A stretch of 64,000 nucleotides of DNA from Gaiellaceae bacterium. Lineage in GTDB: Bacteria > Actinomycetota > Thermoleophilia > Gaiellales > Gaiellaceae. The stretch lies in NCBI GenBank assembly GCA_021323315.1, contig JAJTCQ010000006.1, positions 26,731-90,730 of the forward strand, given 5' to 3'. The translations under genes were made by a program, and so were the position numbers. The first letter of the stretch is position 1. Every line of letters starts with the position of its first letter. Below, piece by piece: positions 1 through 64,000 of the stretch. The notes below the pieces were generated by a model. That model was not told the origin of the DNA. It ran no database searches and saw nothing but the letters and a program-made list of their open reading frames with translations.

Positions 1-1
1 G

Positions 2-112
2 GCGCTGGGCGCGTACTCGGCTGCCCGTCAGGCCGATTCCGCGCTCTCCAGCGTCACCGTGCCGCTCGATCGCGGTCTCGAGCTGACGGTCGTCCTCGGC
101 CCAGGACCGTGA
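2..112 (+). CDS. C-terminal fragment of an unrecognised protein (5' truncated by window edge)
   Basis: An open frame runs from the left edge to TGA at 110-112 and encodes about 36 residues ending in TVVLGPGP. Composition (Ala, Ser, Leu, Val) is like a real protein end, and the frame stops just before a clear intergenic region. No domain can be recognised from so short a tail. Called as coding only because the frame is open to the edge and the GC3 pattern matches the neighbours. Confidence 0.45.
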   Translation, partial: ALGAYSAARQADSALSSVTVPLDRGLELTVVLGPGP

Positions 113-142
113 ATTCAGCTCCCTCCATCCGCTCGGAGCGCG

Positions 143-148
143 TATGCT
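143..148 (+). promoter_or_regulatory. Candidate -10 element (TATGCT) for the small transcription unit
   Basis: TATGCT lies 30 bases after the end of the leftmost gene and would place a transcript start near base 155, just before an extended Shine-Dalgarno-like run. No convincing -35 hexamer is seen 16-18 bases upstream, so this is a weak promoter call on its own. Confidence 0.3.
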
Positions 149-178
149 GGCGCTACCGCGGAAAGGAGGTGGTCCGGC

Positions 179-220
179 TTGAGCGATGACAGTACGGGCA
201 GTGGAGGTACCAGCGGGTAG
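179..220 (+). CDS. Possible 13-residue peptide (TTG start) inside the RNA unit
   Basis: TTG at 179 follows the run GAAAGGAGGTGGTCC with about 9 bases between GGAGG and the start codon, which is ideal spacing. The frame reads MSDDSTGSGGTSG and stops at TAG 218-220. An overlapping ATG at 186 opens a 22-residue frame but is spaced too far from the SD. Whether either frame is translated is unknown; the SD may instead serve RNA function. Too short for family assignment. Confidence 0.25.
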   Translation: MSDDSTGSGGTSG

Positions 221-263
221 AGGCGTGCCCCCGGGACCACCGGGAACCGCCTAGCCAGCGTAG

Positions 264-319
264 GGGGCTCGCGATTCGCGCTGTGCGTGCCGGGGCTCGC
301 GATTCGCGCTGTGCGTGCC
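264..319. repeat. Perfect 28-bp tandem duplication
   Basis: Bases 264-291 and 292-319 are identical 28-mers beginning GGGGCTCGCG and ending GTGCGTGCC. A partial third copy (GGCTCGCG) begins near 324. Each copy holds the interrupted palindrome CGCGA-T-TCGCG. The repeats sit in the interior loop of the predicted long-range stem and could be a recent slippage duplication or tandem protein or RNA binding sites. Confidence 0.9.
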
Positions 320-371
320 ACAAGGCTCGCGCCGGAAGCGCCTCTACTAATCCAACGCTGGTATCCGTTTC

Positions 372-397
372 GAGGGGCCGCGGTGACGCGGCCCCTC
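372..397. terminator. Perfect 11-bp stem, GTGA loop: terminator-like hairpin
   Basis: GAGGGGCCGCG (372-382) and CGCGGCCCCTC (387-397) are exact inverted repeats around GTGA. The position fits a 3' end for the plus-strand RNA unit, and also for the minus-strand yceI/FMN-reductase operon that converges from the right. The U-tract after it is poor (GGCGTCTT) on plus and absent on minus. Confidence 0.65.
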
Positions 398-513
398 GGC
401 GTCTTCTGCCCCGCAGACCGAAATCCGGCTCACGCCGGAGTTCCGGTCGCGACAACCCCTGAAGCCGTCCGCTTCGCGGCCGGGCCGCTGCGACCAGTCG
501 ACCGTGCTGTCGT

Positions 514-1074
514 TCAGGCAGCCGCTCTGAGCGGCTGGGCCTCTCGCACGAGCGTCGCGAGATGGTCGCGCAGGCGTTCCGCCACCAGGGGATCCACGAG
601 GTTGCCGTGGGCGTCGAACCGCTCGTGCGCAGTCGACACGGGCAGCTCGCCCCCGACGACGCGGGCGCCGGCGATTCCCAGCACGCGCTTCGCGTCCTGC
701 TGGGCCCAGATCGCCCCGTACTGGCCGGTGGTCGCGCCCGCGATCGCCACGGTCTTGTTGCGGAGCCAGCTCCCGCGGTGCCGCGCGGAGGCCCAGTCGA
801 TCGCGTTCTTCAGGACTCCGGTCAGCGTGCCGTTGTACTCGGGCGTGATGACGAGGAGCGCATCTGCCTCCTCGATCCGGCGACGGAGGTCTGCGACGGA
901 CTCGGGCGTCTCGACGTCCTCGTGATCGACGTCCTGGTCGTAGTGGGGCAGGAGCCCGAGCCCGTCGTAGATCTCGACCTCGACCCCGTCCGGCGCGAGC
1001 TCACGCGCCGCGCGTGCGAGCGCCGTGTTGAACGACTCTCGTCTGAGGCTGCCGGAGAGAGCGAGGATCTTCAT
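514..1074 (-). CDS. NADPH-dependent FMN reductase family oxidoreductase
   Basis: 186 residues with the flavodoxin-like FMN reductase fold. The N-terminal phosphate-binding loop SGSLRRESFN is at 7-16, and the flavin-binding PEYNGTLTGVLKNAIDW segment is at about 78-94. Members (chromate, quinone or azo reductases) use NAD(P)H to reduce FMN and small electrophiles in the cytoplasm. It lies one base downstream of the yceI stop on the same strand, so the two are almost certainly co-transcribed and probably controlled by the divergent MarR gene. The substrate cannot be told from sequence; a quinone or electrophile detoxification role is inferred from context. Confidence 0.85.
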   Translation of the reverse strand: MKILALSGSLRRESFNTALARAARELAPDGVEVEIYDGLGLLPHYDQDVDHEDVETPESVADLRRRIEEADALLVITPEYNGTLTGVLKNAIDWASARHRGSWLRNKTVAIAGATTGQYGAIWAQQDAKRVLGIAGARVVGGELPVSTAHERFDAHGNLVDPLVAERLRDHLATLVREAQPLRAAA

Positions 1075-1075
1075 C

Positions 1076-1627
1076 TCAGGCAGCCCTCACCGCCGCGAAG
1101 GTCGCCCGCAGCGTCACGGCGTTGGGGAGGAGGAAGCCGCCGCCGGGAAGCGGTGCGTTCCACTCGAGACCGAACTCCGTTCGGTCGATCGTGCCCTCGA
1201 GCTCGAGACCGATCCGCTCGTTGCCGGCGAGATCCGGCCCGGTGCCCAGGAACCTGCCGGTGAGTTCGACCGGCTTCGTCGTCCCCTGGAGGGTGAGATC
1301 TCCGAGCACGCGCACCTCGTCGGCGTCGAACGAGACGTGCGTGGACGAGAAGTGGAGTTCCGGGTACCGCTCGGAGTCGAAGAAGTCGGGGGACTGCAGG
1401 TGACCATCCCGTGTCTCGTCGAAGGTCGTGATCGAGGTCGCGTCGACCGTCCCCTCGATCGAGGCCTCGTCGCCCCCCTCGATCGTCCCGTCGAAGCCCG
1501 GCACGCGACCCTTGATCGGAATCAGCCCGACCTTCCTGACCTCGAACTCGAGCGACGACCAGACGGGGTCGATGAACCAGGTTCCGGCGGGGATCTGCGT
1601 TGCCGGGGTCTCTGCGATGATGGACAT
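1076..1627 (-). CDS. YceI family lipid/isoprenoid-binding protein
   Basis: 183 residues of a YceI lipocalin-like barrel. Recognisable segments are WFIDPVWSSLEFEVRK near the start, SPDFFDSERYPELHF in the middle and the LTLQGTTKPVEL strand pair. YceI proteins bind isoprenoids or polyprenyl quinone-like ligands. Many are secreted, but no signal peptide is seen here, so a cytoplasmic form is likely. An AAAGGAG sits upstream of the ATG. It is first in a two-gene minus-strand operon with the FMN reductase and is divergent from a MarR regulator. Confidence 0.9.
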   Translation of the reverse strand: MSIIAETPATQIPAGTWFIDPVWSSLEFEVRKVGLIPIKGRVPGFDGTIEGGDEASIEGTVDATSITTFDETRDGHLQSPDFFDSERYPELHFSSTHVSFDADEVRVLGDLTLQGTTKPVELTGRFLGTGPDLAGNERIGLELEGTIDRTEFGLEWNAPLPGGGFLLPNAVTLRATFAAVRAA

Positions 1628-1652
1628 GGCACTCTCCTTTGCGTCCGCTACT

Positions 1653-1670
1653 ATTGACTACGCAAGCAAT
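1653..1670. promoter_or_regulatory. Candidate MarR operator between yceI and the MarR gene
   Basis: The 18-mer ATTGACTACGCAAGCAAT is an imperfect palindrome (ATTG/CAAT arms, CG centre). It lies in the 58-base divergent gap between the yceI start (1627) and the MarR start (1686), where one dimer could repress both genes. MarR proteins usually bind 16-20 bp dyads in just this position. TTGACT within it could also serve as a plus-strand -35. Confidence 0.45.
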
Positions 1671-1685
1671 CCTAGAGGAAGAATA

Positions 1686-2162
1686 GTGAGCAGTCAAGTA
1701 TTGATCGAACAAGCGTCTGCGAAAGCCTTTGCCGCGCTGCTTCGCGCCCACGCCGCCGCCACGAGGGCTTTGAGCGCGCAGCTGTCGGCCGGGCACGGGT
1801 TGACGCTCAGCGACTACGAGGTGCTGCTGCGGCTTGCGCAAGCGCCGGAGCGCCGCATGCGACGGGTGGACCTCGCCGAGCAGGTGCTGCTGACGGCCTC
1901 GGGCATCACGCGGTTGCTGGATGGGCTCGAGGAGAGCGGCTTCGTCGAACGTGCTGCCTGCTCGGAGGACCGGCGCGTCGTGTACGCCGTCCTCACCGAG
2001 GACGGGCTGGAGAAGCTCCGCGGCGCATCCAAGTCGCACCTCAGCCAGATCGAGACGCACTTCCGCACACGGCTCGACGAGGGCGAGCTCGAAAACCTCA
2101 CGACGCTCCTCGGCCGCCTCGACGAGGCAGGCGAGGAGCCCGCCTGCGGGCCGCCCGAGTAG
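1686..2162 (+). CDS. MarR family transcriptional regulator
   Basis: 158 residues. It has the winged-helix core of MarR proteins: LTLSDYEVLLRLA, then MRRVDLAEQVLLTASGITRLLDGLEESG (recognition helix), then the wing DRRVVYAVLTEDG. The ORF track extends it upstream to 1428, antisense to yceI. GTG at 1686 is chosen because GAGGAA lies 5 bases before it and the protein then starts at the usual distance from the dimerisation helix. Divergent from yceI and FMN reductase, so it probably represses them until an electrophile or phenolic ligand binds; the inducer is unknown. Confidence 0.85.
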   Translation: MSSQVLIEQASAKAFAALLRAHAAATRALSAQLSAGHGLTLSDYEVLLRLAQAPERRMRRVDLAEQVLLTASGITRLLDGLEESGFVERAACSEDRRVVYAVLTEDGLEKLRGASKSHLSQIETHFRTRLDEGELENLTTLLGRLDEAGEEPACGPPE

Positions 2163-2165
2163 GGC

Positions 2166-2735
2166 TCACTCGCCGCCGAAGTTCTGCCAGTAGCGACTGG
2201 GCGTGGGTCCGCGCTGGCCCTGGTATTTCGAGCCGATTCCCTCCGAGCCGTAGGGCCGCTCGGCCGGTTCCGAGAGCTGGACGAAGGAGACCTGGCCGAT
2301 CTTCATCCCGGCGTAGATGGTGATCGGGAGGTTGGCGACGTTCGAGAGCTCGAGCGTCACGTGGCCGTCCCAGCCGGGGTCGATGAAGCCCGCGGTCGAA
2401 TGGATGAGCAGCCCGAGCCGGCCCAACGAGCTCTTCCCCTCGAGCCTGGCCACGAGGTCGTCCGGGAGGGTGACGCGCTCCAGGGTCGATCCGAGCACGA
2501 ATTCGCCCGGGTGCAGGATGAACGCCTCGTCCTCCGCGACCTCGACGAGCTCCGTCAGCTCCTCCTGCTGCGCCTTGACGTCGATGTACGGGTAGCGCGA
2601 GTTCCGGAAGACGCGGAAGTAGCGGTCGACGCGTACGTCCACGCTCGAGGGCTGCATGAGCGCCGGCTCGTACGGGTCGATGCCGATGCGTCCCTCCTCC
2701 AGCAGGCGCCGGATGGTGCGATCGGAGAGGATCAC
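2166..2735 (-). CDS. dcd: dCTP deaminase, probably bifunctional dCTP deaminase/dUTPase
   Basis: 189 residues, full length. It contains [20 protein letters not shown] at 98-117 followed by [15 protein letters not shown], with Glu129 in the catalytic position of the family, and ends [18 protein letters not shown] as in actinobacterial enzymes. It deaminates dCTP and, in the Mycobacterium-like bifunctional subgroup that this sequence resembles, also hydrolyses the dUTP formed to dUMP for thymidylate synthesis. The stop is 3 bases past the convergent MarR stop. The bifunctional call is by resemblance, not by assay. Confidence 0.92.
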
Positions 2736-2781
2736 GCGGCGATTCTACGAGCACTGCGATAAGGTCCACCCCCCGGTGTCG

Positions 2782-3963
2782 ATGCTGTTCCCACCCATCG
2801 ACCCGAACGAGCGGTTTCGCGAACGTCGGGCGACGGTCAGGCGGAGGAAGCGCCTCAGGCGTGCCGCTGCTGTGGCGACCGTCCTGATCGCAGTCCTCCT
2901 CCTCGGAATGGGTGCGCAGTTCGTGGGAACCGACGAGAGCGCCCAGTCCGTCACCGACCTCGCAACGCTTGCCGCCACGCCGTCCAGCGGGCCGCGGACG
3001 CTTCCGATCGAGCTCCGCGGCGTGCACGTGACGATGGGGCTCGCCTCGCTTCCCGGCAAGCTCGACGAGTACCTCGATCTCGAGCGGGACGGCTTGACGG
3101 CGCTCGAGCTCGATGTAAAGGACGAGAACGGCGAGATCGGTTTCGTCACGCCGGCCGTGCCCCGGCTCGCTGTCTCGATCGGGGCCGCCCGTGACTATTA
3201 CGAAGCGCGCGAGGCAGCGATTCGTGTTCACGACCGCGGGATCTACCTCGTCGGTCGCATCGTTGTCTTCGAAGACCCGGTGCTGTCTCAGGCGCGGCCA
3301 GACCTCGCGGTCCGTAGGTCGGGCGGCGGAGTCTGGCGCGATGCCGCCGGGCTCGGCTGGACGAACCCGTACGACAGACGCGTCTGGGAGTACAACGTCG
3401 ACGTCGCCGTCGCTGCCGCGAAGGCGGGGTTCGACGAGATCATGTTCGACTACGTGCGCTTCCCGTCCGACGGCGACGTGGCGAGTGCCGTGTATAGGAA
3501 CGAGCGCTCGCTCGCGAAACGCGAGGCGATCCCCCAGTTCCTGCGTTACGCCGAGAACCGCCTGGAGCCGTACGGCGTGCGCATCTCGGCAGCCGTGTTC
3601 GGGCTGTCGGGCGCGCGTGATCTCGGCATCGGCCAGCTTCCCCGCAAGATGGCGCCATACGTGGACACGGTGTATGCGATGACCTATCCGTCGCTCTTCG
3701 GAGCGGGCGAGCTCGGGCTGCAGGATCCCAGCACCGCGCCGGGTGCCACCGTGGCCCGGGCGCTGCGTCGGTTCGAGCTCGCGCTCCGCGGGCAGGATGC
3801 GCTCGTCGTCCCGTGGGTGCAGGACTTCAGCTTCTCCGTCCCGTACGACCTCGACGAGGTGCGCGCGCAGATCGACGCCGCGCGGCTCTCGGGCGCGAAG
3901 GGCTACATGCTCTGGAACGCGGAGGGGCTGTACACGGACGGCGCGCTCGCCCCGCCCTCCTAG
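2782..3963 (+). CDS. Membrane-anchored putative glycoside hydrolase (DUF4015 family)
   Basis: About 393 residues. A basic N-terminus (RERRATVRRRKRLRR) precedes one membrane segment (about 27-47), so the catalytic part lies outside. The rest matches the DUF4015 TIM-barrel family: LRGVHVTMG, LTALELDVKDENGEIGF, IYLVGRIVVFEDP, FDEIMFDYVRFPSDG, and YAMTYPSLFG near the end. These resemble glycosidase barrels with acidic strand-end residues, but the substrate is not established. The ORF track start at 2656 is antisense to dcd; ATG 2782 (or GTG 2776) puts the basic stretch first. It overlaps the convergent pdxH by 4 bases. Confidence 0.8.
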   Translation: MLFPPIDPNERFRERRATVRRRKRLRRAAAVATVLIAVLLLGMGAQFVGTDESAQSVTDLATLAATPSSGPRTLPIELRGVHVTMGLASLPGKLDEYLDLERDGLTALELDVKDENGEIGFVTPAVPRLAVSIGAARDYYEAREAAIRVHDRGIYLVGRIVVFEDPVLSQARPDLAVRRSGGGVWRDAAGLGWTNPYDRRVWEYNVDVAVAAAKAGFDEIMFDYVRFPSDGDVASAVYRNERSLAKREAIPQFLRYAENRLEPYGVRISAAVFGLSGARDLGIGQLPRKMAPYVDTVYAMTYPSLFGAGELGLQDPSTAPGATVARALRRFELALRGQDALVVPWVQDFSFSVPYDLDEVRAQIDAARLSGAKGYMLWNAEGLYTDGALAPPS

Positions 3964-4538
3964 GGCGCGAGGCGCTCGCCGCGCCAGCCGTCGTCCTCGC
4001 GCGTGTACCGCACGCGGTCGTGGAGCCGGTCGTCACGGTGCGTCCAGAGCTCGATCGACTCGGGGATCAGGCGGTAGCCGCCCCAGAAGGGCGGGATGGG
4101 GACGTCCTGACCCGCGAATCGCTCCTCCGCCTCGGCGACGCGCGCGTCCAGCGCGGCCCGGTCCGTCAGCGGCCGTGACTGGGGCGACGCCCACGCCGCG
4201 ATCTGGCTACGTCGCGGCCGTCTCGCCCAGTAGGCCGCGGACTCCGCCGGCGCGATCTCCTCGACGCCGCCCTCGACCCGGACCTGGCGGCCGAGCTCCC
4301 ACCAGTGCATTGCGATGGCAGCCCGCGGGTTGGCGCTGAGCTCGTCGCCCTTCCGAGAGGTGCGGTTCGTGAAGAACGTCAGGCCTCGCTCGTCGAGACC
4401 GCGCAGAAGGACGATCCGTGCCGACGGCTTCCCGTCGGCCGTCGCCGTGGCCAACGTCATGACGTGCGGTTCGCCGACGACGGCGCGTGCCTCCTCGAGC
4501 CACGCCCGGAGCCGCGCGATCGGATCGGGGTCGGGCAT
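3960..4538 (-). CDS. pdxH: Pyridoxamine 5'-phosphate oxidase
   Basis: 192 residues of the PdxH flavin split-barrel. It has the FMN-binding SARIVLLRGLDERGLTFFTN and SRKGDELSANP, and the C-terminal family signature near PPFWGGYRLIP, ESIELWTHRDDRLHDRVRY. It oxidises PNP or PMP to pyridoxal 5'-phosphate, the cofactor of the divergent aminotransferase next door. The ATG-to-GTG gap between the two genes is only 33 bases, so their promoters must overlap. Confidence 0.9.
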   Translation of the reverse strand: MPDPDPIARLRAWLEEARAVVGEPHVMTLATATADGKPSARIVLLRGLDERGLTFFTNRTSRKGDELSANPRAAIAMHWWELGRQVRVEGGVEEIAPAESAAYWARRPRRSQIAAWASPQSRPLTDRAALDARVAEAEERFAGQDVPIPPFWGGYRLIPESIELWTHRDDRLHDRVRYTREDDGWRGERLAP

Positions 4539-4571
4539 CGGACGGAGGATGCTTCATCTAGGCTCGCTCGC

Positions 4572-5897
4572 GTGGCGGCGACCCGCGTGATCGAGATCCG
4601 TACCGAGATCCCAGGCCCGCGGAGCCGCGAGATCCTCGCGCGAGAGCTCAAGGCGGTCGCGCATCCGCTGATCGTCCACGAGCCGATCGTCGCCGATCGG
4701 GCGCGCGGGTCGACGATCACGGACGTCGACGGCAACACGTTCGTCGACTTCGTCGGCGGAGTGGGGGTCGCGAACGTGGGCCACAACCATCCGCGAGTGC
4801 TGGAAGCGATCGCAGACCAGGCCGAGCGCTTCCTCCACACGGATTACACGGTCGTGCCCTACGAGGGCTACGTGGAGCTCGCAGAGCGGCTCGGCGCGCT
4901 CGTTCCGATCAGCGGAGAGACGCGTGCGGCGTTCTTCAATGCCGGCGCGGAGGCAGTCGAGAACGCGGTGAAGCTGTCTCGGCTGTACACCAAGCGCCAG
5001 GCCGTCATCGCATTCGAAGGCGCCTTCCACGGCCGCACCTGGATGGCGCTCACGATGACGTCGAAGACGCATCCCTACAAGCAGGGGCTCGGGCCCTTCG
5101 CTCCCGAGGTCTACCGGACGCCGTACCCCAACGCGTATCGCGGCCCCGATGCCAAGACGGCGCTCACCGCACTCGAGGGCCTGTTCACGACGCACGTCTC
5201 GCCCGAGCACGTCGCCGCGATCGTCTTCGAGCCGCAACAGGGCGAGGGCGGCTTCCTCCCCGCACCGCAGGAGTTCGTGAACGGGCTCCGGCGCATCTGC
5301 GACGACCACGGGATCGTGCTGGTCGCGGACGAGGTGCAGACGGGCTTCGGACGAACGGGACGCATGTTCGCGATGGAGCATTTCGGCGTCGAGCCCGACC
5401 TCGTCGTCGTCGCGAAGTCGATCGCGGGCGGGCTGCCGCTGTCGGGTGTGGTCGGGCGCGCGACGATCATGGACCGCCCGCACGCCGGCGCGATCGGCGG
5501 CACGTTCATCGGCAATCCCGTCGCGCTCGCGGCTGCCCTGGCCGTCCTCGAGGTCTTCGAGGAGGAGCAACTCGTCGAGCGCGCGCAGCTTCTCGGCGCT
5601 GCGCTGCGGGCGAGGATGCTCGACTGGCGGTCGCGCTGGACGCGAATCGGGGACGTCCGCGGGCTGGGGGCGATGCTGGCGATCGAGCTCGTGCGCGACC
5701 CGGAGACGAAAGAGCCGGCGCCGGAGCTCGTCGAGGCCGTCGTCGACGAGGCGCTGCAGCGAGGGGTACTGCTGCTGAAGGCCGGCGTGAACGGCAACTG
5801 CATCCGGGTGCTCTGTCCCCTCACGACCTCGGATGCCGAGCTCGACGACGGGCTCCGTGCGTGGGAAGACGCGCTCGCGGCTGTCCTGAGCTCGTAG
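4572..5897 (+). CDS. gabT: 4-aminobutyrate aminotransferase-like class III PLP aminotransferase
   Basis: About 441 residues from GTG 4572; GTG 4587 is an alternative, and upstream sequence is antisense to pdxH. Class III hallmarks: FFNAGAEAVENAVKLSR, AFEGAFHGRTWMALTMTSK, the PLP-binding VADEVQTGFGRTG, the catalytic lysine in VVVAKSIAGGLPLSG, and GGTFIGNPVALAAALAV. It transfers the omega-amino group of GABA (or a related omega-amino acid) to 2-oxoglutarate. No succinate-semialdehyde dehydrogenase is adjacent, so the physiological substrate is inferred. Pairing with pdxH is sensible because the enzyme needs PLP. Confidence 0.85.
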   Translation: MAATRVIEIRTEIPGPRSREILARELKAVAHPLIVHEPIVADRARGSTITDVDGNTFVDFVGGVGVANVGHNHPRVLEAIADQAERFLHTDYTVVPYEGYVELAERLGALVPISGETRAAFFNAGAEAVENAVKLSRLYTKRQAVIAFEGAFHGRTWMALTMTSKTHPYKQGLGPFAPEVYRTPYPNAYRGPDAKTALTALEGLFTTHVSPEHVAAIVFEPQQGEGGFLPAPQEFVNGLRRICDDHGIVLVADEVQTGFGRTGRMFAMEHFGVEPDLVVVAKSIAGGLPLSGVVGRATIMDRPHAGAIGGTFIGNPVALAAALAVLEVFEEEQLVERAQLLGAALRARMLDWRSRWTRIGDVRGLGAMLAIELVRDPETKEPAPELVEAVVDEALQRGVLLLKAGVNGNCIRVLCPLTTSDAELDDGLRAWEDALAAVLSS

Positions 5898-6185
5898 CGC
5901 GCAACCCGTGAGGCGTGCGCTTTCGCGGCCGTGTCAGTGCTGCACCTTCGTCGCTGCGACCTCATCGATGAACCCTCCGCTCCGTGCAGACGGGTGAAGA
6001 GCGCAGCTCGTCACCGTTCTGTTCGCCGGCCTCGTCGCGTCGATCGCTTACGCGGGCGATCGAGAACCGAGCGCGTCCGCCCGCACTCCAGCGCTACGAC
6101 GATGCGCCGGGCGCCCGTGCGGAGGAGTGTTGCCGCGCTCGGGCTCGAAGTGGCATCACGCCCAGCGAGCGGCTGCTCGCCGTCG
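5898..6185. other. Convergent intergenic region, nothing recognised
   Basis: 288 bases between the gabT and ddl stops. The six-frame ORFs crossing it are extensions of shadow frames with no SD or family resemblance. No strong inverted repeat or RNA signature was found. Confidence 0.4.
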
Positions 6186-7199
6186 CTAGTAGAGGAGGCG
6201 CGCTCTCCGTTCGTGTCGCTCGAGCGCGAGTGCGATCAGGCGGTCGAGCAGTTCGGCGTAGGGAACGCCTGCCGCCTCGAAGAGCTTCGCGTACACGCTC
6301 GTCGCCGTGAAACCCGGGATCGTGTTGATCTCGTTCACCACGACCTCGTCGTCGGGACGCACGAAGAAGTCGATCCGAGCCATGCCCTCGCACTCGGTCG
6401 CGACGAACGACTCGACTGCGAGCTCGCGCACGCGTTCGTCCGCCTCGGGAGAGATTCGCGCCGGGATGACGAGATCCATGCCCCCCTCGTCGTACTTCGC
6501 CGCGTAGTCGTACCAGTCGGCGTGCGCCACGATCTCGCCCACCACTGAGGAGGTCGGATCGCGGTTGCCGAGGACGCCGCACTCGACTTCGACGCCGTCC
6601 ACGCCCTCCTCGATCAGGACTTTGTCGTCGTGTCTGCGTGCGAGCTCGACCGCGGCGACGAGCTCCTTGGCGTCCCGCACCTTCGAGATCCCCACCGAGG
6701 AACCGAGTCGAGCCGGTTTCACGAAGACCGGGTAGTCGAATCCGTGCCGCGGCTCGTCGCCGTCGCGGAGCGTCACGTTGCGGGCGACGGGAATCCCGCG
6801 GTCGCGGAGCACCGCCTTGGACAGGTCCTTGTCCATGCACAGCGCCGAGGCGGCGACGCCGGCGCCGACGTAGGGAACTCCCGCGAGCTCGAGGAGCCCC
6901 TGCACCGTGCCGTCTTCTCCGAACGGCCCGTGCAGGATCGGCAGGACGACGTCGACCTGACCCAGAGTGGCGGCCGGTGCCGAGTGTGCCACCACCGGAA
7001 GGGTCTCGACGGAGGCCTCCGGGAGCTCTGCGCGCCCTGAGCCGAGTTCCCAGCGCCCGGCCCTGTCGATCTCGACGACGACGGTCTCGTACCGCTCCGA
7101 GTCGAGGGCCTCGACGACCGAGCGCGCGGACGCAAGCGAGATCTCGTGCTCGCTCGAGCGGCCGCCCGCCAGCACGGCGACGCGTACGCGCCGGCTCAC
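6186..7199 (-). CDS. ddl: D-alanine--D-alanine ligase
   Basis: 337 residues, normal Ddl length. N-terminal LAGGRSSEHEISLASA; central VVLPILHGPFGEDGTVQGLLE; ATP-grasp lysine region FDYPVFVKPARLGSSVGISKV; metal and dipeptide site GMARIDFFVRPDDEVVVNEINTIPGFT. It joins two D-Ala for the peptidoglycan stem peptide. It overlaps the PASTA kinase gene by 4 bases and ends the minus-strand envelope operon. In mycobacteria and most actinobacteria ddl lies elsewhere, so its place here ties substrate supply to the kinase-controlled elongation genes. Confidence 0.93.
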   Translation of the reverse strand: MSRRVRVAVLAGGRSSEHEISLASARSVVEALDSERYETVVVEIDRAGRWELGSGRAELPEASVETLPVVAHSAPAATLGQVDVVLPILHGPFGEDGTVQGLLELAGVPYVGAGVAASALCMDKDLSKAVLRDRGIPVARNVTLRDGDEPRHGFDYPVFVKPARLGSSVGISKVRDAKELVAAVELARRHDDKVLIEEGVDGVEVECGVLGNRDPTSSVVGEIVAHADWYDYAAKYDEGGMDLVIPARISPEADERVRELAVESFVATECEGMARIDFFVRPDDEVVVNEINTIPGFTATSVYAKLFEAAGVPYAELLDRLIALALERHERRARLLY

Positions 7200-9094
7200 G
7201 GGGTCGTCGTGGTCTCGTTCGTCTCCTCGCCGACGAAACGGCCGACGAAGAGGGTGATGATTGCGTTCGGTGCGGCCTGCGACCCGCCGATCGGGTCCTG
7301 TGCGGTCACGATCCCGTCCTGAGTGGCGTCGAACACGTCCTCGAGAACGACCCGCGACCGGAAGCCCGCGGCATCGAGGGTCGTCTGCGCGATGGAGACG
7401 TCCTGGGTGGTGACGTCCGGAACGGCGGAGGTCGTCGGCCCTCTCGAGACGTACACGGTCACGGTCGATCCCCGCGAGCCCTCGGACCCGCCGCTCGGCG
7501 TCTGGCGCGTGACGGTTCCCTCGGCCTGGTCGGAGTCCTCGTCGATCCGCGACACGACGAAGCCGGCGCCCTGGAGCTCGGCCGACGCCTGGTCGTACGG
7601 CAGGCCGACGACGCTCGGAATGGTGACCGGTCTCGGCCCCTTCGAGACGTTGATCCGCACCTGTGTGCCTTCGACGACGACCAGGCCCGCGCCGGGTGCC
7701 TGGCCCGTGACGGTGCCCTCTTCGCGGTCGGAGTTCACCTCGACGACCTGCGCGACGAGCCCGGCTCGCGTCAGCTCGGCGACCGCGTCCTCGCTCGTCT
7801 GGCCGATGACGCTGGGAATCGTGACCTCCGGCTTGCCGGAGGACACGTCGATCCGCACGACGTCACCGGGATCGACGCGCGTGCCTTCCTGCGGATCCTG
7901 GGCGAAGACGATGCCTTCCTCGACGTCCGAGTTCGACACGCGGCGCACCTGCGGTACGAGGCCCTCGTCCTCGATGTCCTCGACCGCAAGCGCGGCCTGG
8001 ATTCCGACGACGTAGGGAACGGCGACGGTGTCGGCGCCCTCGAGCTGGTCCTTGATCGGCTCGTACAGGAACCACGCGGCAATGAGCAGAGCGAGAAGCG
8101 CACCGATCCCCAGCAGCCATGGCCAGAGCGATCTCGTGCGGTCGGGCGGCTCGTACGGCTGCAGCGGCCGTCGGACGACCTGTGTCGCAGCCGTGGCGTC
8201 GAGCGCGCGCTCGCCGGAGAGGACCATCGTGGCTGCCTCGGCCGTCTCCGCAGCGACGCGACCGCCTCGCGCGACGGTCTCCAGGTCCGCGTCCATCGCG
8301 GCGGCCGACTGGTAGCGGTCGGCCGGCTCCTTCGCGAGCGCGCGGACGACGACGAGATCGAGGTCGGTCGGGACGTCCGGGCGGAGGTCCGACGGGGCGG
8401 GCGGTGTCTCCGAGAGGTGCTTCATCGCGATCTCGACCGGGCTGTCGCCCGTGAACGGCACCTCGCCCGTGAGCAGCTCGAAGAGCACGATTCCCGTCGA
8501 GTAGAGGTCGGACGTCTGGTCGACTGGCGCGCCGCGCGCCTGCTCCGGGGAGAGGTACTGGGCGGTGCCGATGATCGCGCCCTCCTCCGTCATCTGGCTC
8601 GCACCGGCGCGCGCGATGCCGAAGTCCGTGACCTTCACGACACCCTCGGAGTCGACGATGACGTTGTGCGGCTTGATGTCGCGGTGGATGACGCCGTTGC
8701 GGTGCGCGTAGCGGAGCGCGGCGAGGATCTGGCGCGTGTACGCGATCGCGACGGGGACGGGGCAGAGGCCGCGGGAGCGGATGAGCTCCTTGAGCGTTCG
8801 GCCTTCGACGTACTCCATGACGATGAAGTAGGAGCCGTCGAACTCGCCGCGGTCGAAGATCGAGACGATGTTCGGGTGGGACAGGCCGGCGGCGTGCGTG
8901 GCCTCTCGCCGGAAGCGCTCGACGAACTGGTCGTCGTTCACGTATCGGCTGTGCAGCATCTTCACGGCGACCCGGCGGCCGAGCTCCTGGTCCTCGGCGA
9001 GGTAGACGTCGGCCATGCCGCCTCCGCCGAGCTTCCGGGCGATGCGGTAGCGCCCCGCGAAGAGGGTGCCGGAGAGGGTGTCCTGTGTCGTCAT
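7196..9094 (-). CDS. pknB: Ser/Thr protein kinase with PASTA repeats (PknB/Stk type)
   Basis: 632 residues. Kinase domain about 14-275: glycine loop GGGGMADVYLA, lysine in VAVKML, catalytic VIHRDIKPHNV, VTDFGIARAG, APE-equivalent LSPEQARG. One membrane segment (LWPWLLGIGALLALLIAAWF) at about 326-346 puts four PASTA repeats outside, each with a VPxVVG/IPSVIG start. PASTA domains sense peptidoglycan fragments or lipid II, and the kinase phosphorylates FHA proteins and wall enzymes. The partner phosphatase, both FHA proteins, RodA and the PBP are upstream in the same operon; ddl is coupled downstream. Confidence 0.93.
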   Translation of the reverse strand: MTTQDTLSGTLFAGRYRIARKLGGGGMADVYLAEDQELGRRVAVKMLHSRYVNDDQFVERFRREATHAAGLSHPNIVSIFDRGEFDGSYFIVMEYVEGRTLKELIRSRGLCPVPVAIAYTRQILAALRYAHRNGVIHRDIKPHNVIVDSEGVVKVTDFGIARAGASQMTEEGAIIGTAQYLSPEQARGAPVDQTSDLYSTGIVLFELLTGEVPFTGDSPVEIAMKHLSETPPAPSDLRPDVPTDLDLVVVRALAKEPADRYQSAAAMDADLETVARGGRVAAETAEAATMVLSGERALDATAATQVVRRPLQPYEPPDRTRSLWPWLLGIGALLALLIAAWFLYEPIKDQLEGADTVAVPYVVGIQAALAVEDIEDEGLVPQVRRVSNSDVEEGIVFAQDPQEGTRVDPGDVVRIDVSSGKPEVTIPSVIGQTSEDAVAELTRAGLVAQVVEVNSDREEGTVTGQAPGAGLVVVEGTQVRINVSKGPRPVTIPSVVGLPYDQASAELQGAGFVVSRIDEDSDQAEGTVTRQTPSGGSEGSRGSTVTVYVSRGPTTSAVPDVTTQDVSIAQTTLDAAGFRSRVVLEDVFDATQDGIVTAQDPIGGSQAAPNAIITLFVGRFVGEETNETTTTP

Positions 9095-9117
9095 GGCTGC
9101 ACGCGAACCTCTAGAGG

Positions 9118-10605
9118 TTAGGGATTCTCCGTCCCCTGCAGGATTGCCTGCATGACCTCACGGGCGATCGGAGCGGCCGTCGTGCCTCCGGTGCCGCTTT
9201 GGTTTTGGAGAACGACTGCGATCGCGAGCTCCGGCGGCCGGTCCTCGTCCTCGCCGGCGAACGCGATGAACCACGTGATGTTCGAGCCGGGCACGCCCGT
9301 CTCGCCGGTTCCCGTCTTCCCTCCGATCGCATATCCGGAGATCTGCGCGGCCGTCCCGGTGCCGCGCTCGACGGCGAGCCGCATCATGTCCGCGACCGCG
9401 TCGGCGGTCTTCTTGCTTACGGCCCGCCTGATCAGGCGAGGACGCTGCCTCTCGATCACCTTGCCGCCCGGCGCGACGATGCGATTCACGACGTGAGGCT
9501 CCATGAGCCGTCCGCCGACGCCGATCGCGCCGGCGACCATCGCGTTCTGGAGCGCCGTCACGAGCACCCGCTCCTGGCCGAAGGCCATCCGGCCGGCATC
9601 GACGTTCGCATCCACCTTCGGGTAGAAGAGTCGGCCGTTGTCGTACAGGCCGCTGGCGAGGCGTTCGTCGGACGGCGTCTCGAGCGGGGGTTTCTCGTAG
9701 AACCCGAAGCGCTTGGCCGTGTCGAGGATCTTCTTCGCTCCGAGCTTCTTCCCGATGTTGCAGAAGACCGAGTTCACGGAATACGCGAGAGCGTTCGTGA
9801 GGTCGATGGTGCCGAAGGGGCGCGAGGTGTCGAAGTTGTTCACGCGCTTCCCGTACACGGTGCAGTAGCCGGGATCGACGAACGTCGAGTCGGGCGTGTA
9901 CCGCTTCGACTCGAGGGCGGCGGCGGCGGTGACGACCTTGAATGTCGATCCCGGCACGTACAGGCCCGCGCTGGCGCGGTTCACGAGCGGCGCCGCCGGC
10001 GTGCAGTCCGCCGTGATCTGCTCGATCTGGCCGAAGTTCTCCTCGACGAGATTCGGGTCGAAGCCGGGGGACGACGCCATCACGAGGAGCTTCCCCGTGC
10101 GCGGGTCGAGTGCCACGACGGCGCCGCAGTTCGCGCCGAGCGCCTCGTTGGCGACCTCCTGCGCGTCGAGGTCGAGCGTCGTGACGACGTCGTTGCCCTG
10201 GACGGGCTTGCCGCGGAGCTCGTCGAGCGTCTTGTCGAAGACGGTCGAGAGGCTCGAGTTGGACGCGGTGAGAAAGTCGTTGAGCGAGCGCTCGAGCCCG
10301 GTGCGCGAGCGGCCGACGGTCGAGTAGCCGACGACGTGCGCGGCGAGCGGGCCGTAGGGATAGCGGCGGAAGAAGAGCGTCCTGCCGTCGATCGCGCGCT
10401 GCCGGTTTCTCGCGAGACGCTTGCGAGGCTCGAATGAGAAGATGAGGCCGCGATCGATCGAGAACTCCGCGACGCGCCTGATCGAGTTGTCCTGGCGCTC
10501 GGCGAGGCTCGCTGCCGCCCACGTCTGCCAGTACGTCGTCATCAGAACAAGCACGGCGACGAGGATCAGCGCGACGTACGTGAGGCGGACGATCTGTGGG
10601 TTCAT
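9118..10605 (-). CDS. pbpA: Class B penicillin-binding protein (transpeptidase), PbpA type
   Basis: 495 residues, one N-terminal membrane anchor (about 7-25). It has all three transpeptidase motifs: S220-T-F-K223 in VPGSTFKV, S277-V-N279 in AYSVNSVFC, and K430-T-G in GGKTGTGE. The N-terminal dimerisation region is short, as in mycobacterial PbpA. It crosslinks peptidoglycan outside the membrane, partnered with the RodA/FtsW glycosyltransferase whose gene overlaps its start by 4 bases (ATGA). Confidence 0.92.
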   Translation of the reverse strand: MNPQIVRLTYVALILVAVLVLMTTYWQTWAAASLAERQDNSIRRVAEFSIDRGLIFSFEPRKRLARNRQRAIDGRTLFFRRYPYGPLAAHVVGYSTVGRSRTGLERSLNDFLTASNSSLSTVFDKTLDELRGKPVQGNDVVTTLDLDAQEVANEALGANCGAVVALDPRTGKLLVMASSPGFDPNLVEENFGQIEQITADCTPAAPLVNRASAGLYVPGSTFKVVTAAAALESKRYTPDSTFVDPGYCTVYGKRVNNFDTSRPFGTIDLTNALAYSVNSVFCNIGKKLGAKKILDTAKRFGFYEKPPLETPSDERLASGLYDNGRLFYPKVDANVDAGRMAFGQERVLVTALQNAMVAGAIGVGGRLMEPHVVNRIVAPGGKVIERQRPRLIRRAVSKKTADAVADMMRLAVERGTGTAAQISGYAIGGKTGTGETGVPGSNITWFIAFAGEDEDRPPELAIAVVLQNQSGTGGTTAAPIAREVMQAILQGTENP

Positions 10606-11903
10606 CGCGGCTCGTTCGCCCGGTTGGAGACGAGGAGGAGGAGCGCGAGCAGCACGAAGTTGGCGACGATGCTCGTGCCGCCGTAGGAGACGAACGGCAG
10701 GGTGATCCCGGTGAGTGGGACGACGCGCAGAACGCCGCCGACGATGATGAACGTCTGCAAGGCGAAGCCGAACGTCAGCCCGGCCGCGAGGAGCTTCGAG
10801 AAGCCGTCGTCGGCCTGCAGCGCGACGCGCATGCCGCGCACGACGAAGAGCATGAACACGAGAAGGACCGCCGCCGCTCCGACGAGCCCGAGCTCCTGCG
10901 CGATCGCGGAGAAGATGAAGTCCGTGCGCAGGTACGGGATGAGCTGGGAGCCGTCGACCGACGTGAACGTCCCCTGGCCGAGTCCCGTGCCGCCGAAGCC
11001 TCCGTTGGCGATCGAGTAGAGGCTCTTCACGAGCTGATACGACGCGCAGTCCTGGCGCAGCGCGAGTTCGCCCGTGAGAGAGCAGTACACGGGCTCATCC
11101 GTCCACGGCTGCAGCCAGATCGTCACGCGGTCCTGCACGTGCCCGATCGCGTTGTAGAGGACGGCGGCGCCTCCCAGGAACAGCGTCAGCCCGGCTGCGA
11201 CGAACAGGGCCCGGCCAGTCGCGACGTAGAGCATCGCGAGGAAGATCCCGAAGTTCAGGAGCGCGCTGCCGAGGTCGTTCGTGACCACGATGACGAGCAT
11301 CGCCGCACCCCAGATCGCGAGCAGCGGTCCCACGTCCTTCAGCTGACCGCGCGCCAGCGACTCCCGCTTCTCGCGGAGATAGCCCGCGAGGAAGAGGATC
11401 AGGCAGATCTTCGCGAGCTCACCGGGCTGGAACTGGATCACGCCGAGGTCGACCCAGAGCCGCGCGCCGTTCACCGTCTCGCCGAGCCCAGGAAGCGACG
11501 GCAGCAGCAGCAGGGCGACCGCGCCGACACCGAACAGATACCGGTACGACTCGAGGACGCGGTAGTCGTGGCGGAACCAGAGCAGCGTCCCGGCGAGGGC
11601 GGCGACGCCCGCGGCGATCCATACAGCCTGGCGTCCGCCGTCGCCGGGGTCGAGCCGGTAGATCGTCGTCACACCGAACGCCGTCAGGACGGCGGTCAGC
11701 GGGAGGAGTGCGCCGTCAGCATTGGGCGCGGTGCGCCGGATCACCACGTGCGCGACGACGTACAGCCCGAGGAAGAGTGCTCCCCAGGTGACCACGTCGG
11801 GCGAGATCTCGGCGTCGCGCGCGAGCGTGACCGTCGCGAGCGCCACGCTCGCGATCAGGCCGGCGAGGACGAGCCCGAAGAGCTCGCGCCGGCGGGCGTT
11901 CAC
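10602..11903 (-). CDS. rodA: SEDS-family peptidoglycan glycosyltransferase (RodA/FtsW)
   Basis: 433 residues with about ten membrane segments. SEDS features: WVDLGVIQFQPGELAKICLILFLAGYL, the PYLRTDFIFSAIAQELGLVG loop, and LTGITLPFVSYGGTSIVANF near the C-terminus. The ORF track starts at 12257 inside the PP2C gene. GTG at 11903 is chosen because it forms a GTGA overlap with the PP2C stop and begins VNARRRELFG just before the first membrane helix. It polymerises lipid II with the class B PBP encoded next. Confidence 0.92.
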   Translation of the reverse strand: MNARRRELFGLVLAGLIASVALATVTLARDAEISPDVVTWGALFLGLYVVAHVVIRRTAPNADGALLPLTAVLTAFGVTTIYRLDPGDGGRQAVWIAAGVAALAGTLLWFRHDYRVLESYRYLFGVGAVALLLLPSLPGLGETVNGARLWVDLGVIQFQPGELAKICLILFLAGYLREKRESLARGQLKDVGPLLAIWGAAMLVIVVTNDLGSALLNFGIFLAMLYVATGRALFVAAGLTLFLGGAAVLYNAIGHVQDRVTIWLQPWTDEPVYCSLTGELALRQDCASYQLVKSLYSIANGGFGGTGLGQGTFTSVDGSQLIPYLRTDFIFSAIAQELGLVGAAAVLLVFMLFVVRGMRVALQADDGFSKLLAAGLTFGFALQTFIIVGGVLRVVPLTGITLPFVSYGGTSIVANFVLLALLLLVSNRANEPR

Positions 11904-12808
11904 CGACTGATGCCCCAGTACAGGGCGAGGGCGCCGACGACGACCACGAGCGCGACGAGCGCCAGCGACGTCAGCCGCCCGCCTGAGGCCGCGCCGTGTC
12001 GGCTCACGTCGGCCTCCGGGTCGGCGAGGGTGGCTTCGGCTGCGCCCTCGTCCGCTGCCGGCGGGTCGTCGTACGTGACGGGCTCCGGGTCGCCTTCGAC
12101 CAGCTCGAAGAGAACGACGGTGATGTTGTCCTCTCCGCCGCGCGCGTTCGCGGCCGCGACGAGCCGCTCGGCCGCCGCCTCGGGATCGCGGTCGGCTTCG
12201 AGGAGCGCGGACGCGATCTCGTCCTGCGAGAGCATGTCGGTGAGACCGTCCGAACACAGGAGCACGAGGTCGCCGCGCTCCGCCGGAACCCTGAACACGT
12301 CGACCTCGATCGCGCTCTCGGTACCCACAGCGCGCGTGATCGCGGAGCGCTGTGGGTGCCGCTCGGCCTCCTCGGGCGTGAGCACGCCGCTCTCGACGAG
12401 CTCCGCGACGAGCGAGTGGTCGGTGGTGATCTGCTCGAGCACGTCGCCGCGGAGGCGATAGGCACGCGAGTCACCCACGTGTCCGAACACGATCCCGGCG
12501 TCCACTGCATCGACGAGCGCCACGGTCACCGTCGTTCCCATCCCGGCTGTGGTCGGGTCGGCGACGGAGCGCTCCCAGACGCGCCGGTTCGCCTCCTCGA
12601 TGCTCGCCTCGAGGCTGGCCTCGTCGATCACGTCGCGCCGGCGGTCACGGAGCGCCGCGGCTGCGATGCCCGCGGCGACCTCACCTGCACGCGCCCCGCC
12701 CATCCCGTCCGCGATCGCGAACAGCGGCGGCTCGAAGACGTACGCGTCCTCGTTTCGCGTGCGCCTTCGGCCAGTGTCGGTCAGCCAGGCCGCGCGTCCG
12801 ATCTTCAC
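11900..12808 (-). CDS. pstP: PP2C-type Ser/Thr phosphatase with C-terminal membrane anchor (PstP-like)
   Basis: 302 residues. PP2C motifs: RTRNEDAYVFEPPLFAIADG at 17-36 and MGGARAGEVA just after, GHVGDSRAYRLRG, VLLCSDGLTDML, and GGEDNITVVL. The metal-binding aspartates are present. A C-terminal hydrophobic segment (about 278-300) follows an acidic linker, so the phosphatase domain is inside and the tail anchors it. It reverses phosphorylation by the kinase in this operon. It overlaps FhaB upstream and RodA downstream by 4 bases each. Confidence 0.92.
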   Translation of the reverse strand: MKIGRAAWLTDTGRRRTRNEDAYVFEPPLFAIADGMGGARAGEVAAGIAAAALRDRRRDVIDEASLEASIEEANRRVWERSVADPTTAGMGTTVTVALVDAVDAGIVFGHVGDSRAYRLRGDVLEQITTDHSLVAELVESGVLTPEEAERHPQRSAITRAVGTESAIEVDVFRVPAERGDLVLLCSDGLTDMLSQDEIASALLEADRDPEAAAERLVAAANARGGEDNITVVLFELVEGDPEPVTYDDPPAADEGAAEATLADPEADVSRHGAASGGRLTSLALVALVVVVGALALYWGISR

Positions 12809-13287
12809 GCCTGCACCTGCAGCTCGGTAGCGCCGATCCTGATCACGTCGCCGACCTTGGCGAGCTGTGCCCGCTCCAGCTTCGTGCCGTTCACGAAGGT
12901 CCCGTTCGTCGAGCCCAGGTCGTCGACCATCGCGCCTTCGGGCCGCGGCTCGATCCGCGCATGTCGCGCGGACACGAACTCGTCGTGCTCGAGGCGGATC
13001 CCACTCGCCGCGTCGCGACCCACCACCGTGGGTGCGGCCACTTCGATCGTTCTCCCCCGGCCCAACTCGGTGCTCGCGAGGACGAGGAGCCGTGCCGGTG
13101 CGAGCCCGTGTTGCGCCCGCAACGCGTTCGCCTCGGCCGCACCCAGGACGATGCTCTCCTGCGGGGCCTGGGCCATGCCTTTCGTCGCCGAGCGCACGAC
13201 GTAGAGGATGAACAGGTAGAGCAGCACGAGGAAGGCGATCTTCCCGATCAGGAGCGTTTCGTCGGTCTCGAGCGCGAGGGACGTCAC
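12805..13287 (-). CDS. fhaB: FHA domain membrane protein (FhaB/FipA-like)
   Basis: 160 residues: a membrane helix (about 14-34) and a C-terminal FHA domain about 85-155 with VVGRDAASGIRLEHDEFVSA, RHARIEP and DLGSTNGTFVNG, the phosphothreonine-binding residues of the family. In mycobacteria FhaB recruits phosphorylated partners to the division and wall machinery. Its operon place, between FhaA and the phosphatase, is the same here. Confidence 0.88.
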   Translation of the reverse strand: MTSLALETDETLLIGKIAFLVLLYLFILYVVRSATKGMAQAPQESIVLGAAEANALRAQHGLAPARLLVLASTELGRGRTIEVAAPTVVGRDAASGIRLEHDEFVSARHARIEPRPEGAMVDDLGSTNGTFVNGTKLERAQLAKVGDVIRIGATELQVQA

Positions 13288-14057
13288 GGGAGCGCGCAGC
13301 CGAACACGACGTCCGTCGCGCCGAGCGTGATCCGATCGCCGTCGCGCAGCCGCGCGCGGTCGACGCGCTTGCCGTTGACCTCGAGACCGTTCGTCGAGCC
13401 GAGGTCGACGATCCAGTAGCCCGCCCCTTCCTGCCGGACCTCGGCGTGGCGACGCGAGACGTTCACGTCGGCGACGCGAACGTCTGCCTCCCGCGAGCGG
13501 CCGAGGACGACGCTCGTCGAGTTGACCTCGTGCACTCGTCCACCGATCGTCAGGGTGACGACCTCGCGCTCGGGCTCCGGTGGCGGCGCGTCGGCGACGA
13601 CGGGCGCCGGCGCCTTGTAGATCATCGTCTGCGCGGGCTGGTCGACGGGGAGCGAGGGAGGAGGCGAAGCCGGGCTCGGTGCCTCGGCCGAAGCCACGAG
13701 CCGCGTGGCGATCCCGAACTCGCCGACCGCGAGGTCGTCGTCCACGGTGACGAGCACGGTCGGCGCATCTAGAAGCGCGTAGCGCTCGCGTCGCGCGTGC
13801 TCGGCGAGGTACTCCTGGAGCTCCGCGACGAGAGCCTCTTCGTAGCCCTCGAACTGCTTGCGGTCGTCAAGCGAGAGGTAGACCGTGTACTCGTTGGGGA
13901 CGTAGACGTTCGCGACGGACACGTTGCGATGGTCGTCCATCTCCTTCACGAGCTTGCGCGCCAGCTCGATCGGCTGGACGTGCGTGCGGAACGCGCGACC
14001 GAAGACGCCTTCGAAGAGGCCTTCGATCTTCGCTTCGATGGTGCGCAGGACTGCCAT
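13284..14057 (-). CDS. fhaA: DUF3662/FHA domain protein (FhaA-like)
   Basis: 257 residues. The N-terminal about 115 residues are the DUF3662 domain (FGRAFRTHVQPIELARKLVK), followed by a proline-rich linker and a C-terminal FHA domain with VVLGRSREADVRVADVNVSR, RHAEV and LGSTNGLEVNG. FhaA binds phosphorylated partners such as MviN in mycobacteria and restrains wall synthesis. No SD precedes the ATG; a TACACT 22 bases upstream hints at a short-leader promoter in the 48-base gap after the upstream kinase gene. Confidence 0.88.
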   Translation of the reverse strand: MAVLRTIEAKIEGLFEGVFGRAFRTHVQPIELARKLVKEMDDHRNVSVANVYVPNEYTVYLSLDDRKQFEGYEEALVAELQEYLAEHARRERYALLDAPTVLVTVDDDLAVGEFGIATRLVASAEAPSPASPPPSLPVDQPAQTMIYKAPAPVVADAPPPEPEREVVTLTIGGRVHEVNSTSVVLGRSREADVRVADVNVSRRHAEVRQEGAGYWIVDLGSTNGLEVNGKRVDRARLRDGDRITLGATDVVFGCALP

Positions 14058-14105
14058 GAGCAGGGAGTTCGCGACGAGTGTAGTTACCCGCTCGGTGCGT
14101 TCGGC

Positions 14106-15734
14106 TCAGGCCGCGCGGCGTGGTGTGGCCGCGGCCAGAGCGAACCCCGCCCAGGCGAGCATGACGACGATCGTGCTCGCGACGCCGGCTCCGGCGAGGA
14201 CGGATGCGCCTGTCACGACGAGTCCTACTCCGCCGGCGCCGAGCCGCGAGCAGCGGCGGGCCCACGGCAGGAGCGCGGATGCGGCTCCGACGAGGATCGC
14301 GGCAGCGAGGACGAGCGGCTCGTGGAGCAACCAGCCCCACACCGCTGTTGCGACGGAGCCGACCGAGTCGAGAGGCCCCAGCTCGAGCGCGGACGCGGTG
14401 CCGCCTGAGACGGGCAGGCGCTCGCCGGAGACGGCCGACAGCAGGACGACCGAGAGCACGGCAAGCGCGCCGTGCGCCGCGCGCCGAGCCGTGTTCTTGA
14501 CCGGAACCAGCGCCAGCGGCACGAGTGGCAGAAGGCCAACCGTCGCGAGGATCGGCCCGGCCATGAACCACAGGCTGTGGCGCGCATCACGCCAGTTCGC
14601 AGCCAGCCAGCCGGCAGCGAAGATCCCGTAGAGCCCCGCGAGGGCGACGGCGACGTTTCCGAGCGGAAAGAGCGGGACGGCGAGCGCGAGCGCCAGGCCG
14701 AGGCGAGGATCGAGCCAGGATGCGAGACCGGTCGCGACGATGAGCAGGGCGACGAGCTCCGGCGGCCAGAAGGGAAGGAACGTCGCGCCGAGCCCGGCGG
14801 TCACGGCGCCCAGAACGACGGGGAGAACACGACGCGCGTGCCGGCGGGCGGGAGCGACCGTCTCAGCAGGCGCTTCCTGGCGCGCCTTCCGGGGAGCTCG
14901 GCGCTCGGGGGCACGGGAGGCGTTCCTGAGCTCAGCGGCGAAGTCAGACGCGCTCGGGCGACGAGTCGGATCGATCGAGAGCGCCGTGTCGACGGCGGAC
15001 ACGAGCCGGCGCGGAAGCCCGCGTCGCTCCGTCGCGAGCGGAGGCGCGCCGGCCTGGATGGCCTGCGCGACCTCCTGTATCGGCATGCCCCAGAACGGAT
15101 GCCGACGGGTGAGCGTCTCCCAGAGCAGCACTCCGACGGACCACACGTCGCTCTGCGGGGTCGCGTCGCCGCCGTTCAGCCGCTCCGGCGCGATGTAGGC
15201 GAGGGTTCCGGGCACGTCGCCGACCGCCGTCAGCGTGTCGGCGCCGTCGAACTGGGCGAGACCGAAGTCGAGGAGCCGCACGGCGACCTCGTCGCGGTCC
15301 TCGAGCAGGATGTTCGCGGGCTTCACGTCCCGGTGGACGATTCCGGCCCGGTGTGCGTGCGCGAGTGCGTCGAGGACCTGCGCGGCCGCGGTCACGGCGT
15401 CGTGATCGCCGAGCGCGCCGGTGCGGATCGCGTCGCGCATCGTGCGGCCGGGCACGTACTCGTAGGCGATGTAGACGTGGTCCGTGTCGTGACCGACGTC
15501 GTACGCGCGAACGCATCTGTCGTGACGGAGGCGGCGGGCCGCGAGCGCCTCGCGCTCGGCGCGCGCCGCGGCCTTGCCCTCGCGCGGGATGATCTTCAGC
15601 GCGACGTCGAGGCCGTTCTGCTCGTCGAGGGCGAGCCAGACCGAGCCCGAACCTCCGGTTCCGAGCGGTCGCACGGGCCGGTAGCGCCCGAGGACGAGCT
15701 CCTGAGTTGAGGGGACGATCGCGACCGAGGACAC
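14106..15734 (-). CDS. Ser/Thr protein kinase with polytopic membrane C-terminal domain
   Basis: About 542 residues from GTG 15734, which has GGGGAG upstream; the ORF-track extension to 16157 is antisense to the next gene. Kinase domain about 15-275: LGTGGSGSVWLA, VALKIIP, IVHRDVKPANIL, LLDFGLAQF, AYIAPERL. Residues about 300-540 hold roughly eight hydrophobic segments in place of the usual single helix and sensor. It heads the operon leading to fhaA-fhaB-pstP-rodA-pbpA-pknB-ddl and may stand in for mycobacterial PknA, though position and topology differ. The function of the membrane part is unknown. Confidence 0.85.
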   Translation of the reverse strand: MSSVAIVPSTQELVLGRYRPVRPLGTGGSGSVWLALDEQNGLDVALKIIPREGKAAARAEREALAARRLRHDRCVRAYDVGHDTDHVYIAYEYVPGRTMRDAIRTGALGDHDAVTAAAQVLDALAHAHRAGIVHRDVKPANILLEDRDEVAVRLLDFGLAQFDGADTLTAVGDVPGTLAYIAPERLNGGDATPQSDVWSVGVLLWETLTRRHPFWGMPIQEVAQAIQAGAPPLATERRGLPRRLVSAVDTALSIDPTRRPSASDFAAELRNASRAPERRAPRKARQEAPAETVAPARRHARRVLPVVLGAVTAGLGATFLPFWPPELVALLIVATGLASWLDPRLGLALALAVPLFPLGNVAVALAGLYGIFAAGWLAANWRDARHSLWFMAGPILATVGLLPLVPLALVPVKNTARRAAHGALAVLSVVLLSAVSGERLPVSGGTASALELGPLDSVGSVATAVWGWLLHEPLVLAAAILVGAASALLPWARRCSRLGAGGVGLVVTGASVLAGAGVASTIVVMLAWAGFALAAATPRRAA

Positions 15735-15819
15735 GGCTCCCCACTCTTTGCCGTGGCCGCGCCGACTCCTTGCGACCGCTGGAAGCTCCGGCCAAGCGTC
15801 TAGAGTGGCGACTCGGCGC

Positions 15820-16968
15820 ATGAGTACGCGCGACGAAGACATCCTGGATTTCGACTTCTTCGACGAGGAGGACGCCCCGGCGTGGGAGGAGCCCGAAGGC
15901 TTCGAGCCGGCTCCGCCCAGCGATCGCGGCCGTCGTGGCGGCGGCTCGCGGTTCGGCCCGCCGCGCAACCTCGCGCCGTTGCTGCGCCTGATCGGGCTCA
16001 TCGCGCTCGCGATCCTCGTCGTCGTCCTCCTCGCGGTCTGGGTCGAGGGCTGCACGGCGGACGCGAAGCGGGATCGCAACAGCACGTACCTTGCGGAGAT
16101 CGGCGCGATCGGGAACGCGTCGGCGCGGCTCGGCCAGCAGGTGAGCACCTTGCTCACGACGCCCGGGCTGAACCAGGAGGACCTCGACGCGAGGCTCGGC
16201 GGCTACGCGCAAACGGCCGAGAACCAGGTGCAGCGCGCGGGGGATCTCGACCCGCCCGGACCCATGGTCGGTCCGAACACGGGCGCTGTCGAGTCCCTCC
16301 AGTACCGCGCGAACGGACTGCGCGGGCTCCAGAACGCCTTCAGGGAGACGGTCGATGAGACGGATGCGAGCATCGCGGGCGAGCAGCTCCTCGCGCAGAC
16401 GCAGCGTCTGCTCGCGAGCGACATCATCTGGACGGACTCGTTCCAGGCTCCGGCCGAGGCCGTCCTCACCGACGAGGGCATCGAAGGCCTCGATGTCCCG
16501 TCCTCCGAGTTCATTACGTCCGAGGACTTCGTGAGCCAGAGCGATCTGGCCGCGATCTGGCAGCGGATCCAGGGGGCGTCGACAGGCGGCCCGACGACCG
16601 GCCTCCACGGCAACCAGATCGAGTTCGTCCGCGCGCTCCCGAGCGAGCAGGACCTGTCGACGACGACCGAGACGACCATCGAGGTCACGGACCAGCTCGC
16701 GTTCGAGGTCGGGATCACCGACTCGGGCGAGAGCCAGGAGGTGCGCGTGAAGGTCACGCTCACGATCCCGAAGCAGCCCGAGCCGATCGTCAAGACTGCG
16801 ACGATCCCCCTGATCGACGCGGGAGAGACGAAGACCGTCAGGTTCCAGGTCGGTGCGCTCGTGCCGTTCGGTGAGCAGACGACCGTGAAAGTCGACGTCG
16901 ACCCGGTACCGGGCGAGACGAACACGTCCAACAACTCGTATGAGTATCCGGTCATCTTCACGCTGTGA
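15820..16968 (+). CDS. Membrane protein of unknown function with CARDB-like C-terminus
   Basis: About 382 residues from ATG 15820. The order is a very acidic, disordered cytoplasmic N-terminus (DEDILDFDFFDEEDAPAWEE), one membrane helix (about 55-75), an extracellular helical region, and a C-terminal beta-sandwich of CARDB or adhesion-like type (VTLTIPKQPEPIVKTATIPL; VDPVPGETNTSNNSYEYP). Divergent from the membrane kinase by 85 bases and overlapping DUF4446 by 4. A link to envelope control is inferred from position only. Confidence 0.7.
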   Translation: MSTRDEDILDFDFFDEEDAPAWEEPEGFEPAPPSDRGRRGGGSRFGPPRNLAPLLRLIGLIALAILVVVLLAVWVEGCTADAKRDRNSTYLAEIGAIGNASARLGQQVSTLLTTPGLNQEDLDARLGGYAQTAENQVQRAGDLDPPGPMVGPNTGAVESLQYRANGLRGLQNAFRETVDETDASIAGEQLLAQTQRLLASDIIWTDSFQAPAEAVLTDEGIEGLDVPSSEFITSEDFVSQSDLAAIWQRIQGASTGGPTTGLHGNQIEFVRALPSEQDLSTTTETTIEVTDQLAFEVGITDSGESQEVRVKVTLTIPKQPEPIVKTATIPLIDAGETKTVRFQVGALVPFGEQTTVKVDVDPVPGETNTSNNSYEYPVIFTL

Positions 16969-17435
16969 CCGCGGAGCTCGTGGTCGCGATAGCAGCCTGT
17001 GTGGCGGCCGGGGTCGCGCTCGCGGTCGTGCTCGGCCTCTGGCGGCGCACGTCGCGCCTGGCGGCCGCCCAGTCGGTCGTCCTGGGGCAGGGCTCGGCCG
17101 ACCTGCTCGAGTTCGCGGTCTCGCTCCAGGGGCGAGTCGACGATCTCTACCGCGCGGTCGACGAAGTCGCCGCGGGACTCTCACGCGTCGATCGCCGCGT
17201 GGACGGCGCGGTGAGCAACACGGCAGTCGTTCGCTACGACGCCTACGAGGGCACGGGGGGACAGCAGTCCGCGTCGGTCGCGTTGCTCGACGCGACCCGC
17301 ACGGGAACGATCGTCACCGCCATCCAAGGCCGTGACTATGCGCGCATCTACGTCAAGGATCTCGATCGCGGACGCTCGTCGGTCGCGTTGTCGCCCGAGG
17401 AGCAGGAGGCCGTCGATCGCGCCATGGCGCGCTGA
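16965..17435 (+). CDS. DUF4446 family protein
   Basis: 156 residues. It has an N-terminal membrane helix, a short coiled segment, then the conserved DUF4446 core VVRYDAYEGTGGQQSASVAL, LDATRTGTIVTAIQGRDYARIYVKD and ALSPEEQEAV. The family is widespread in Firmicutes and Actinobacteria; function unknown. GTGA overlap with the preceding gene and TGATG overlap with the MarR gene that follows indicate one transcript. Confidence 0.8.
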   Translation: MTAELVVAIAACVAAGVALAVVLGLWRRTSRLAAAQSVVLGQGSADLLEFAVSLQGRVDDLYRAVDEVAAGLSRVDRRVDGAVSNTAVVRYDAYEGTGGQQSASVALLDATRTGTIVTAIQGRDYARIYVKDLDRGRSSVALSPEEQEAVDRAMAR

Positions 17436-17899
17436 TGGCCTCCTCCGGAGCGCTTCCGCAACGCGCTGACAACATCCTCCTGCAGACGTTCCGCACGGGT
17501 CATGCCGTGCGGGAGCTGATGGAGCACGCCGTCGCGGGCACCGGAGTGAGCGCGGACGAGTGGGCCGTCCTGAGCGCAGTGGGATTGTTTCGATCCGTCG
17601 CGCCCACGCAGCTGGCGACCGTCCTGCGCGTACCGCCGACGAGCATCTCGCGCTACGTCGCACGACTCGCGGGCAACGATCTCGTCGTGCGCCTGCCGAA
17701 CGAGGCCGACCGGCGTTCGTACCTGCTCGAGCTCACCCACGAGGGGCAACGCACGGTGGATGCCATCGCGCCGCGGTTTCGCGCGCTCGTGACCGGGCTC
17801 GAGGAGCGCGCCGACGTGCGGGCGATCGAGTCGGCCCTCCTCGAGCTCGAGCAGGCCGCCAAGGCCCTCGACGTTGACAGACGTACTGCCAGTCGGTAG
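17435..17899 (+). CDS. MarR family transcriptional regulator
   Basis: 154 residues. MarR core: VSADEWAVLSAVGLFRSVAP, TQLATVLRVPPTSISRYVARLAGND (recognition helix), then the wing NEADRRSYLLELTHEGQ. It starts within the DUF4446 stop. The last codons contain a TTGACA promoter element for the next gene, with a dyad between -35 and -10, so the protein may repress the propeller gene. The ligand is unknown. Confidence 0.85.
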   Translation: MASSGALPQRADNILLQTFRTGHAVRELMEHAVAGTGVSADEWAVLSAVGLFRSVAPTQLATVLRVPPTSISRYVARLAGNDLVVRLPNEADRRSYLLELTHEGQRTVDAIAPRFRALVTGLEERADVRAIESALLELEQAAKALDVDRRTASR

Positions 17900-17905
17900 T
17901 ACTAT
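17874..17905 (+). promoter_or_regulatory. Promoter with embedded dyad for the propeller gene
   Basis: TTGACA (17874-17879) is a consensus -35. Candidate -10 boxes are TAGTAC (17 bp spacer) or TACTAT (20 bp spacer, 17900-17905). Between them lies GTACTGCCAGTCGGTAGTAC (17883-17902), a dyad of 8-base arms with one mismatch. A repressor bound here would block RNA polymerase. The implied start site is at or a few bases before ATG 17914, so the mRNA would be leaderless or nearly so. Confidence 0.5.
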
Positions 17906-17906
17906 G

Positions 17907-17920
17907 CTTCCAGATGGAAG
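17907..17920. promoter_or_regulatory. Perfect dyad spanning the start codon
   Basis: CTTCCA-GA-TGGAAG is an exact inverted repeat whose right arm includes the TG of the ATG at 17914-17916. One more matched base pair on each side, after a mismatch, extends it toward AT/AT. It is a second possible MarR site or a start-codon-occluding hairpin. Confidence 0.4.
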
Positions 17921-18864
17921 TATCCGCCCGCCGCGTGCTCATCCCTGCCGCCTGCCTCGGCGCGATAGGAATGACGGTGATGTCCGCGTCGGCGGCCACC
18001 GATGCAGGACGGACGTTCGCTCCGGTACGCGTGGTGGCCAAGATCTCGACCGGTGCGGGGCCGTGCGTCGCGACCCCGATCCGTGGGCGTATCTGGGTGT
18101 CGAACTTCAACGGCTGGACGCTCGTGCGGGTCGACCCGACGACGAACCGGGTCGTCGGGCGGCCGATCGACGTCGGCAAGCAGCCGTGCGGGCTCGCCTT
18201 CGGGGCAGGGAGCGTGTGGGTCGGCCCCTTCGGGACGCGCACGGTCGAGCGAGTTCGCCCCACGTCCGGGAGGCGGAGGCGGATCGTCATCGGAGGGACG
18301 CCGTGGGACGTCGCCTTCCACGACGGGAGCCTGTGGGCCACGAGCTCGAGCGCGGGCGCGATCGTCCGGGTCGATCCGCGTACGAACCGCGTCGCCGCCC
18401 GCATCGTGACTGGCGGCACGCCGGCGAACCTGACGGTCGCGTTCGGCTCGCTGTGGGCCGGTTCCGCGACGGGCACGGCCGTGTTTCGCATCGACCCCGA
18501 GACCAACACCGCCACGCGCGTCGAGACCGGAGGCGAGGGCCCTGGCTCGGTCGAGCCCGTCGACGACGCGCTCTGGGTGTCGCAACAGGGAAGCAACTCC
18601 GTCGCCAAGCTCGACCCCGAGACCGGAGAGGTGCTCGCCACCGTCTCCGTCGGGACCGCTCCCGTCTGGCCCGCCGATGCCGGCGACGGGACGCTCCTCG
18701 TCCCCAACGCCCGCTCGGACACGGTCTCGCGGATCGACACGACGACGAATCAGGTCGTCCAGACGATCCGCGTCGGTGGCGGCCCGGTGGTGTTCAGGCG
18801 CGCGTTCGGAGACCTCTGGCTCACCCACCTCCGCGGCGTGCTCTGGCGCCTGCGTGTCGGCTGA
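17914..18864 (+). CDS. Secreted YVTN/Vgb-type beta-propeller protein
   Basis: 316 residues with an N-terminal signal-like segment (RVLIPAACLGAIGMTVMSASA) and about six blade repeats of the form GSLWA/VWV...VVRVDPxTNRV followed by I-x-GGTP. This resembles virginiamycin B lyase or YVTN repeat propellers, which bind ligands or scaffold, so no reaction can be assigned. No SD precedes the ATG; a -35/-10 pair just upstream suggests a leaderless mRNA under control of the preceding MarR. Confidence 0.75.
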   Translation: MEVSARRVLIPAACLGAIGMTVMSASAATDAGRTFAPVRVVAKISTGAGPCVATPIRGRIWVSNFNGWTLVRVDPTTNRVVGRPIDVGKQPCGLAFGAGSVWVGPFGTRTVERVRPTSGRRRRIVIGGTPWDVAFHDGSLWATSSSAGAIVRVDPRTNRVAARIVTGGTPANLTVAFGSLWAGSATGTAVFRIDPETNTATRVETGGEGPGSVEPVDDALWVSQQGSNSVAKLDPETGEVLATVSVGTAPVWPADAGDGTLLVPNARSDTVSRIDTTTNQVVQTIRVGGGPVVFRRAFGDLWLTHLRGVLWRLRVG

Positions 18865-18870
18865 CGACGA

Positions 18871-19392
18871 TCAGGCCGCGGCTGCTGCCGCTTCGAGCCC
18901 CGGCAGGTAGCGACGCCACACGTCCGGCACGTGCTCGGTCGCAAGGCGGATGAAGAGCACGGGCGTCGGCGGCCGCGGCGGCCGGTGGAGTGTCATCGAC
19001 GTCTCCTCGAGGAGCCGGTCGCCCTTGCGATGGTTGCACGGCGCGCACGAGGTCACGACGTTCTCCCACACCGACGTCCCTCCGCGGGAGCGGGGGACGA
19101 CGTGGTCGAGCGTGAGTCGGTTGCCCTCCGTTCCGCAGTAGACGCACTTCCAGCCGTCTCGGGCGAACAGCACACGGCGCGAGATCCGCTTCGTGACGCC
19201 GCGCGGCACGCGGACGTACGTCACGAGCCGGATGACGTGCGGCCGCGTGAACGTCGACGACGAGGTGCGCAGCGGCTGGCCGTGGCTCTCGAGCACCTCG
19301 GCCTTCCCCTTCCACACGAGAACGTGCGCGCGGCGCACAGAGCACACGTTCAAGGGCTCGTAGCTCGCATTGAGGACGAGGACGCGCTCCAC
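18871..19392 (-). CDS. HNH endonuclease family protein
   Basis: 173 residues. The HNH core is intact: C83-V-Y-C86, LTLDHVVPRSRGG (D96-H97), WENVVTSC with N111, C116-A-P-C119 and H121. This beta-beta-alpha metal nuclease type is common as a stand-alone gene in Actinobacteria. The N-terminal VLVLNASYEPLNVCSVRRA is typical of that subfamily. Start is GTG 19392. The biological target is unknown; no restriction or phage genes are near. Confidence 0.85.
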   Translation of the reverse strand: MERVLVLNASYEPLNVCSVRRAHVLVWKGKAEVLESHGQPLRTSSSTFTRPHVIRLVTYVRVPRGVTKRISRRVLFARDGWKCVYCGTEGNRLTLDHVVPRSRGGTSVWENVVTSCAPCNHRKGDRLLEETSMTLHRPPRPPTPVLFIRLATEHVPDVWRRYLPGLEAAAAAA

Positions 19393-19440
19393 CGCGCGGG
19401 CAATGTAGCAGGCACTCTCCCGCTCACCTAGGCGATGCTA

Positions 19441-19478
19441 CTGCATGATACGCAAAACATATGCATAATACGATGCAT
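19441..19478. promoter_or_regulatory. Tandem ARG-box-like operator over the argC promoter and start
   Basis: TGCATGATACG (19442) and TGCATAATACG (19462) are direct repeats spaced exactly 20 bases. The second lies within ATGCATAATACGATGCAT, an 18-base palindrome-like box that includes the argC ATG. ArgR hexamers bind paired 18-bp ARG boxes at about this spacing. CATAAT (19464-19469) is a near-consensus -10 whose start site would be at the ATG, so argC is probably leaderless and ArgR-repressed. Confidence 0.6.
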
Positions 19479-20469
19479 GGCAACTGTCGCGATCGTGGGT
19501 GCTTCGGGATACGCCGGCCAGGAGATCCTCGACCGCGTCCTTGCGCATCCCGCGCTCGAGCTGTACGCGCTCGGATCGGACTCCCTCGCCGGAGAGCCGG
19601 CGAGCACGCTCGACCCGCGACTCGGCAGGAACGGTTGGAGCCGGATCCCGCGGTTCATCACGAACGCCGCTGCGCTGGCGTCGGGGGCCGACGTGACTCT
19701 TCTGTGCGTGTCGCACGAAGAGGCGGCGGCGCTCGACGTCCCGTCGCGCGGCGTCGTCGTCGACCTCTCGGGCGCGCATCGCTTCCTCGACCCTGTCGTG
19801 TACGAGGACTGGTACGGCTTCGAGCATCCACGGCCCGACGCGCTGCCCAGCTGGTCATACGGGCTCCCCGAGCTGGGCCTGACCGCGGGGCGCCTCGTGG
19901 CGAATCCCGGCTGCTACGCCACCGCGGCGCTTCTCGCGCTTGCGCCGATCGCAGCGGAGATCGAGCCGGTCGGCGTCGTCATCGACGCGAAGTCGGGGAT
20001 GACCGGAGCGGGGCGTACGCCGCGTGCGTCGTCGCATGCCGGGGTCGTTCTCGAGAACGTTGCGCCCTACCGCATCGGTACGCATCAGCACGCACCCGAG
20101 ATCGCGGCTCACCTCGGCTTTGGCGTCACGTTCGTACCCCACCTCCTGCCGGTGCGGCGCGGGTTGCTCGCGACCTGCGTCGTTCGCTCCCGGGGCGCCG
20201 ACCTGCGTAGGGTGCTCGAGGAGCGCTACGCGAAGAGCCGCGTCGTCGACGTCCTGTCCGAGGGCGTGGTCCCGGAGCTCGCGCGTGTCCAGCAGACCGA
20301 CGGCGTCGAGATCGGCGTCTTCGACGATCGCTCGACCGGCGCCACGATCGTCGTCTGTGCGCTCGACAACTTGGGGAAGGGTGCAGCGGGCCAGGCGATC
20401 CAGAACGTCAACGTCCTCTTCGGGCTCGACGAGACGACGGGGCTGCGGCTCTCGGGAGTCCTCGTCTGA
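19477..20469 (+). CDS. argC: N-acetyl-gamma-glutamyl-phosphate reductase
   Basis: 330 residues from ATG 19477 (the track start at 19435 lies in the operator). Rossmann start VAIVGASGYAGQEIL, catalytic cysteine in VANPGCYATAALLAL, and KSGMTGAGRTPRASSHAG. It reduces N-acetylglutamyl phosphate to the semialdehyde with NADPH, the third arginine step. First gene of the argCJBDRGH operon; TGATG overlap with argJ. Confidence 0.95.
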   Translation: MATVAIVGASGYAGQEILDRVLAHPALELYALGSDSLAGEPASTLDPRLGRNGWSRIPRFITNAAALASGADVTLLCVSHEEAAALDVPSRGVVVDLSGAHRFLDPVVYEDWYGFEHPRPDALPSWSYGLPELGLTAGRLVANPGCYATAALLALAPIAAEIEPVGVVIDAKSGMTGAGRTPRASSHAGVVLENVAPYRIGTHQHAPEIAAHLGFGVTFVPHLLPVRRGLLATCVVRSRGADLRRVLEERYAKSRVVDVLSEGVVPELARVQQTDGVEIGVFDDRSTGATIVVCALDNLGKGAAGQAIQNVNVLFGLDETTGLRLSGVLV

Positions 20470-21632
20470 TGTCGGTCACGGGCGCCGAGGGATTCGTCGC
20501 GAGCGGCGTTCGCGCGGGAATCCGGCGGGCGGGGCCGGATCTCGCAATCGTGCGGTCGACGGCGCCGGCCGTCGGGGCAGCCGTGTGGACGACGAATCGC
20601 GTGCTCGCAGCTCCGGTCGTCGTGTCGAAGCGGCACCTCGAACTCGCCGAGCCGCAGGCGGTCGTGATCAACGCCGGCGTCGCCAACGCCGCAACCGGCG
20701 ACGCGGGGATCGCCGACGCTGAACGCACCGCCGCTGAGGTCGGGAAGGCGCTCGCGCTCGCCCCCGAGCAGATCGTCGTGCTCTCGACGGGGGTCATCGG
20801 GGTCCGGCTTCCCATGTGCGCCGTCCTCACGGGCGTGAACGAGGCGGCGGCGGCGCTCGGTCCCGAGGGCGCTGATGCCGCTGCGGCCGCGATTCTCACG
20901 ACCGACCGGTGGCCGAAACAGGCAGTGGCTGAGGGCGACGGGTTCGTCGTCGGGGGGATGGCCAAAGGCGCGGGCATGATTCATCCGCGGCTGGCGACGA
21001 TGCTTGCCGTCGTCACGACGGACTACCCGCTCGAGGCGGGCGAGCCGGCCGGGTTCCTCCGAGACGCCGTCGCTGCGAGCTTCAACCGCATCTCGGTCGA
21101 CGGCGAGTGTTCGACGAACGACGCGGTGGTCCTGCTCGCCAACGGCGCCGGGAGCGTCGAGCGGACGGTCGCGGACGACGAGCGGTTCGCGGCCGCACTC
21201 GGCGAGGTCTGCGCGGCTCTCGCGCGGGAGATCGTCTCGGACGGGGAGGGCTCGACGGTTCTCCTCGAGATCGCCGTCTCGGGCGCGGCGTCGAATGCAG
21301 AGGCAGAGGCGGTCGCCCGCAGGATCGCGACTTCTCCGCTCGTGAAGACCGCCGCCTTCGGCCGTGACCCCAACTGGGGGCGCGTCCTTGCTGCGGCGGG
21401 GTCCGCACCGTGGAACGGTGGGTTTGCGGAGGTCGACGCGGATCGCCTCACCGTCTCGTTCGACGGCACGCCCGTGTTCGTTCGCGGCGAGCCGACGGGA
21501 ACGACGCCGGCCCTCGGCGGCACCGCGGTCGCGATCGACCTCGACCTCGGCCTCGGCATCGGAAAGGCGTCCTACCTGGCCTCGGACCTGACCTACGACT
21601 ACGTGAAGCTGAACGCCGAGTACACGACGTGA
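20469..21632 (+). CDS. argJ: Bifunctional glutamate N-acetyltransferase/ornithine acetyltransferase
   Basis: 387 residues. The self-cleavage motif is present as KGAGMIHPRLATMLA: the chain is cut between A176 and T177, leaving T177 as nucleophile. Other marks are AVVINAGVANAATGD and FGRDPNWGRVLAAAG. It recycles the acetyl group from acetylornithine to glutamate; whether it also makes acetylglutamate from acetyl-CoA (truly bifunctional) cannot be read from sequence. No argA or argE is seen nearby, which fits the cyclic route. Confidence 0.94.
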   Translation: MSVTGAEGFVASGVRAGIRRAGPDLAIVRSTAPAVGAAVWTTNRVLAAPVVVSKRHLELAEPQAVVINAGVANAATGDAGIADAERTAAEVGKALALAPEQIVVLSTGVIGVRLPMCAVLTGVNEAAAALGPEGADAAAAAILTTDRWPKQAVAEGDGFVVGGMAKGAGMIHPRLATMLAVVTTDYPLEAGEPAGFLRDAVAASFNRISVDGECSTNDAVVLLANGAGSVERTVADDERFAAALGEVCAALAREIVSDGEGSTVLLEIAVSGAASNAEAEAVARRIATSPLVKTAAFGRDPNWGRVLAAAGSAPWNGGFAEVDADRLTVSFDGTPVFVRGEPTGTTPALGGTAVAIDLDLGLGIGKASYLASDLTYDYVKLNAEYTT

Positions 21633-22297
21633 CCAGGGTCGTCCTGAAGCTCGGCGGCGCGGTTGCGAGCGAGTCGATCGGCCTCGCGCTCGCCCACCAC
21701 GCGGCGGGCGACGAGGTCGTGGTCGTCCACGGCGCAGGCCCGCAGATCACCGCGGAGCTTCGCGCGCGCGGCCTCGGGACGCGATTCGTGCGCGGCCGCA
21801 GGTACACGGATCCGGCTGCGCTCGCGGTCGTACGAGAGTCGCTGGTCGCTGTGGGAGCCGGGCTGACCACCGCACTGGGTGCTGTGGCTCTCCACCTCGT
21901 GGGCGACGAGATCGGCCTCGCAGCGGCGCCGCTCGTCGAGCTCGGGCTTGTGGGCCAGCCGATTCCCTGTGCACCGGCTGCAGTCGAGCAGGCTCTCGCC
22001 GCGGGTCGGATCACCGTGGTGACCCCCGTCGCGGTCGGGCCGCTGAACGTGAACGCCGACGAGGCGGCAGCGGCCCTCGCTGCCGGCCTCGGCGCCGAGC
22101 GGCTGATCTTCGTCTCGGACGTGCGGGGTGTATACGTCGACGGCGGCGTGGCACGGGAGCTCCGTGCGGACGCGGCCGACGAGCTACTCGCAGCGGGCGC
22201 GTTCGAGGGCGGGATCGTTCCGAAGCTCCTCGCGGCGGCCCGGGCCGCCCGGCTCGGCATCGCCGCCGAGATCGGCGAGACGGCGGTCGTCGCGTGA
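21629..22297 (+). CDS. argB: Acetylglutamate kinase, compact form
   Basis: 222 residues from GTG 21629 (GTGA overlap with argJ); the track start at 21410 is inside argJ. Amino-acid kinase fold with VVLKLGGAVAS, EVVVVHGAGPQITAELRARG, LNVNADEAAAALAAGLGAERLIFVSDV and GGIVPKL. It phosphorylates N-acetylglutamate and is the usual feedback-controlled step. It is clearly shorter than the roughly 260-300 residues normal for ArgB: the N-terminal helix that links arginine-sensitive hexamers is missing, which predicts an arginine-insensitive enzyme (inference). Confidence 0.88.
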   Translation: MTRVVLKLGGAVASESIGLALAHHAAGDEVVVVHGAGPQITAELRARGLGTRFVRGRRYTDPAALAVVRESLVAVGAGLTTALGAVALHLVGDEIGLAAAPLVELGLVGQPIPCAPAAVEQALAAGRITVVTPVAVGPLNVNADEAAAALAAGLGAERLIFVSDVRGVYVDGGVARELRADAADELLAAGAFEGGIVPKLLAAARAARLGIAAEIGETAVVA

Positions 22298-23439
22298 CCG
22301 CCACGTCGAGCGAGACGGCGTCGCGAGGGGTCGAGCGGCTGCTGCCGACCTACGCGCGTGCCGACTTGACGATCGTGCGCGGCGACGGCTGCCGCGTCTG
22401 GGACGTCGCCGGCCGTGAGTACCTCGACTTCGGCGGCGGCATCGCGGTCGTCTCGCTCGGGCATTGCCATCCCGCGCCGGCTGCCGCGGCACGGGCACAG
22501 CTCGACCGGCTCTGGCACGTGTCCAATCTGTATCGCTCCGAGCCGGCGGAGGAGCTTGCGTCGTCGCTGTCCGACCGCTTTGGCGGCGCGCAGGCGTTCT
22601 TCTGCAACTCGGGCGCCGAGGCAGCCGAGGCAGCGCTGAAGTACGCCCGCAAGGCGACCGGGAAGGCGGGCGTCGTCGCCCTCGAAGGCGGCTTCCACGG
22701 CCGGACGCTGGGTGCGCTCTCCGCCACGGGGCAACCCGCGAAGCGCGCGCCGTTCACACCGTTGGTTCCGGGAGTGCGGTTCGTGGGGCCGAACGACGTC
22801 GCAGCGCTGCGCGCGGCCGTCGACGCAGAGGTCGGGCTGATCCTGCTCGAGCCGATCCTGGGTGAGGGTGGCGTGATCCCGCTCGAGCGGGCCTTCGTCG
22901 AGGCTGCCGCCGAGCTCGAGCCGCTTCTCTGCTTCGACGAGGTGCAGACGGGCGCCGGCCGAACGGGAACGTTCTTCGCATTCGAGCAGCTCGGCGTGCG
23001 ACCCGAGCTCGTCACGCTCGCGAAGGGGCTCGCGAACGGGCTCCCGATCGGAGCCCTGCTCGTCGCGGACGGCGCTGTCGGCGCCTTCACGCCAGGCGAT
23101 CACGGCTCCACGTTCGGCGGGAACCCGGTGTCGTGTGCCGCTGCTCTGGGCGTTCTCGAGACCGTGGACGAGGCGCTGCTCGAGAACGTGCGCAAGCGAG
23201 GCTCTCAGCTCACAGCGGGGCTCGAAGGCCTCGCCGGAGTGGTGTCGGTCCGCGGTCGTGGGCTCCTGCTCGGGGCCGTGATCGACGGCAACGCCGCAGA
23301 GGCCGTCGATGCCGCGCGCGGGGACGGGCTCCTCGTGCTCACCGCCGGGGATGACGTGGTTCGGCTGGCGCCACCGCTGACCGTCACGGGGGATGAAGTC
23401 GACGAGGCACTGTCCGTGCTCGCTCGCATATTCTGCTAA
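22294..23439 (+). CDS. argD: Acetylornithine aminotransferase
   Basis: 381 residues, class III PLP aminotransferase. [52 protein letters not shown], catalytic K244 in [13 protein letters not shown], and [16 protein letters not shown]. It converts acetylglutamate semialdehyde to acetylornithine, and may also serve lysine synthesis as in other bacteria. Overlaps argB by 4 bases. In typical actinobacterial operons argF follows; here argR begins 13 bases after the stop. Confidence 0.93.
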
Positions 23440-23450
23440 TATATCGCATA
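23424..23450. promoter_or_regulatory. Tandem TCGCATA repeats: candidate ARG boxes and internal promoter at argR
   Basis: TCGCATA occurs at 23424 and 23444, again 20 bases apart, overlapping the argD end and the argR start. TAATAT (23437-23442) is a plausible -10 placing a start site a few bases before ATG 23453. The spacing matches that at argC, which supports autoregulation of an internal argRGH promoter. Confidence 0.45.
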
Positions 23451-23452
23451 CT

Positions 23453-23917
23453 ATGAATCGCAGGGAGCGACAGAGCGCCATCATCGACCTCGTACGGGAG
23501 CGTGCGCTCTCCACGCAGGCCGAGGTCGCGTCCGCTCTCGGTGAGAGCGGCTTCGAGGTCGTACAGACGACTGTGTCGCGCGACATCGCAGAGCTGGGAC
23601 TCGTCAAGGTGCGTGCGCCGAGTGGCCGCCTGGTCTACGCGCCTCCGGGGACCACGGACGCCGACCGGCTGCGGGCGCTCGGCGCCGCGATGCGGCGCTA
23701 CGCCATGGCGGTCGAGGCTGCGGGACCCCTCGTCGTGCTGACGACGCCCTCGGGTTACGCGAGCGCGCTCGCCCAGGCGATCGACGAGGCCGCGCATCCT
23801 GCGATCGCCGGCACGATTGCCGGCGACAACACGATCTTCGTCGCCGCCCGCGACGGCGGCTCCGCGCAGTCGCTCCGAGACGAGCTCTCGGGGTACCTCC
23901 TGCAGGGAGCCGCATGA
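23453..23917 (+). CDS. argR: Arginine repressor
   Basis: 154 residues from ATG 23453. N-terminal winged helix [20 protein letters not shown] with [17 protein letters not shown] (recognition helix). C-terminal hexamerisation and arginine-binding part with [19 protein letters not shown] and [17 protein letters not shown]. With arginine it represses the arg operon. Lack of an SD and the nearby -10 suggest leaderless translation from an internal promoter. Confidence 0.94.
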
Positions 23918-25119
23918 GAGCAGCGGTCGTCGCGTACTCGGGCGGGCTCGACACGAGTTGCATCCTGGCGTGGCTCAAGGAGGACTGGTACGGGTTCGAC
24001 GAGGTCGTCGCGGTGCTCGTCGACGTCGGGCAGGAATTCGACCTCGAGGAATCGATCACGCGGGCGAAGGCCGCCCTCGCGGACGACGTCCTCCTCGTCG
24101 ATCGCAAGGACGCGTTCGCGGACGAGCAGTGCGCGCGGGCGATCCTGACCAACGCCCTCTACGAAGGGAAGTACCCGCTCGTGTCGGCTCTCTCCCGCCC
24201 CGTGATCGCCCAGGCGGTCGCCGAGATCGCGCTCCAGCTCGGTGCCGAGGCGGTCGTCCACGGCTGCACCGGCAAGGGCAACGACCAGCTGCGCTTCGAG
24301 CTCGCGTTCAAGGCGCATTCTCCGGGGGTGAAGGTGATCGCCCCGCTCCGCGACCGGATCTGGACGCGTGACGAGGAGATCGAGTACGCGGTCGCCAAGG
24401 GCGTCCCGGTCGTCCAGACGGCGGCGTCCCCGTTCTCGATCGACGAGAATCTGTTCGGGCGCGCGATCGAGGCCGGTGTCCTCGAGAACCCGTGGAACGC
24501 GCCGCCCGAGGAGCCGTACGCCCTGACGTCGGACCCGACGACCGCGCCGCCGCCGCTCGAGATCGTCGTCGCCTTCGAAAATGGCCTCCCAATCTCGCTG
24601 GACGGCGAGGAGCTGCCGCTCGCGGAGTTGATCGCGCATGTCAACCGGCTCGCTGGCGCGTACGGGATCGGGCGGATCGACATGATCGAGAACCGCGCGG
24701 TCGGCATCAAGAGCCGCGAGGTGTACGAGGCACCCGGCGCGATGACGCTCATCGCAGCCCACTCCGCGCTCGAGGACGTCGTCCTCACGAAGGACGAGGC
24801 GAGGCTCAAGCGACCGCTCGAGCAGCGCTGGACGGAGATCGTCTACGAGGGCCGGTGGTTCAGCCCGGCGCGCGAGGCGATCGACGCATTCGTCGACTCC
24901 ACGCAAGAGCTCGTCACGGGTGAGGTTCGACTCGAGCTGCGGCCGAACGCCCCGGTCGTCACGGGGCGCCGCTCGCCGCACATGCTGTACGCCACCGAGC
25001 TCGCCTCCTACGGCGCCGGCGAGACGTTCCCGCACGACGCTGCGGAGGGCTTTATCCGCATCTCGTCGCTCGAGACCGAATTGCACGCAGCGCGCGAGCG
25101 CGCCAAGATCGGCATGTGA
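23914..25119 (+). CDS. argG: Argininosuccinate synthase
   Basis: 401 residues, full length. ATP pyrophosphatase loop AYSGGLDTS at 7-15; aspartate/citrulline site [32 protein letters not shown]-terminal [13 protein letters not shown]. It joins citrulline and aspartate using ATP. ATGA overlap with argR. Since it needs citrulline and no argF is in this operon, ornithine carbamoyltransferase must be encoded elsewhere. Confidence 0.95.
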
Positions 25120-26348
25120 CGACTTGGCAGGGGCGGGTCGAGGGTTCCCTCGACCCCGACGTGTGGCGCTTTCTCCGCGTCGACGACGCCGAGCTTCTCC
25201 CGTACGACTGCGAGGCCACCGCCGAGCACGCGCGCAGGCTCGCAGCCGCAGGGCTGCTCACCGACGACGAGCTCGACGAGGCCGAGTCCCGGCTCGCGGA
25301 GATCGCGCAGGATCCCGACGGCTACCTCGAGTCCGACGAGGACGTCCACTCCGCGATCGAGCGGCTCCTCGGCGAGGTCGGCCGCAAGATCCACGCCGGG
25401 CGCTCGCGGAACGACCAGGTCGCGGCTGCGTTCCGAATGTACGTGCTCGACGCCTGCGCGGAGGCGCGCGAGGCGATCGACGCGCTCGCCCTCGTCGTCC
25501 TCTCGTTCGCCGAGTCGGAGACCGAGACGGTGATGCCGGGGTACACGCACCTCCAGCGCGCCCAGCCGGTGACGCTCGGACACCACTTGCTCGCGTGGGT
25601 CGAGATGCTCGACCGCGACCGGACGCGGTTCGCCGCGGCCGCCGAAGTCGCCGCTGAGAGCCCGCTGGGCGCCGGTGCCCTGGCCGGCTCGACGCTCGAG
25701 CTTCCGCCGCCTCCCGGGCAGATGCGCAATTCGATCGATGCGGTGGCCGATCGCGACTTCGCGCTCGACTACCTGTACGCCTCGGCCGTGCTGTTCACCC
25801 ACCTCTCGCGCATCGGCGAGGAGATCGTCCTCTGGGCGACGTCGGAGTTCGGGTTCGTGCGACTGCCGGAGAGCGCGGCGACGGGCTCGTCCATGATGCC
25901 GCAGAAGCTCAACCCCGATGTCGCCGAGCTGGTGCGCGGTAAGGCCGGGACGGTCATCGGACGCCTCACCGGGCTGCTCGCCACCGTGAAGGGGCTGCCG
26001 CTCGCCTACGACCGCGACCTGCAGGAGGACAAGGCCCCGGTCATCTCGACGCGACACGAGACGCGCCTCGCGCTCCGGGCGCTGACCGTGCTCGTGAGCG
26101 GGCTGGGGGTCGACCGCCCGCGCATGGCAAAGGCGGCGTCGGATCCGCTCCTGCTCGCGACGGACGCGGCCGAGGCGCTCGTGCGAGACGGCGTTCCCTT
26201 CCGGGACGCGCACGAGCAGGTTGCGGAGAGCGTCCGGAAGGGTTCGTTCAAGAAGCCGCGCAAGCGCGCGAAGCGCGGATCACCCGGCCCGGACGGGATC
26301 CGCGATGCGCTCGCTGACGCACGCCGGCGCTTCGTCGACAACCTCTAG
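25116..26348 (+). CDS. argH: Argininosuccinate lyase
   Basis: 410 residues. Fumarase/aspartase superfamily signature GSSMMPQKLNPDVAELVRGK, with AGRSRNDQVAAAFRMYV and PGYTHLQRAQPVTLGHHLLA. It splits argininosuccinate into arginine and fumarate. Last gene of the operon, overlapping argG by 4 bases. Near the C-terminus is a very basic stretch (GSFKKPRKRAKRG), unusual but with the fold otherwise complete. Confidence 0.94.
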   Translation: MTTWQGRVEGSLDPDVWRFLRVDDAELLPYDCEATAEHARRLAAAGLLTDDELDEAESRLAEIAQDPDGYLESDEDVHSAIERLLGEVGRKIHAGRSRNDQVAAAFRMYVLDACAEAREAIDALALVVLSFAESETETVMPGYTHLQRAQPVTLGHHLLAWVEMLDRDRTRFAAAAEVAAESPLGAGALAGSTLELPPPPGQMRNSIDAVADRDFALDYLYASAVLFTHLSRIGEEIVLWATSEFGFVRLPESAATGSSMMPQKLNPDVAELVRGKAGTVIGRLTGLLATVKGLPLAYDRDLQEDKAPVISTRHETRLALRALTVLVSGLGVDRPRMAKAASDPLLLATDAAEALVRDGVPFRDAHEQVAESVRKGSFKKPRKRAKRGSPGPDGIRDALADARRRFVDNL

Positions 26349-26437
26349 GGGTTGTCGCCTCGAAACACGTCAGCCCGAAGTCCGCGAGAGCTGCTCCCTG
26401 GTCCCTATCAGACGTCCCTGCGGCGCCAGGCCGGACT

Positions 26438-26458
26438 CGACGGCGGAGCCCCCCGTCG
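26438..26458 (+). terminator. Weak hairpin after the arg operon
   Basis: CGACGG (26438-26443) and CCGTCG (26453-26458) form a short GC stem 90 bases after the argH stop. There is no U-run. It may end the arg transcript or be rho-independent only in part. Confidence 0.35.
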
Positions 26459-26545
26459 CCGGGTTGCAAGTTGTCACAAAGCTGCGTGACGTCAGTGCGG
26501 CGCGGCGGCGTACTCGCTATGTCACCGACGTGAGCGGAGGTTCCG

Positions 26546-27247
26546 ATGAAGCGCATGCTCCTACTCGTTGCCGCAGGTCTGACCGTCGTCGCGCTCGCGG
26601 GCGCCGTCGGGCTCCCCGATCTCGCTGGCGCGCAGGATCCGGCGGACACACAGGACACCGTCACGGTCAGCGGTGTCGGCTCCGTCGACGCCGTTCCGAA
26701 CGAGGCGAAGATGTCGTTCGGCGCGGAAACGCGAGCCGCGACCGCGAAGGCTGCCGTCTCGGCGAACGCCGACACGATGCGGAAGATCCTGAACGCACTG
26801 CGCCAGGCCGGCGGACGCGAGCTCGCGACCGAGTGGGTGAGCGTCTACCCCTACACGGACGAGGCCGGGACGGTGAACGGCTACACGGCGTCGAACAGCG
26901 TGTCCGCCGTGAGCGACGTGGGAGACGCGCCTGCGCTCATCGACGCGGCCTCCGAGGCCGGCGCGAACCAGATCTCCGGACCCGGCCTCAGCTCCTCGAA
27001 CGCCGAGGCGCTCTACCGGCAGGCGCTCGGGAACGCGATCGACGATGCTCGGCTCGATGCCCAGGCGCTCGCCAGGGCCGCCGGCCGGTCGCTCGGTCCG
27101 ATCACCACGATCGTCGAGGGCGGCGTCTCCGGCGGGCCTGAGCCGCTCTACCGCGCCGAGGCGCAGGCTGCGGATTCGGCCACCCCGATCGTCCCCGGCG
27201 AGCAGGAAACCTCGGCAACGGTCAGCGTCACCTTCTCGCTGGGCTGA
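26546..27247 (+). CDS. Secreted SIMPL (DUF541) domain protein
   Basis: 233 residues with a clear signal peptide (MKRMLLLVAAGLTVVALAGAV, cut near AGAQ). The mature part is a SIMPL domain: VTVSGVGSVDAVPNEAKMSF, repeats of ATAKAAVSANADTM, and YTASNSVSAVSDV. SIMPL proteins are periplasmic or extracellular, often linked to oxidative stress, without defined activity. GGAGG lies 6 bases before the ATG. It stands alone between the arg terminator and its own hairpin. Confidence 0.82.
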   Translation: MKRMLLLVAAGLTVVALAGAVGLPDLAGAQDPADTQDTVTVSGVGSVDAVPNEAKMSFGAETRAATAKAAVSANADTMRKILNALRQAGGRELATEWVSVYPYTDEAGTVNGYTASNSVSAVSDVGDAPALIDAASEAGANQISGPGLSSSNAEALYRQALGNAIDDARLDAQALARAAGRSLGPITTIVEGGVSGGPEPLYRAEAQAADSATPIVPGEQETSATVSVTFSLG

Positions 27248-27265
27248 TCCGCGAGAACCCCTGGG

Positions 27266-27280
27266 GGCCGCTTCGCGGCC
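27266..27280 (+). terminator. GGCCGC-TTC-GCGGCC hairpin after SIMPL gene
   Basis: A perfect 6-bp stem with TTC loop begins 19 bases after the stop. No U-run follows, but position and stability fit a terminator. Confidence 0.5.
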
Positions 27281-27337
27281 GCCTCTGCGCGACAGGACGG
27301 GCGCCGCCTTGGCGCGCACACACCGACTGGCCGGTTC

Positions 27338-28468
27338 GTGAAGATGGGCGGCATGTCGGAGACCATCGACCGCAGCGCTCGCGTCTCGACACTCGAGCTC
27401 TTCTTCGACCTCGTCTTCGTCTTCACGATCACGCAGCTGACGGGCGTCCTGGTCGCGGGTGGGGACGCGGCGAGCGCGCTCCAGGTGGTCGTGATGCTGG
27501 CCGTGATCTGGTGGATGTACGACGGCTACGCGTGGCTGACGAACGCGATCGCAACCGACCTGCTGCGCTTCCGGCTCCTGCTCCTCGGCGGGATGGGCGC
27601 GTTCCTCGTCATCGCGCTCGCCATCCCGAGCGCGTACGACTCGACCGGCCTCGCGTTCGGGCTCGCGTATGCGGTTGTCGTCCTCCTTCACGCAGGCATG
27701 TACGCCAAGGGCACCTCCGTCTCCGAGGTGGCGGCGATCCTTCGAATCGTCCCCTTCAATCTCACGGCTGCGGGGATGGTGCTTCTCGGGGGCGCCCTCG
27801 GGGGCCGACCGCAGGATCTCCTGTGGGGCGGGGCCGCGCTCCTTCTCTGGCTCACGCCCTGGCTCACGAGCACCGAGGGCTTCGTCATCGCGGCCGAGCA
27901 CTTCTGCGAGCGGCACGGCCTGGTGATCATCGTCGCCCTCGGGGAGTCGATCGTCGTGATCGGCGCAGGCGCGGTCGGCGTCCCGCTCGATCCTCGGCTC
28001 GCGGTCGTGGCCCTGCTCTCGCTCGCGTTGAGTGCCGCGCTGTGGTGGCTGTACTTCCGCGACGAGCAGGCTGTCGAGCACGCGATGAAAGCGGCGTCGG
28101 ACGATCGGCGCGCGCGCCTCGCGCTCGTCGGGTTCGGCTACTGGCACTACGGTTTGCTCCTGGGGGTCGTCGCGCTCGCTGCAGGGCTCAAGAAGGCGAT
28201 CGGAGACCCGTACGAACCGCTCGCCGGCTGGATCGGGACCGAGCTCGGCGTCGGCGTCGCGCTCTTCACGGTTTGCACCGTCGGCTTCCGCACGACGCTT
28301 GGCATCGGTGTCAGCCGCTCACGGCTCGTCGCGGCGGCCGCTGCGCTCGCGACGATCCCGATCGGAACCGAGTGGTCGGCCGTGGGCGAGCTCGCCGTGC
28401 TCACGGCGATCGTCGTCGCCGCCCTCGTGATCGAGGCCAGACACGCGGTCGAGCTTCCCGGCGCCTGA
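27338..28468 (+). CDS. LtrA family (low temperature requirement A) membrane protein
   Basis: 376 residues with about ten membrane helices. LtrA signature VSTLELFFDLVFVFTITQLT at the start, ESIVVIGAGA, WWLYFRDEQAVEHA and FGYWHYGLLLGVV. The family was named in Listeria for growth at low temperature; transport substrate unknown. Start could be GTG 27338, ATG 27344 or ATG 27353; no strong SD decides. Confidence 0.85.
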   Translation: MKMGGMSETIDRSARVSTLELFFDLVFVFTITQLTGVLVAGGDAASALQVVVMLAVIWWMYDGYAWLTNAIATDLLRFRLLLLGGMGAFLVIALAIPSAYDSTGLAFGLAYAVVVLLHAGMYAKGTSVSEVAAILRIVPFNLTAAGMVLLGGALGGRPQDLLWGGAALLLWLTPWLTSTEGFVIAAEHFCERHGLVIIVALGESIVVIGAGAVGVPLDPRLAVVALLSLALSAALWWLYFRDEQAVEHAMKAASDDRRARLALVGFGYWHYGLLLGVVALAAGLKKAIGDPYEPLAGWIGTELGVGVALFTVCTVGFRTTLGIGVSRSRLVAAAAALATIPIGTEWSAVGELAVLTAIVVAALVIEARHAVELPGA

Positions 28469-28477
28469 CGGCGCTGT

Positions 28478-28506
28478 TTGACCTCGTCCAGCCCGGGCGC
28501 TAAGGT
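28478..28506 (+). promoter_or_regulatory. Promoter of the ABC exporter leader
   Basis: TTGACC (28478-28483) and TAAGGT (28501-28506) are separated by exactly 17 bases. The start site would be about 28513-28515, at the GTG of a 7-residue ORF. Confidence 0.6.
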
Positions 28507-28514
28507 GGCGGGCT

Positions 28515-28538
28515 GTGAAGCTCCTCGCGCGTATCTGA
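28515..28538 (+). CDS. Seven-residue leaderless leader peptide (MKLLARI)
   Basis: GTG-AAG-CTC-CTC-GCG-CGT-ATC-TGA begins at the predicted transcript start, so it would be translated as a leaderless ORF. It ends 2 bases before a stable hairpin, the geometry of ribosome-mediated attenuation. The peptide is too short for homology; the call rests on position. Confidence 0.4.
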   Translation: MKLLARI

Positions 28539-28540
28539 GA

Positions 28541-28592
28541 CACCGGTTGCCGGGGCCCACCGGTGGCTCTTTTGAGATCTCTCAAAGGAGCC
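28541..28592 (+). promoter_or_regulatory. Two leader hairpins, probable attenuator of the ABC exporter operon
   Basis: Hairpin 1: CACCGGT (28541-28547) pairs with ACCGGTG (28559-28565) and is followed closely by TTTT, like a terminator. Hairpin 2: GGCTCTTTTGAGA (28565-28577) pairs with TCTCAAAGGAGCC (28580-28592) over 13 bp with one U-G wobble; its 3' arm hides an AAAGGAG. The hairpins share base 28565, so they compete at the boundary. No known riboswitch core was recognised. Confidence 0.5.
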
Positions 28593-28649
28593 GGGGCCGG
28601 GCACTGGCTTACACGTTTCTCGCTACGCAGTTTCACGAAGGAGCCACAG

Positions 28650-29510
28650 ATGATCGACACGCAAGAAGCAGTCATGGAGGCCGTACCCGTTCGAAAGGAC
28701 GTGGCCGTCGAGGTGCGCGAGCTCCGCAAGGAGTTCGTGCTGCGCGACCGCAAGAAGGGCCGGTTCGGCAAGCGGACCCGGGTCGCCCTCGACGGCGTGA
28801 CGTTCTCGATGGAGCGGGGTGAGACCGTCGCGATCCTCGGCCAGAACGGCTCGGGGAAGTCGACGCTCGTTCGCCTGCTCTCCACCCTCCTGCTGCCGGA
28901 CGGGGGGTCGGCCCGGATCCTCGGCCACGACGTGGTCGCGGAGCACCGGGCCGTGCGCCGGGTCGTGAACCGCGTCTCGGTCGAGGCCTCGTTCTTCAAG
29001 AAGATGTCCGCTTCCGAGAACTTGAGCTACGCGGCGCGCTATTACGGCATGACCTCGAAGCAAACGCGCGAGAAGATCCCGGCGATCCTCGGGCGCGTCG
29101 GATTCCCGCACGACCGTCGGGACGAGCCGATGGAGAACCTCTCGCGCGGAATGCAGCAGAAGGTCGCACTCGCGCGGGCTCTGCTCACCTCGCCGGTGGT
29201 GCTCCTGCTGGACGAGCCGACGACGGGGCTCGATCCCCGCTCGAAACTCGAGGTGCAGGACTTCATCCGTGAGATCCGCACATCGCACGACTCGACGATC
29301 CTGCTCTGTACGCACGACCTCGGAGAGGCCGAGATCCTCGCCGAGCGCGTCGGCATCCTCGACCGGGGTCGGTTGCTCCTGCTCGAGCCGGCCGACGAGA
29401 TCAAGCAGCGCTACGGCGCGTCGACCCTCGAGGAAGCGTTCTTCGCCGCCACGGGACGCGAGTTCGAGGCCGAGCTGGACGAGGACGACGACCGGGAGGT
29501 GATGGCATGA
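28650..29510 (+). CDS. ABC transporter ATP-binding protein
   Basis: 286 residues from ATG 28650, with GAAGGAG 6 bases upstream; the track start 28563 lies in the leader hairpin. Walker A LGQNGSGKST, signature LSRGMQQKVALA, Walker B VLLLDEPTTGLDP, H-loop CTHDLGEAE. The acidic tail (EAELDEDDDREV) is unusual. First gene of a five-gene cluster; overlaps its permease by 4 bases. The substrate is not evident; antibiotic or lipid export is the usual role of such ABC-2 systems. Confidence 0.9.
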   Translation: MIDTQEAVMEAVPVRKDVAVEVRELRKEFVLRDRKKGRFGKRTRVALDGVTFSMERGETVAILGQNGSGKSTLVRLLSTLLLPDGGSARILGHDVVAEHRAVRRVVNRVSVEASFFKKMSASENLSYAARYYGMTSKQTREKIPAILGRVGFPHDRRDEPMENLSRGMQQKVALARALLTSPVVLLLDEPTTGLDPRSKLEVQDFIREIRTSHDSTILLCTHDLGEAEILAERVGILDRGRLLLLEPADEIKQRYGASTLEEAFFAATGREFEAELDEDDDREVMA

Positions 29511-30343
29511 AGGCTCTCATGGGAACGATGCGCGCCGAGCTCGTGGGCGCCGGCGGCGTCGTCGAGCGGAACGCCTATCTCACCAAGCGCTACATCTGGT
29601 GGGACGTCGCCTGGTTCGTCTGGACCGTCGCCAACACGCTGACGATCGTCTTCATCGCGAAAGGGATCGAGGCGACGGGCGGCTCGCTCGACGTCAACGC
29701 GACGATGACGACGCTGCTCATCGGCGCCGTCGTCTGGGCCTACCTCGGGATCCTCTTCGAGTTCCTCATGGAGACCGTCGCGTGGGAGCGCTGGGAGGGG
29801 ACGATCGAGTACACATTCATGGCCCCGCTCTCGCGTGCGATGCACCTGGCGGGCCAGGGCATCTTCGCGATCCTCTACGGGCTCCTGCGGGCGACGTTCC
29901 TGTTCATCATCTGCGCGTTCGTCTTCTTCGACCTCGTGATCCCCGACGCCAACTACGTCGCGGCGCTCGTCGTGCTCATGGTCGCGTCGGTCTCGTTCAT
30001 CGGGATCGGGATGATGATGTCGGTGCTGCCGCTCATCTCCCCCGAGAAGGGCACGCAGCTGGGGTTTGTCGCCCAGGGGACCCTGCTCGTGGTGTCCGGT
30101 GTCTACTACCCGGTCGAGGTGCTTCCGGGCTGGATGCAGGCGATCGCGACGATCTCGCCCGCGACGTACGCGCTCGACGGCATCCGCGAGGCGATCCTCG
30201 AGGGTCAGGGGCTCACTGCGATGTGGGACGAGCTGTGGCCGCTGATCATCATCGGCGTCGTCTCGATCCCGCTCGGCCTCTGGGTCTTCTCGCGCGGGGA
30301 GCAGTACGCGAAGAAGCACGGGAAGCTCAAGCGGAGCGGGTGA
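29507..30343 (+). CDS. ABC-2 type transporter permease
   Basis: 278 residues, six predicted membrane helices, with the ABC-2 C-terminal signature VSGVYYPVEVLPGWMQAIAT and ISPATYALDGIREAILEG. Pairs with the preceding ATPase. Its stop overlaps the ATG of the second ATPase (TGATG). Confidence 0.88.
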   Translation: MKALMGTMRAELVGAGGVVERNAYLTKRYIWWDVAWFVWTVANTLTIVFIAKGIEATGGSLDVNATMTTLLIGAVVWAYLGILFEFLMETVAWERWEGTIEYTFMAPLSRAMHLAGQGIFAILYGLLRATFLFIICAFVFFDLVIPDANYVAALVVLMVASVSFIGIGMMMSVLPLISPEKGTQLGFVAQGTLLVVSGVYYPVEVLPGWMQAIATISPATYALDGIREAILEGQGLTAMWDELWPLIIIGVVSIPLGLWVFSRGEQYAKKHGKLKRSG

Positions 30344-31323
30344 TGGACGCAGCGGTGCACGTCCAGGGCTTGCTGAAGGTCTTCGACGTCCCCGAGCGGG
30401 AACCCGGCCTGGTCGCCGCGGCGAAGAGCCTCGTCCGTCGCAAGACGCGCGAGGTGCGCGCCGTTGACGCGATCTCGTTCGAGGTCGCGCCCGGCGAGGT
30501 CGTCGGCTTCCTCGGCCCGAACGGCGCCGGCAAGACGACCACGCTGAAGATGCTCTCCGGTCTCCTCTATCCGACCGGCGGCACGGGGCTCGTCCTCGGC
30601 TATGTGCCCTCGAAACGACAGCGCGAGTTCCTGAGCCGGATCACCCTCGTCATGGGGAACCGCAATCAGCTGCAGTGGGACCTCCCCGCCCTCGACTCGT
30701 TCGAGCTCAACCGCGCGATCTACCGGATTCCGCGCGAGGACTTCGTGCCGATGCGCGACGAGCTCATCGAGTTGCTCGAAATCGGCGACCTCGTCCGCAA
30801 GCCGATCCGGCAGCTCTCCCTCGGTGAGCGCATGAAGGCGGAGATCGTCGGTGCGCTGCTCCACCGGCCGCAGGTCCTCTTCCTGGACGAGCCGACGATC
30901 GGCCTCGACGTGACGATGCAGAAGCGCATCCGGTCGTTCGTGGCCGACTACAACGCACGCTTCGGTGCGACCGTGCTGCTCACGAGCCACTACATGGCGG
31001 ATGTCGAGGCGCTGTGCAAGCGCGTCGTCGTCATCCACCATGGGCGGATCCTCTACGACGGCGCGTTGACGGGGCTCGCCGACACGTTCGCTGCGTACAA
31101 GACGATCGGGGTCGCGCTCGAGAACGGGCAGGCTGACCTGTCGCGCTACGGCGACGTCATCCACCGTGACGGCGACTGGATCACACTCCGCGTGCCGAAG
31201 GCCGAGACCTCGAGCATCACAGCCCAGCTCCTCGCCGACGAGGACGTGCTCGATCTGAACGTCGAGGACCCGCCGATCGAGGACGTCATCGAGCTCGTGT
31301 TCGCGCAGGAGAAGCCGGAGTGA
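30343..31323 (+). CDS. ABC transporter ATP-binding protein (second)
   Basis: 326 residues from ATG 30343 (track start 29599 is a shadow of the permease). Walker A FLGPNGAGKTTT, signature LSLGERMKAEIVGAL, Walker B VLFLDEPTIGLDV, switch TSHYMADVEALC. It has an N-terminal extension and the signature variant LSLGER typical of ATPases serving DUF990-type ABC-2 permeases, two of which follow. Confidence 0.9.
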   Translation: MDAAVHVQGLLKVFDVPEREPGLVAAAKSLVRRKTREVRAVDAISFEVAPGEVVGFLGPNGAGKTTTLKMLSGLLYPTGGTGLVLGYVPSKRQREFLSRITLVMGNRNQLQWDLPALDSFELNRAIYRIPREDFVPMRDELIELLEIGDLVRKPIRQLSLGERMKAEIVGALLHRPQVLFLDEPTIGLDVTMQKRIRSFVADYNARFGATVLLTSHYMADVEALCKRVVVIHHGRILYDGALTGLADTFAAYKTIGVALENGQADLSRYGDVIHRDGDWITLRVPKAETSSITAQLLADEDVLDLNVEDPPIEDVIELVFAQEKPE

Positions 31324-32168
31324 CAGTCGTCCCGGAGGCCGCGCCGCGCCGCGAGGCCGGCCGCTTCCGGTCGATGGTCGACCTCTATCTGACGACTGCC
31401 CGCACCGCGGTTCAGGCCGAGTTCCAGTACCGCACCGGCCACTACTTCTTCATGCTCGGCATGGTCGCCGAGCCGGTGATCTATCTCGTCGTCTGGACGA
31501 CGATCGCGGAGCAGCAGGGCGGCTCGGTCAACGGGCTCACCGCCGGGTACTTCGCGGCGTACTACATCGTCTGGACGCTCGTCCGGAACATGAACATCGT
31601 CTTCGGCGCCCCGTACTGGGAGTACCGGATACGCGAGGGGGACCTGAACCGCGACCTCCTGCGGCCGGTGCTACCGCTCCACTACGACATCGCGTGGTTC
31701 GCCGGCTGGAAGGTCGTGATGATCGTGCTCTGGATCCCGATCGCGATCGGGCTCTCGATCGCGTTCGACCCGACCCTCGACCCACGGCCCGCAGAAATAG
31801 CCACGTTCGCGGTTGCGATCTGGGGCGCCTACCTCATCCGCACGATGCTGCAGGAGAGTCTCGGGATGCTCTGCTTCTGGACGACGCGCGGGGCCGCGAT
31901 ATTCGACCTGTACATGATGACGGAGCTCCTCCTGTCCGGACGCCTCGTCCCGTTGCCGCTCATGCCGGACTGGGTGCAGGACGTCGCGCGGTTCCTCCCC
32001 TTCCAGTGGGCGTTCTACTTCCCGATCGAGAGCCTCGTCGGCGACCTGTCGAATGCCGAGCTCGTACGCGGCCTCTTCGTGCAGCTGCTCTGGATCCTCA
32101 TCGGCCTCGCGATCTTCCGTGTCGCCTGGCGGTTCGCGATCCGGCGCTACTCCGCGGTGGGAGGTTGA
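31320..32168 (+). CDS. ABC-2 family permease (DUF990-like)
   Basis: 282 residues, six helices. It has the family pattern AVQAEFQYRTGHYFFMLGMV near the start, YWEYRIREGDLNRDLLRPVLPLHYDIA (coupling loop), and FQWAFYFPIESLVGDLS. Overlaps the ATPase by 4 bases. Probably a heterodimer with the next permease. Confidence 0.85.
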   Translation: MTVVPEAAPRREAGRFRSMVDLYLTTARTAVQAEFQYRTGHYFFMLGMVAEPVIYLVVWTTIAEQQGGSVNGLTAGYFAAYYIVWTLVRNMNIVFGAPYWEYRIREGDLNRDLLRPVLPLHYDIAWFAGWKVVMIVLWIPIAIGLSIAFDPTLDPRPAEIATFAVAIWGAYLIRTMLQESLGMLCFWTTRGAAIFDLYMMTELLLSGRLVPLPLMPDWVQDVARFLPFQWAFYFPIESLVGDLSNAELVRGLFVQLLWILIGLAIFRVAWRFAIRRYSAVGG

Positions 32169-32955
32169 CCTGAACGCCTTCCGCGTCAGCTGGCTCTTCT
32201 TCAAGCTCGGCGTGCTGAACGAGCTGCAGTACCGCGTGAACTTCTTCGTTGCGCTCTTGCAGTCCGCTCTCGCGCTCGCCGTCGGCCTCGCCGTGCTCGC
32301 CCTCGTCTACTCCCAGACGGACGAGCTGAACGGGTGGACGCAGTCAGAGCTTCTCTGCCTGCTCGGCGTGCAGATCCTCATGGGCGGGTTGATCAAGACC
32401 TCGATCCAGCCGAACATGACGCGGCTGATCGAGGACGTGCGTGAGGGGAAGCTCGACTTCGCGCTCACGAAGCCGGAGGACGCGCAGGTCCTCGTCAGCG
32501 TGCGCGAGGTGCGGATCTGGCAGGTCATCGACGTTGCCTCCGGGCTGATCGTCCTGGGTGTCGGCCTATCGCGGATCACGACGGAGGTCGGGCTCGCCGA
32601 CACAGCCGCCTTCGGCGTGGCGCTTCTCCTGGGCGTCGTGCTCATCTACTGCTTCTGGCTCGTCATCGCGACCGTCGCTTTCTGGGTCGTGAACATGTGG
32701 CACGCGGTCGAGCTCTTCGACGGCGTGTTCCAGACCGGACGCTGGCCGATCGGCATCTACCCGGGATGGCTGCGCTACAGCGTGACGTTCCTCGTGCCGA
32801 TCGCGTTCGCCGTCACCGTGCCGGCGGAAGCGCTCACGTCCAGGCTCGACTGGGAGACGCTCGCCCTCGCCATCGGGTTCGCGGTCGTCTTCTTCACGTT
32901 CACGCGCTGGTTCTGGCGCTTCGGCCTCTCGCGCTACTCGGGCGCCTCGGCGTGA
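32119..32955 (+). CDS. ABC-2 family permease (DUF990-like), second subunit
   Basis: About 278 residues if GTG 32119 is used. The natural start may be CTG 32170 (LNAFRVSWLFFKLGVLNELQ), which has GGGAGG 7 bases upstream and matches where the paralogous permease begins. No ATG, GTG or TTG lies in frame between 32122 and the first helix. The coupling loop DVREGKLDFALTKPEDAQVLVS parallels the partner's EGDLNRDLLRP. Six helices; end of the five-gene cluster. Confidence 0.82.
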   Translation: MSPGGSRSGATPRWEVDLNAFRVSWLFFKLGVLNELQYRVNFFVALLQSALALAVGLAVLALVYSQTDELNGWTQSELLCLLGVQILMGGLIKTSIQPNMTRLIEDVREGKLDFALTKPEDAQVLVSVREVRIWQVIDVASGLIVLGVGLSRITTEVGLADTAAFGVALLLGVVLIYCFWLVIATVAFWVVNMWHAVELFDGVFQTGRWPIGIYPGWLRYSVTFLVPIAFAVTVPAEALTSRLDWETLALAIGFAVVFFTFTRWFWRFGLSRYSGASA

Positions 32956-32996
32956 CGGATTCCGCGCCCTTTCGCGCAGGCCTCGATGTACTTCAC

Positions 32997-33010
32997 GCAC
33001 GAGCTCGTGC
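32997..33010. promoter_or_regulatory. Perfect 14-bp palindrome upstream of glnA
   Basis: GCACGAGCTCGTGC is an exact palindrome in the gap between the ABC permease and glnA. It could be an operator for a dimeric regulator; no regulator is assigned. Confidence 0.35.
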
Positions 33011-33074
33011 TCATGCTCGAGGCGGCACGGTTCGTCGGCGTTTCCTTGCTGGTTACGAGAACCGGCCGGGAACG

Positions 33075-33110
33075 GGTGACGACACAGTCACCGTTTTCGT
33101 GGCCACGAAA
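33075..33110. promoter_or_regulatory. Two adjacent inverted repeats in the glnA upstream region
   Basis: GGTGAC-GACACA-GTCACC (33075-33092) is followed by the exact 16-bp palindrome TTTCGTGGCCACGAAA (33095-33110). Both lie upstream of a TAGAGT -10 candidate at 33137. GTGAC and GAAAC are present, recalling actinobacterial GlnR half-sites, but the spacing does not fit the GlnR box well. A nitrogen-control site is possible. Confidence 0.45.
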
Positions 33111-33136
33111 CCGGCATCGTGATCCGCGAGGCCTGC

Positions 33137-33200
33137 TAGAGTCGCGCCGTCTTCGTTGAGGCGACGTGGCCTCGGACGGGAGCCCCGTCCGGGGCTTTTT
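33137..33200 (+). promoter_or_regulatory. glnA leader with mutually exclusive hairpins (attenuator or riboswitch candidate)
   Basis: After TAGAGT (33137-33142) the leader holds GAGGC/GCCTC (33158-33173). Then GGACGGG (33174-33180) can pair with CCCGTCC (33184-33190), or AGCCCC (33181-33186) can pair with GGGGCT (33191-33196) followed by TTTT. The two folds share bases and cannot coexist: the second is an intrinsic terminator, the first an antiterminator. The glnA SD starts 11 bases later. Confidence 0.6.
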
Positions 33201-33219
33201 CCATTTCGAGGGAGGTTTC

Positions 33220-34629
33220 ATGGCACGACCGAGGACGCAGGGGAAGAGCACGATGGTGAGGAGCAAGGATCGTGCGACGTCGAGCCTGACGGCGCGGCGT
33301 GCGGTGCTCAAGCGCATCAGGGACGAGGGCGTCGAGCACGTCCTCTTCTGGTTCACGGATCTGGAGGGCCATCTCAAGTCGTTCGCGATCACACCCGCCG
33401 AGATGGAGGAGGCGCTGAACGACGGGATGGGCTTCGACGGGTCGTCGATCACGGGCTTCAACGCGATCGAGGAGTCGGACATGGTGGCGATCCCTGACCC
33501 GGCGAGCTTCCAGCTCATGCCCCGTCCGCTCGACGAGCACGGGCACGCGCTCGGCGCGAACGTCGCGCGAATGATCTGCGACGTCGTCACGCCCGACGGC
33601 TCGCCGTACGAGGGCGATCCCCGCTACGTGCTTCGCAAGGCGCTCGACCGCATGAAGTCGATGGGCTTCGACGCGTTCAACGTCGGCCCCGAGCTCGAGT
33701 ACTTCCTCTTCGAGGACGATCAGGGCACCGAGACGCTCGACGAGGGCGGCTACTTCGCGATGACTGCGCAGGATGCGGCGACCGAGGTCCGCAACGACAC
33801 GATCCACGCGCTCGAAGCGGTCGGCATCCCCATCGAGTACCACCACCACGAGGTCGGCCCCTCGCAGCACGAGATCGATATGCGCTACGCCGACGCGCTC
33901 GCCATGGCCGACTACACGATCACGTACCGGCTGATCGTGAAGGAGGTCGCCGCCTGGCACGGTTACTACGCCACCTTCATGCCGAAGCCGCTCTTCGGCG
34001 AGAACGGGTCGGGCATGCACACGCACATGTCGCTGTTCAAGGGCAACCGCAACCAGTTCTTCGACCGGCGCGACGAGCACCACCTGTCCCCGGCGGCGAA
34101 GAGCTTCATCGCCGGGCTACTCGTGCACGCGCGCGAGATCTCGGCGGTCCTCGCGCAGTGGGTCAACTCCTACAAGCGGCTCGTGCCCGGCTACGAGGCC
34201 CCGGTGTACGTCGCCTGGTCGCAGCGCAACCGGTCGGCGCTGATCCGAATCCCGCTGTACAAGCCGGGCTCGGAGCAGGCAACGCGCGCGGAGATCCGCT
34301 GCCCCGACCCGGCCTGCAACCCGTATCTCGCCTTCGCCGCGCTGCTGCATGCGGGGCTCGAGGGCATCGAGGCAGGCTACGAACTCCCGGACCCGATGGA
34401 GCGGAACCTCTATCGGCTCACCGCCACCGAGCGGCGCGAGCAGGGGATTGTCTCGCTCCCCGAGTCGCTCGGAGAGGCGATCGACGAGCTCGCCGGCTCG
34501 GAGCTGATGAAGAAGACGCTCGGGGAGCACATCTTCCCGCGCTACGTCGAGCTGAAGCGGCGCGAGTGGGACGAATACCGCGTCCAGGTCACGGAATGGG
34601 AGAAGGAGAAGTATCTGGCTGCGCTGTGA
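33220..34629 (+). CDS. glnA: Glutamine synthetase type I
   Basis: 469 residues from ATG 33220 with GAGGGAGG before it. GS motifs: FWFTDLEGHLKSF, GMGFDGSSITGF, GPELEYFLF, HHHEVGPSQHEIDMRY, ENGSGMHTHMS, and NRSALIRIP. It makes glutamine from glutamate, ammonia and ATP. The usual adenylylation tyrosine context (NLYDLPPEE) is replaced by NLYRLTATERREQGI, closer to GSI-alpha or other non-adenylylated forms, so control by GlnE is doubtful and leader-level control gains weight (inference). An extra basic Ser/Thr-rich N-terminus of about 30 residues is present. Confidence 0.93.
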   Translation: MARPRTQGKSTMVRSKDRATSSLTARRAVLKRIRDEGVEHVLFWFTDLEGHLKSFAITPAEMEEALNDGMGFDGSSITGFNAIEESDMVAIPDPASFQLMPRPLDEHGHALGANVARMICDVVTPDGSPYEGDPRYVLRKALDRMKSMGFDAFNVGPELEYFLFEDDQGTETLDEGGYFAMTAQDAATEVRNDTIHALEAVGIPIEYHHHEVGPSQHEIDMRYADALAMADYTITYRLIVKEVAAWHGYYATFMPKPLFGENGSGMHTHMSLFKGNRNQFFDRRDEHHLSPAAKSFIAGLLVHAREISAVLAQWVNSYKRLVPGYEAPVYVAWSQRNRSALIRIPLYKPGSEQATRAEIRCPDPACNPYLAFAALLHAGLEGIEAGYELPDPMERNLYRLTATERREQGIVSLPESLGEAIDELAGSELMKKTLGEHIFPRYVELKRREWDEYRVQVTEWEKEKYLAAL

Positions 34630-34649
34630 TGGTTCGGGCTTGAACTCAG

Positions 34650-34878
34650 CCGGCGAAAGTCGGATGATGCGCGGTGCAGGGTCAGCCGCAAGGCGAGCGG
34701 TGAGCCCTGTATCTGACGGCCGATCGCGGGCTCCCTGGTGTGGAGCCCGTGGTCGTTGTGGGCGGGTGGAAACCTGCGGTTCCCCCCGCCGGCCCCCCTT
34801 CCCTTTCCGTCGAGCCACCTCCGGCCGCGCTTGGCCTCCCGGCCGGCGGAGCCGGGCTCCGGCGATCGACGCCCTGCA
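34650..34878 (+). ncRNA. Candidate structured RNA downstream of glnA (strand inferred)
   Basis: The 284-base gap between glnA and the convergent peptidase holds dense, well-formed stems. CCGGC-GAAA-GTCGG (34650-34663) has a GNRA tetraloop on plus. CGGGCTCC/GGAGCCCG (34727-34749) has a 7-base loop. GGCGGG-t-GGAA with TTCC-c-CCCGCC (34761-34790) has an 8-base loop and symmetric mismatch. TGCAGGG (34675-34681) pairs with CCCTGCA (34872-34878), closing about 200 bases. No coding frame is convincing. It could be a glnA 3' UTR element or an independent RNA; 6S, RNase P and SRP signatures were not found. Confidence 0.4.
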
Positions 34879-34913
34879 TCCTTGGTCCTTCCGGACGGCG
34901 ACCGCTAACAGCG

Positions 34914-36371
34914 CTACCCGGGTCTGCGAATGCCCCACACGTCTCGTGCGAACACGCGCAGGGCATGGTGGGTCGTTTCCGCCGAGCGCGTCAGCGCCCT
35001 GTCGTTCACGTTCGCGAGCGTGTCGCAGGCGCGGTGGTAGCACGGGTCGTACAGGTCTCCCGCGCGACCGCCGAACTTCGCGGCCTCCGCCTGGGACTTC
35101 TTCCCGTCGGCTCCAGTGAAGATCCCGCCGACGGGGATGCCGGCCGTCACGAATGGCGCATGATCGGACCTGGCGCCGATCGCGGTCTCTCCGAACGGGA
35201 TGCGGCGCGAGCGCAGGTAGCGTGCGAGCACGCGCTCGATCGCTGCCGAGCCGGCGGCACGCGACGAGCTGTCGCCGTCGTACACGAGGAGCACGTAGTT
35301 CGGGGAGCCGACCATGTCGAGGTTGAGGTAGAGCGCGTGGTCACGCCGTTCGTTCCGCGAGAGACGCCGCGTGTAGTGACGCGAGCCGAGGAGGCCGAGC
35401 TCTTCACCGGCCCACCAGACGAAGCGAAGGCGGTTGCTCGGCCGGGTCGTCGCGAGCCGCTCGGCCACCTCGAGGAGCACCGCCGACCCGCTCGCGTTGT
35501 CGTTGATTCCAGGCCCGTCGCGCACGCTGTCGAGGTGTGCGCCTGCGACCACGAGGTTGCGAGCGTCCCCTGTCCGGGTCTCGGCGATGACGTTGCGCGT
35601 CCGTCTCGTCTCCGCGACGACGTCGGCTCTCAGCTCGGCCGCGACGCCTGTAGCTCCGCTCCGCGTTCCGCGTCTGAGCGACTCTCCGACTGCGAAGCTC
35701 GCCGCCATGGCGGGGATGCTCACCTGAGGAGTGCCGAGAGTGGCAGCGAAGAGCTCGCGCCGGCCGGGGTTCCCTTCGTTGAAGACGACGACGGAGCTCG
35801 CGCCTCCCGCTACGGCGTTCGCGACCTTCGTGCGGAAGAAGCAGGTTCCTCGCTGGAGGAGGGCGATCGCGCCTCGAGGGAAGCCGGCGAAATCGGCCGG
35901 TTCGCAGCCGCTCGTGGATGCGTTGGGCCGCGGGCTCGGGACGAGCAGGTCCACCGCGACCACCTCGGCCTCGACCCTGCCGGCGCCCGAGTAGGCGAGC
36001 GTCGCGTAGTCGCGGTTCGCCCGAAAGCGCCAGTTGGCGGGTCCGGTCGTCCGCAGGAGCGGGGGAGACCTGTCGACGACGTACGGGAACGCGAACTCCT
36101 GCAGGCGGACCGCGTATCCGGCGCGGCGCATGCGGGTCGCGACGTAGCGCGCGGATGCGTCGTAGCCGGCGTTCCCGGTCGCACGGTTTCCTCCGTTGCG
36201 ATCGGCGATTCGTTGCAGTGCGGCCAGGTGCTCGCGGACAGCCGAGGCGGGAATGCGTGGCCCGGCCTGCACCGCCTCGAGCGGCGACCGGGCGGCCGAC
36301 CGCGCTGCTCCTCCGAGTGCGAGGGCGGCGACGGCGCTCACGAGGGCGATCCCGAGAGCCGTGTTGCGCAC
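34914..36371 (-). CDS. Secreted M28 family metallopeptidase with PA domain
   Basis: 485 residues. Signal peptide (LGIALVSAVAALALGGAARS). A protease-associated domain (about 130-240: FPRGAIALLQRGTCFFRTKV) is inserted before the M28 zinc domain: AGAHLDSVRDG, GINDNASGSAVLLEV, WWAGEELGLLGS (catalytic Glu pair), LNLDMVGSPN, and ARSDHAPFVTAGIP. These match a di-zinc aminopeptidase such as the Streptomyces aminopeptidase. It probably acts outside the cell on peptides. Monocistronic. Confidence 0.9.
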   Translation of the reverse strand: MRNTALGIALVSAVAALALGGAARSAARSPLEAVQAGPRIPASAVREHLAALQRIADRNGGNRATGNAGYDASARYVATRMRRAGYAVRLQEFAFPYVVDRSPPLLRTTGPANWRFRANRDYATLAYSGAGRVEAEVVAVDLLVPSPRPNASTSGCEPADFAGFPRGAIALLQRGTCFFRTKVANAVAGGASSVVVFNEGNPGRRELFAATLGTPQVSIPAMAASFAVGESLRRGTRSGATGVAAELRADVVAETRRTRNVIAETRTGDARNLVVAGAHLDSVRDGPGINDNASGSAVLLEVAERLATTRPSNRLRFVWWAGEELGLLGSRHYTRRLSRNERRDHALYLNLDMVGSPNYVLLVYDGDSSSRAAGSAAIERVLARYLRSRRIPFGETAIGARSDHAPFVTAGIPVGGIFTGADGKKSQAEAAKFGGRAGDLYDPCYHRACDTLANVNDRALTRSAETTHHALRVFARDVWGIRRPG

Positions 36372-36398
36372 GCGCTCAGAGTACGTGGCGAACGCGCG

Positions 36399-36863
36399 TC
36401 AGCTCGGCTTGCCGGACATTGCCCACACGGCGACCAGCGCGGCGGCGAGGACGATCAGCGCGATGACCATCGCGGCTTTCAGCAGTCCCTCTCCGCGGCC
36501 GTCTCGCAGGCGGCGCACCCCGATCCCGCCCAGGATCAGCGCAAGCAGCGTGAGGACCGCTCCGACGTCCGCGACGATGTAGCCGATCCCGATCCACGTG
36601 GGATCGTCGACTCCCTCCGGCAGCACGTCGTCGTATTTCGTGTACAGCCACTCAGCGCCGATTCGCATGACGATGTAGCCGGGCAGCGCGACCGCCAGGA
36701 GCGTCCAGTAGCCGAGGCGCAGGAAGCGCCCGTCTCCGCGGGCGAACGCGATCGAACTCGCACCGGTGAGAAGGCCGCCGACGAGGATCATCGCCCCGAG
36801 GACGTGCACGAGCAGCGGGAAGTCCCAGCTGTCGGGCCTGGCCGCTGCGAGCACGCTGGTCAT
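36399..36863 (-). CDS. Four-helix membrane protein, DUF2269-like
   Basis: 154 residues from ATG 36863; the track start at 37097 is inside the upstream gene. It has four hydrophobic helices with LLVHVLGAMILVGGLLTGAS first and IGIGYIVADVGAVLTLLALILGG third. It resembles the preceding gene (LALHVLSAFAYVAAIVLFW), so the pair looks like an old tandem duplication acting as a heterodimer. ATGA overlap between them. Function unknown. Confidence 0.7.
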   Translation of the reverse strand: MTSVLAAARPDSWDFPLLVHVLGAMILVGGLLTGASSIAFARGDGRFLRLGYWTLLAVALPGYIVMRIGAEWLYTKYDDVLPEGVDDPTWIGIGYIVADVGAVLTLLALILGGIGVRRLRDGRGEGLLKAAMVIALIVLAAALVAVWAMSGKPS

Positions 36864-37339
36864 GCGCCGGGCTTCCAGATCATGTCGATGAGGATGAGCA
36901 GCAACACGACGCTCGCTGCTGTGTGCAGCCAGAGCCCGCGCTGTGTGCGGTTGACAGCGAGGAGCTCGGCGCTGGGGCCGTTCTGGCCCGCTGCCTCGAG
37001 CTCCTTGGCCCTGGTCATGCCCGCGGTGAACTCGACTCCGGTGCGCTGGCCGATTCCCCCGGCGACGGCCCACAGCACGAGCGCGATGATGATCCACGGA
37101 TCCCAGATGTCATATCCGCCGACCGAGAACGCGAGCCAGAGGCCGAAGATCAGCGTCCCGCCGACCCCGACCGCGACGGCGCCGTTGCCGACCTTCACGA
37201 TCGGCTCCATGCGGATCGTCTCGTCCGGAGTGTCCGCGCGCCTCACGGCAGCGATGAGCACCCAGAACAGAACGATCGCGGCGACGTACGCGAACGCGCT
37301 CAGAACGTGGAGGGCGAGGATCCAATCGTCGAAGCTCAC
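36860..37339 (-). CDS. Four-helix membrane protein, DUF2269-like (paralogue)
   Basis: 159 residues from GTG 37339. Helices begin DDWILALHVLSAFAYVAAIV. A conserved-looking histidine lies in helix 1 and another (LWLHTAA) in helix 4, as in b-type-heme or quinone-interacting small membrane proteins; this is only suggestive. Divergent from the histidine kinase gene by 18 bases. Confidence 0.7.
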   Translation of the reverse strand: MSFDDWILALHVLSAFAYVAAIVLFWVLIAAVRRADTPDETIRMEPIVKVGNGAVAVGVGGTLIFGLWLAFSVGGYDIWDPWIIIALVLWAVAGGIGQRTGVEFTAGMTRAKELEAAGQNGPSAELLAVNRTQRGLWLHTAASVVLLLILIDMIWKPGA

Positions 37340-37357
37340 GCATCCGATCCTAGGACA

Positions 37358-38773
37358 ATGAGCCTCGTGGATGCGACCGCGAGGCACCTTCGCCTCCTCA
37401 CCGAGACGATCGAGGCGGTCAACTCGTCGCTCGACCTGCAGGAGGTGCTCGAGCTCGTCGCGAGCAAGGTGGCCGACGCGCTCGGCACCGATGCCTGCTT
37501 CGTCTACCTCTACGACGAGCAGGCGGACGAGCTCGTCCTGCGCGCGACGCATGGCACGCGGGTCGAGGAGCTCACGCGCACGCCGCGCATGCGTCCGGGC
37601 GAGGGGATCACGGGGGTCGCGGCCGCCGAGCGCGCGCCCGTCATGATCGCCGCGCAGGCGCACCTGGACCCGCGCTTCAAGCAGTTCCCGAACCTGCCCG
37701 AGGACGAGTACGAGTCGATCCTGGCGGTCCCCATCGTGACGCGTGCCGACGAGCTCGAGGGCGCGTTGAACGTCCGGACGCGCGAGGCGCGGGCTTTCAC
37801 CGGCGCCGAGATCGAGCTCCTCGTCGCCATCGCCTTGCAGGTTGCGCAGACGATCGAGCATGCGAAGCTCTACGAACGCGCCCAGCGCCGAGTGGCCGAG
37901 CTCGAGGCGCTCGCGCGCATCTCGGAAGCCGTCTCGGAGTCGCTCTACCTCGAGGAGTCACTCGAGGCGATCGTGAAGACGACCATGGAGTCGCTGAACG
38001 CGACCGGGGCGGCGCTCGTGCTCGAGGACGGAAACATCGCGTGGCCGGAGGGCCGCGCCGGCGCGTACAACGTTCGGCTTCCGCTTCGGTGGAAGCGCCG
38101 GCAGATCGGCGAGCTCGTCTGCGACCGCGACACGCCGTTCACGGCCGATGACGAGGCCCTGCTCGAGGCGATCGCGCATCATGCTGCGGTCGCGCTCGAA
38201 CACGGTCGAGCCGTGATGCGGGGTGTGCTCGCCCAAGAGATCCACCACCGCGTGAAGAACAACCTGCAGTCGGTGGCCTCGCTCCTGCGCGTTCAGGCGC
38301 GCGCCGACCACGTCGACGCGCGGAAGTCGCTGAGCGACTCCGTGAACCGGATCCTCGCAATCGCTGCCGTCCACGAGGTGCTGACCGAGCATCGCGAGGA
38401 CGACGTCGATCTCGGCGAGCTCGTCGACCGGCTCCGCGCGATGCTCGTGCAGGGGCTGGCGGCGGGCAAGGACGTGACGGCGGAGCTCGAGCCCATCTCC
38501 CTCGCCGGCCAGCGCGCCACGGCGCTCGCCCTCGTGTTCACGGAGCTCTTCCAGAACGCGCTCGAGCACGGCGGCGACAACGTGTCGATCGCCCTGGCGC
38601 AGCGGAACGGCAACGTCGTGCTCACGATCGCCGACGACGGCGCCGGGTTCGACGGCGCCGCGGCCGGAACAGGGCTGTCGATCGTGCGAGCGCTCGTGCG
38701 CGACGAGCTGCGCGGAGAGCTCGCGCTCGAGAACGCGGGCGGTCTCCGCGTCGAGGTGGTGTTTCCCGCGTGA
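37358..38773 (+). CDS. pdtaS: Sensor histidine kinase, GAF plus HisKA_2/HWE-type (PdtaS-like)
   Basis: 471 residues from ATG 37358 (the track start 36923 is antisense). GAF domain about 15-165 (ETIEAVNSSLDLQEVLELVA), a second sensor region about 190-290, then EIHHRVKNNLQSVASLLRVQ carrying the phosphoacceptor His, and ATPase boxes FTELFQNALEHGG and IADDGAGFDG. It is cytosolic with no membrane helix, as in mycobacterial PdtaS. It overlaps its response regulator by 4 bases. Confidence 0.88.
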   Translation: MSLVDATARHLRLLTETIEAVNSSLDLQEVLELVASKVADALGTDACFVYLYDEQADELVLRATHGTRVEELTRTPRMRPGEGITGVAAAERAPVMIAAQAHLDPRFKQFPNLPEDEYESILAVPIVTRADELEGALNVRTREARAFTGAEIELLVAIALQVAQTIEHAKLYERAQRRVAELEALARISEAVSESLYLEESLEAIVKTTMESLNATGAALVLEDGNIAWPEGRAGAYNVRLPLRWKRRQIGELVCDRDTPFTADDEALLEAIAHHAAVALEHGRAVMRGVLAQEIHHRVKNNLQSVASLLRVQARADHVDARKSLSDSVNRILAIAAVHEVLTEHREDDVDLGELVDRLRAMLVQGLAAGKDVTAELEPISLAGQRATALALVFTELFQNALEHGGDNVSIALAQRNGNVVLTIADDGAGFDGAAAGTGLSIVRALVRDELRGELALENAGGLRVEVVFPA

Positions 38774-39366
38774 TGCGGGTACTCATCGCCGAGGACGAGA
38801 CGCTCATCCGGCTCGATCTCAGGGGCCTGCTCGAGGCAGCCGGCCTCGAGGTTTGCGCGGAGGCGCGGGACGGCGAGGAGGCCGTCTGGCTCGCCCGCGA
38901 GACCGAGCCCGACGTCGCACTCCTCGACGTGAAGATGCCACGGCTCGACGGGATCGAGGCGGCCCGGCGCATCCTCGACGAGCGGCCGATCCCGATCGTG
39001 ATGGTGACGGCCTACGGTGAGCGTGAGCTCGTATCGCGAGCGGTCGAGGCAGGCGTCTTCGGCTATCTCGTGAAGCCCTTCCGCGAGACCGATCTCCTGC
39101 CGGCGATCGCCACTGCGACCGCGCGCCACGAGGAACTGCGCGTGCTGCGCGAGGAGGCCGACTCGCTCGCGGAGGCGCTCGCGGCGCGGAAAGCGATCGA
39201 GCGGGCGAAGGGGATCCTCATGACGCGCGAGGGGCTCTCCGAGGACGAGGCGTTCGCACGGCTTCGCAAGGCGAGCCAGATCTCGGGACGGCCGCTGAAG
39301 ATCGTCGCGGAGGCGCTGATCGCAGCCCTCGGCGGCGATGGCGGAGCTTCTCCACCCCGACACTGA
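38770..39366 (+). CDS. pdtaR: Response regulator with ANTAR RNA-binding domain (PdtaR-like)
   Basis: 198 residues. Receiver domain 1-120 with the phosphoacceptor Asp in ALLDVKMPRLDGIEA and K in YLVKPFRE. C-terminal ANTAR domain (about 130-190) ARKAIERAKGILMTREGLSE and AFARLRKASQ. ANTAR proteins bind paired hexaloop hairpins in mRNA leaders and prevent termination. This suggests the cell uses RNA antitermination, relevant to the leaders in this window, although no ANTAR dual-hexaloop target was confirmed in them. Start GTG 38770 or ATG 38773. Confidence 0.9.
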   Translation: MMRVLIAEDETLIRLDLRGLLEAAGLEVCAEARDGEEAVWLARETEPDVALLDVKMPRLDGIEAARRILDERPIPIVMVTAYGERELVSRAVEAGVFGYLVKPFRETDLLPAIATATARHEELRVLREEADSLAEALAARKAIERAKGILMTREGLSEDEAFARLRKASQISGRPLKIVAEALIAALGGDGGASPPRH

Positions 39367-39418
39367 TTCGACGCGTGTCCAAAACGGACACCCCACCTGG
39401 GTACGGCCGCCGAGCCGC

Positions 39419-40453
39419 CTACGCCGCGAGGAGGCGCTCCTCCTCGTGCCGGCGGTAGAGCCTGCGGCTGAGCCAGGCTGCGAACGCGACGAGCGCGAAC
39501 GGCGCGAGGACGATCAGTGCCCCGAGCGCGAGTACGCCCTCCCAGGCCAGGACGTTCAGCGCCTCCTCGACCGCGCGGTCGATGCGCGAGGGCGGTGCGA
39601 CGGCGCCAAAGGTGCCGGGCGTCACGACCGTCATCTGGATCGTCGACATCCGCGCCTCGGCGCGGAGGACGCCGAGCCTCGCGCGCATGCCACGCAGGTC
39701 GGCCTTGAGATTCCTCAGCCGAGCTTCGAGGCTCGCGCGGGTCTCGGCGTCGAGCGACGCGGACTCGAGCCGGGCGTTCACGAGCGCGATCTGCGACAGC
39801 AGTGATCGGCTCCGGCGCTGGAAGGCGTCGATGCTCTCCTGGCGGTCCTCGACGGTCACCTGCTGCGAGACGATGCGGCCGAGCCCGGAGAGGCCCGCGA
39901 TGGCGTCCTGAACCTTGTCCACCGGCACGCGAACGGTGAGCGCGGCGCTCCCCTGCTCACCGGTCGCGACCGACGACGTGACGACGAAGCCGCCGAGCGA
40001 GCGCGTGAGGTCGAGGGCGTCCTGAGCGGCACGAGAGACGGCTTCCGAGTCGCTCACCTCGACGGTGAGCGTGGCGCTGACCTTCCGCGCTCGGTCGGCA
40101 CCGGCCGCCGCACCCAAAGCTTGAGCCTGGTCGAGAAGCTTGCCGGCCTCCGCGGACGGTGCCGAGGGAGCGGTCTGAGTTTCGAGGGACTCAGCCGTGT
40201 CGCGCTGCGCGAGCGACCCGGTGCCCGGCGCATCCGAGTTCGCGAGACCGATCACGCCTGCGGTCGCGAATGCGAGAGCAGCTGCGGCCGGCACGGCCAC
40301 CAGCACGCCGCGTCTGAGGGGAATCCGCCAGGTCGCCCAAGGAGCGGGTTTCGGTTGAGCGGTCGCGATCTCTCGCACCCGGGCGCGGAGGTCGAGTGGA
40401 GCCGACGGGCGCGAGGCTCGTAGCTCGTGGATCAGGTCAGGCGACGACGTCAT
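39419..40453 (-). CDS. DUF4349 membrane protein, possible anti-sigma partner
   Basis: 344 residues: a cytoplasmic N-terminus of about 48 residues, a membrane helix (about 50-70), an extracellular DUF4349 region (VSATLTVEVSDSEAVSRAA, LGGFVVTSSVATGEQGSAAL) with a coiled coil (about 205-265), and a second membrane helix near the C-terminus. The gene overlaps the ECF sigma stop by 17 bases. Its cytoplasmic tail could hold the sigma factor. No zinc-finger HxxxCxxC is seen, so the anti-sigma role is inference. Confidence 0.78.
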   Translation of the reverse strand: MTSSPDLIHELRASRPSAPLDLRARVREIATAQPKPAPWATWRIPLRRGVLVAVPAAAALAFATAGVIGLANSDAPGTGSLAQRDTAESLETQTAPSAPSAEAGKLLDQAQALGAAAGADRARKVSATLTVEVSDSEAVSRAAQDALDLTRSLGGFVVTSSVATGEQGSAALTVRVPVDKVQDAIAGLSGLGRIVSQQVTVEDRQESIDAFQRRSRSLLSQIALVNARLESASLDAETRASLEARLRNLKADLRGMRARLGVLRAEARMSTIQMTVVTPGTFGAVAPPSRIDRAVEEALNVLAWEGVLALGALIVLAPFALVAFAAWLSRRLYRRHEEERLLAA

Positions 40454-40979
40454 GGTCTCTCATCCTCTCTTCGAGCTTCGAAAGCGCGCGACTCAGACGT
40501 GTGGAGACGGCGGTCACCGAAATCCCCAGCAGGCGCGCGGTCTCCTCGCCGTCGAGATCGAGGACGATCCGCAGCGCGACGACCTCGCGCTCGCCGGCGC
40601 TGAGCGCGCGGAGGGCGTCATCGAGCTCGGTGGAGAAGCCCTCGCCGAACGAGCCGGTGTCGTCGCGGCGTTCGGCGGCCTCGGCACGCTCCTCGCGCTT
40701 GCGGCGGCGGGCGTCGGAGCGGAACCAGTCGAGCGCGGTCGTTCGGGCGATCGCGAGCAGCCATGCGCGTGCGGTGCCCCGACCGGGGTCGAAGCGGCGC
40801 CACTTCGCGAGCGCGGCCTCGAACGTCTCGCTCGTGAGGTCTTCCGCGACCGCCCAGTTCTTCGTGAGGTAGAGCAAGTAGCCGTACACGTCGTCGAGCA
40901 GCTCCTCGGCGACGGCGGCGAAACCCGGCGCGGCTGTGGTACCGACCGGGCGAGGTCTGTCGAAGGTCACCGCATGCAC
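40437..40979 (-). CDS. ECF-type RNA polymerase sigma factor
   Basis: 180 residues. Region 2: LTKNWAVAEDLTSETFEAAL and ARAWLLAIARTTALDWFRS. Region 4: LRALSAGEREVVALRIVLDL and LLGISVTAVSTRLSRALSKL. It directs transcription in response to an unknown, probably envelope, signal sensed by the overlapping DUF4349 protein. Confidence 0.88.
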   Translation of the reverse strand: MHAVTFDRPRPVGTTAAPGFAAVAEELLDDVYGYLLYLTKNWAVAEDLTSETFEAALAKWRRFDPGRGTARAWLLAIARTTALDWFRSDARRRKREERAEAAERRDDTGSFGEGFSTELDDALRALSAGEREVVALRIVLDLDGEETARLLGISVTAVSTRLSRALSKLEERMRDHDVVA

Positions 40980-41010
40980 GACCTCTGTACGCCGCCGGGT
41001 GCCACCGGCG

Positions 41011-42900
41011 TCACGTCGCGTGCGCCTCCTCGAACAGCACCTCCCAGCGCGCGAGGAGCGCGGTGAGCTCGTCGCGGGCTGCCCGGTGCGCGGTCAGGAC
41101 GTCCATGTTCGTCCAGTCGTCGGAGAGGGTTCGCTCGATCTCGGCCACGCGTGCCTCGGCTGCGGCGATCTGGGCCTCGAGCCCCTCGAGCTCGGAGGGA
41201 GCACGCTCGACCGGCCGAGGGCGCGCCGGCTTCGCGGTGTCGACCGCTGGCGACGGCGCGGGCTCGGCTGGCGTCGCTGGTGCGCTTCGCTCGCGCTCCA
41301 AGTCGGCCCAGCCGCCGTCGTACGACCGCAAGCGCCCGTCTTCGATGGCGACCATCCGGTCGGGCACGGCGTCGAGGAGCGCCCGGTCGTGTGAGACGAG
41401 CAGCACCGTGCCGGGAAACGCCTCGAGCGCGGCCTCGAGCGCCTCGCGAGACTCGACGTCGAGGTGGTTCGTCGGCTCGTCGAGCACGAGGAAGTTCGAG
41501 CCGGAGGCGACGAGCAGCGCGAGCGCAAGCCGCCTTCGCTCCCCTCCCGAGAGCGCCGTGACGGGCCGCTCGTGTGTCTCCCAACCGGAGAAGAGGAAGC
41601 GGCCGAGCAGGTTCTGCGCCCGCGGGCGCTGCAGGCCGGTAGCGGCAGCCGTGGCATCGAGCACCGATCCGCTCGTGGGTAGCTCGAGCCCGTGCTGGGA
41701 GAAGTAGCCGGGGACGACTCCGTGCCCGAGACGGATCGACCCGCTCTCCAGAGGATGGCCGTCGAAAATCGCCGCGAGCAGGGTCGTCTTGCCGGCGCCG
41801 TTCGGGCCCACGAGCCCGACCTTCTCCCCGCGCTCGACGACGAGCGTCGCGCCGTCGAGGAGCTGCTTGTCGCCCGCGCGGAGCGTGACGTCCTCCGCCT
41901 CGAGGACGATCCGGCCGCTGCGCGGCGGGTCGAGGAAGTCGAAGCCCAGCGTGCGGCGCTTCTTCGTGAGCGACTCGATCTCGTGGCGTGCCTCCGAGCG
42001 CTCCTGCTCGAGGCGGGCGATCTGCGTGAGCTTCGCCTGCGCCTGCTTCGCCTTGTCCTTCTTGTAGCGGAACCGCTCGACGAAGCGCTCCAGCCGGGCG
42101 ATGTCCACCGACACGCGGTCTGCGGCCTTCCCCGCCGCCGTCGCCCGCGCGGCCTTTTCCTGGCGCCACTCGTGCCACGGGCCGGAGAAGTAGTGCGCGC
42201 CACCCGGTGCGAGCTCGAGCACCGATGTGGTGACGGCCTCGAGGAACCAGCGGTCGTGTGCGACGAGGATGACGCCGGCATCGATCGTTTCGAGCTCACG
42301 CTCGAGCCACTCGAGGTTCTGGACGTCGAGATGGTTCGTCGGCTCGTCGAGGAGGAGCAGGTCGGGGCTGCCCGCGAGCGCGCGCGCGAGCGACGCGCGC
42401 GTCAGCTCGCCGCCCGAGAACGTCCCGAGGGGGCGGTCGAGCGCGTGGTCGTTGAACCCGAGCCCGCGCACCGCAGCGGCAGCGCGGTCGCGCCAGCCCC
42501 ATCCACCCACGTGCTCGAGCCTGGCCTGCGCCTCGGAGTAGCGGCGAAGCGTGGCGTCGTCGTGCGCGCCCTCGGACATCGCGTTCTCCAGGCGTCGGAG
42601 CTCGCTCTCGACCTCGAGCAGGTCGCGGGCACCCGAGAGCGCGTACTCGCGGAGCGTGATGTCGAACTCGAGCGGCGGCCGCTGGTCATGGAGGGCGACT
42701 CTGGTCCCCTTCGCGAACGCGAGCTTGCCGCCCTGCAGCGACGTCTCGCCGGCGATCGCGCGGAGCAGGGTGGTCTTCCCGGCGCCGTTCGCCCCCGCCA
42801 GCGACAGGCGATCCTTGCGGCCGACGGTGAACGAGACGTTCTCGAACAGCGGATCGCCGGCGAACTCCTTGCGCAGCTCGGATGCGATGAGGACGGCCAT
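41011..42900 (-). CDS. ABC-F family ATPase (ribosome-associated)
   Basis: 629 residues with two ABC domains and no membrane helices. Domain 1: LAGANGAGKTTLLR, GTFSGGELTRASLAR, LLLLDEPTNHLD. Domain 2: LVGPNGAGKTTLLA, ALSGGERRRLALALLV, FLVLDEPTNHLDV. A basic linker (about 240-310; YKKDKAKQAQAKLTQIA) lies between them, and a C-terminal coiled coil follows (SELEGLEAQIAAAEARVAEI). ABC-F proteins rescue or reset ribosomes; some protect against antibiotics. Subtype not resolved. Confidence 0.9.
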   Translation of the reverse strand: MAVLIASELRKEFAGDPLFENVSFTVGRKDRLSLAGANGAGKTTLLRAIAGETSLQGGKLAFAKGTRVALHDQRPPLEFDITLREYALSGARDLLEVESELRRLENAMSEGAHDDATLRRYSEAQARLEHVGGWGWRDRAAAAVRGLGFNDHALDRPLGTFSGGELTRASLARALAGSPDLLLLDEPTNHLDVQNLEWLERELETIDAGVILVAHDRWFLEAVTTSVLELAPGGAHYFSGPWHEWRQEKAARATAAGKAADRVSVDIARLERFVERFRYKKDKAKQAQAKLTQIARLEQERSEARHEIESLTKKRRTLGFDFLDPPRSGRIVLEAEDVTLRAGDKQLLDGATLVVERGEKVGLVGPNGAGKTTLLAAIFDGHPLESGSIRLGHGVVPGYFSQHGLELPTSGSVLDATAAATGLQRPRAQNLLGRFLFSGWETHERPVTALSGGERRRLALALLVASGSNFLVLDEPTNHLDVESREALEAALEAFPGTVLLVSHDRALLDAVPDRMVAIEDGRLRSYDGGWADLERERSAPATPAEPAPSPAVDTAKPARPRPVERAPSELEGLEAQIAAAEARVAEIERTLSDDWTNMDVLTAHRAARDELTALLARWEVLFEEAHAT

Positions 42901-42927
42901 GACCGCCGAAGGGTAGTGCCGGTGCGG

Positions 42928-44787
42928 CTAGGTGGCTCGAACGGCGCGGGCGACGAGTTGTCGTGCCGCAGCGGCGATGTGCTCGGAGTCGATGCCGGCG
43001 TCGGCCAGGAGCTCCTCCGGCTTGCCAGACCTCGGCATCTCCGTGACGGCGAGCTTCACGATCCGCGGCGGCTCGTCCGAATCCGCGAGCGCCGCGGCGA
43101 CGGCGTCGCCGAGCCCACCCTCTGCCCAGTGGTCCTCGACGGTGACGAGGCGTCCGCCCGTCGCCTCGGCGGCGGCCCTCAGGGTCTCGACGTCGAGCGG
43201 CTTGATCGAGTAGAGGTCGATCACGCGCGCGCCGATGCCCTCCTCCGCGAGCGCCTCGGCCGCTCTCAGCGCCTCGTGCACGGTGATCCCGGCTCCGATC
43301 AGCGCGACCTCGTCCTCGTCGCCGCCACACAGGATGCGGCTCCCACCGATCGGGAACTCCTCGTCCGGCGCGTAGAGCACCGGCGTCGCCGGGCGGAGCG
43401 TCCGCAGGTACGAGATGCCCTCCGTGTCCGCCATTGCCGCGACGAGCTTCGCCGTCTGGTTCGCATCGCAGGGGTGGAGAACGGTCGATCCGTGGACGGC
43501 TCGGAGCTCTGCGATGTCCTCGAGCGCCATCTGCGACGGGCCGTCCTCGCCGATCGAGATGCCCGCATGCGAGCCGCACAGCGCGAACGTCGCGTGGCTG
43601 ATCGCCGCCATGCGCACGAAGTCGTAGGCGCGCGAGAGGAACGCCGCGAACGTCGACGCGAAGGGCGTCCAGCCGACGGCCTGCAGCCCGACGGCAGCGG
43701 CGACCAGCTGCTGCTCGGCGATGAACATCTCGAAGAAGCGGTCGGGATGGGCCTTCTCGAACGTCTCCGCGAACGTCGAGTTCGAGACCTCGCCGTCGAG
43801 GGCGACGACGTCGGGGCGCGCCTCGCCGAGCGCCGCGAGCGCGTCGCCGTACGCCGCGCGCGTCGCCACCTTCTCGCCCAGCTCGTACCGCGGGAGCTCG
43901 AGTGTGCCGGCAGGCGGTCGCTCCGGAGCGCCGGCGTCCGGCTCGGCCACGTCGACGCGAACGTCGGTCACTCCTCCGAGCTCGGCTATCGCCGCTTCCG
44001 GGTGGTCGAGAGGCTTGCCATGCCAGCCGTTCTGGTTCTCGACGGCCGCGACGCCCTTTCCCTTCATCGTCCGGGCGACGACGACCGTGGGCTTGCCGGA
44101 GCCGGCGACCGCGGTCGCGAACGCGGTGTCGATCGCCGCCAGGTCGTGCCCGTCGATCGCGATCGCGTTCCAGCCGAACGCCTCAGCGCGCGCGACGTAG
44201 GTGTCGAGGTCCCAGCCGACCATCGTCTCGCCGCGCTGCCCGAGCCGGTTGACGTCGATGATCGCCGTCAGGTTGTCGAGCTCGTAGTGCGCGGCGTGCT
44301 CGAACGCCTCCCACATCGAGCCCTCGGCCATCTCGCTGTCGCCGCACAGCACCCAGACGCGGTTGGAGACGCGGTCGAGGTGCTTGCCCGCGATGGCCAT
44401 GCCGACCCCGATGGGCAGGCCCTGGCCCAGCGAGCCCGTCGCGACGTCCACCCACGGGATGCGTGGCGTCGGGTGGCCCTCGAGCATGCTCCTGACCTTG
44501 CGGTACTCGAGGATGTCGTCGTCGGAGACGACGCCGGCCGCGCGGTAGAACGCGTACAGCAGCACCGACGCGTGACCCTTCGAGAGCACCAGGCGGTCGT
44601 TCGCGGGACTCCTGGGATCGGAGAAGTCGAAGCGCAGGTATCCCTCGACGAGCACGGCGAGGAGATCCGCCGCGGACATCGACGAGGTCGGATGACCGGA
44701 CTTCGCGGCCGCGCTCATACGCACCGAATCGACGCGGAACTGCTGCGCGAGCTGCCGCCGCTTCTCTTCCGTGGTCACGACCGCCAT
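42928..44787 (-). CDS. tkt: Transketolase
   Basis: 619 residues, the shorter type found in animals and many Actinobacteria/Archaea-like lineages rather than the 660-residue E. coli form. TPP-binding part: GSLGQGLPIGVGMAIAGKH, WVLCGDSEMAEGS, NVNRLGQRGET (read here as DVNRLGQ). Pyr domain: RFFEMFIAEQQLVAAAVGLQ, HAGISIGEDGPSQMALED. It moves two-carbon units in the pentose phosphate pathway. Divergent from transaldolase by 47 bases, so both may share regulation. Confidence 0.92.
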   Translation of the reverse strand: MAVVTTEEKRRQLAQQFRVDSVRMSAAAKSGHPTSSMSAADLLAVLVEGYLRFDFSDPRSPANDRLVLSKGHASVLLYAFYRAAGVVSDDDILEYRKVRSMLEGHPTPRIPWVDVATGSLGQGLPIGVGMAIAGKHLDRVSNRVWVLCGDSEMAEGSMWEAFEHAAHYELDNLTAIIDVNRLGQRGETMVGWDLDTYVARAEAFGWNAIAIDGHDLAAIDTAFATAVAGSGKPTVVVARTMKGKGVAAVENQNGWHGKPLDHPEAAIAELGGVTDVRVDVAEPDAGAPERPPAGTLELPRYELGEKVATRAAYGDALAALGEARPDVVALDGEVSNSTFAETFEKAHPDRFFEMFIAEQQLVAAAVGLQAVGWTPFASTFAAFLSRAYDFVRMAAISHATFALCGSHAGISIGEDGPSQMALEDIAELRAVHGSTVLHPCDANQTAKLVAAMADTEGISYLRTLRPATPVLYAPDEEFPIGGSRILCGGDEDEVALIGAGITVHEALRAAEALAEEGIGARVIDLYSIKPLDVETLRAAAEATGGRLVTVEDHWAEGGLGDAVAAALADSDEPPRIVKLAVTEMPRSGKPEELLADAGIDSEHIAAAARQLVARAVRAT

Positions 44788-44834
44788 CTTACGGCGGCTG
44801 TTTGTGGAACGGACGGAGAGGTAACGTTGCGAGG

Positions 44835-45932
44835 GTGAGCAGTCGTCTGCAAGAGCTATCCGAGCGAGGAGTCAGCGTCTGGTTCGACTCGCTCTCCCGG
44901 GAGATGCTGGAAACGGGCGAGCTGAAGCGGCTCATAAACGAGGACGCGGTGGTCGGAGTGACCTCGAACCCGACGATCTTCGAAAAGGCGCTGTCGAGCG
45001 GCGACTGGTACGACGAGCAGCTGCGGCAGCTGCTCGAGCGCACGGACGATACCCGTGAGGTCTTTTTCTTGCTCGCGATCGAGGACATCAAGCGCGCATG
45101 CGACCTTCTGCGGCCGGTATGGGACCGTACGGGCGGCGTCGACGGGTTCGTCTCGCTCGAGGTCGACCCCGACCTCGCGTACGAGCGGGAGGAGACGACC
45201 GAGCAGGCCAAGCGGTTCCACGAGCTCGTCGACAGGCGGAACCTGTACGTGAAGATCCCCGCGACGGTGCCCGGCGTCGGAGCGATCGAGGACTCGATCG
45301 CGGCCGGGCGCTCCATCAACGTCACGCTCATCTTCTCGCTCGAGCGACATGCCGCCGTCGCCGAAGCGTACGTCCGCGGGCTCGAGCGGCTCGTGGAGGC
45401 GGGCGGCGACCCCACGCACGTCGCATCGGTGGCGAGCTTCTTCGTGTCCCGCGTCGACACGGAGGCGGATCGCCGGCTGGCGGAGGTCGGTCGAGAGGAC
45501 CTTCAGGGCAGGCTCGCCGTCGACAACGCGAAGCTCGCGTATCAGCACTATCTCGAGGCGTTCTCCGGTCCGCGGTGGGAGGCGCTCGTTGCCGCAGGCG
45601 CGCGGCCGCAGCGCTGCCTGTGGGCGTCGACGTCGACGAAGAACCCGGCGTACCGCGACGTCCTCTACGTCGAGGAGCTGATCGGGCCGGACACGGTGAA
45701 CACGATGCCGCTCGAGACGATCGAGGCGTTCCAGGCTCACGGCGAGGTGCGAGGCGACACCCTGCTCGAGGGCGTGGACGCTGCGCGCGCGCTGCTCGAC
45801 GAGCTCGCTGCGGCCGGCGTCGACTACGACGACGTCACGGAGACGCTCGAGCGTGAGGGCGTCCAGAAGTTCTCGGACTCGTTCGCATCGCTCCTCGAGG
45901 GCGTCGACGCGAAGCGCGCCGTTCTCGCCTGA
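44835..45932 (+). CDS. tal: Transaldolase
   Basis: 365 residues from GTG 44835; the TTG start at 44802 in the track would add 11 residues outside the family alignment. Family marks: GVSVWFDSLSREMLETGEL, VVGVTSNPTIFEKAL, the Schiff-base lysine in LYVKIPATVPG, NVTLIFSLERH, and CLWASTSTKNPAYRDVLYVE. It transfers a dihydroxyacetone unit, acting with the divergent transketolase. Confidence 0.93.
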   Translation: MSSRLQELSERGVSVWFDSLSREMLETGELKRLINEDAVVGVTSNPTIFEKALSSGDWYDEQLRQLLERTDDTREVFFLLAIEDIKRACDLLRPVWDRTGGVDGFVSLEVDPDLAYEREETTEQAKRFHELVDRRNLYVKIPATVPGVGAIEDSIAAGRSINVTLIFSLERHAAVAEAYVRGLERLVEAGGDPTHVASVASFFVSRVDTEADRRLAEVGREDLQGRLAVDNAKLAYQHYLEAFSGPRWEALVAAGARPQRCLWASTSTKNPAYRDVLYVEELIGPDTVNTMPLETIEAFQAHGEVRGDTLLEGVDAARALLDELAAAGVDYDDVTETLEREGVQKFSDSFASLLEGVDAKRAVLA

Positions 45933-45933
45933 G

Positions 45934-46671
45934 CTAGCTCTCGTTTCCGAGAGCGGCGAGCAGCTCGTCGTGGATGAGGCCGTTCGACGCGACGGCGCTG
46001 CCCCTGTCGATCCGGGCCTCTCCGTGGCGGTCCGAGAAGCGTCCGCCGGCCTCCTCGACGATGACCTGCGTCGCCGCCAGGTCCCACTCGCCCACTCCGG
46101 GACCGTCGGCGGCGCCGTCCACGGAACCCTCCGCGATCAGCATGTACGACCAGAAGTCGCCGAAGCCGCGCGCGTGCCACGCGCGCTTGGCGATCGCCGG
46201 CACGTTGTCCTCGATCGCGAACGACAGCACCGAGTCCTCGATCTTCGAGACCGCAGAGACGTGGATCGGTTCCCCGTCCGCGAACGCGCCGGCTCCGCGC
46301 TCTGCCCACCAGCGATGAGACAGCGCGGGCGCGGAGACCATGCCGAGCTGGACGACCCCGTCCTCCTCGAGCGCGATGAGCGTGCCCCAGACCGGGATGC
46401 CGCGCGCGTAGTTCCGCGTGCCGTCGATCGGATCGAGGATCCAGCGGCGTGAGCCGGAGCCCGCTGCGCCCTGCTCTTCTCCGAGGATGGCGTCGCCGGG
46501 CCGCTCGTCCGCCAGAATCCGGCGTAGCTCGACCTCCACCGCCCGATCAGCTTCGGTCACGGGCGTGAGGTCCGGCTTCGTCTCGATCGCGAGGCCCGTT
46601 CGGAAGCGTGGCAGCGAGATCGCGTCGGCGGCGTCTGCCAGCCGGCGTGCGAGCTCGAGGTCGGTGCTCAC
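45934..46671 (-). CDS. hisN: Inositol-phosphatase-like histidinol-phosphatase
   Basis: 245 residues. Metal-binding motifs ILGEEQGAAG and WILDPIDGTRNYARGIPVWG, and GVGEWDLAATQVIVEEAGG near the C-terminus. ARGIPVWGTLIAL is typical of actinobacterial HisN, which dephosphorylates histidinol phosphate, rather than SuhB. Myo-inositol phosphatase activity cannot be excluded. It ends 2 bases after the transaldolase stop, convergent. Confidence 0.8.
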   Translation of the reverse strand: MSTDLELARRLADAADAISLPRFRTGLAIETKPDLTPVTEADRAVEVELRRILADERPGDAILGEEQGAAGSGSRRWILDPIDGTRNYARGIPVWGTLIALEEDGVVQLGMVSAPALSHRWWAERGAGAFADGEPIHVSAVSKIEDSVLSFAIEDNVPAIAKRAWHARGFGDFWSYMLIAEGSVDGAADGPGVGEWDLAATQVIVEEAGGRFSDRHGEARIDRGSAVASNGLIHDELLAALGNES

Positions 46672-46672
46672 G

Positions 46673-46789
46673 TCAATCCAGTTGCAGGTACAGCACGGCG
46701 ACGACGAACGTGCCGGCGAAGAGGAGCCAGAACAGGAGGAACAGCGCCCACCCGAAGCGGAGGTTTCGGCGGGAGAGCTCGGGATCCAT
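46673..46789 (-). CDS. 38-residue single-helix membrane protein at the end of the cox operon
   Basis: MDPELSRRNLRFGWALFLLF begins the ORF, which continues as one hydrophobic helix and ends VAVLYLQLD. Its ATG overlaps the ctaB stop (TGATG), so it is translationally coupled. Too short for the ORF track except as the tail of a shadow frame. Small one-helix proteins often complete cytochrome oxidase (subunit IV/CtaF, or assembly factors); this is the likely role here by position. Confidence 0.6.
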   Translation of the reverse strand: MDPELSRRNLRFGWALFLLFWLLFAGTFVVAVLYLQLD

Positions 46790-48039
46790 CAGACGAGCAC
46801 CGGGTCGAGCGCCGCGGCGGTGAAGAGCAGAGCGAGGTAGAGGAGCGAGTAGTGGAAGAGCACCTTCGCGTGCGCGCGTGAGAGGTCGCGTCGCAGCAGA
46901 ACCGCCAGCGCGACGAACACGGCGCCGAGCACGACCGCCGCCACCGTGTACAGGGGCCCGAGCCAGATCCCCACGACGACCGTGAACGCGACCATCGCCA
47001 GCGAGTAGAGCACGATCTGGCGCGCGGTCTCGCGGTCGCCGCGCACGACAGGCAGCATCGGCACGCCAGCGGCCGCGTACGCGCTCTTGATCATCAGCGC
47101 GAGCGCCCAGAAGTGCGGCGGCGTCCACAGGAACACGATGAGGAAGAGCCACAGCGCGGGCAGCGCCAGCGATCCGGTCGCCGCGGCGTAGCCGACGAGC
47201 GGCGGCACGGCCCCTGCGGCGCCTCCGATGACGATGTTCTGCGGCGTCGACCGCTTCAGCCAGCGCGTGTAGACGAGGACGTAGAAGAGGTTCCCGACGA
47301 GCGCGAGGACCGCGGTGAGCACGTTGACCGCCGAGGCCAGGAGTGCGAACGAGGCGGCGGAGAGGACGACACCGAACTCCAATGCCTGGTCCGGCGTCAC
47401 GCGCCCGGACGCGACCGGACGTCGCTCGGTTCGCGATCCCATGAGCACGTCGATGTCGCGATCGAGCACGTGGTTGAGCGCCGAGGCTCCCCCGCAGGCG
47501 AGCGCGAGCCCGAGCATGGTCACCCCGAACAGCCCGAGGGGCGGCACGCCCTGCGCGCCGACGAACATCCCGGCGGCGCCCGTCAGCAGCAGCAGCGTCA
47601 TGATCCGCGGCTTCGTCAGCGTGAGGTAGTCGCGCATCGAAGCGAGCGGGACGGCCTCTCCGCGAAACGCACCGGCCACGGCGACGAGCGCGAGCCCGAG
47701 CGCGACGGCGGAGGCTCCGACGTGCGCCGCTGCCGCCGACGTTGCGTTCCCGCTCCACGCGACGATGCCTCCGAGCGCGATCGCGACGATGAACCCTGCG
47801 AGCGCGACGATCGTCCGCAGAAGGAGTCCGGGATAGGCGAGCCACGCGAGCACGACGTTCGCGACGAGGAGCGGGAGCGCGACCAGCGCGATCCCCCAGT
47901 GCGTCGTCCCGAGCTCGAGCACCGCGCTGACGACCACGAGGCCGACCGCAGCGGCTCCGGCGACCGTGCAGGCCCGGAAGACCGCGCCGGGCCCGACCCG
48001 CGCTGCGCTAGGCAGGTTCGCGCTCGCCACGTTGCTCAC
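46789..48039 (-). CDS. ctaB: Protoheme IX farnesyltransferase with N-terminal CtaA-like membrane extension
   Basis: About 416 residues from GTG 48039, which has AAGGAGG 5 bases upstream within the ctaD end. The C-terminal about 280 residues are CtaB: YLTLTKPRIMTLLLLTGAAG, ALNHVLDRDIDVLMGSRTER, RPVASGRV, FLWTPPHFWALALMIKSAYA. The first about 140 residues add four helices with LGGIVAWSGNATSAAAAHVG, which resembles half of heme A synthase (CtaA). CtaB makes heme O. The extension could be a vestigial or split heme A synthase domain. Confidence 0.88.
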   Translation of the reverse strand: MSNVASANLPSAARVGPGAVFRACTVAGAAAVGLVVVSAVLELGTTHWGIALVALPLLVANVVLAWLAYPGLLLRTIVALAGFIVAIALGGIVAWSGNATSAAAAHVGASAVALGLALVAVAGAFRGEAVPLASMRDYLTLTKPRIMTLLLLTGAAGMFVGAQGVPPLGLFGVTMLGLALACGGASALNHVLDRDIDVLMGSRTERRPVASGRVTPDQALEFGVVLSAASFALLASAVNVLTAVLALVGNLFYVLVYTRWLKRSTPQNIVIGGAAGAVPPLVGYAAATGSLALPALWLFLIVFLWTPPHFWALALMIKSAYAAAGVPMLPVVRGDRETARQIVLYSLAMVAFTVVVGIWLGPLYTVAAVVLGAVFVALAVLLRRDLSRAHAKVLFHYSLLYLALLFTAAALDPVLV

Positions 48040-49669
48040 GCAGCCTCCTTCGCAGGTCGTAGAGGGGCCTGGCACTGGTTACGTAGGGCACGTCGTCGAA
48101 GTTGTGCGGAGGCGGCGGCGAGGTCGTGTACCACTCGAGGGTGTCCGCCTGCCACGGGTCGTTACCGACTCGCCGGCCGCTCGCGCGCGTCTTCAGTACG
48201 TTGATCGCGAAGAGCAGGATCGCGATGGCCATGATCCACGAGCCGATCGTCGAGGCGAGGTTGTAGCCCTCCCACTCCTCGTTCGCGTAGGTGTACACCC
48301 GCCGTGGCATGCCCTCGAGCCCCACGAAGTGCTGCGGCATGAACGCGACGTTGAAGCCGACGAAGAGCAGCCAGAACTGCCATTTGCCGAGCTTCTCGTC
48401 GAGCATGCGCCCGAACATCTTCGGCCACCAGTAGAAGAGCCCCGCGAAGATCGCGAACACCACGCCGCCGAGCAGCGTGTAGTGGAAGTGCGCGACGACG
48501 AAGTAGCTGTCGTGCACCTGCCAGTCGATCGGGAACGCCGCGAGGTAGATCCCCGTGAGCCCGCCGATGACGAAGAGTGAGAGGAAGCCGAGCGCGAACA
48601 GCATCGGCGTCTCGAAGCTGAGATTCCCGCGCCAGAGCGTGGCGAGCCAGTTGAAGATCTTAATCCCCGTCGGGACCGCGATCACCATCGACGAGATCAT
48701 GAAGAAGGCCTGCAACGAGAACGGCAGTCCGATCGTGAACATGTGGTGCGCCCACACGAGCATCGAGAAGAAGCCGATCGCGACGGTCGAGGCGACGATC
48801 GCCTTGTAGCCGAAGATCGGCTTGCGGGCGAAGACCGGGAGAACCTCCGAGATCATCCCGAAGGCCGGGAGCACGATGATGTACACCTCGGGGTGGCCGA
48901 AGAACCAGAACGCGTGCTGGTAGAGCACGGCCGAGCCGCCGTCCTCCGGGTTGAAGAAGTCCGTCTGCACGTCCACCGGGCCGATCGAGATGCCGCGGTC
49001 GAGGAGCAGCATCGTCAGGGCCGCCGAGAGCACGGGCATCACGGCCATGATCAGCCATCCGAAGAGAAGGATCGACCAGACGAAGAGCGGCATGCGCGTC
49101 CAGGTCATCCCACGTGTGCGCATGTTGTGGATCGTCACGATGAAGTTCACCGCCCCGGCCACCGTCGAGACCGTGAGCAGGTGGAGCGAGAGGATCCAGA
49201 GGTCCTGCCCGTTGCCGGGTGCCTGGATCGAGAGCGGCGCGTATGCCGTCCAGCCCGTGTCGGCGGCACCGCCGTCGGCGAAGAAGCTCAGCATGAGCAC
49301 GCTGCCGCCGAACAGGAAGAACCAGTACGAGAGGGCGTTCAGGCGTGGGAACGCCACGTCCGACGCGCCGATCATGAGCGGCACGAGGAAGTTCGCAAAG
49401 CCTGCGAGAATCGGGACGCCGACGAGGAACACCATCGACGTGCCGTGGATCGTGACGAGCTCGTTGTAGCGCTCCGGGCCGACGATGTCCGCATCGGCCT
49501 GCGCGAGCTGGAGGCGCATCACGAGCGCCATCAGCCCCGAGAGGACGAGGAAGACGAGCGACGTCGTGATGTAGAGGATCCCGATCCGCTTGTGGTCCGT
49601 CGTGACGAGCCAGCTCGCGACCCTGCCGCGCTGCCAGGCGGGAACCGTTGCTTCCGCTCTAGCTGCCAC
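48008..49669 (-). CDS. ctaD: Cytochrome c oxidase subunit I (aa3-type)
   Basis: 553 residues, about twelve helices. Heme and copper ligands are visible: VTIHGTSMVF (low-spin heme His), FWFFGHPEVYIIVLPAFGMI (CuB His and cross-linked Tyr), VWAHHMFTIG (CuB His pair), and VVAHFHYTLLGG (heme a3 and a His). The K-channel region SLQAFFMISSMVIAVPTGIK is present. It reduces O2 and pumps protons. It overlaps ctaC by 11 bases upstream and ctaB by 32 bases downstream. No subunit III gene follows. Confidence 0.95.
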   Translation of the reverse strand: MAARAEATVPAWQRGRVASWLVTTDHKRIGILYITTSLVFLVLSGLMALVMRLQLAQADADIVGPERYNELVTIHGTSMVFLVGVPILAGFANFLVPLMIGASDVAFPRLNALSYWFFLFGGSVLMLSFFADGGAADTGWTAYAPLSIQAPGNGQDLWILSLHLLTVSTVAGAVNFIVTIHNMRTRGMTWTRMPLFVWSILLFGWLIMAVMPVLSAALTMLLLDRGISIGPVDVQTDFFNPEDGGSAVLYQHAFWFFGHPEVYIIVLPAFGMISEVLPVFARKPIFGYKAIVASTVAIGFFSMLVWAHHMFTIGLPFSLQAFFMISSMVIAVPTGIKIFNWLATLWRGNLSFETPMLFALGFLSLFVIGGLTGIYLAAFPIDWQVHDSYFVVAHFHYTLLGGVVFAIFAGLFYWWPKMFGRMLDEKLGKWQFWLLFVGFNVAFMPQHFVGLEGMPRRVYTYANEEWEGYNLASTIGSWIMAIAILLFAINVLKTRASGRRVGNDPWQADTLEWYTTSPPPPHNFDDVPYVTSARPLYDLRRRLREQRGEREPA

Positions 49670-50582
49670 TGGGCGGGTTCTCCGTCAGGTAGCTCACGAG
49701 CGCCCTGATCTGCTCGTCCGTCCAGCCGGCGCCGACTGCGGGCATGGCGCCGCGCCCATTGTGGACGAGGTTGCCGAGCGCCTCGGCGTCGGTGAGCGTC
49801 GGCGAGCCCGCGATACGCGGGCCGATGCCGCCCTCGCCGTTCATGCCATGGCACTTTGCGCAGACGCCCTCCCATTCCTCCTGGCCGAGCTCGGCGGGGT
49901 CGTCGGCGCGTTCCGCGAGCCAGGCGTCGAACTCGTCCTGCGAGACGACTTCGACCGAGGCGAGCATCCGCGCGTGCTCGAGGCCGCACAGCTCGGCGCA
50001 CTGCCCCGAGTACGTCCCCTCGGTCTCGGCCTGGAACCACGTCTCGTTCGTGGTTCCGGGAATGGCGTCGATCTTCCCGCCGAGCGACGGGATCCACCAG
50101 GAGTGGATCACGTCCGCGTCAGGGGCGCTGACCTCGAGGCGGACGGGCACTCCGACCGGCGCTTGCATCGTGTCGACGGCGATGACGCCGTTCGGGTACT
50201 CGTACTCCCAGTAGAACTGGCGCCCCGACACCTTGATCTCGAGCTGTTCTTCGCCGGCGGCTGCGTCGGGCACGTCCTTGATGCCGGGCAGCTCGATGAA
50301 GACGAACGCCGCGATGAGGAAGAGCACGACCACAGGACCGGCCGTCCACGCCAGCTCGAGCTTCGTCGCCCCGTGCACCTGCGCTGCATCCGCGAATCGT
50401 CCGCGCTTTTGACGACGGTACTTCCACACGAACGCGATCAGCAGGCTCTCGACGAGGACGAAGATCGCGAAGACGAAGATGGAGATGAAGAGCCAGCTGT
50501 CGCGGATCCCCTCTGCGTTCGGCGACTCGGGCGCCACGGGCGCGAACTGGGCCAGGAGGGAGGAGACGGCCACGGCTGCCAT
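49659..50582 (-). CDS. ctaC: Cytochrome c oxidase subunit II fused to cytochrome c
   Basis: 307 residues from ATG 50582. Two N-terminal helices; CuA cupredoxin domain with VSGRQFYWEYEYPNGVIAVD, VIHSWWIPSLGGKIDAIPG and the CuA loop CAELCGLEHARM. A C-terminal cytochrome c domain (about 230-305) has heme motif CAKCHGMNG and axial Met in GRGAMPAVG. The fused cytochrome c delivers electrons to CuA, a caa3-type arrangement. Its ATG lies only 3 bases from the ATG of the divergent gene. Confidence 0.93.
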   Translation of the reverse strand: MAAVAVSSLLAQFAPVAPESPNAEGIRDSWLFISIFVFAIFVLVESLLIAFVWKYRRQKRGRFADAAQVHGATKLELAWTAGPVVVLFLIAAFVFIELPGIKDVPDAAAGEEQLEIKVSGRQFYWEYEYPNGVIAVDTMQAPVGVPVRLEVSAPDADVIHSWWIPSLGGKIDAIPGTTNETWFQAETEGTYSGQCAELCGLEHARMLASVEVVSQDEFDAWLAERADDPAELGQEEWEGVCAKCHGMNGEGGIGPRIAGSPTLTDAEALGNLVHNGRGAMPAVGAGWTDEQIRALVSYLTENPPSGS

Positions 50583-50585
50583 TCT

Positions 50586-50891
50586 ATGAAGGTGTCCGAG
50601 AGCCCGCCCCGGGGAACTCGCGTCCGCCTCCCTGCCGACGTCGTGCGGCCGTTCGACGTCTTCGTGAACGGCATCGAGCAGCACGAGGGCGTCGACTACC
50701 ACATCGACGGTCGCACGCTCGTCTTCGAGCGCGAGCTGAGGACCGAGGGCAAGCTCGGCTTCTGGCGCTGGCTCTCGCTCTGGGTGGGAATTGCCGGCAC
50801 GTACCGCCAGAACGACTCCGTGGACGTGGCGTACAAGCGTGCCGGGAAGCCGGTGGTGGCCACGAAGCTCCCGCTCGAGCCGCTGGCTTGA
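50586..50891 (+). CDS. Conserved-looking hypothetical protein divergent from ctaC
   Basis: 101 residues from ATG 50586 (the track start 49590 is antisense to ctaC). Beta-rich start VRLPADVVRPFDVFVNGIEQ, EGVDYHIDGRTLVFERELR, then an amphipathic or membrane-skimming LGFWRWLSLWVGIAGTYRQN. No family recognised. Divergence from ctaC with a 3-base gap hints at co-regulation with oxidase or at misplaced starts. Confidence 0.6.
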   Translation: MKVSESPPRGTRVRLPADVVRPFDVFVNGIEQHEGVDYHIDGRTLVFERELRTEGKLGFWRWLSLWVGIAGTYRQNDSVDVAYKRAGKPVVATKLPLEPLA

Positions 50892-51034
50892 GGCACTCCT
50901 CCAGCCCGTCGTTCCAATGTGCGCTGAGGACACACGGCGACCGCGGCCGCGAAGCGGACGCCTTCAGGGATCTCGCGCGAGCGGGGTTCGCGTTAGCGAA
51001 TCCCCGTCTTGCGCGCTGGGGCTAGTGTTGGACG

Positions 51035-52018
51035 GTGACGGACGGGAACGGGATCGAGGTCAGGGGGCTCGTCCGCGAGTACAAGAAAGGGCCGAGGGCG
51101 GTCGACGGCATCGACCTCACCGTCGAGCCGGGCGAGATCTACGGCTTCCTCGGACCGAACGGAGCCGGGAAGTCCACGACCGTGCACGTCCTGACGACGC
51201 TGCTGCCACCGACGGCGGGGACGGCGCTGGTCGGCGGCTACGACGTCGTGAAGGACGGGCCGAGGATCCGCGGGCTGATCGGCGTCGCGCTGCAGGAGGC
51301 CGCGCTCGACCCGCTCCTGACCGCACGCGACCATCTCCGCCTGCAGGCGACCCTCCAGAGCGTCCCCAAGGAGCAGCGGAGCTCGCGAGCCGACGAGCTC
51401 ATCCATCGGGTCGGGCTGGTGGAGGCGGCCGACCGGAAGGTCCAGGGCTACTCGGGCGGGATGAAGCGGCGCCTCGACCTCGCCCTCGCGCTCGTCCACA
51501 CGCCGCGCATCCTCTTCCTCGACGAGCCGACGACGGGCCTCGACCCGCAGAGCCGCACGGACATCTGGAACGAGGTCGCGCTCATGCGGCGCGAGGCGGG
51601 GGTGACCGTCTTCCTGACGACGCAGTATCTCGAGGAGGCGGACGTCCTCGCCGACCGCGTCGGGATCATCGACGCGGGCAAGATCGTCGCGGAGGGAACT
51701 CCCGCCGAGCTCAAGGCGGAGATCGGACGGCCGAGCGTGCACGCGATCCCTCGCACCGAGGACGACCGGCCGAAGATCGCGGAGTTCCTCGCGCGCTTCG
51801 GCGAGCCGCTCGCGTCGACGCGCGACGTGGCCGTGCGCCTCGGCGACGGGCTCGGGCTCACCGACATCGTGCGCGCGGTGGACGCCGACGGCGTCGACAT
51901 CGCGGACCTCGAACTGCACGCTCCGACTCTCGACGACGTGTTCCTGGCGAAGACCGGGCGTACGCTCGAGGGCGCCGCCGAGGAGGCCGAGGAGGCGCAG
52001 CAGGAGAAGCGGAAGTGA
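51035..52018 (+). CDS. ABC transporter ATP-binding protein (DrrA-like)
   Basis: 327 residues from GTG 51035. Walker A FLGPNGAGKSTTVHVL, Q-loop VALQEAALDPLLTARDHLRL, signature YSGGMKRRLDLALALV, Walker B ILFLDEPTTGLDP, and TTQYLEEAD. The C-terminal accessory domain and LHAPTLDDVFLAKTGRTLEG match daunorubicin-resistance type exporters. It powers the two permeases that follow; drug or lipid substrate unknown. Confidence 0.92.
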   Translation: MTDGNGIEVRGLVREYKKGPRAVDGIDLTVEPGEIYGFLGPNGAGKSTTVHVLTTLLPPTAGTALVGGYDVVKDGPRIRGLIGVALQEAALDPLLTARDHLRLQATLQSVPKEQRSSRADELIHRVGLVEAADRKVQGYSGGMKRRLDLALALVHTPRILFLDEPTTGLDPQSRTDIWNEVALMRREAGVTVFLTTQYLEEADVLADRVGIIDAGKIVAEGTPAELKAEIGRPSVHAIPRTEDDRPKIAEFLARFGEPLASTRDVAVRLGDGLGLTDIVRAVDADGVDIADLELHAPTLDDVFLAKTGRTLEGAAEEAEEAQQEKRK

Positions 52019-52043
52019 GCACCGCTCGCCTTCGGCTCGCGGT

Positions 52044-52154
52044 CGCGGGGGAAACCATGTTTCCCCCGCGTGCCCCGCTCTTCTTGAGAACGTGGGGAAC
52101 CTCCCGGCTCCCCACGCCCCTCCCCGCTCATAGGCCACAGGTCGGCCTATGAGC
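52044..52154. promoter_or_regulatory. Three consecutive perfect inverted repeats between ABC ATPase and permease
   Basis: IR1: CGCGGGGGAAAC (52044-52055) with GTTTCCCCCGCG (52059-52070), loop CAT. IR2: CGTGGGGA (52091-52098) with TCCCCACG (52109-52116). IR3: GCTCATAGGCC (52126-52136) with GGCCTATGAGC (52144-52154), loop ACAGGTC; its right arm contains the permease ATG (52149-52151). In RNA, IR3 would bury the start codon and IR1 could terminate or stabilise. The rest of the operon has 4-base overlaps, so this 130-base gap is exceptional. Confidence 0.7.
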
Positions 52155-52925
52155 GCCGCTACGACGCAGGTCGGCGCGATCGCGCGCCGCTCGGTCGTGC
52201 GCACGTCGCGTCAGCCGGCGAGCATCATCCCGCCTCTCGTCTTCCCGGTCGCGCTGATGGCGGTCAACGCGGGCGGGCTCGCATCGTCGACAGACCTTCC
52301 CGGCTTCCCGACCGATTCGTTCCTCGCGTTCGCGCTCGCCGTGCCGTTCATCCAGGGCGCGCTCTTCTCGACCATGAATGCGGGCAGCGACATCGCGCGG
52401 GACGTCCAGACGGGCTTCATCAACCGCCTCTCGCTGACCGGACTGCGCGACTGGGCGCTGCTCTCGGGGCAGCTCGCGGGGATCGTCGTGCTCGGCGTCG
52501 TGCAGGTGCTCTTCTACATCGCGGTCGGGCTGGCCGCCGGCGTCACCTTCCAGTCGGGGCCGGCCGGGATCGCGGTGTTGCTGGTCTACGGTGCGGTCGT
52601 CGCGCTGTGCTTCGGTGCGCTCGGTGCGTGGCTGGCCTACCGCACGGGATCGGGCGAGACGATCCAGGCGCTCTTCCCCGTGCTCTTCGTCTTCCTGTTC
52701 ATCTCGTCCATGAACGCGCCGCGCGACCTCATCGGCGTCGAGTGGTTCCGGATCGCTGCGACCCTGAACCCGGTCTCGTACATGATCGAGTGCGTCCGCA
52801 GCCTGATCATCACCGGCTGGGACTGGCAGGCGCTCGCGCTCGGCTTCGGGTTCGTGATCCTGCTCGGGATCATCTCGTTCTTCCTGGCGTCGAACGCCCT
52901 GCGCACGAGGATGACGCGCACATGA
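52149..52925 (+). CDS. ABC-2 type transporter permease
   Basis: 258 residues, six helices. ABC-2 features: IIPPLVFPVALMAVNAGGL, DVQTGFINRLSLTGLRDWAL (coupling region), and AATLNPVSYMIECVRSLIIT. Partner of the DrrA-like ATPase. Start codon lies in an 11-bp stem. ATGA overlap with the next permease. Confidence 0.87.
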   Translation: MSAATTQVGAIARRSVVRTSRQPASIIPPLVFPVALMAVNAGGLASSTDLPGFPTDSFLAFALAVPFIQGALFSTMNAGSDIARDVQTGFINRLSLTGLRDWALLSGQLAGIVVLGVVQVLFYIAVGLAAGVTFQSGPAGIAVLLVYGAVVALCFGALGAWLAYRTGSGETIQALFPVLFVFLFISSMNAPRDLIGVEWFRIAATLNPVSYMIECVRSLIITGWDWQALALGFGFVILLGIISFFLASNALRTRMTRT

Positions 52926-53692
52926 GCTACTGGAACGTCGTTTCCGCGGTGGCGTGGCGGACGCTCAAGAACGCCCTTACGAACCCGCAGATCCTGCTGC
53001 CGACGATGATGTTCCCGCTCTTCTTCTTCACCGCGTTCGCCGGTGGGCTGTCGCAGGTCTCGCAGGTGCCCGGCTTCGACTTCCCGCCCGGGTACACGGC
53101 GTTCCAGTTCGTGTTCGTGCTCCTGCAGTCGGCCGCATTCGGCGGTGTCTTCACCGGCTTCGGGGTCGCGCGCGACTTCGAGGGCGGCTTCGCGAAGCGA
53201 CTCATGCTCGCTGCGCCGAGGCGCAGCGGGATCGTCGCCGGTTATGCGCTGGCGGCGTTCGTCCGCTGGGTGCTGGTCGCGGTGATGCTGACCGTCATCG
53301 CGTTCGCGGTCGGGATGAACGTCGGCGGCGGCGCGGTCGACCTGGTCGGCCTCTTCACGCTCGCGGCGCTCGTCAACCTCTGCGGCTTCTTCTGGGCGGG
53401 CGGGATCGCGATGCGCTTCCGCACGATCCAGGCGGCGCCGCTCATGCAGATGCCCGTGTTCCTGATCCTGTTCTTCGCTCCGGTGTACGTGCCGCTCGAG
53501 CTTCTCGACGGGTGGATCGAGGGCGTCGCCTCGGTGAACCCGGTGACGTATCTCCTCGAGACGGGGCGCGGCTTCGTCGCCGGCGACGCGCCGCACATCG
53601 CAGGCGCGTTCGCGATCGCGATCGGGCTCGGGCTCTTCTTCTGGGTCTGGGCGTTCCGCGGCCTGCGGAACGCAGAAGCGGCCGGCGCCTAG
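52922..53692 (+). CDS. ABC-2 type transporter permease (second subunit)
   Basis: 256 residues from ATG 52922 (track start 52607 is a shadow). ABC-2 family pattern: NPQILLPTMMFPLFFFTAFA, FEGGFAKRLMLAAPRRSGIV, and PVYVPLELLDGWIEGVASVN followed by PVTYLLETGRG. Likely forms a heterodimer with the preceding permease. Overlaps the convergent GGDEF/HD-GYP stop by 4 bases. Confidence 0.87.
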   Translation: MSYWNVVSAVAWRTLKNALTNPQILLPTMMFPLFFFTAFAGGLSQVSQVPGFDFPPGYTAFQFVFVLLQSAAFGGVFTGFGVARDFEGGFAKRLMLAAPRRSGIVAGYALAAFVRWVLVAVMLTVIAFAVGMNVGGGAVDLVGLFTLAALVNLCGFFWAGGIAMRFRTIQAAPLMQMPVFLILFFAPVYVPLELLDGWIEGVASVNPVTYLLETGRGFVAGDAPHIAGAFAIAIGLGLFFWVWAFRGLRNAEAAGA

Positions 53693-56331
53693 TCGAGCAC
53701 GCGCAGGAGCGCGTCCACGACCTGCGGATCGAACTGGGCCCCGGACGCTTCGACGAGCCGGCGCTTCGCCTCGTCCTCGCCCAGTGACCTCCGGTACGGA
53801 CGACCGGTCGTCATGGCGTGATATGCGTCGCAGGCGAGGACGATGCGCGACTCGAGCGGGATCCGATCGCCGGCGAGGCGGTCGGGATAGCCGGTGCCGT
53901 CGAAGTGCTCGTGCGCGCAGCGGACGATGAGGCGCACCTCGCCGAGCTGCTCGATCGGGGCCAGGATGCGCTCGCCGAGGATCGGATGCGTCTCGACGAC
54001 CGCGCGCTCCTCCGCTGTGAGCGGAGCGGCCTTGGCCAGGATCCGCGCCGGGATCCCGATCTTCCCGATGTCGTGGAACAGTGCGCCGAGCTCGAGGCGC
54101 TTCAGCTCGTGCGGCTCGAGGCCGAGCTCCTCGCCCACCTGCAGCGCGAGGTCGGTGATCCAGCGCGCGTGCGTCGACGTGTGCTCGTCGTTGGCCTCGA
54201 GTGCGTTGGCGAGTGCCTCGACCGTCGCCAGGAAGGTGCGCTCGAGTGTCTCGTAGCTCGTGGCGGTCTGCAGCGCCAGCCGTGTCTGGCGGGCGATGCT
54301 CGCGAGCAGCTCGAGCTCTCTGTCCTCCGGTGCCGTGTGCAGCGCGATCGCAGCGGCGACCACGCCGCCCCAGCGTCCGTCGACGAGGAACGGCGCGATG
54401 GCGAACCGTCCCTGCGTACCTCGGGGCGCGATGGCCGCATAGTGCTCGGGATCGACCGTGAACGGCTCCGTGCGGCCGAGCCACGGCTCGATGAACTCGG
54501 CCGGGACGCGGAGCACCCCCGGGTCGTGCGGCGCAGGCTCAGGATGGAGCGCGAGCCGCTCGAGCACGCCGTCGTTTGCGCTCTGCAACCAGACGGACGT
54601 GCTCGGGCTCTCGAGGATGCTGGCCGCGCCTCGCGTCACCCGCTCGGCGACGTCGCGGATGCCGGCTGCCTCGGCGAGGTCGCGGGAGAAGGCGAGCAGC
54701 GCTTTCGCACTCTCCGCCTCGCGGCGCTGCGCCTCGTAGAGCCTCGCGTTCTCGAGGGCGACTGACGCGTGACCGGCCAGCACCTCGAGCAGTCGGAGAT
54801 CGTCCGCATCGAACTGCGCGAGGCCGAGCTTCGAGACCACGATCACGCCGGTCACGCGTGCCCCGTACTTCAGCGGAACGACCAGCAGCGACTCCTCGAT
54901 CTCCGCCGTGCCCTCGATCAGCTCGCCGTACGCGTGCTTGGCGGCGTCGTCGACGAGGAGCGAGACCCCCGTCTCGGCGACCCGTCCCGTGATCCCGCGA
55001 CCCACCGCCGTCGGGAGGAGCCGTGTCGGGTCGCCCGGGGTCGTGCCGGTCAGGTCGCCGCGAAACGCGAGCGGCACGAGCTCGTCCGCGTCGCGGAGGA
55101 AGACGCGGCAGTTGTGGTAATCGATGAGCAATCGCAACTCGTCCGAGATCGTGAGACCGATCTGCTCGACGTCGTTGAGCCGCGAGAGCTTCCCGGACAG
55201 GCTCTGGAGCATCTTCAGGTGGGCGATCGAGCGGACGTCGCGGCGCAGGCTCTCCTCCGCCGGGCGCTCTTGCTCGCTCTCGTCGAACGGCACGATCAGG
55301 CCGTGCCCGCGCGCCTTCGCCGTCATCATCGCGGCTTCCGCACAGGCGACGAGCTCACGCGGGTTCGCGGCGTGCTCAGGGCCGACGGCGATGCCAGCGG
55401 ACATGGTGAGGTGGCCGACGGCGTCTGCCTGGAGCTTCGCGAGCTCGTCTCCGACTCGCTCCGCCAGCGCGGTGGAGCTGCGGAGGTCACCGGAGGGCAG
55501 GATGACCGCGAACTCCTCGCCTCCCACCCGGCAGACGACGTCGCTGGTCCGGACCGTGGTGCGCAGGACGTCCGCGACCTGGTTCAGGAGCTGGTCGCCG
55601 ACGCCGTGGCCGTACACGTCGTTCACCTTCTTGAAGTCGTCGAGGTCGAGCATCACGACCGCGACCGTGTCATGGGCGGCGGACGCGGTCACGAGCGCCT
55701 GGCGCAGCCGGTCGTGGAAGGCGCGGTGGTTGTACAGGCCCGTCAGCGCGTCGGTCTCCGCCTGGTGCTCCAGACGCGCGCGGATGTGCGCGTTGTCGAT
55801 CGCGAGCGCGGCAGCGTCGCCGAAGCGCTTCGCGAGGAGGAACTCCTCGTCGGAGAACGCTGCATCCTCGCCGACCCGGTAGATGTTGAGCGTGCCCTTG
55901 AGCTGACCGCGTGCGACGAGCGGCACGGCGATGAGCGCTTCGGGCTCGATGGGCGTTCCCGGCACGAAGCGCACGCGGGGGTCGAGATGCGCCTTGTTCG
56001 CCAGCACGGCCTCCCGGTGGTCGACGGCCCAGCCGGTGATGCCCTCGCCGAACGAGAAGATCTCGCTCTTGACCTCGTCCTCCCACTCGCCTCGCGCCAG
56101 GACTGCGTGAAGCTCGCGCTTCGCCTCGTCCGCCTCGTAAATGTGCACGTCCTCGTAGGGAATGAGCACGGCGAGCGCGTCCGCGATCCGCTCCAGGACC
56201 GCATCGAGGCTCTGCTCCGAGAGCACGTCGTGGAAGATCTCGGCAAGACGCCGGTACGGCTCGGCAGAGCCCGCCGTGACGAGGCTCACGTGCGGCCGAG
56301 GCGTCGGCTCGATGCGGGCAGGGTCGGGCAT
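53689..56331 (-). CDS. GAF-GGDEF-GAF-GAF-HD-GYP cyclic-di-GMP turnover protein
   Basis: 880 residues, no membrane helix. In order: GAF about 25-165; GGDEF about 170-335 with intact active site VCRVGGEEFAVILPSGD and an RTSD inhibitory I-site 5 residues before it; two GAF-like sensor domains about 370-690; HD-GYP about 700-880 with LFHDIGKIGIPARIL, ETHPILGERIL, CAHEHFDGTGYPDRLAGDR and ACDAYHAMTTGRPYR. Both synthesis and hydrolysis sites look complete, so one soluble protein may switch direction by ligand binding to three GAF domains. Confidence 0.88.
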   Translation of the reverse strand: MPDPARIEPTPRPHVSLVTAGSAEPYRRLAEIFHDVLSEQSLDAVLERIADALAVLIPYEDVHIYEADEAKRELHAVLARGEWEDEVKSEIFSFGEGITGWAVDHREAVLANKAHLDPRVRFVPGTPIEPEALIAVPLVARGQLKGTLNIYRVGEDAAFSDEEFLLAKRFGDAAALAIDNAHIRARLEHQAETDALTGLYNHRAFHDRLRQALVTASAAHDTVAVVMLDLDDFKKVNDVYGHGVGDQLLNQVADVLRTTVRTSDVVCRVGGEEFAVILPSGDLRSSTALAERVGDELAKLQADAVGHLTMSAGIAVGPEHAANPRELVACAEAAMMTAKARGHGLIVPFDESEQERPAEESLRRDVRSIAHLKMLQSLSGKLSRLNDVEQIGLTISDELRLLIDYHNCRVFLRDADELVPLAFRGDLTGTTPGDPTRLLPTAVGRGITGRVAETGVSLLVDDAAKHAYGELIEGTAEIEESLLVVPLKYGARVTGVIVVSKLGLAQFDADDLRLLEVLAGHASVALENARLYEAQRREAESAKALLAFSRDLAEAAGIRDVAERVTRGAASILESPSTSVWLQSANDGVLERLALHPEPAPHDPGVLRVPAEFIEPWLGRTEPFTVDPEHYAAIAPRGTQGRFAIAPFLVDGRWGGVVAAAIALHTAPEDRELELLASIARQTRLALQTATSYETLERTFLATVEALANALEANDEHTSTHARWITDLALQVGEELGLEPHELKRLELGALFHDIGKIGIPARILAKAAPLTAEERAVVETHPILGERILAPIEQLGEVRLIVRCAHEHFDGTGYPDRLAGDRIPLESRIVLACDAYHAMTTGRPYRRSLGEDEAKRRLVEASGAQFDPQVVDALLRVLD

Positions 56332-56399
56332 GCTGCCAGAGGGTCATCGGACGGTCCCGGAATCGGCTTGATAGCGCCCTCTGCGAAGATCCGGCCGCG

Positions 56400-57143
56400 A
56401 TGGGGACGATCGACGCACGGCGCGCGCTCCTCGCGCGCCTGATCGACCACGCGCCGACGTTCCCGCCGGCGTCGCTCCCGCCCCCCGAGGCGCTGGCCGA
56501 GGACGCGCATGCGGCCGCGAGCCCGCATGCATTCGTGCTCGCGCGGCTCGTATGGCCGGCATCGTCGCTCGCACAGCTGGCGTCGAGCGACCGCGCCGTC
56601 AGCGCTGTTCTCGACGCCCCGCTCCCCGAGGACGCGCGCGTCGAATCGGTCGAGACGCGGGACGTCGTACGGGACCGGATCCCGTCGCACGTGACCGAGA
56701 TCTACGTGGAGACGCCCGTCGACGACGGGCTCGAGGATCGTCTCGACCATCTTTCGGCGGACGGGCTCCGAGCAAAGGTCCGGTGTGGTGGCCCCGAAGT
56801 GCCGGGCGACGCCGATCTCGCGCGCTTCGTCAGGTCGTGCCGCGAGCGCGGACTCGTGTTCAAGGCCACCGCCGGCCTCCACCGTGCCGTTCGCGGAGAC
56901 GGGGAGCACGGCTTCCTCAACCTCCTGGCTGCGGTGGTCTTCAAGGGCGACGAGGAGGATGCGCTCGCGGAGACGGAACCGGAGGCGTTCGGGCTCGACG
57001 CGGCCGCGTTCAGCTGGCGCGACCGCTCGGCGTCGGGCGAGGAGATCGCCCGCGTCCGCCGGGGGCTCTTCCACTCGATGGGGAGCTGCAGTTTCTTCGA
57101 GCCGGTCGGGGAGCTGGAAGCGCTCGGGATGCTGCCGCCGTGA
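56400..57143 (+). CDS. Conserved hypothetical protein coupled to fumarylacetoacetase
   Basis: 247 residues. Segments VTEIYVETPVDDGLEDRLDH, LRAKVRCGGPEVPGDADLA, GLVFKATAGLHRAVRGDGEH, and NLLAAVVFKGDE suggest a TIM-barrel-like aldolase or isomerase fold with a possible lysine in VFKATAG, but no family can be named with confidence. GTGA overlap with fahA indicates a joint role in aromatic ring-fission product metabolism. Confidence 0.7.
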   Translation: MGTIDARRALLARLIDHAPTFPPASLPPPEALAEDAHAAASPHAFVLARLVWPASSLAQLASSDRAVSAVLDAPLPEDARVESVETRDVVRDRIPSHVTEIYVETPVDDGLEDRLDHLSADGLRAKVRCGGPEVPGDADLARFVRSCRERGLVFKATAGLHRAVRGDGEHGFLNLLAAVVFKGDEEDALAETEPEAFGLDAAAFSWRDRSASGEEIARVRRGLFHSMGSCSFFEPVGELEALGMLPP

Positions 57144-58279
57144 GGGGCGGAGTCGGTTTCGGCGTGTTCTCGGTCGGCGACGACGCGCCGCGCGTCGGGT
57201 TCCGCGTCGGAGAGGGGATCCTCGATCTCGTCGCCGCCGGACTCGGCTCGGTCTTCGAGTCGAGCTCGCTCAACGCGTTCCTCGCGCTCGGGCGCTCGTC
57301 GTGGGAGGACACCGTCGCGCGGGTCGACGAGCTCGTCACCGTCGGGACAGAGCTCGTGCCCCTCGAGAGTGCGACCGCGCACCTGCCGTTCGAGGTCGCC
57401 GACTACGTCGACTTCTACTCGTCGCTCGAGCACGCGACGAACCTCGGACGACTGTTCCGTCCCGATGCCGAGCCGCTGCTTCCGAACTGGCGGCACCTGC
57501 CGGTCGGCTACCACGGCCGGGCGGGCACCGTCGTCGTCAGCGGGACGCAGGTCGTCCGTCCGTGCGGGCAGGTGAAGTCGCCGCAGGATGCCGAGCCGCG
57601 CTTCGGTCCGAGCACGCGGCTCGACATCGAGCTCGAGCTCGGCTTCGTCGTCGGCGTGGGGAGCCGCCTCGGCGAGCCGGTGGCGGCGTCCGCGTTTCGC
57701 GATCACGTCTTCGGGGTGCTGCTCGTGAACGACTGGAGCGCGCGCGACATCCAGGCCTGGGAGTACCAGCCGCTGGGGCCGTTCCTCGGCAAGTCGTTCG
57801 CGACCTCGATCGCCGCCTGGGTGACGCCGCTCGTCCTCCTCGAGGACCGGTTCGTCGCCTCGCCACCGCAGGATCCGGAGCCGCTGCCGTACCTCTCCAC
57901 TGCCGGTGACTGGGCAGTCGATCTCGACCTCGAGGTCGAGCTCTCCGGCACCGTGATCGCGCGTGGTAATGCGCGTTCGCTCTACTGGACGATGTCGCAG
58001 CAACTCGCGCACGCCACGGTGAACGGCTCGTCGATCAGGACGGGCGATCTCTTCGCTTCCGGGACGATCTCCGGCGTCCAGCCGGGCTCGCAGGGGTCGC
58101 TCATCGAGCTCACCTGGAACGGTGAGCGGCCGGTGCAACTCGCAGACGGGTCGGAGCGCACGTTCCTCGAGGACGGAGACGAGGTCGTCCTCCGTGGCCG
58201 CGCGGGTGACGTCGAGCTCGGCGAGGTGCGTGGGGCGATCGTGCCGGCGCGCTACGAGGGAAACGAGCCGGCGCGGTAG
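57140..58279 (+). CDS. fahA: Fumarylacetoacetase
   Basis: 379 residues from GTG 57140 (the track start 56552 is a shadow). FAH motifs: YVDFYSSLEHATNLGRLFRP, LPVGYHGRAGTVVVSGT, LDIELELGFVVG (metal Glu pair), LLVNDWSARDIQAWEYQPLG and FLGKSFATSIAAWV, LYWTMSQQLAHATVNGSSIR. It hydrolyses fumarylacetoacetate to fumarate and acetoacetate, the last step of tyrosine or homogentisate breakdown. It overlaps the convergent HMG-CoA lyase gene by 28 bases. Confidence 0.93.
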   Translation: MRGGVGFGVFSVGDDAPRVGFRVGEGILDLVAAGLGSVFESSSLNAFLALGRSSWEDTVARVDELVTVGTELVPLESATAHLPFEVADYVDFYSSLEHATNLGRLFRPDAEPLLPNWRHLPVGYHGRAGTVVVSGTQVVRPCGQVKSPQDAEPRFGPSTRLDIELELGFVVGVGSRLGEPVAASAFRDHVFGVLLVNDWSARDIQAWEYQPLGPFLGKSFATSIAAWVTPLVLLEDRFVASPPQDPEPLPYLSTAGDWAVDLDLEVELSGTVIARGNARSLYWTMSQQLAHATVNGSSIRTGDLFASGTISGVQPGSQGSLIELTWNGERPVQLADGSERTFLEDGDEVVLRGRAGDVELGEVRGAIVPARYEGNEPAR

Positions 58280-59148
58280 AGCTGGCCGTCGAGGCGTCGT
58301 CCGAGCAGCTCGGCGAGCCACGCCGCGACGCCGATCAGCGCTTCCAGGTTTACGCCGGTTTCGACACCCTCTCGTTCGAGCAGGTAGACGAGATCCTCCG
58401 TCGCGATGTTCCCGGTCGCGTTCGGCGCGAAGGGGCAGCCGCCGAGACCCCCGACCGAGGCGTCGAGCACGACCGCGCCCGCATCGAGCGCAGCCAGCGC
58501 ATTCGCGTATCCCGTGTTGCGCGTGTTGTGGAAGTGCCCTCCGACCGGGACTCCAGAAGCGGCCACCCGCGCGACGAGTGATCGCACGGCGCCCGGAGCA
58601 GCGACGCCGATGGTGTCGGCGAGCACCAGCACGTCGGGAGCCCCCGCGTCGACGACCCGCCGCGCAACCGCGAGCACGTGCGCCGGATCGATCTCGCCCT
58701 CGAACGGGCAGCCGAAGGCGACGCTCAGCGTCACGGTCGAGCGCAGGCCGTCCTCACGAGCACGCGAGACGATGCGCGTCGCGGCCGCGAGGGACTCGTC
58801 GACGCTTGCTCCCTGATTCCGCTGGTTGAACGACTCGGTCAACCCGAACGCGAAACGCACCTCGTCGAGCCCGGACGCAACGAGCCGATCGTAGCCCCGC
58901 TCGTTCAGGGCGAGTCCGGCGCGCGTCACGCCCGACGTTCCGCCGACCGCGGCGACCACGTCCTCGCCGTTTGCCATCTGCGGAACACGCCGTGGGTCGA
59001 CGAAGCTCGCCACCTCGATCCCTGGAACTCCGGTGGCGACCAGCCTGCGTACGAGCTCGGCGCGCGTCTGGACGTCCAGGACCTCGGGCTCGTTCTGCAG
59101 GCCGTCGCGCGGGCCGACGTCGTACAGGGTCACACGACGCGTGCTCAT
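58252..59148 (-). CDS. Hydroxymethylglutaryl-CoA lyase
   Basis: 298 residues from ATG 59148; GTG 59160 would add four residues. HMGL-like TIM barrel: TLYDVGPRDGLQNEPEVLDV, GIEVASFVDPRRVPQMA, VTLSVAFGCPFEGEIDPAHV, GGHFHNTRNTGYANALAALD, and the active-site cysteine loop GGLGGCPFAPNATGNIATED. It cleaves HMG-CoA to acetoacetate and acetyl-CoA (leucine catabolism); acetoacetate is also the product of the convergent fahA. Confidence 0.9.
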   Translation of the reverse strand: MSTRRVTLYDVGPRDGLQNEPEVLDVQTRAELVRRLVATGVPGIEVASFVDPRRVPQMANGEDVVAAVGGTSGVTRAGLALNERGYDRLVASGLDEVRFAFGLTESFNQRNQGASVDESLAAATRIVSRAREDGLRSTVTLSVAFGCPFEGEIDPAHVLAVARRVVDAGAPDVLVLADTIGVAAPGAVRSLVARVAASGVPVGGHFHNTRNTGYANALAALDAGAVVLDASVGGLGGCPFAPNATGNIATEDLVYLLEREGVETGVNLEALIGVAAWLAELLGRRLDGQLYRAGSFPS

Positions 59149-59190
59149 GGCCGCGGCCACCTTACTCGCACCGGGCGGCGGTAGGCTGGG

Positions 59191-59649
59191 GTGGTGAGCA
59201 AGCCGATCGTGGTAGGGATCGACGGGTCGGACGCCTCGCGGGAGGCACTGCGCTGGGCGGCCGAGGAGGCTCGCCTGCGCTCCGCGCCGCTCGTCGCGGT
59301 CTACGCGTGGTCGTTCATCCCGCCGCAGACGATCGGCGATCCGGGACTGCTCGCGGTGCCCGCCGGCGACTTCCCCGGTCAGCTGGAGGCCGAGCGCGAG
59401 GCCGCGTCAGGCGCGCTCGAGGCTGCGGTGGCGGACGCGTTGGCGGCCGCGCCCGGCATCGAGGTCGAGCAGAGGCTGGTCGAAGGCGACCCGGGAGACG
59501 CGCTCGTGAAGGAGAGCGAGTCGGCGCAGCTCGTGGTGGTCGGCTCCCACGGGCGCAGCGGGATTCAGGCCGCGCTCCTCGGATCGGTCAGCAGGCACGT
59601 GACGACACATGCCGCCTGCCCGGTCGTCGTCGTCAAGGCCTCGAGCTAG
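59191..59649 (+). CDS. Universal stress protein (UspA family)
   Basis: 152 residues. IVVGIDGSDASREALRWAAE at the N-terminus and the ATP-binding VVVGSHGRSGIQAALLGSVS with HAACPVVVVK at the end. This is the ATP-binding class (G-2x-G-9x-G(S/T)). Two in-frame GTG codons (59191, 59194) could start it. Convergent with the pterin dehydratase, sharing the stop region. Confidence 0.9.
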   Translation: MVSKPIVVGIDGSDASREALRWAAEEARLRSAPLVAVYAWSFIPPQTIGDPGLLAVPAGDFPGQLEAEREAASGALEAAVADALAAAPGIEVEQRLVEGDPGDALVKESESAQLVVVGSHGRSGIQAALLGSVSRHVTTHAACPVVVVKASS

Positions 59650-59882
59650 AGCCGTCCGGACTTCTCGGCAAGCTCGCGATCGCGGTCGGTGACACCGCCG
59701 GCCGTGTGCGTCCACCAGCGCAGCGTCACGCGGTTGTAGTGGATCGCGATGTCCGGATGGTGGTTCTCCGACTCTGCCAGCTCGCCGACGCGGTTCACGA
59801 ACGCGAGGGCATCGACGAAGTTCTCGACCTCGAAGGTGCGCTCGAGCGCGTTGTCGACCTCTGTCCAGCCCTCGGGAGTCAT
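59646..59882 (-). CDS. phhB: 4a-hydroxytetrahydrobiopterin dehydratase
   Basis: 78 residues from ATG 59882; the track ORF to 60248 is a shadow extension. Family motif FVDALAFVNRVGELAESENH followed by HPDIAIHYNRVTLRWWTHTAGG is complete. It recycles the pterin used by aromatic amino acid hydroxylases; with fahA nearby it suggests a phenylalanine/tyrosine degradation capacity, though no hydroxylase is in the window. DCoH-like roles are possible. Confidence 0.88.
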   Translation of the reverse strand: MTPEGWTEVDNALERTFEVENFVDALAFVNRVGELAESENHHPDIAIHYNRVTLRWWTHTAGGVTDRDRELAEKSGRL

Positions 59883-59908
59883 CGCACCAGTATCTACGAT
59901 CGTGCGCG

Positions 59909-60703
59909 ATGAGTGCCTCGACCGAGGACAGACAGTCTTCGGCCGACGCGAGGCGGGCGGGGCGGGAGCTTCTCCTCGAGCTGGTCTTCGGGCCGCTGTC
60001 GAGCGTCCTCGTTGCCGGGCTTCGCCGTCTGGGGATCCCGCCTCATGCCGTCGTGCTCGCGAATGCGACGGCCGGCCTCGGCGCGGCGCTCGTCCTCGCT
60101 CGGGGAGAGCTGGTCGCCGCAGCCGTGCTGCTGCAGCTGAAGACCCTGCTTGACAACGCCGACGGCCAGCTCGCGCGGGCGACCGGGCGGGTGACGCTCG
60201 CCGGCCGCTACCTGGACACGATCGCCGACCTCGTCGTGAATGCGGCACTGTTCGCAGCCCTCGGCTATTTGACGGACAAGCCGGTTCTCGCAGTCGCGGG
60301 CTTCGTCGCGCTTACCGTCGTGCTCGCCGCCGACTTCAACGCCACCGAGCTCTATCGGCAGACACACCGGATCCCGACACCGCACCCAGCGGCGACAGGC
60401 GGGCGGGTCGAGCGCGTGTTGGAGGGGGTCTACGGCGTGGTGTTCGGCCCGCTCGACCGCGCGCTGCGGGCGCTCGCAGCGCGCCGCTTCGGTGAACGCG
60501 GTGGCTACGACCGGTTCACGGTGACTGCACTCGCGAACCTCGGCCTCACCACCCAGCTCCTCGTTCTCGGCGTGTGCCTCGTGCTCGGCGCGCCGACGGC
60601 GTACCTGTGGTTCGTGCTCGCCTGCCTCGCCGCGCTCGCCCCGCTGCAGCTCCGCGCGGAGCGGCAAGCGCGTCAGGCGGCGCCGCGCAGCGTCACCCGC
60701 TGA
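59909..60703 (+). CDS. CDP-alcohol phosphatidyltransferase family protein
   Basis: 264 residues, about six helices. The CDP-alcohol motif is complete: DNADGQLARATGRVTLAGRY then LDTIAD (DGxxAR...GxxxDxxxD). Members make phospholipids such as phosphatidylinositol phosphate, PG or related lipids. The alcohol substrate cannot be set by sequence here. Overlaps the convergent SDR by 31 bases. Confidence 0.88.
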   Translation: MSASTEDRQSSADARRAGRELLLELVFGPLSSVLVAGLRRLGIPPHAVVLANATAGLGAALVLARGELVAAAVLLQLKTLLDNADGQLARATGRVTLAGRYLDTIADLVVNAALFAALGYLTDKPVLAVAGFVALTVVLAADFNATELYRQTHRIPTPHPAATGGRVERVLEGVYGVVFGPLDRALRALAARRFGERGGYDRFTVTALANLGLTTQLLVLGVCLVLGAPTAYLWFVLACLAALAPLQLRAERQARQAAPRSVTR

Positions 60704-61386
60704 CCGTTCATCGATGACGCTGCGTCCGAGCAGAGATATGAGATCGCGGTGGCGATCTCCTCGGCCGGCGTGAAGGTCGAGAAGTCCTTGTCAGAGCTCT
60801 CTGCACGCATCTGCGACGTGACGATCGCGCCGACGACCACGACGTTCGCGGTCGCGCTCGTCCCCTTGAACCGATCCGCGAGCGCGAGCGTCCACGCCTC
60901 CGCTGCGGCCTTCGCGGCGGCGTAGACGGCGTTCGGGTGAGTCGGCGACTGCGCCTGACCGGCGGAGACCAGTACGAATCGGCCAGGTCCGCTCGCGATG
61001 AGGTGCGGCGCGAACGCCTGGGTCGCATGCTGGACGGTTCGCACGAGCAGCGCGCTGAGGACGTCCCAGTCCTCGAGAGGTGCCTCCTCGATCGGCTTGC
61101 CGCCGCGCCAGCCCCCGACCAGGTGGACGAGCCCGTCGACGCGGCCGTCGTGTCGCGCCGCGAGATCCGACGCCCAGCCTCTGGTCCCGTCGGCGTCGAG
61201 CAGGTCGACGACATCGGTCTCGATCGGCTGCTCGATCTCGGCGGCGAGGTCGTCGAGCCCCGCTTGGTGGCGGCCACACACGCACGGCAGCGCGCCTTTC
61301 TCCGCGAGGCGCTGGACGACGGCCGGGCCGACATTTCCGGCCCCCCCGGCGACCGCGATCACCCGCCCTTCCAACGTGCCCGCCAC
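60673..61386 (-). CDS. SDR family NAD(P)-dependent oxidoreductase
   Basis: 237 residues. Cofactor loop VIAVAGGAGNVGPAVVQRLA, catalytic serine and YxxxK in VLVSAGQAQSPTHPNAVYAA followed by AKAAAEAWTLALAD, where Y-A-A-A-K is intact. Classical SDR length. Substrate unknown. Stands alone on the minus strand, divergent from the ZIP transporter. Confidence 0.85.
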   Translation of the reverse strand: MAGTLEGRVIAVAGGAGNVGPAVVQRLAEKGALPCVCGRHQAGLDDLAAEIEQPIETDVVDLLDADGTRGWASDLAARHDGRVDGLVHLVGGWRGGKPIEEAPLEDWDVLSALLVRTVQHATQAFAPHLIASGPGRFVLVSAGQAQSPTHPNAVYAAAKAAAEAWTLALADRFKGTSATANVVVVGAIVTSQMRAESSDKDFSTFTPAEEIATAISYLCSDAASSMNGQRVTLRGAA

Positions 61387-61461
61387 GCATTCACGCTACC
61401 AAGGCCTGGCTCGCAGATCGTACGCTGCCGCTCGTGACCTCCTCAGCCCTCGGACCGTCTG

Positions 61462-62193
61462 ATGGGTGAAGCCTTCGTCTGGGGTCTCGTCGGAGGCTCC
61501 TCGCTCGTGATCGGCGGGGTCGTCGCACTTCGCGTCGCGATCACGCGGCGCGTGCTCGGCCTGATCATGGCGTTCGGCGCAGGGGTGCTGATCAGTGCCG
61601 TGGCCTACGAACTCGTCCACGAGGCGTTCGAGACCTCAGCCGGGGACGGTGGGATCGCCCTCGGTCTCCTTGCAGGCTCGGCCGTCTTCTTCGGAGCGGA
61701 GATCCTGATCGACCGGCTGGGCGGAGGCGAGCCACCGGACTCAGGCGGAGGACACGCGGCCCAAGCCGGACGGGCACTCGTCCTCGGGATCATCCTCGAC
61801 GGCATCCCCGAGTCGCTCGTCCTCGGCCTCACGGTGCTCGAGGCGGGCACGGTGAGCGTTGCATTCCTTGCCGCCGTCTTCCTCGCAAACCTCCCGGAGG
61901 CGATCGCGGCGACGACAGCCCTCTCCCGAGCGGGCCGGAACAGCACCCGCATCATCCGCTTCTGGGTACTGGTGGCACTCGGGTTCGGCGTGACGTCGCT
62001 GGCGGGCTACGTCGTTCTGGACAGCGCCTCGCAAAGGACTGTCGCGATCGTTCTCGCGTTCGCCGGTGGCGCCGTACTGACGATGCTCGCCAATACCATG
62101 ATGCCGGAGGCCCTCCACTACGGCGGCAAGCTTGCGGGCTTCATGACGACGCTCGGCTTCGCTCTCGCGTTCGCGATCAGCTCGGTGCAGTAG
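61462..62193 (+). CDS. ZIP family metal transporter
   Basis: 243 residues with eight helices. ZIP metal site segments SAVAYELVHEAFE, GIILDGIPESLVLGLTV (HNxPEG-like helix IV with D in place of H) and FLANLPEAIAATTAL. Imports or exports Zn2+ or other divalent cations. The loop between helices III and IV is short (GGGEPPDSGGGHAAQ). Confidence 0.87.
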   Translation: MGEAFVWGLVGGSSLVIGGVVALRVAITRRVLGLIMAFGAGVLISAVAYELVHEAFETSAGDGGIALGLLAGSAVFFGAEILIDRLGGGEPPDSGGGHAAQAGRALVLGIILDGIPESLVLGLTVLEAGTVSVAFLAAVFLANLPEAIAATTALSRAGRNSTRIIRFWVLVALGFGVTSLAGYVVLDSASQRTVAIVLAFAGGAVLTMLANTMMPEALHYGGKLAGFMTTLGFALAFAISSVQ

Positions 62194-62263
62194 CTCCGGT
62201 CGGACTCCCGCACCCTTCACTCCTCATACGACGTTGCCCGCGGCGGTGGTGGCTCCGAAGGAC

Positions 62264-63214
62264 ATGCGGGACGTCGCGCGAAGGGAGTCGGTCGTGGGCT
62301 GGCGGCGGGACGAGACGTGGCTCGACGACGAGCTTGTCTGGCTCGGCGAGCCCGGCGTCGCGTTGTTCGAGACCCACGCGCCGTCGTTCTGGAAGCTCAC
62401 CGCCGAGGCGCTCGAGGCCAAGATCCCGGACGGCCTCGTCGAGTCCCGCCGGCGTCGGGCCGACCGTCGCCGCCGGCGCTCGGCACGAAGAGCACGCGCC
62501 GCCGCGCTCATGGTCGGTCCGGCGATGGCGCTGACGCTCGCCGGCCCGCGACCGAGTGGGGCGGCGCGGCCGACGAAGGTGCTCCCGGAGGATCCGCCGA
62601 GCCAGACGCTCCGCGTGCGGCCGACCGAACGGGAACGGTCCGTCGGAGCTCGTCCCGAACCAGTGGAGAGGACGGACGAACCCTTCCCGACCATTCGGTG
62701 GGCCCGCGCCGACTCACACGGCCTGCCCTATGCGGGCCGACTCTCGTCCGGCACGGCGCTGCCCGTCGACGGGCCGGACTGGGTGACCTGGAATCCGGTG
62801 GCGGACGAGGTGCCCAACCGGTCGCACCGGCTCTACGGTCACGAACGCACGATCCGCGCGGTCCTGGCCGTGTCTGCCGCGTACGCCGCGGCAAACCCGC
62901 ATGCGCCGCGCATCGTCGTCGGGGACATCAGCTTCCGGCACGGTGGCCCGATGGAGCTCCACCACTCGCACCAGAACGGGCTCGACGTGGACGTCTATTA
63001 CCCGCGGCAAGACGGCGTCGAGCGAGCGCCGGTGGCGGGACGACAGATCGACCGTGCCTTGGCTCAGGATCTTCTCGAGCGCTTCCTGGCGGTCGGCGCG
63101 GACGTGATCTTCGTCGGGTATTCGCTCGGCCTCGTCGGCCCGAGCGATCGCGTGGTTCCGTATCCGAACCACGCAGACCACATGCATGTCCGCTTCACGC
63201 TCCCGCCGGACTGA
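62264..63214 (+). CDS. Penicillin-insensitive murein endopeptidase-like protein
   Basis: About 316 residues from ATG 62264; TTG 62234 is possible. A basic segment (SRRRRADRRRRRSARRARAA) precedes a hydrophobic stretch (ALMVGPAMALTLAG) that may be a signal or anchor. The C-terminal half is an M74/LAS-type domain: GDISFRHGGPMELHHSHQNG followed by LDVDVYYPR, and NHADHMHVRFTLP, the zinc-binding His/Asp set. It would cut peptide crosslinks in peptidoglycan. The N-terminal 85 residues are not recognised. Confidence 0.82.
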   Translation: MRDVARRESVVGWRRDETWLDDELVWLGEPGVALFETHAPSFWKLTAEALEAKIPDGLVESRRRRADRRRRRSARRARAAALMVGPAMALTLAGPRPSGAARPTKVLPEDPPSQTLRVRPTERERSVGARPEPVERTDEPFPTIRWARADSHGLPYAGRLSSGTALPVDGPDWVTWNPVADEVPNRSHRLYGHERTIRAVLAVSAAYAAANPHAPRIVVGDISFRHGGPMELHHSHQNGLDVDVYYPRQDGVERAPVAGRQIDRALAQDLLERFLAVGADVIFVGYSLGLVGPSDRVVPYPNHADHMHVRFTLPPD

Positions 63215-63436
63215 GAGACGTGCGAAGGGCCGTTTCGTCCGTGGGAGTGCCCCCGGCATGAATCGAACATGCGCACGCGGTTTCGTCGATTCGAGCAGCG
63301 ACCAGATCACACTCATCGAGCGCGTGATTGGCCCTGCGGTGCAGCGTGCATCTCAGTAGGGTGCTCGTCGTTCCCAGGAATGAGCACCGCCGCAAACATC
63401 GCCGCGAGGTGGTGAGCTACGCTCCGGCCCGTCCGA
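63215..63436. other. Non-coding gap before tRNA-Arg
   Basis: Apart from the inverted tRNA fragment nothing is recognised here. The minus-strand ORF 63195-63395 reads through the tRNA fragment and is not taken as a gene. Confidence 0.5.
63248..63273 (-). repeat. Inverted tRNA 3'-end fragment (T-arm plus acceptor strand)
   Basis: On the minus strand this reads GCATGTTCGATTCATGCC then GGGGGCA, matching the T-arm and 3' acceptor strand of the tRNA-Arg at 63437-63509 with two differences. The differences are the two sides of one T-stem pair (C-G becomes T-A), so the stem is preserved. No matching 5' half, D-arm or anticodon arm is found. It looks like the tRNA end carried by an integrated element, or a relic tRNA, rather than random similarity. 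Confidence 0.75.
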
Positions 63437-63509
63437 GCCCTCGTAGCTCAGTGGATAGAGCGACCGCCTCCTAAGCGGTAGGCCGCACGTTCGATTCGTG
63501 CCGGGGGCA
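63437..63509 (+). tRNA. tRNA-Arg (anticodon CCT)
   Basis: A full cloverleaf can be drawn: acceptor GCCCTCG/CGGGGGC with one T-G wobble, D-arm GCTC-AGTGGATA-GAGC, anticodon arm ACCGC-CTCCTAA-GCGGT with CCT at 34-36, variable AGGCC, T-arm GCACG-TTCGATT-CGTGC, discriminator A. CCA is not encoded. It reads AGG codons. tRNA-Arg genes are common integration sites; the next gene is an orphan truncated ORF. Confidence 0.95.
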
Positions 63510-63514
63510 TGCTC

Positions 63515-64000
63515 TCAGCGGCCTAGCCAGACCTCAAAGAGGTCAGCCAGGAACCTCCGTCCCTCTTCGAATGTCATCGGCGTCTCTGGAAGACGCTCAT
63601 TTGTGTGCCGGAAGTAGTTGGCCGTCTGTGTGAAGCGGCTTCTCGTCGATTTGCCAAGCGCGGCTTCGACCGCCTTCTGGCCACCGAGCCCGGCGCGGAC
63701 GGCCTCGTACGCTCCGTATAGAGCCGGCCAGTCATCCGCCTTCGCGTAGACGCGGAGCCCATCCGCTAGTTCGTTGTCCGCCCAGCTCCTTAGGAGCCAG
63801 GTCTTCAGCGGGTCTGGTGGCGGTGATACCGGACGGCCGTCGGGGCCGATGTGCTCCTCGACGCCGCTCACGGTCATCCGCACTTCGACCGTTGCCGAGT
63901 CGAGGTAGTCGCGCCCTCCGCCCGCTTTCAGTACGACGACCCCACCGAATCGAATCCCGTCATGACTAGTGTCGCGAAGCCGAAGGAGGCCGTTGATGTG
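63515..64000 (-). CDS. Unrecognised protein, 5' truncated by the window edge
   Basis: The track starts this frame at GTG 63883, but it stays open to base 64000, giving at least 161 residues (visible start HINGLLRLRDTSHD, then FGGVVVLKAGGGRDYLDSA). The C-terminal part EAALGKSTRSRFTQTANYFR and MTFEEGRRFLADLFEVWLGR is helical. No domain recognised. It ends 5 bases after the tRNA-Arg on the opposite strand. Base composition is a little less GC-rich than the neighbours, which with the tRNA location suggests acquired DNA. Confidence 0.6.
   Translation of the reverse strand, partial: HINGLLRLRDTSHDGIRFGGVVVLKAGGGRDYLDSATVEVRMTVSGVEEHIGPDGRPVSPPPDPLKTWLLRSWADNELADGLRVYAKADDWPALYGAYEAVRAGLGGQKAVEAALGKSTRSRFTQTANYFRHTNERLPETPMTFEEGRRFLADLFEVWLGR

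Follow-up and report, generated by a model that had tools for sequence, protein, structure and literature searches.

Locus and architecture of the RNA unit

The window analyzed here, a 64-kb stretch of DNA from a soil actinobacterium (Gaiellaceae bacterium), carries near its start an intergenic unit (positions 143 to 398) flanked by an O-methyltransferase gene (plus strand, end at 112) on one side and an FMN reductase gene (minus strand, 514 to 1074) on the other. The initial annotation had read the unit as a free-standing structured RNA between convergent genes, with a −10 box, an extended Shine-Dalgarno (SD) sequence, a tiny open reading frame (ORF), two long-range stems, and a terminal hairpin. 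The convergent flanks and all of these elements are present, and the free-standing character is supported by a promoter-like box and a terminator-like hairpin belonging to the unit itself and by the relatives, which keep the structure. All features described below are on the plus strand.

The −10 box, TATGCT (143 to 148), was recognized by eye from the sequence and its aligned relatives, which have TAnnnT at the same place; no clear −35 box lies upstream of it. It stands about 6 nt before the inferred start of a transcript of about 245 nt (155 to 398), placed by the onset of conservation at 155 (query position 46 in the DNA search described below) and by a covariance model match from 155 to 367. 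Transcript positions 2 to 5 (CCGC, 156 to 159) pair with GUGG at 201 to 204, within the ORF, to form a helix, P0. Its loop holds a complement of the 16S rRNA 3′ tail, GAAAGGAGGTGGTCC (161 to 175), within which the SD lies, and the start codon of the mini-ORF (TTG179 to TAG220, 179 to 220; 13 codons, MSDDSTGSGGTSG). A single unpaired base separates P0 from P1. The latter, initially given as 208-215/356-363, lengthens to 206-215/356-365 with one G-U pair, and P2 (217-225/339-347) forms 9 of 9 pairs, with the stop codon TAG220 in its 5′ arm.

P2 encloses P3 (227-232/263-268), a Gaiellales-type domain, and a short hairpin, CGC-CUAGCCA-GCG (248 to 260), which is nearly invariant across relatives and whose structure is unproven by covariation because it shows no double changes. 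A further hairpin, P4 (CGCG/CGCG, 270 to 280), at the base of a variable region, is missing from some relatives. The unit ends in a terminator-like perfect 12-bp hairpin with a GTGA loop (371-382/387-398), the tail of which is U-poor in the window and U-rich in relatives; a terminator scan made no call at this hairpin. P0, P3, and a 28-nt tandem duplication go beyond the initial annotation. The duplication consists of two perfect head-to-tail copies (264-291/292-319) within the variable hairpin, was seen in none of the relatives checked, and is either a recent event or an assembly artifact. In the window's genus, GGUGGUCC and GGACCACC (168 to 175 with 234 to 241) could form an 8-bp pseudoknot and so hide the SD in its 3′ half; other genera retain just GGUC/GACC, without covariation.

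Folding and covariation

The two long-range helices had been judged unlikely to arise by chance. Folding energies agree, as the 206-to-365 domain folds 4 standard deviations below dinucleotide shuffles (0 of 200), the signal being weaker for the whole transcript (z = −2.7). Conservation and compensatory changes in close relatives, on which the initial annotation had staked its own refutation, were both found. Among 23 distinct relatives, 94.8% of cells were paired versus 33 to 49% with the partner slid, and over the whole structure, 36 cells carried double changes against 8.0 in shuffles (0 of 500). The excess persisted in 72 phylum-wide sequences (255 double-change cells versus 61 shuffled, 0 of 500) and in 25 sequences from outside the class (108 versus 33, 0 of 500); across the three alignments, sliding the partners lowered pairing to 23 to 50%. 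Judging from these alignments, P1 and P2 covary strongly. The moderately unusual folding energy of the whole transcript would suit helices formed by chance in GC-rich intergenic DNA, a reading whose probability we consider negligible, being refuted by the phylum-wide conservation and by compensatory changes that none of 500 shuffles matched.

P0 was first found by a naive script and then confirmed on columns fitted to R1, a covariance model built from 23 sequences (the window and its relatives) that does not include P0. Over the 72 sequences it was 97.2% paired, with 25 double-change cells versus 2.7 in shuffles. P3 covaries within the clade (98.6% paired, double changes at three pairs).

Distribution and relationship to Ms_IGR-5

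A DNA search with positions 110 to 410 found matches in 51 of 61 related genomes, including 23 of 24 of the good ones. R1 matched 136 of 249 genomes of the class, almost always in single copy, and 45 of 297 genomes of the phylum; R2, a wider model with more homologues than R1, matched 153 of 397 Actinomycetota genomes, nearly always with one copy. The exact pattern of the window type occurs in 69 public records titled Thermoleophilia or Actinomycetota, mostly metagenome assembled, apart from one titled Burkholderiales (L221); the latter bears a Gaiellales-type RNA and is probably a misbinned or mislabeled contig. One related genome (G046) has two copies (C114:3526-3653 and C90), one of which scores 84.7 bits with a model from outside the class and resembles the wider actinomycete type, pointing to transfer or contamination. 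Another homologue (L010, at G029:C79) keeps an intact 5′ half and runs from the P3 region straight into a terminator-like hairpin that stands in place of the 3′ half, leaving P1 and P2 without 3′ arms.

The unit had been put forward as an undescribed RNA that no common family fits. With regard to Rfam thresholds, the latter statement stands: searches of the window at gathering and permissive thresholds returned chance matches only, with no match at the locus to 6S or any other family. Against RF02471 (Ms_IGR-5), the window fell below the gathering score (45 bits), with no match even at E values up to 10, and RF02471 searched directly in relatives was over the cut-off in 0 of 21, with the same noise in control genomes. 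Covariance models, however, reveal a divergent homologue of RF02471, and do so in both directions, which removes the RNA from the undescribed. R1 finds RF02471 members, and 12 of the 26 distant loci tested reach RF02471. Conversely, a third model, R3, takes its letters solely from sequences outside the window's class (RF02471 members included), aligned by means of R2, a model already informed by the window. Across the 64 kb, R3 hits a single place, positions 155 to 367 (61.6 bits, E = 1.7e-11). R3 also matches 46 of the 61 relatives. By these models, the window RNA is almost certainly a homologue of Ms_IGR-5. Because the outside-class model reaches the window though Rfam's does not, it appears to be a divergent variant lying outside the curated family.

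The window RNA and RF02471 members share the covarying P0-P1-P2 core, the 5′ end (A-C-N-N...GGAAAGGAGGUGGUCC), the extended SD, the position of the mini-ORF and its end at the P1/P2 junction, and the terminal hairpin; they differ in the extra P3/CGC-GCG domain within P2 of the window RNA. In 16 non-Gaiellales sequences, GGAC in the ORF can pair with GUCC in the loop of the terminal hairpin, a loop that the window's hairpin does not have. For hexamers chosen by eye in these 16 sequences, 0 of 5,000 shuffles reached the observed value in a fixed-position test, and a generic longest-complement test between the ORF and the terminal loop was not significant (5.62 versus 5.51 ± 0.18). Since only the former was significant and its hexamers were picked by eye, this pairing is likely, not proven, for the non-Gaiellales members and is inapplicable to the window.

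In the Rfam consensus structure of RF02471 (aligned on L122 and L070), P0 and P1 are missing, and the SD is paired instead with the 5′ arm of P1. Across 25 sequences, one side of this SD-masking helix is all but invariant, and double changes are absent. Because P0 and P1 have many, the consensus structure seems wrong in its 5′ half on the comparative evidence and should, in our view, be revised.

Curated RF02471 matches come mainly from mycobacteria, streptomycetes, and close relatives, and Rfam classes the family as an sRNA. Ms_IGR-5 is already known as an actinobacterial sRNA, catalogued as noncoding; in M. smegmatis, IGR-5 is overlapped by ncMSMEG15794c (PMC10454040), and the S. lividans Ms_IGR-5, SLIV_16488, has RNA-seq support (PMC8079986). 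No function for it was found in the open-access literature searched. As far as we can tell, the new elements are the family's occurrence in Thermoleophilia and numerous further lineages, helix P0 with the corrected core structure, a mini-ORF that is universal and whose stop is fixed, and a 16S complement that is both full length and unique. The range of Ms_IGR-5 is widened to much of Actinomycetota.

The mini-ORF

The mini-ORF is the most telling conserved feature of the unit, a point overlooked in the initial annotation. An ORF of 10 to 15 codons was present in all 112 homologues examined (72 plus 40 held out), which are related by descent, so that the counts are not independent events. Its stop lies at a fixed place, 12 or 13 nt past the first P1 base, in 72/72 (TAG in 69, TGA in 2, TAA in 1), and an in-frame start was found 7 to 12 nt after GGAGG with no intervening stop, again in 72/72 (ATG, GTG, or TTG in 65, near-cognate codons in 7). 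The other two frames satisfied this rule in 7 and 0 of the 72, and spacer shuffles did so in 15%. With the rule unchanged, the 40 held-out homologues, retrieved with R2, a model blind to reading frame, all had the stop (TAG in 31, TGA in 8, TAA in 1), with 32 strong starts and 8 near-cognate ones; here the other frames gave 3 and 0. Distances from the SD to the stop fall into all three classes modulo 3, and the start thus tracks the frame. The conserved UAG could largely be kept by P2 pairing, although UGA and UAA occur as well.

The encoded peptide behaves differently. It varies between clades, and the codons covering the conserved GAGGU are GGA-GGT in one or some clades and GAG-GTG in others, which argues that the peptide is not the conserved entity. 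Within the window's own clade a pattern is discernible (M-x-x-x-S-T-G-S-G-G-T-S-G, with in-frame 3-nt indels), and this, together with the open conserved frame, is what one would expect if the unit were a mini-gene with the 10- to 15-residue peptide as product and the structure merely stabilizing the mRNA. We consider such a gene quite improbable, since not just the peptide but even its reading register against the conserved RNA core changes between clades, and since in 45 Gaiellales the third positions of codons −4, −5, and −7 are invariant too, a constraint therefore acting at the RNA level. The ORF invariably terminates where P1 meets P2, and one strand of each of the helices P0, P1, and P2 is therefore made of its final codons together with the stop. 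Going by sequence comparison, the mini-ORF is very probably translated, and it is translation, not the peptide, that appears to be conserved.

An SD, a mini-ORF, competing helices, and a terminator-like hairpin in series are also the anatomy of leader-peptide attenuators, in which helices compete with the ribosome. The reading of the whole unit, with the ORF, as leader or attenuator of an operon lying downstream is nevertheless largely refuted, and we hold it to be very improbable: no same-strand gene lies downstream, the next gene here being convergent, the terminal hairpin closes the stand-alone unit, and the peptide is unconserved. Nor are any neighbors shared between clades, the upstream gene encoding an O-methyltransferase here and an aminotransferase-like protein in mycobacteria (crude ORF calls, the mycobacterial identity being inferred).

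Complementarity to the 16S rRNA 3′ tail

The stretch GAAAGGAGGTGGTCC can pair over 15 nt with the 16S rRNA 3′ tail, GGATCACCTCCTTTC, with 14 Watson-Crick pairs and one G-U; GGATCACCTCC is the 3′ end of the 16S genes in two congeners. The pattern GAAAGGAGGTGRTCC was present in 13 of 21 relatives. In these 21 genomes it occurred outside 16S at most once per genome, at this RNA where coordinates were compared, its remaining occurrences lying only opposite the 16S gene. The P0 loop that holds the complement and the start codon measures 31 to 49 nt (median, 42), comparable in size to the footprint of a 30S subunit.

The stand-alone gene with its promoter-like box and terminator-like hairpin, and the Rfam class, would equally suit an ordinary trans-acting base-pairing sRNA in which the ORF is incidental. 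This seems improbable to us, as the ORF is found in 112/112 with the start following the frame (the other frames scoring 10 and 0 of 112), and among the unpaired stretches it is the 16S complement, rather than a seed, that is conserved best. Because the ORF lies beside the 16S-tail match and its stop at the same junction in every homologue, being read by ribosomes is probably part of how the RNA works.

Leaderless mRNAs are common in actinobacteria, and the main rival to the gating mechanism proposed below, with which it is compatible, is an anti-SD decoy. The RNA would use its full-length complement, next to a weak start, to tie up the free 16S tail or entire 30S subunits, lowering SD-led relative to leaderless translation. 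The size of the P0 loop fits such a role, as does the absence of the full 15-nt complement from any other non-16S site in 21 genomes, and start codons are mostly weak (TTG in 51, GTG in 27, near-cognate in 15, and ATG in just 19 of 112). A pure decoy would have no need of a frame that closes at a single structural site, but such a frame is present in 112/112; some clades use ATG, and titrating ribosomes would demand a very abundant RNA. We regard the decoy as unlikely, though still worth considering.

A possible translation-gated RNA

Our preferred reading, which we rate at about an even chance, is that the locus is a stand-alone RNA gene of about 245 nt, a divergent relative of Ms_IGR-5 of Thermoleophilia/Gaiellales type, encoding a structured RNA gated by translation. 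Structure, ORF position, frame, and 16S complement are established by comparison, and from these we infer the steps of gating. With the 5′ end paired into the ORF through P0, the loop displays the near-full-length 16S-tail complement and the start codon, and an initiation complex could dock there while the RNA stays folded. Elongation up to the stop would then melt P0, P1, and P2. As docking would spare the fold and elongation would melt the helices, ribosome occupancy would switch the RNA between two states, one open and translated, the other closed and folded, translation and folding being mutually exclusive if this geometry is correct. One of the two forms might then act in trans on a protein, ribosome, or mRNA, a guess prompted by the fact that no gene follows the RNA and that neighbors are not shared. 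The gating mechanism itself is tentative, plausible but somewhat doubtful. That these RNAs constitute a phylum-wide class with translation itself as the conserved input, its members serving on their own as sensors of, or decoys for, free 30S subunits, is a possibility that we advance with still more reserve. The gated reading predicts that Ms_IGR-5 is ribosome bound and translated, including in M. smegmatis and S. coelicolor. If true, a conserved RNA would be reading ribosome availability in a phylum rich in leaderless translation.

Among known systems, Ms1 and 6S RNA resemble the unit in being stand-alone actinobacterial structured RNAs of similar size; to our knowledge, no ORF or SD has been described in them. 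Both are actinobacterial RNA polymerase-binding RNAs (PMC4191392, PMC9130861). With tmRNA the unit shares its stand-alone character, a tiny ORF, and pairing over long range; neither tmRNA nor a tRNA-like domain was detected at the locus by ARAGORN or Rfam. tmRNA is not known to have an SD and start of its own, and the window RNA does. Elsewhere in the window, ARAGORN called a tRNA-Gly (42435 to 42517, minus strand) that is absent from the Rfam results at threshold and is possibly false or degenerate.
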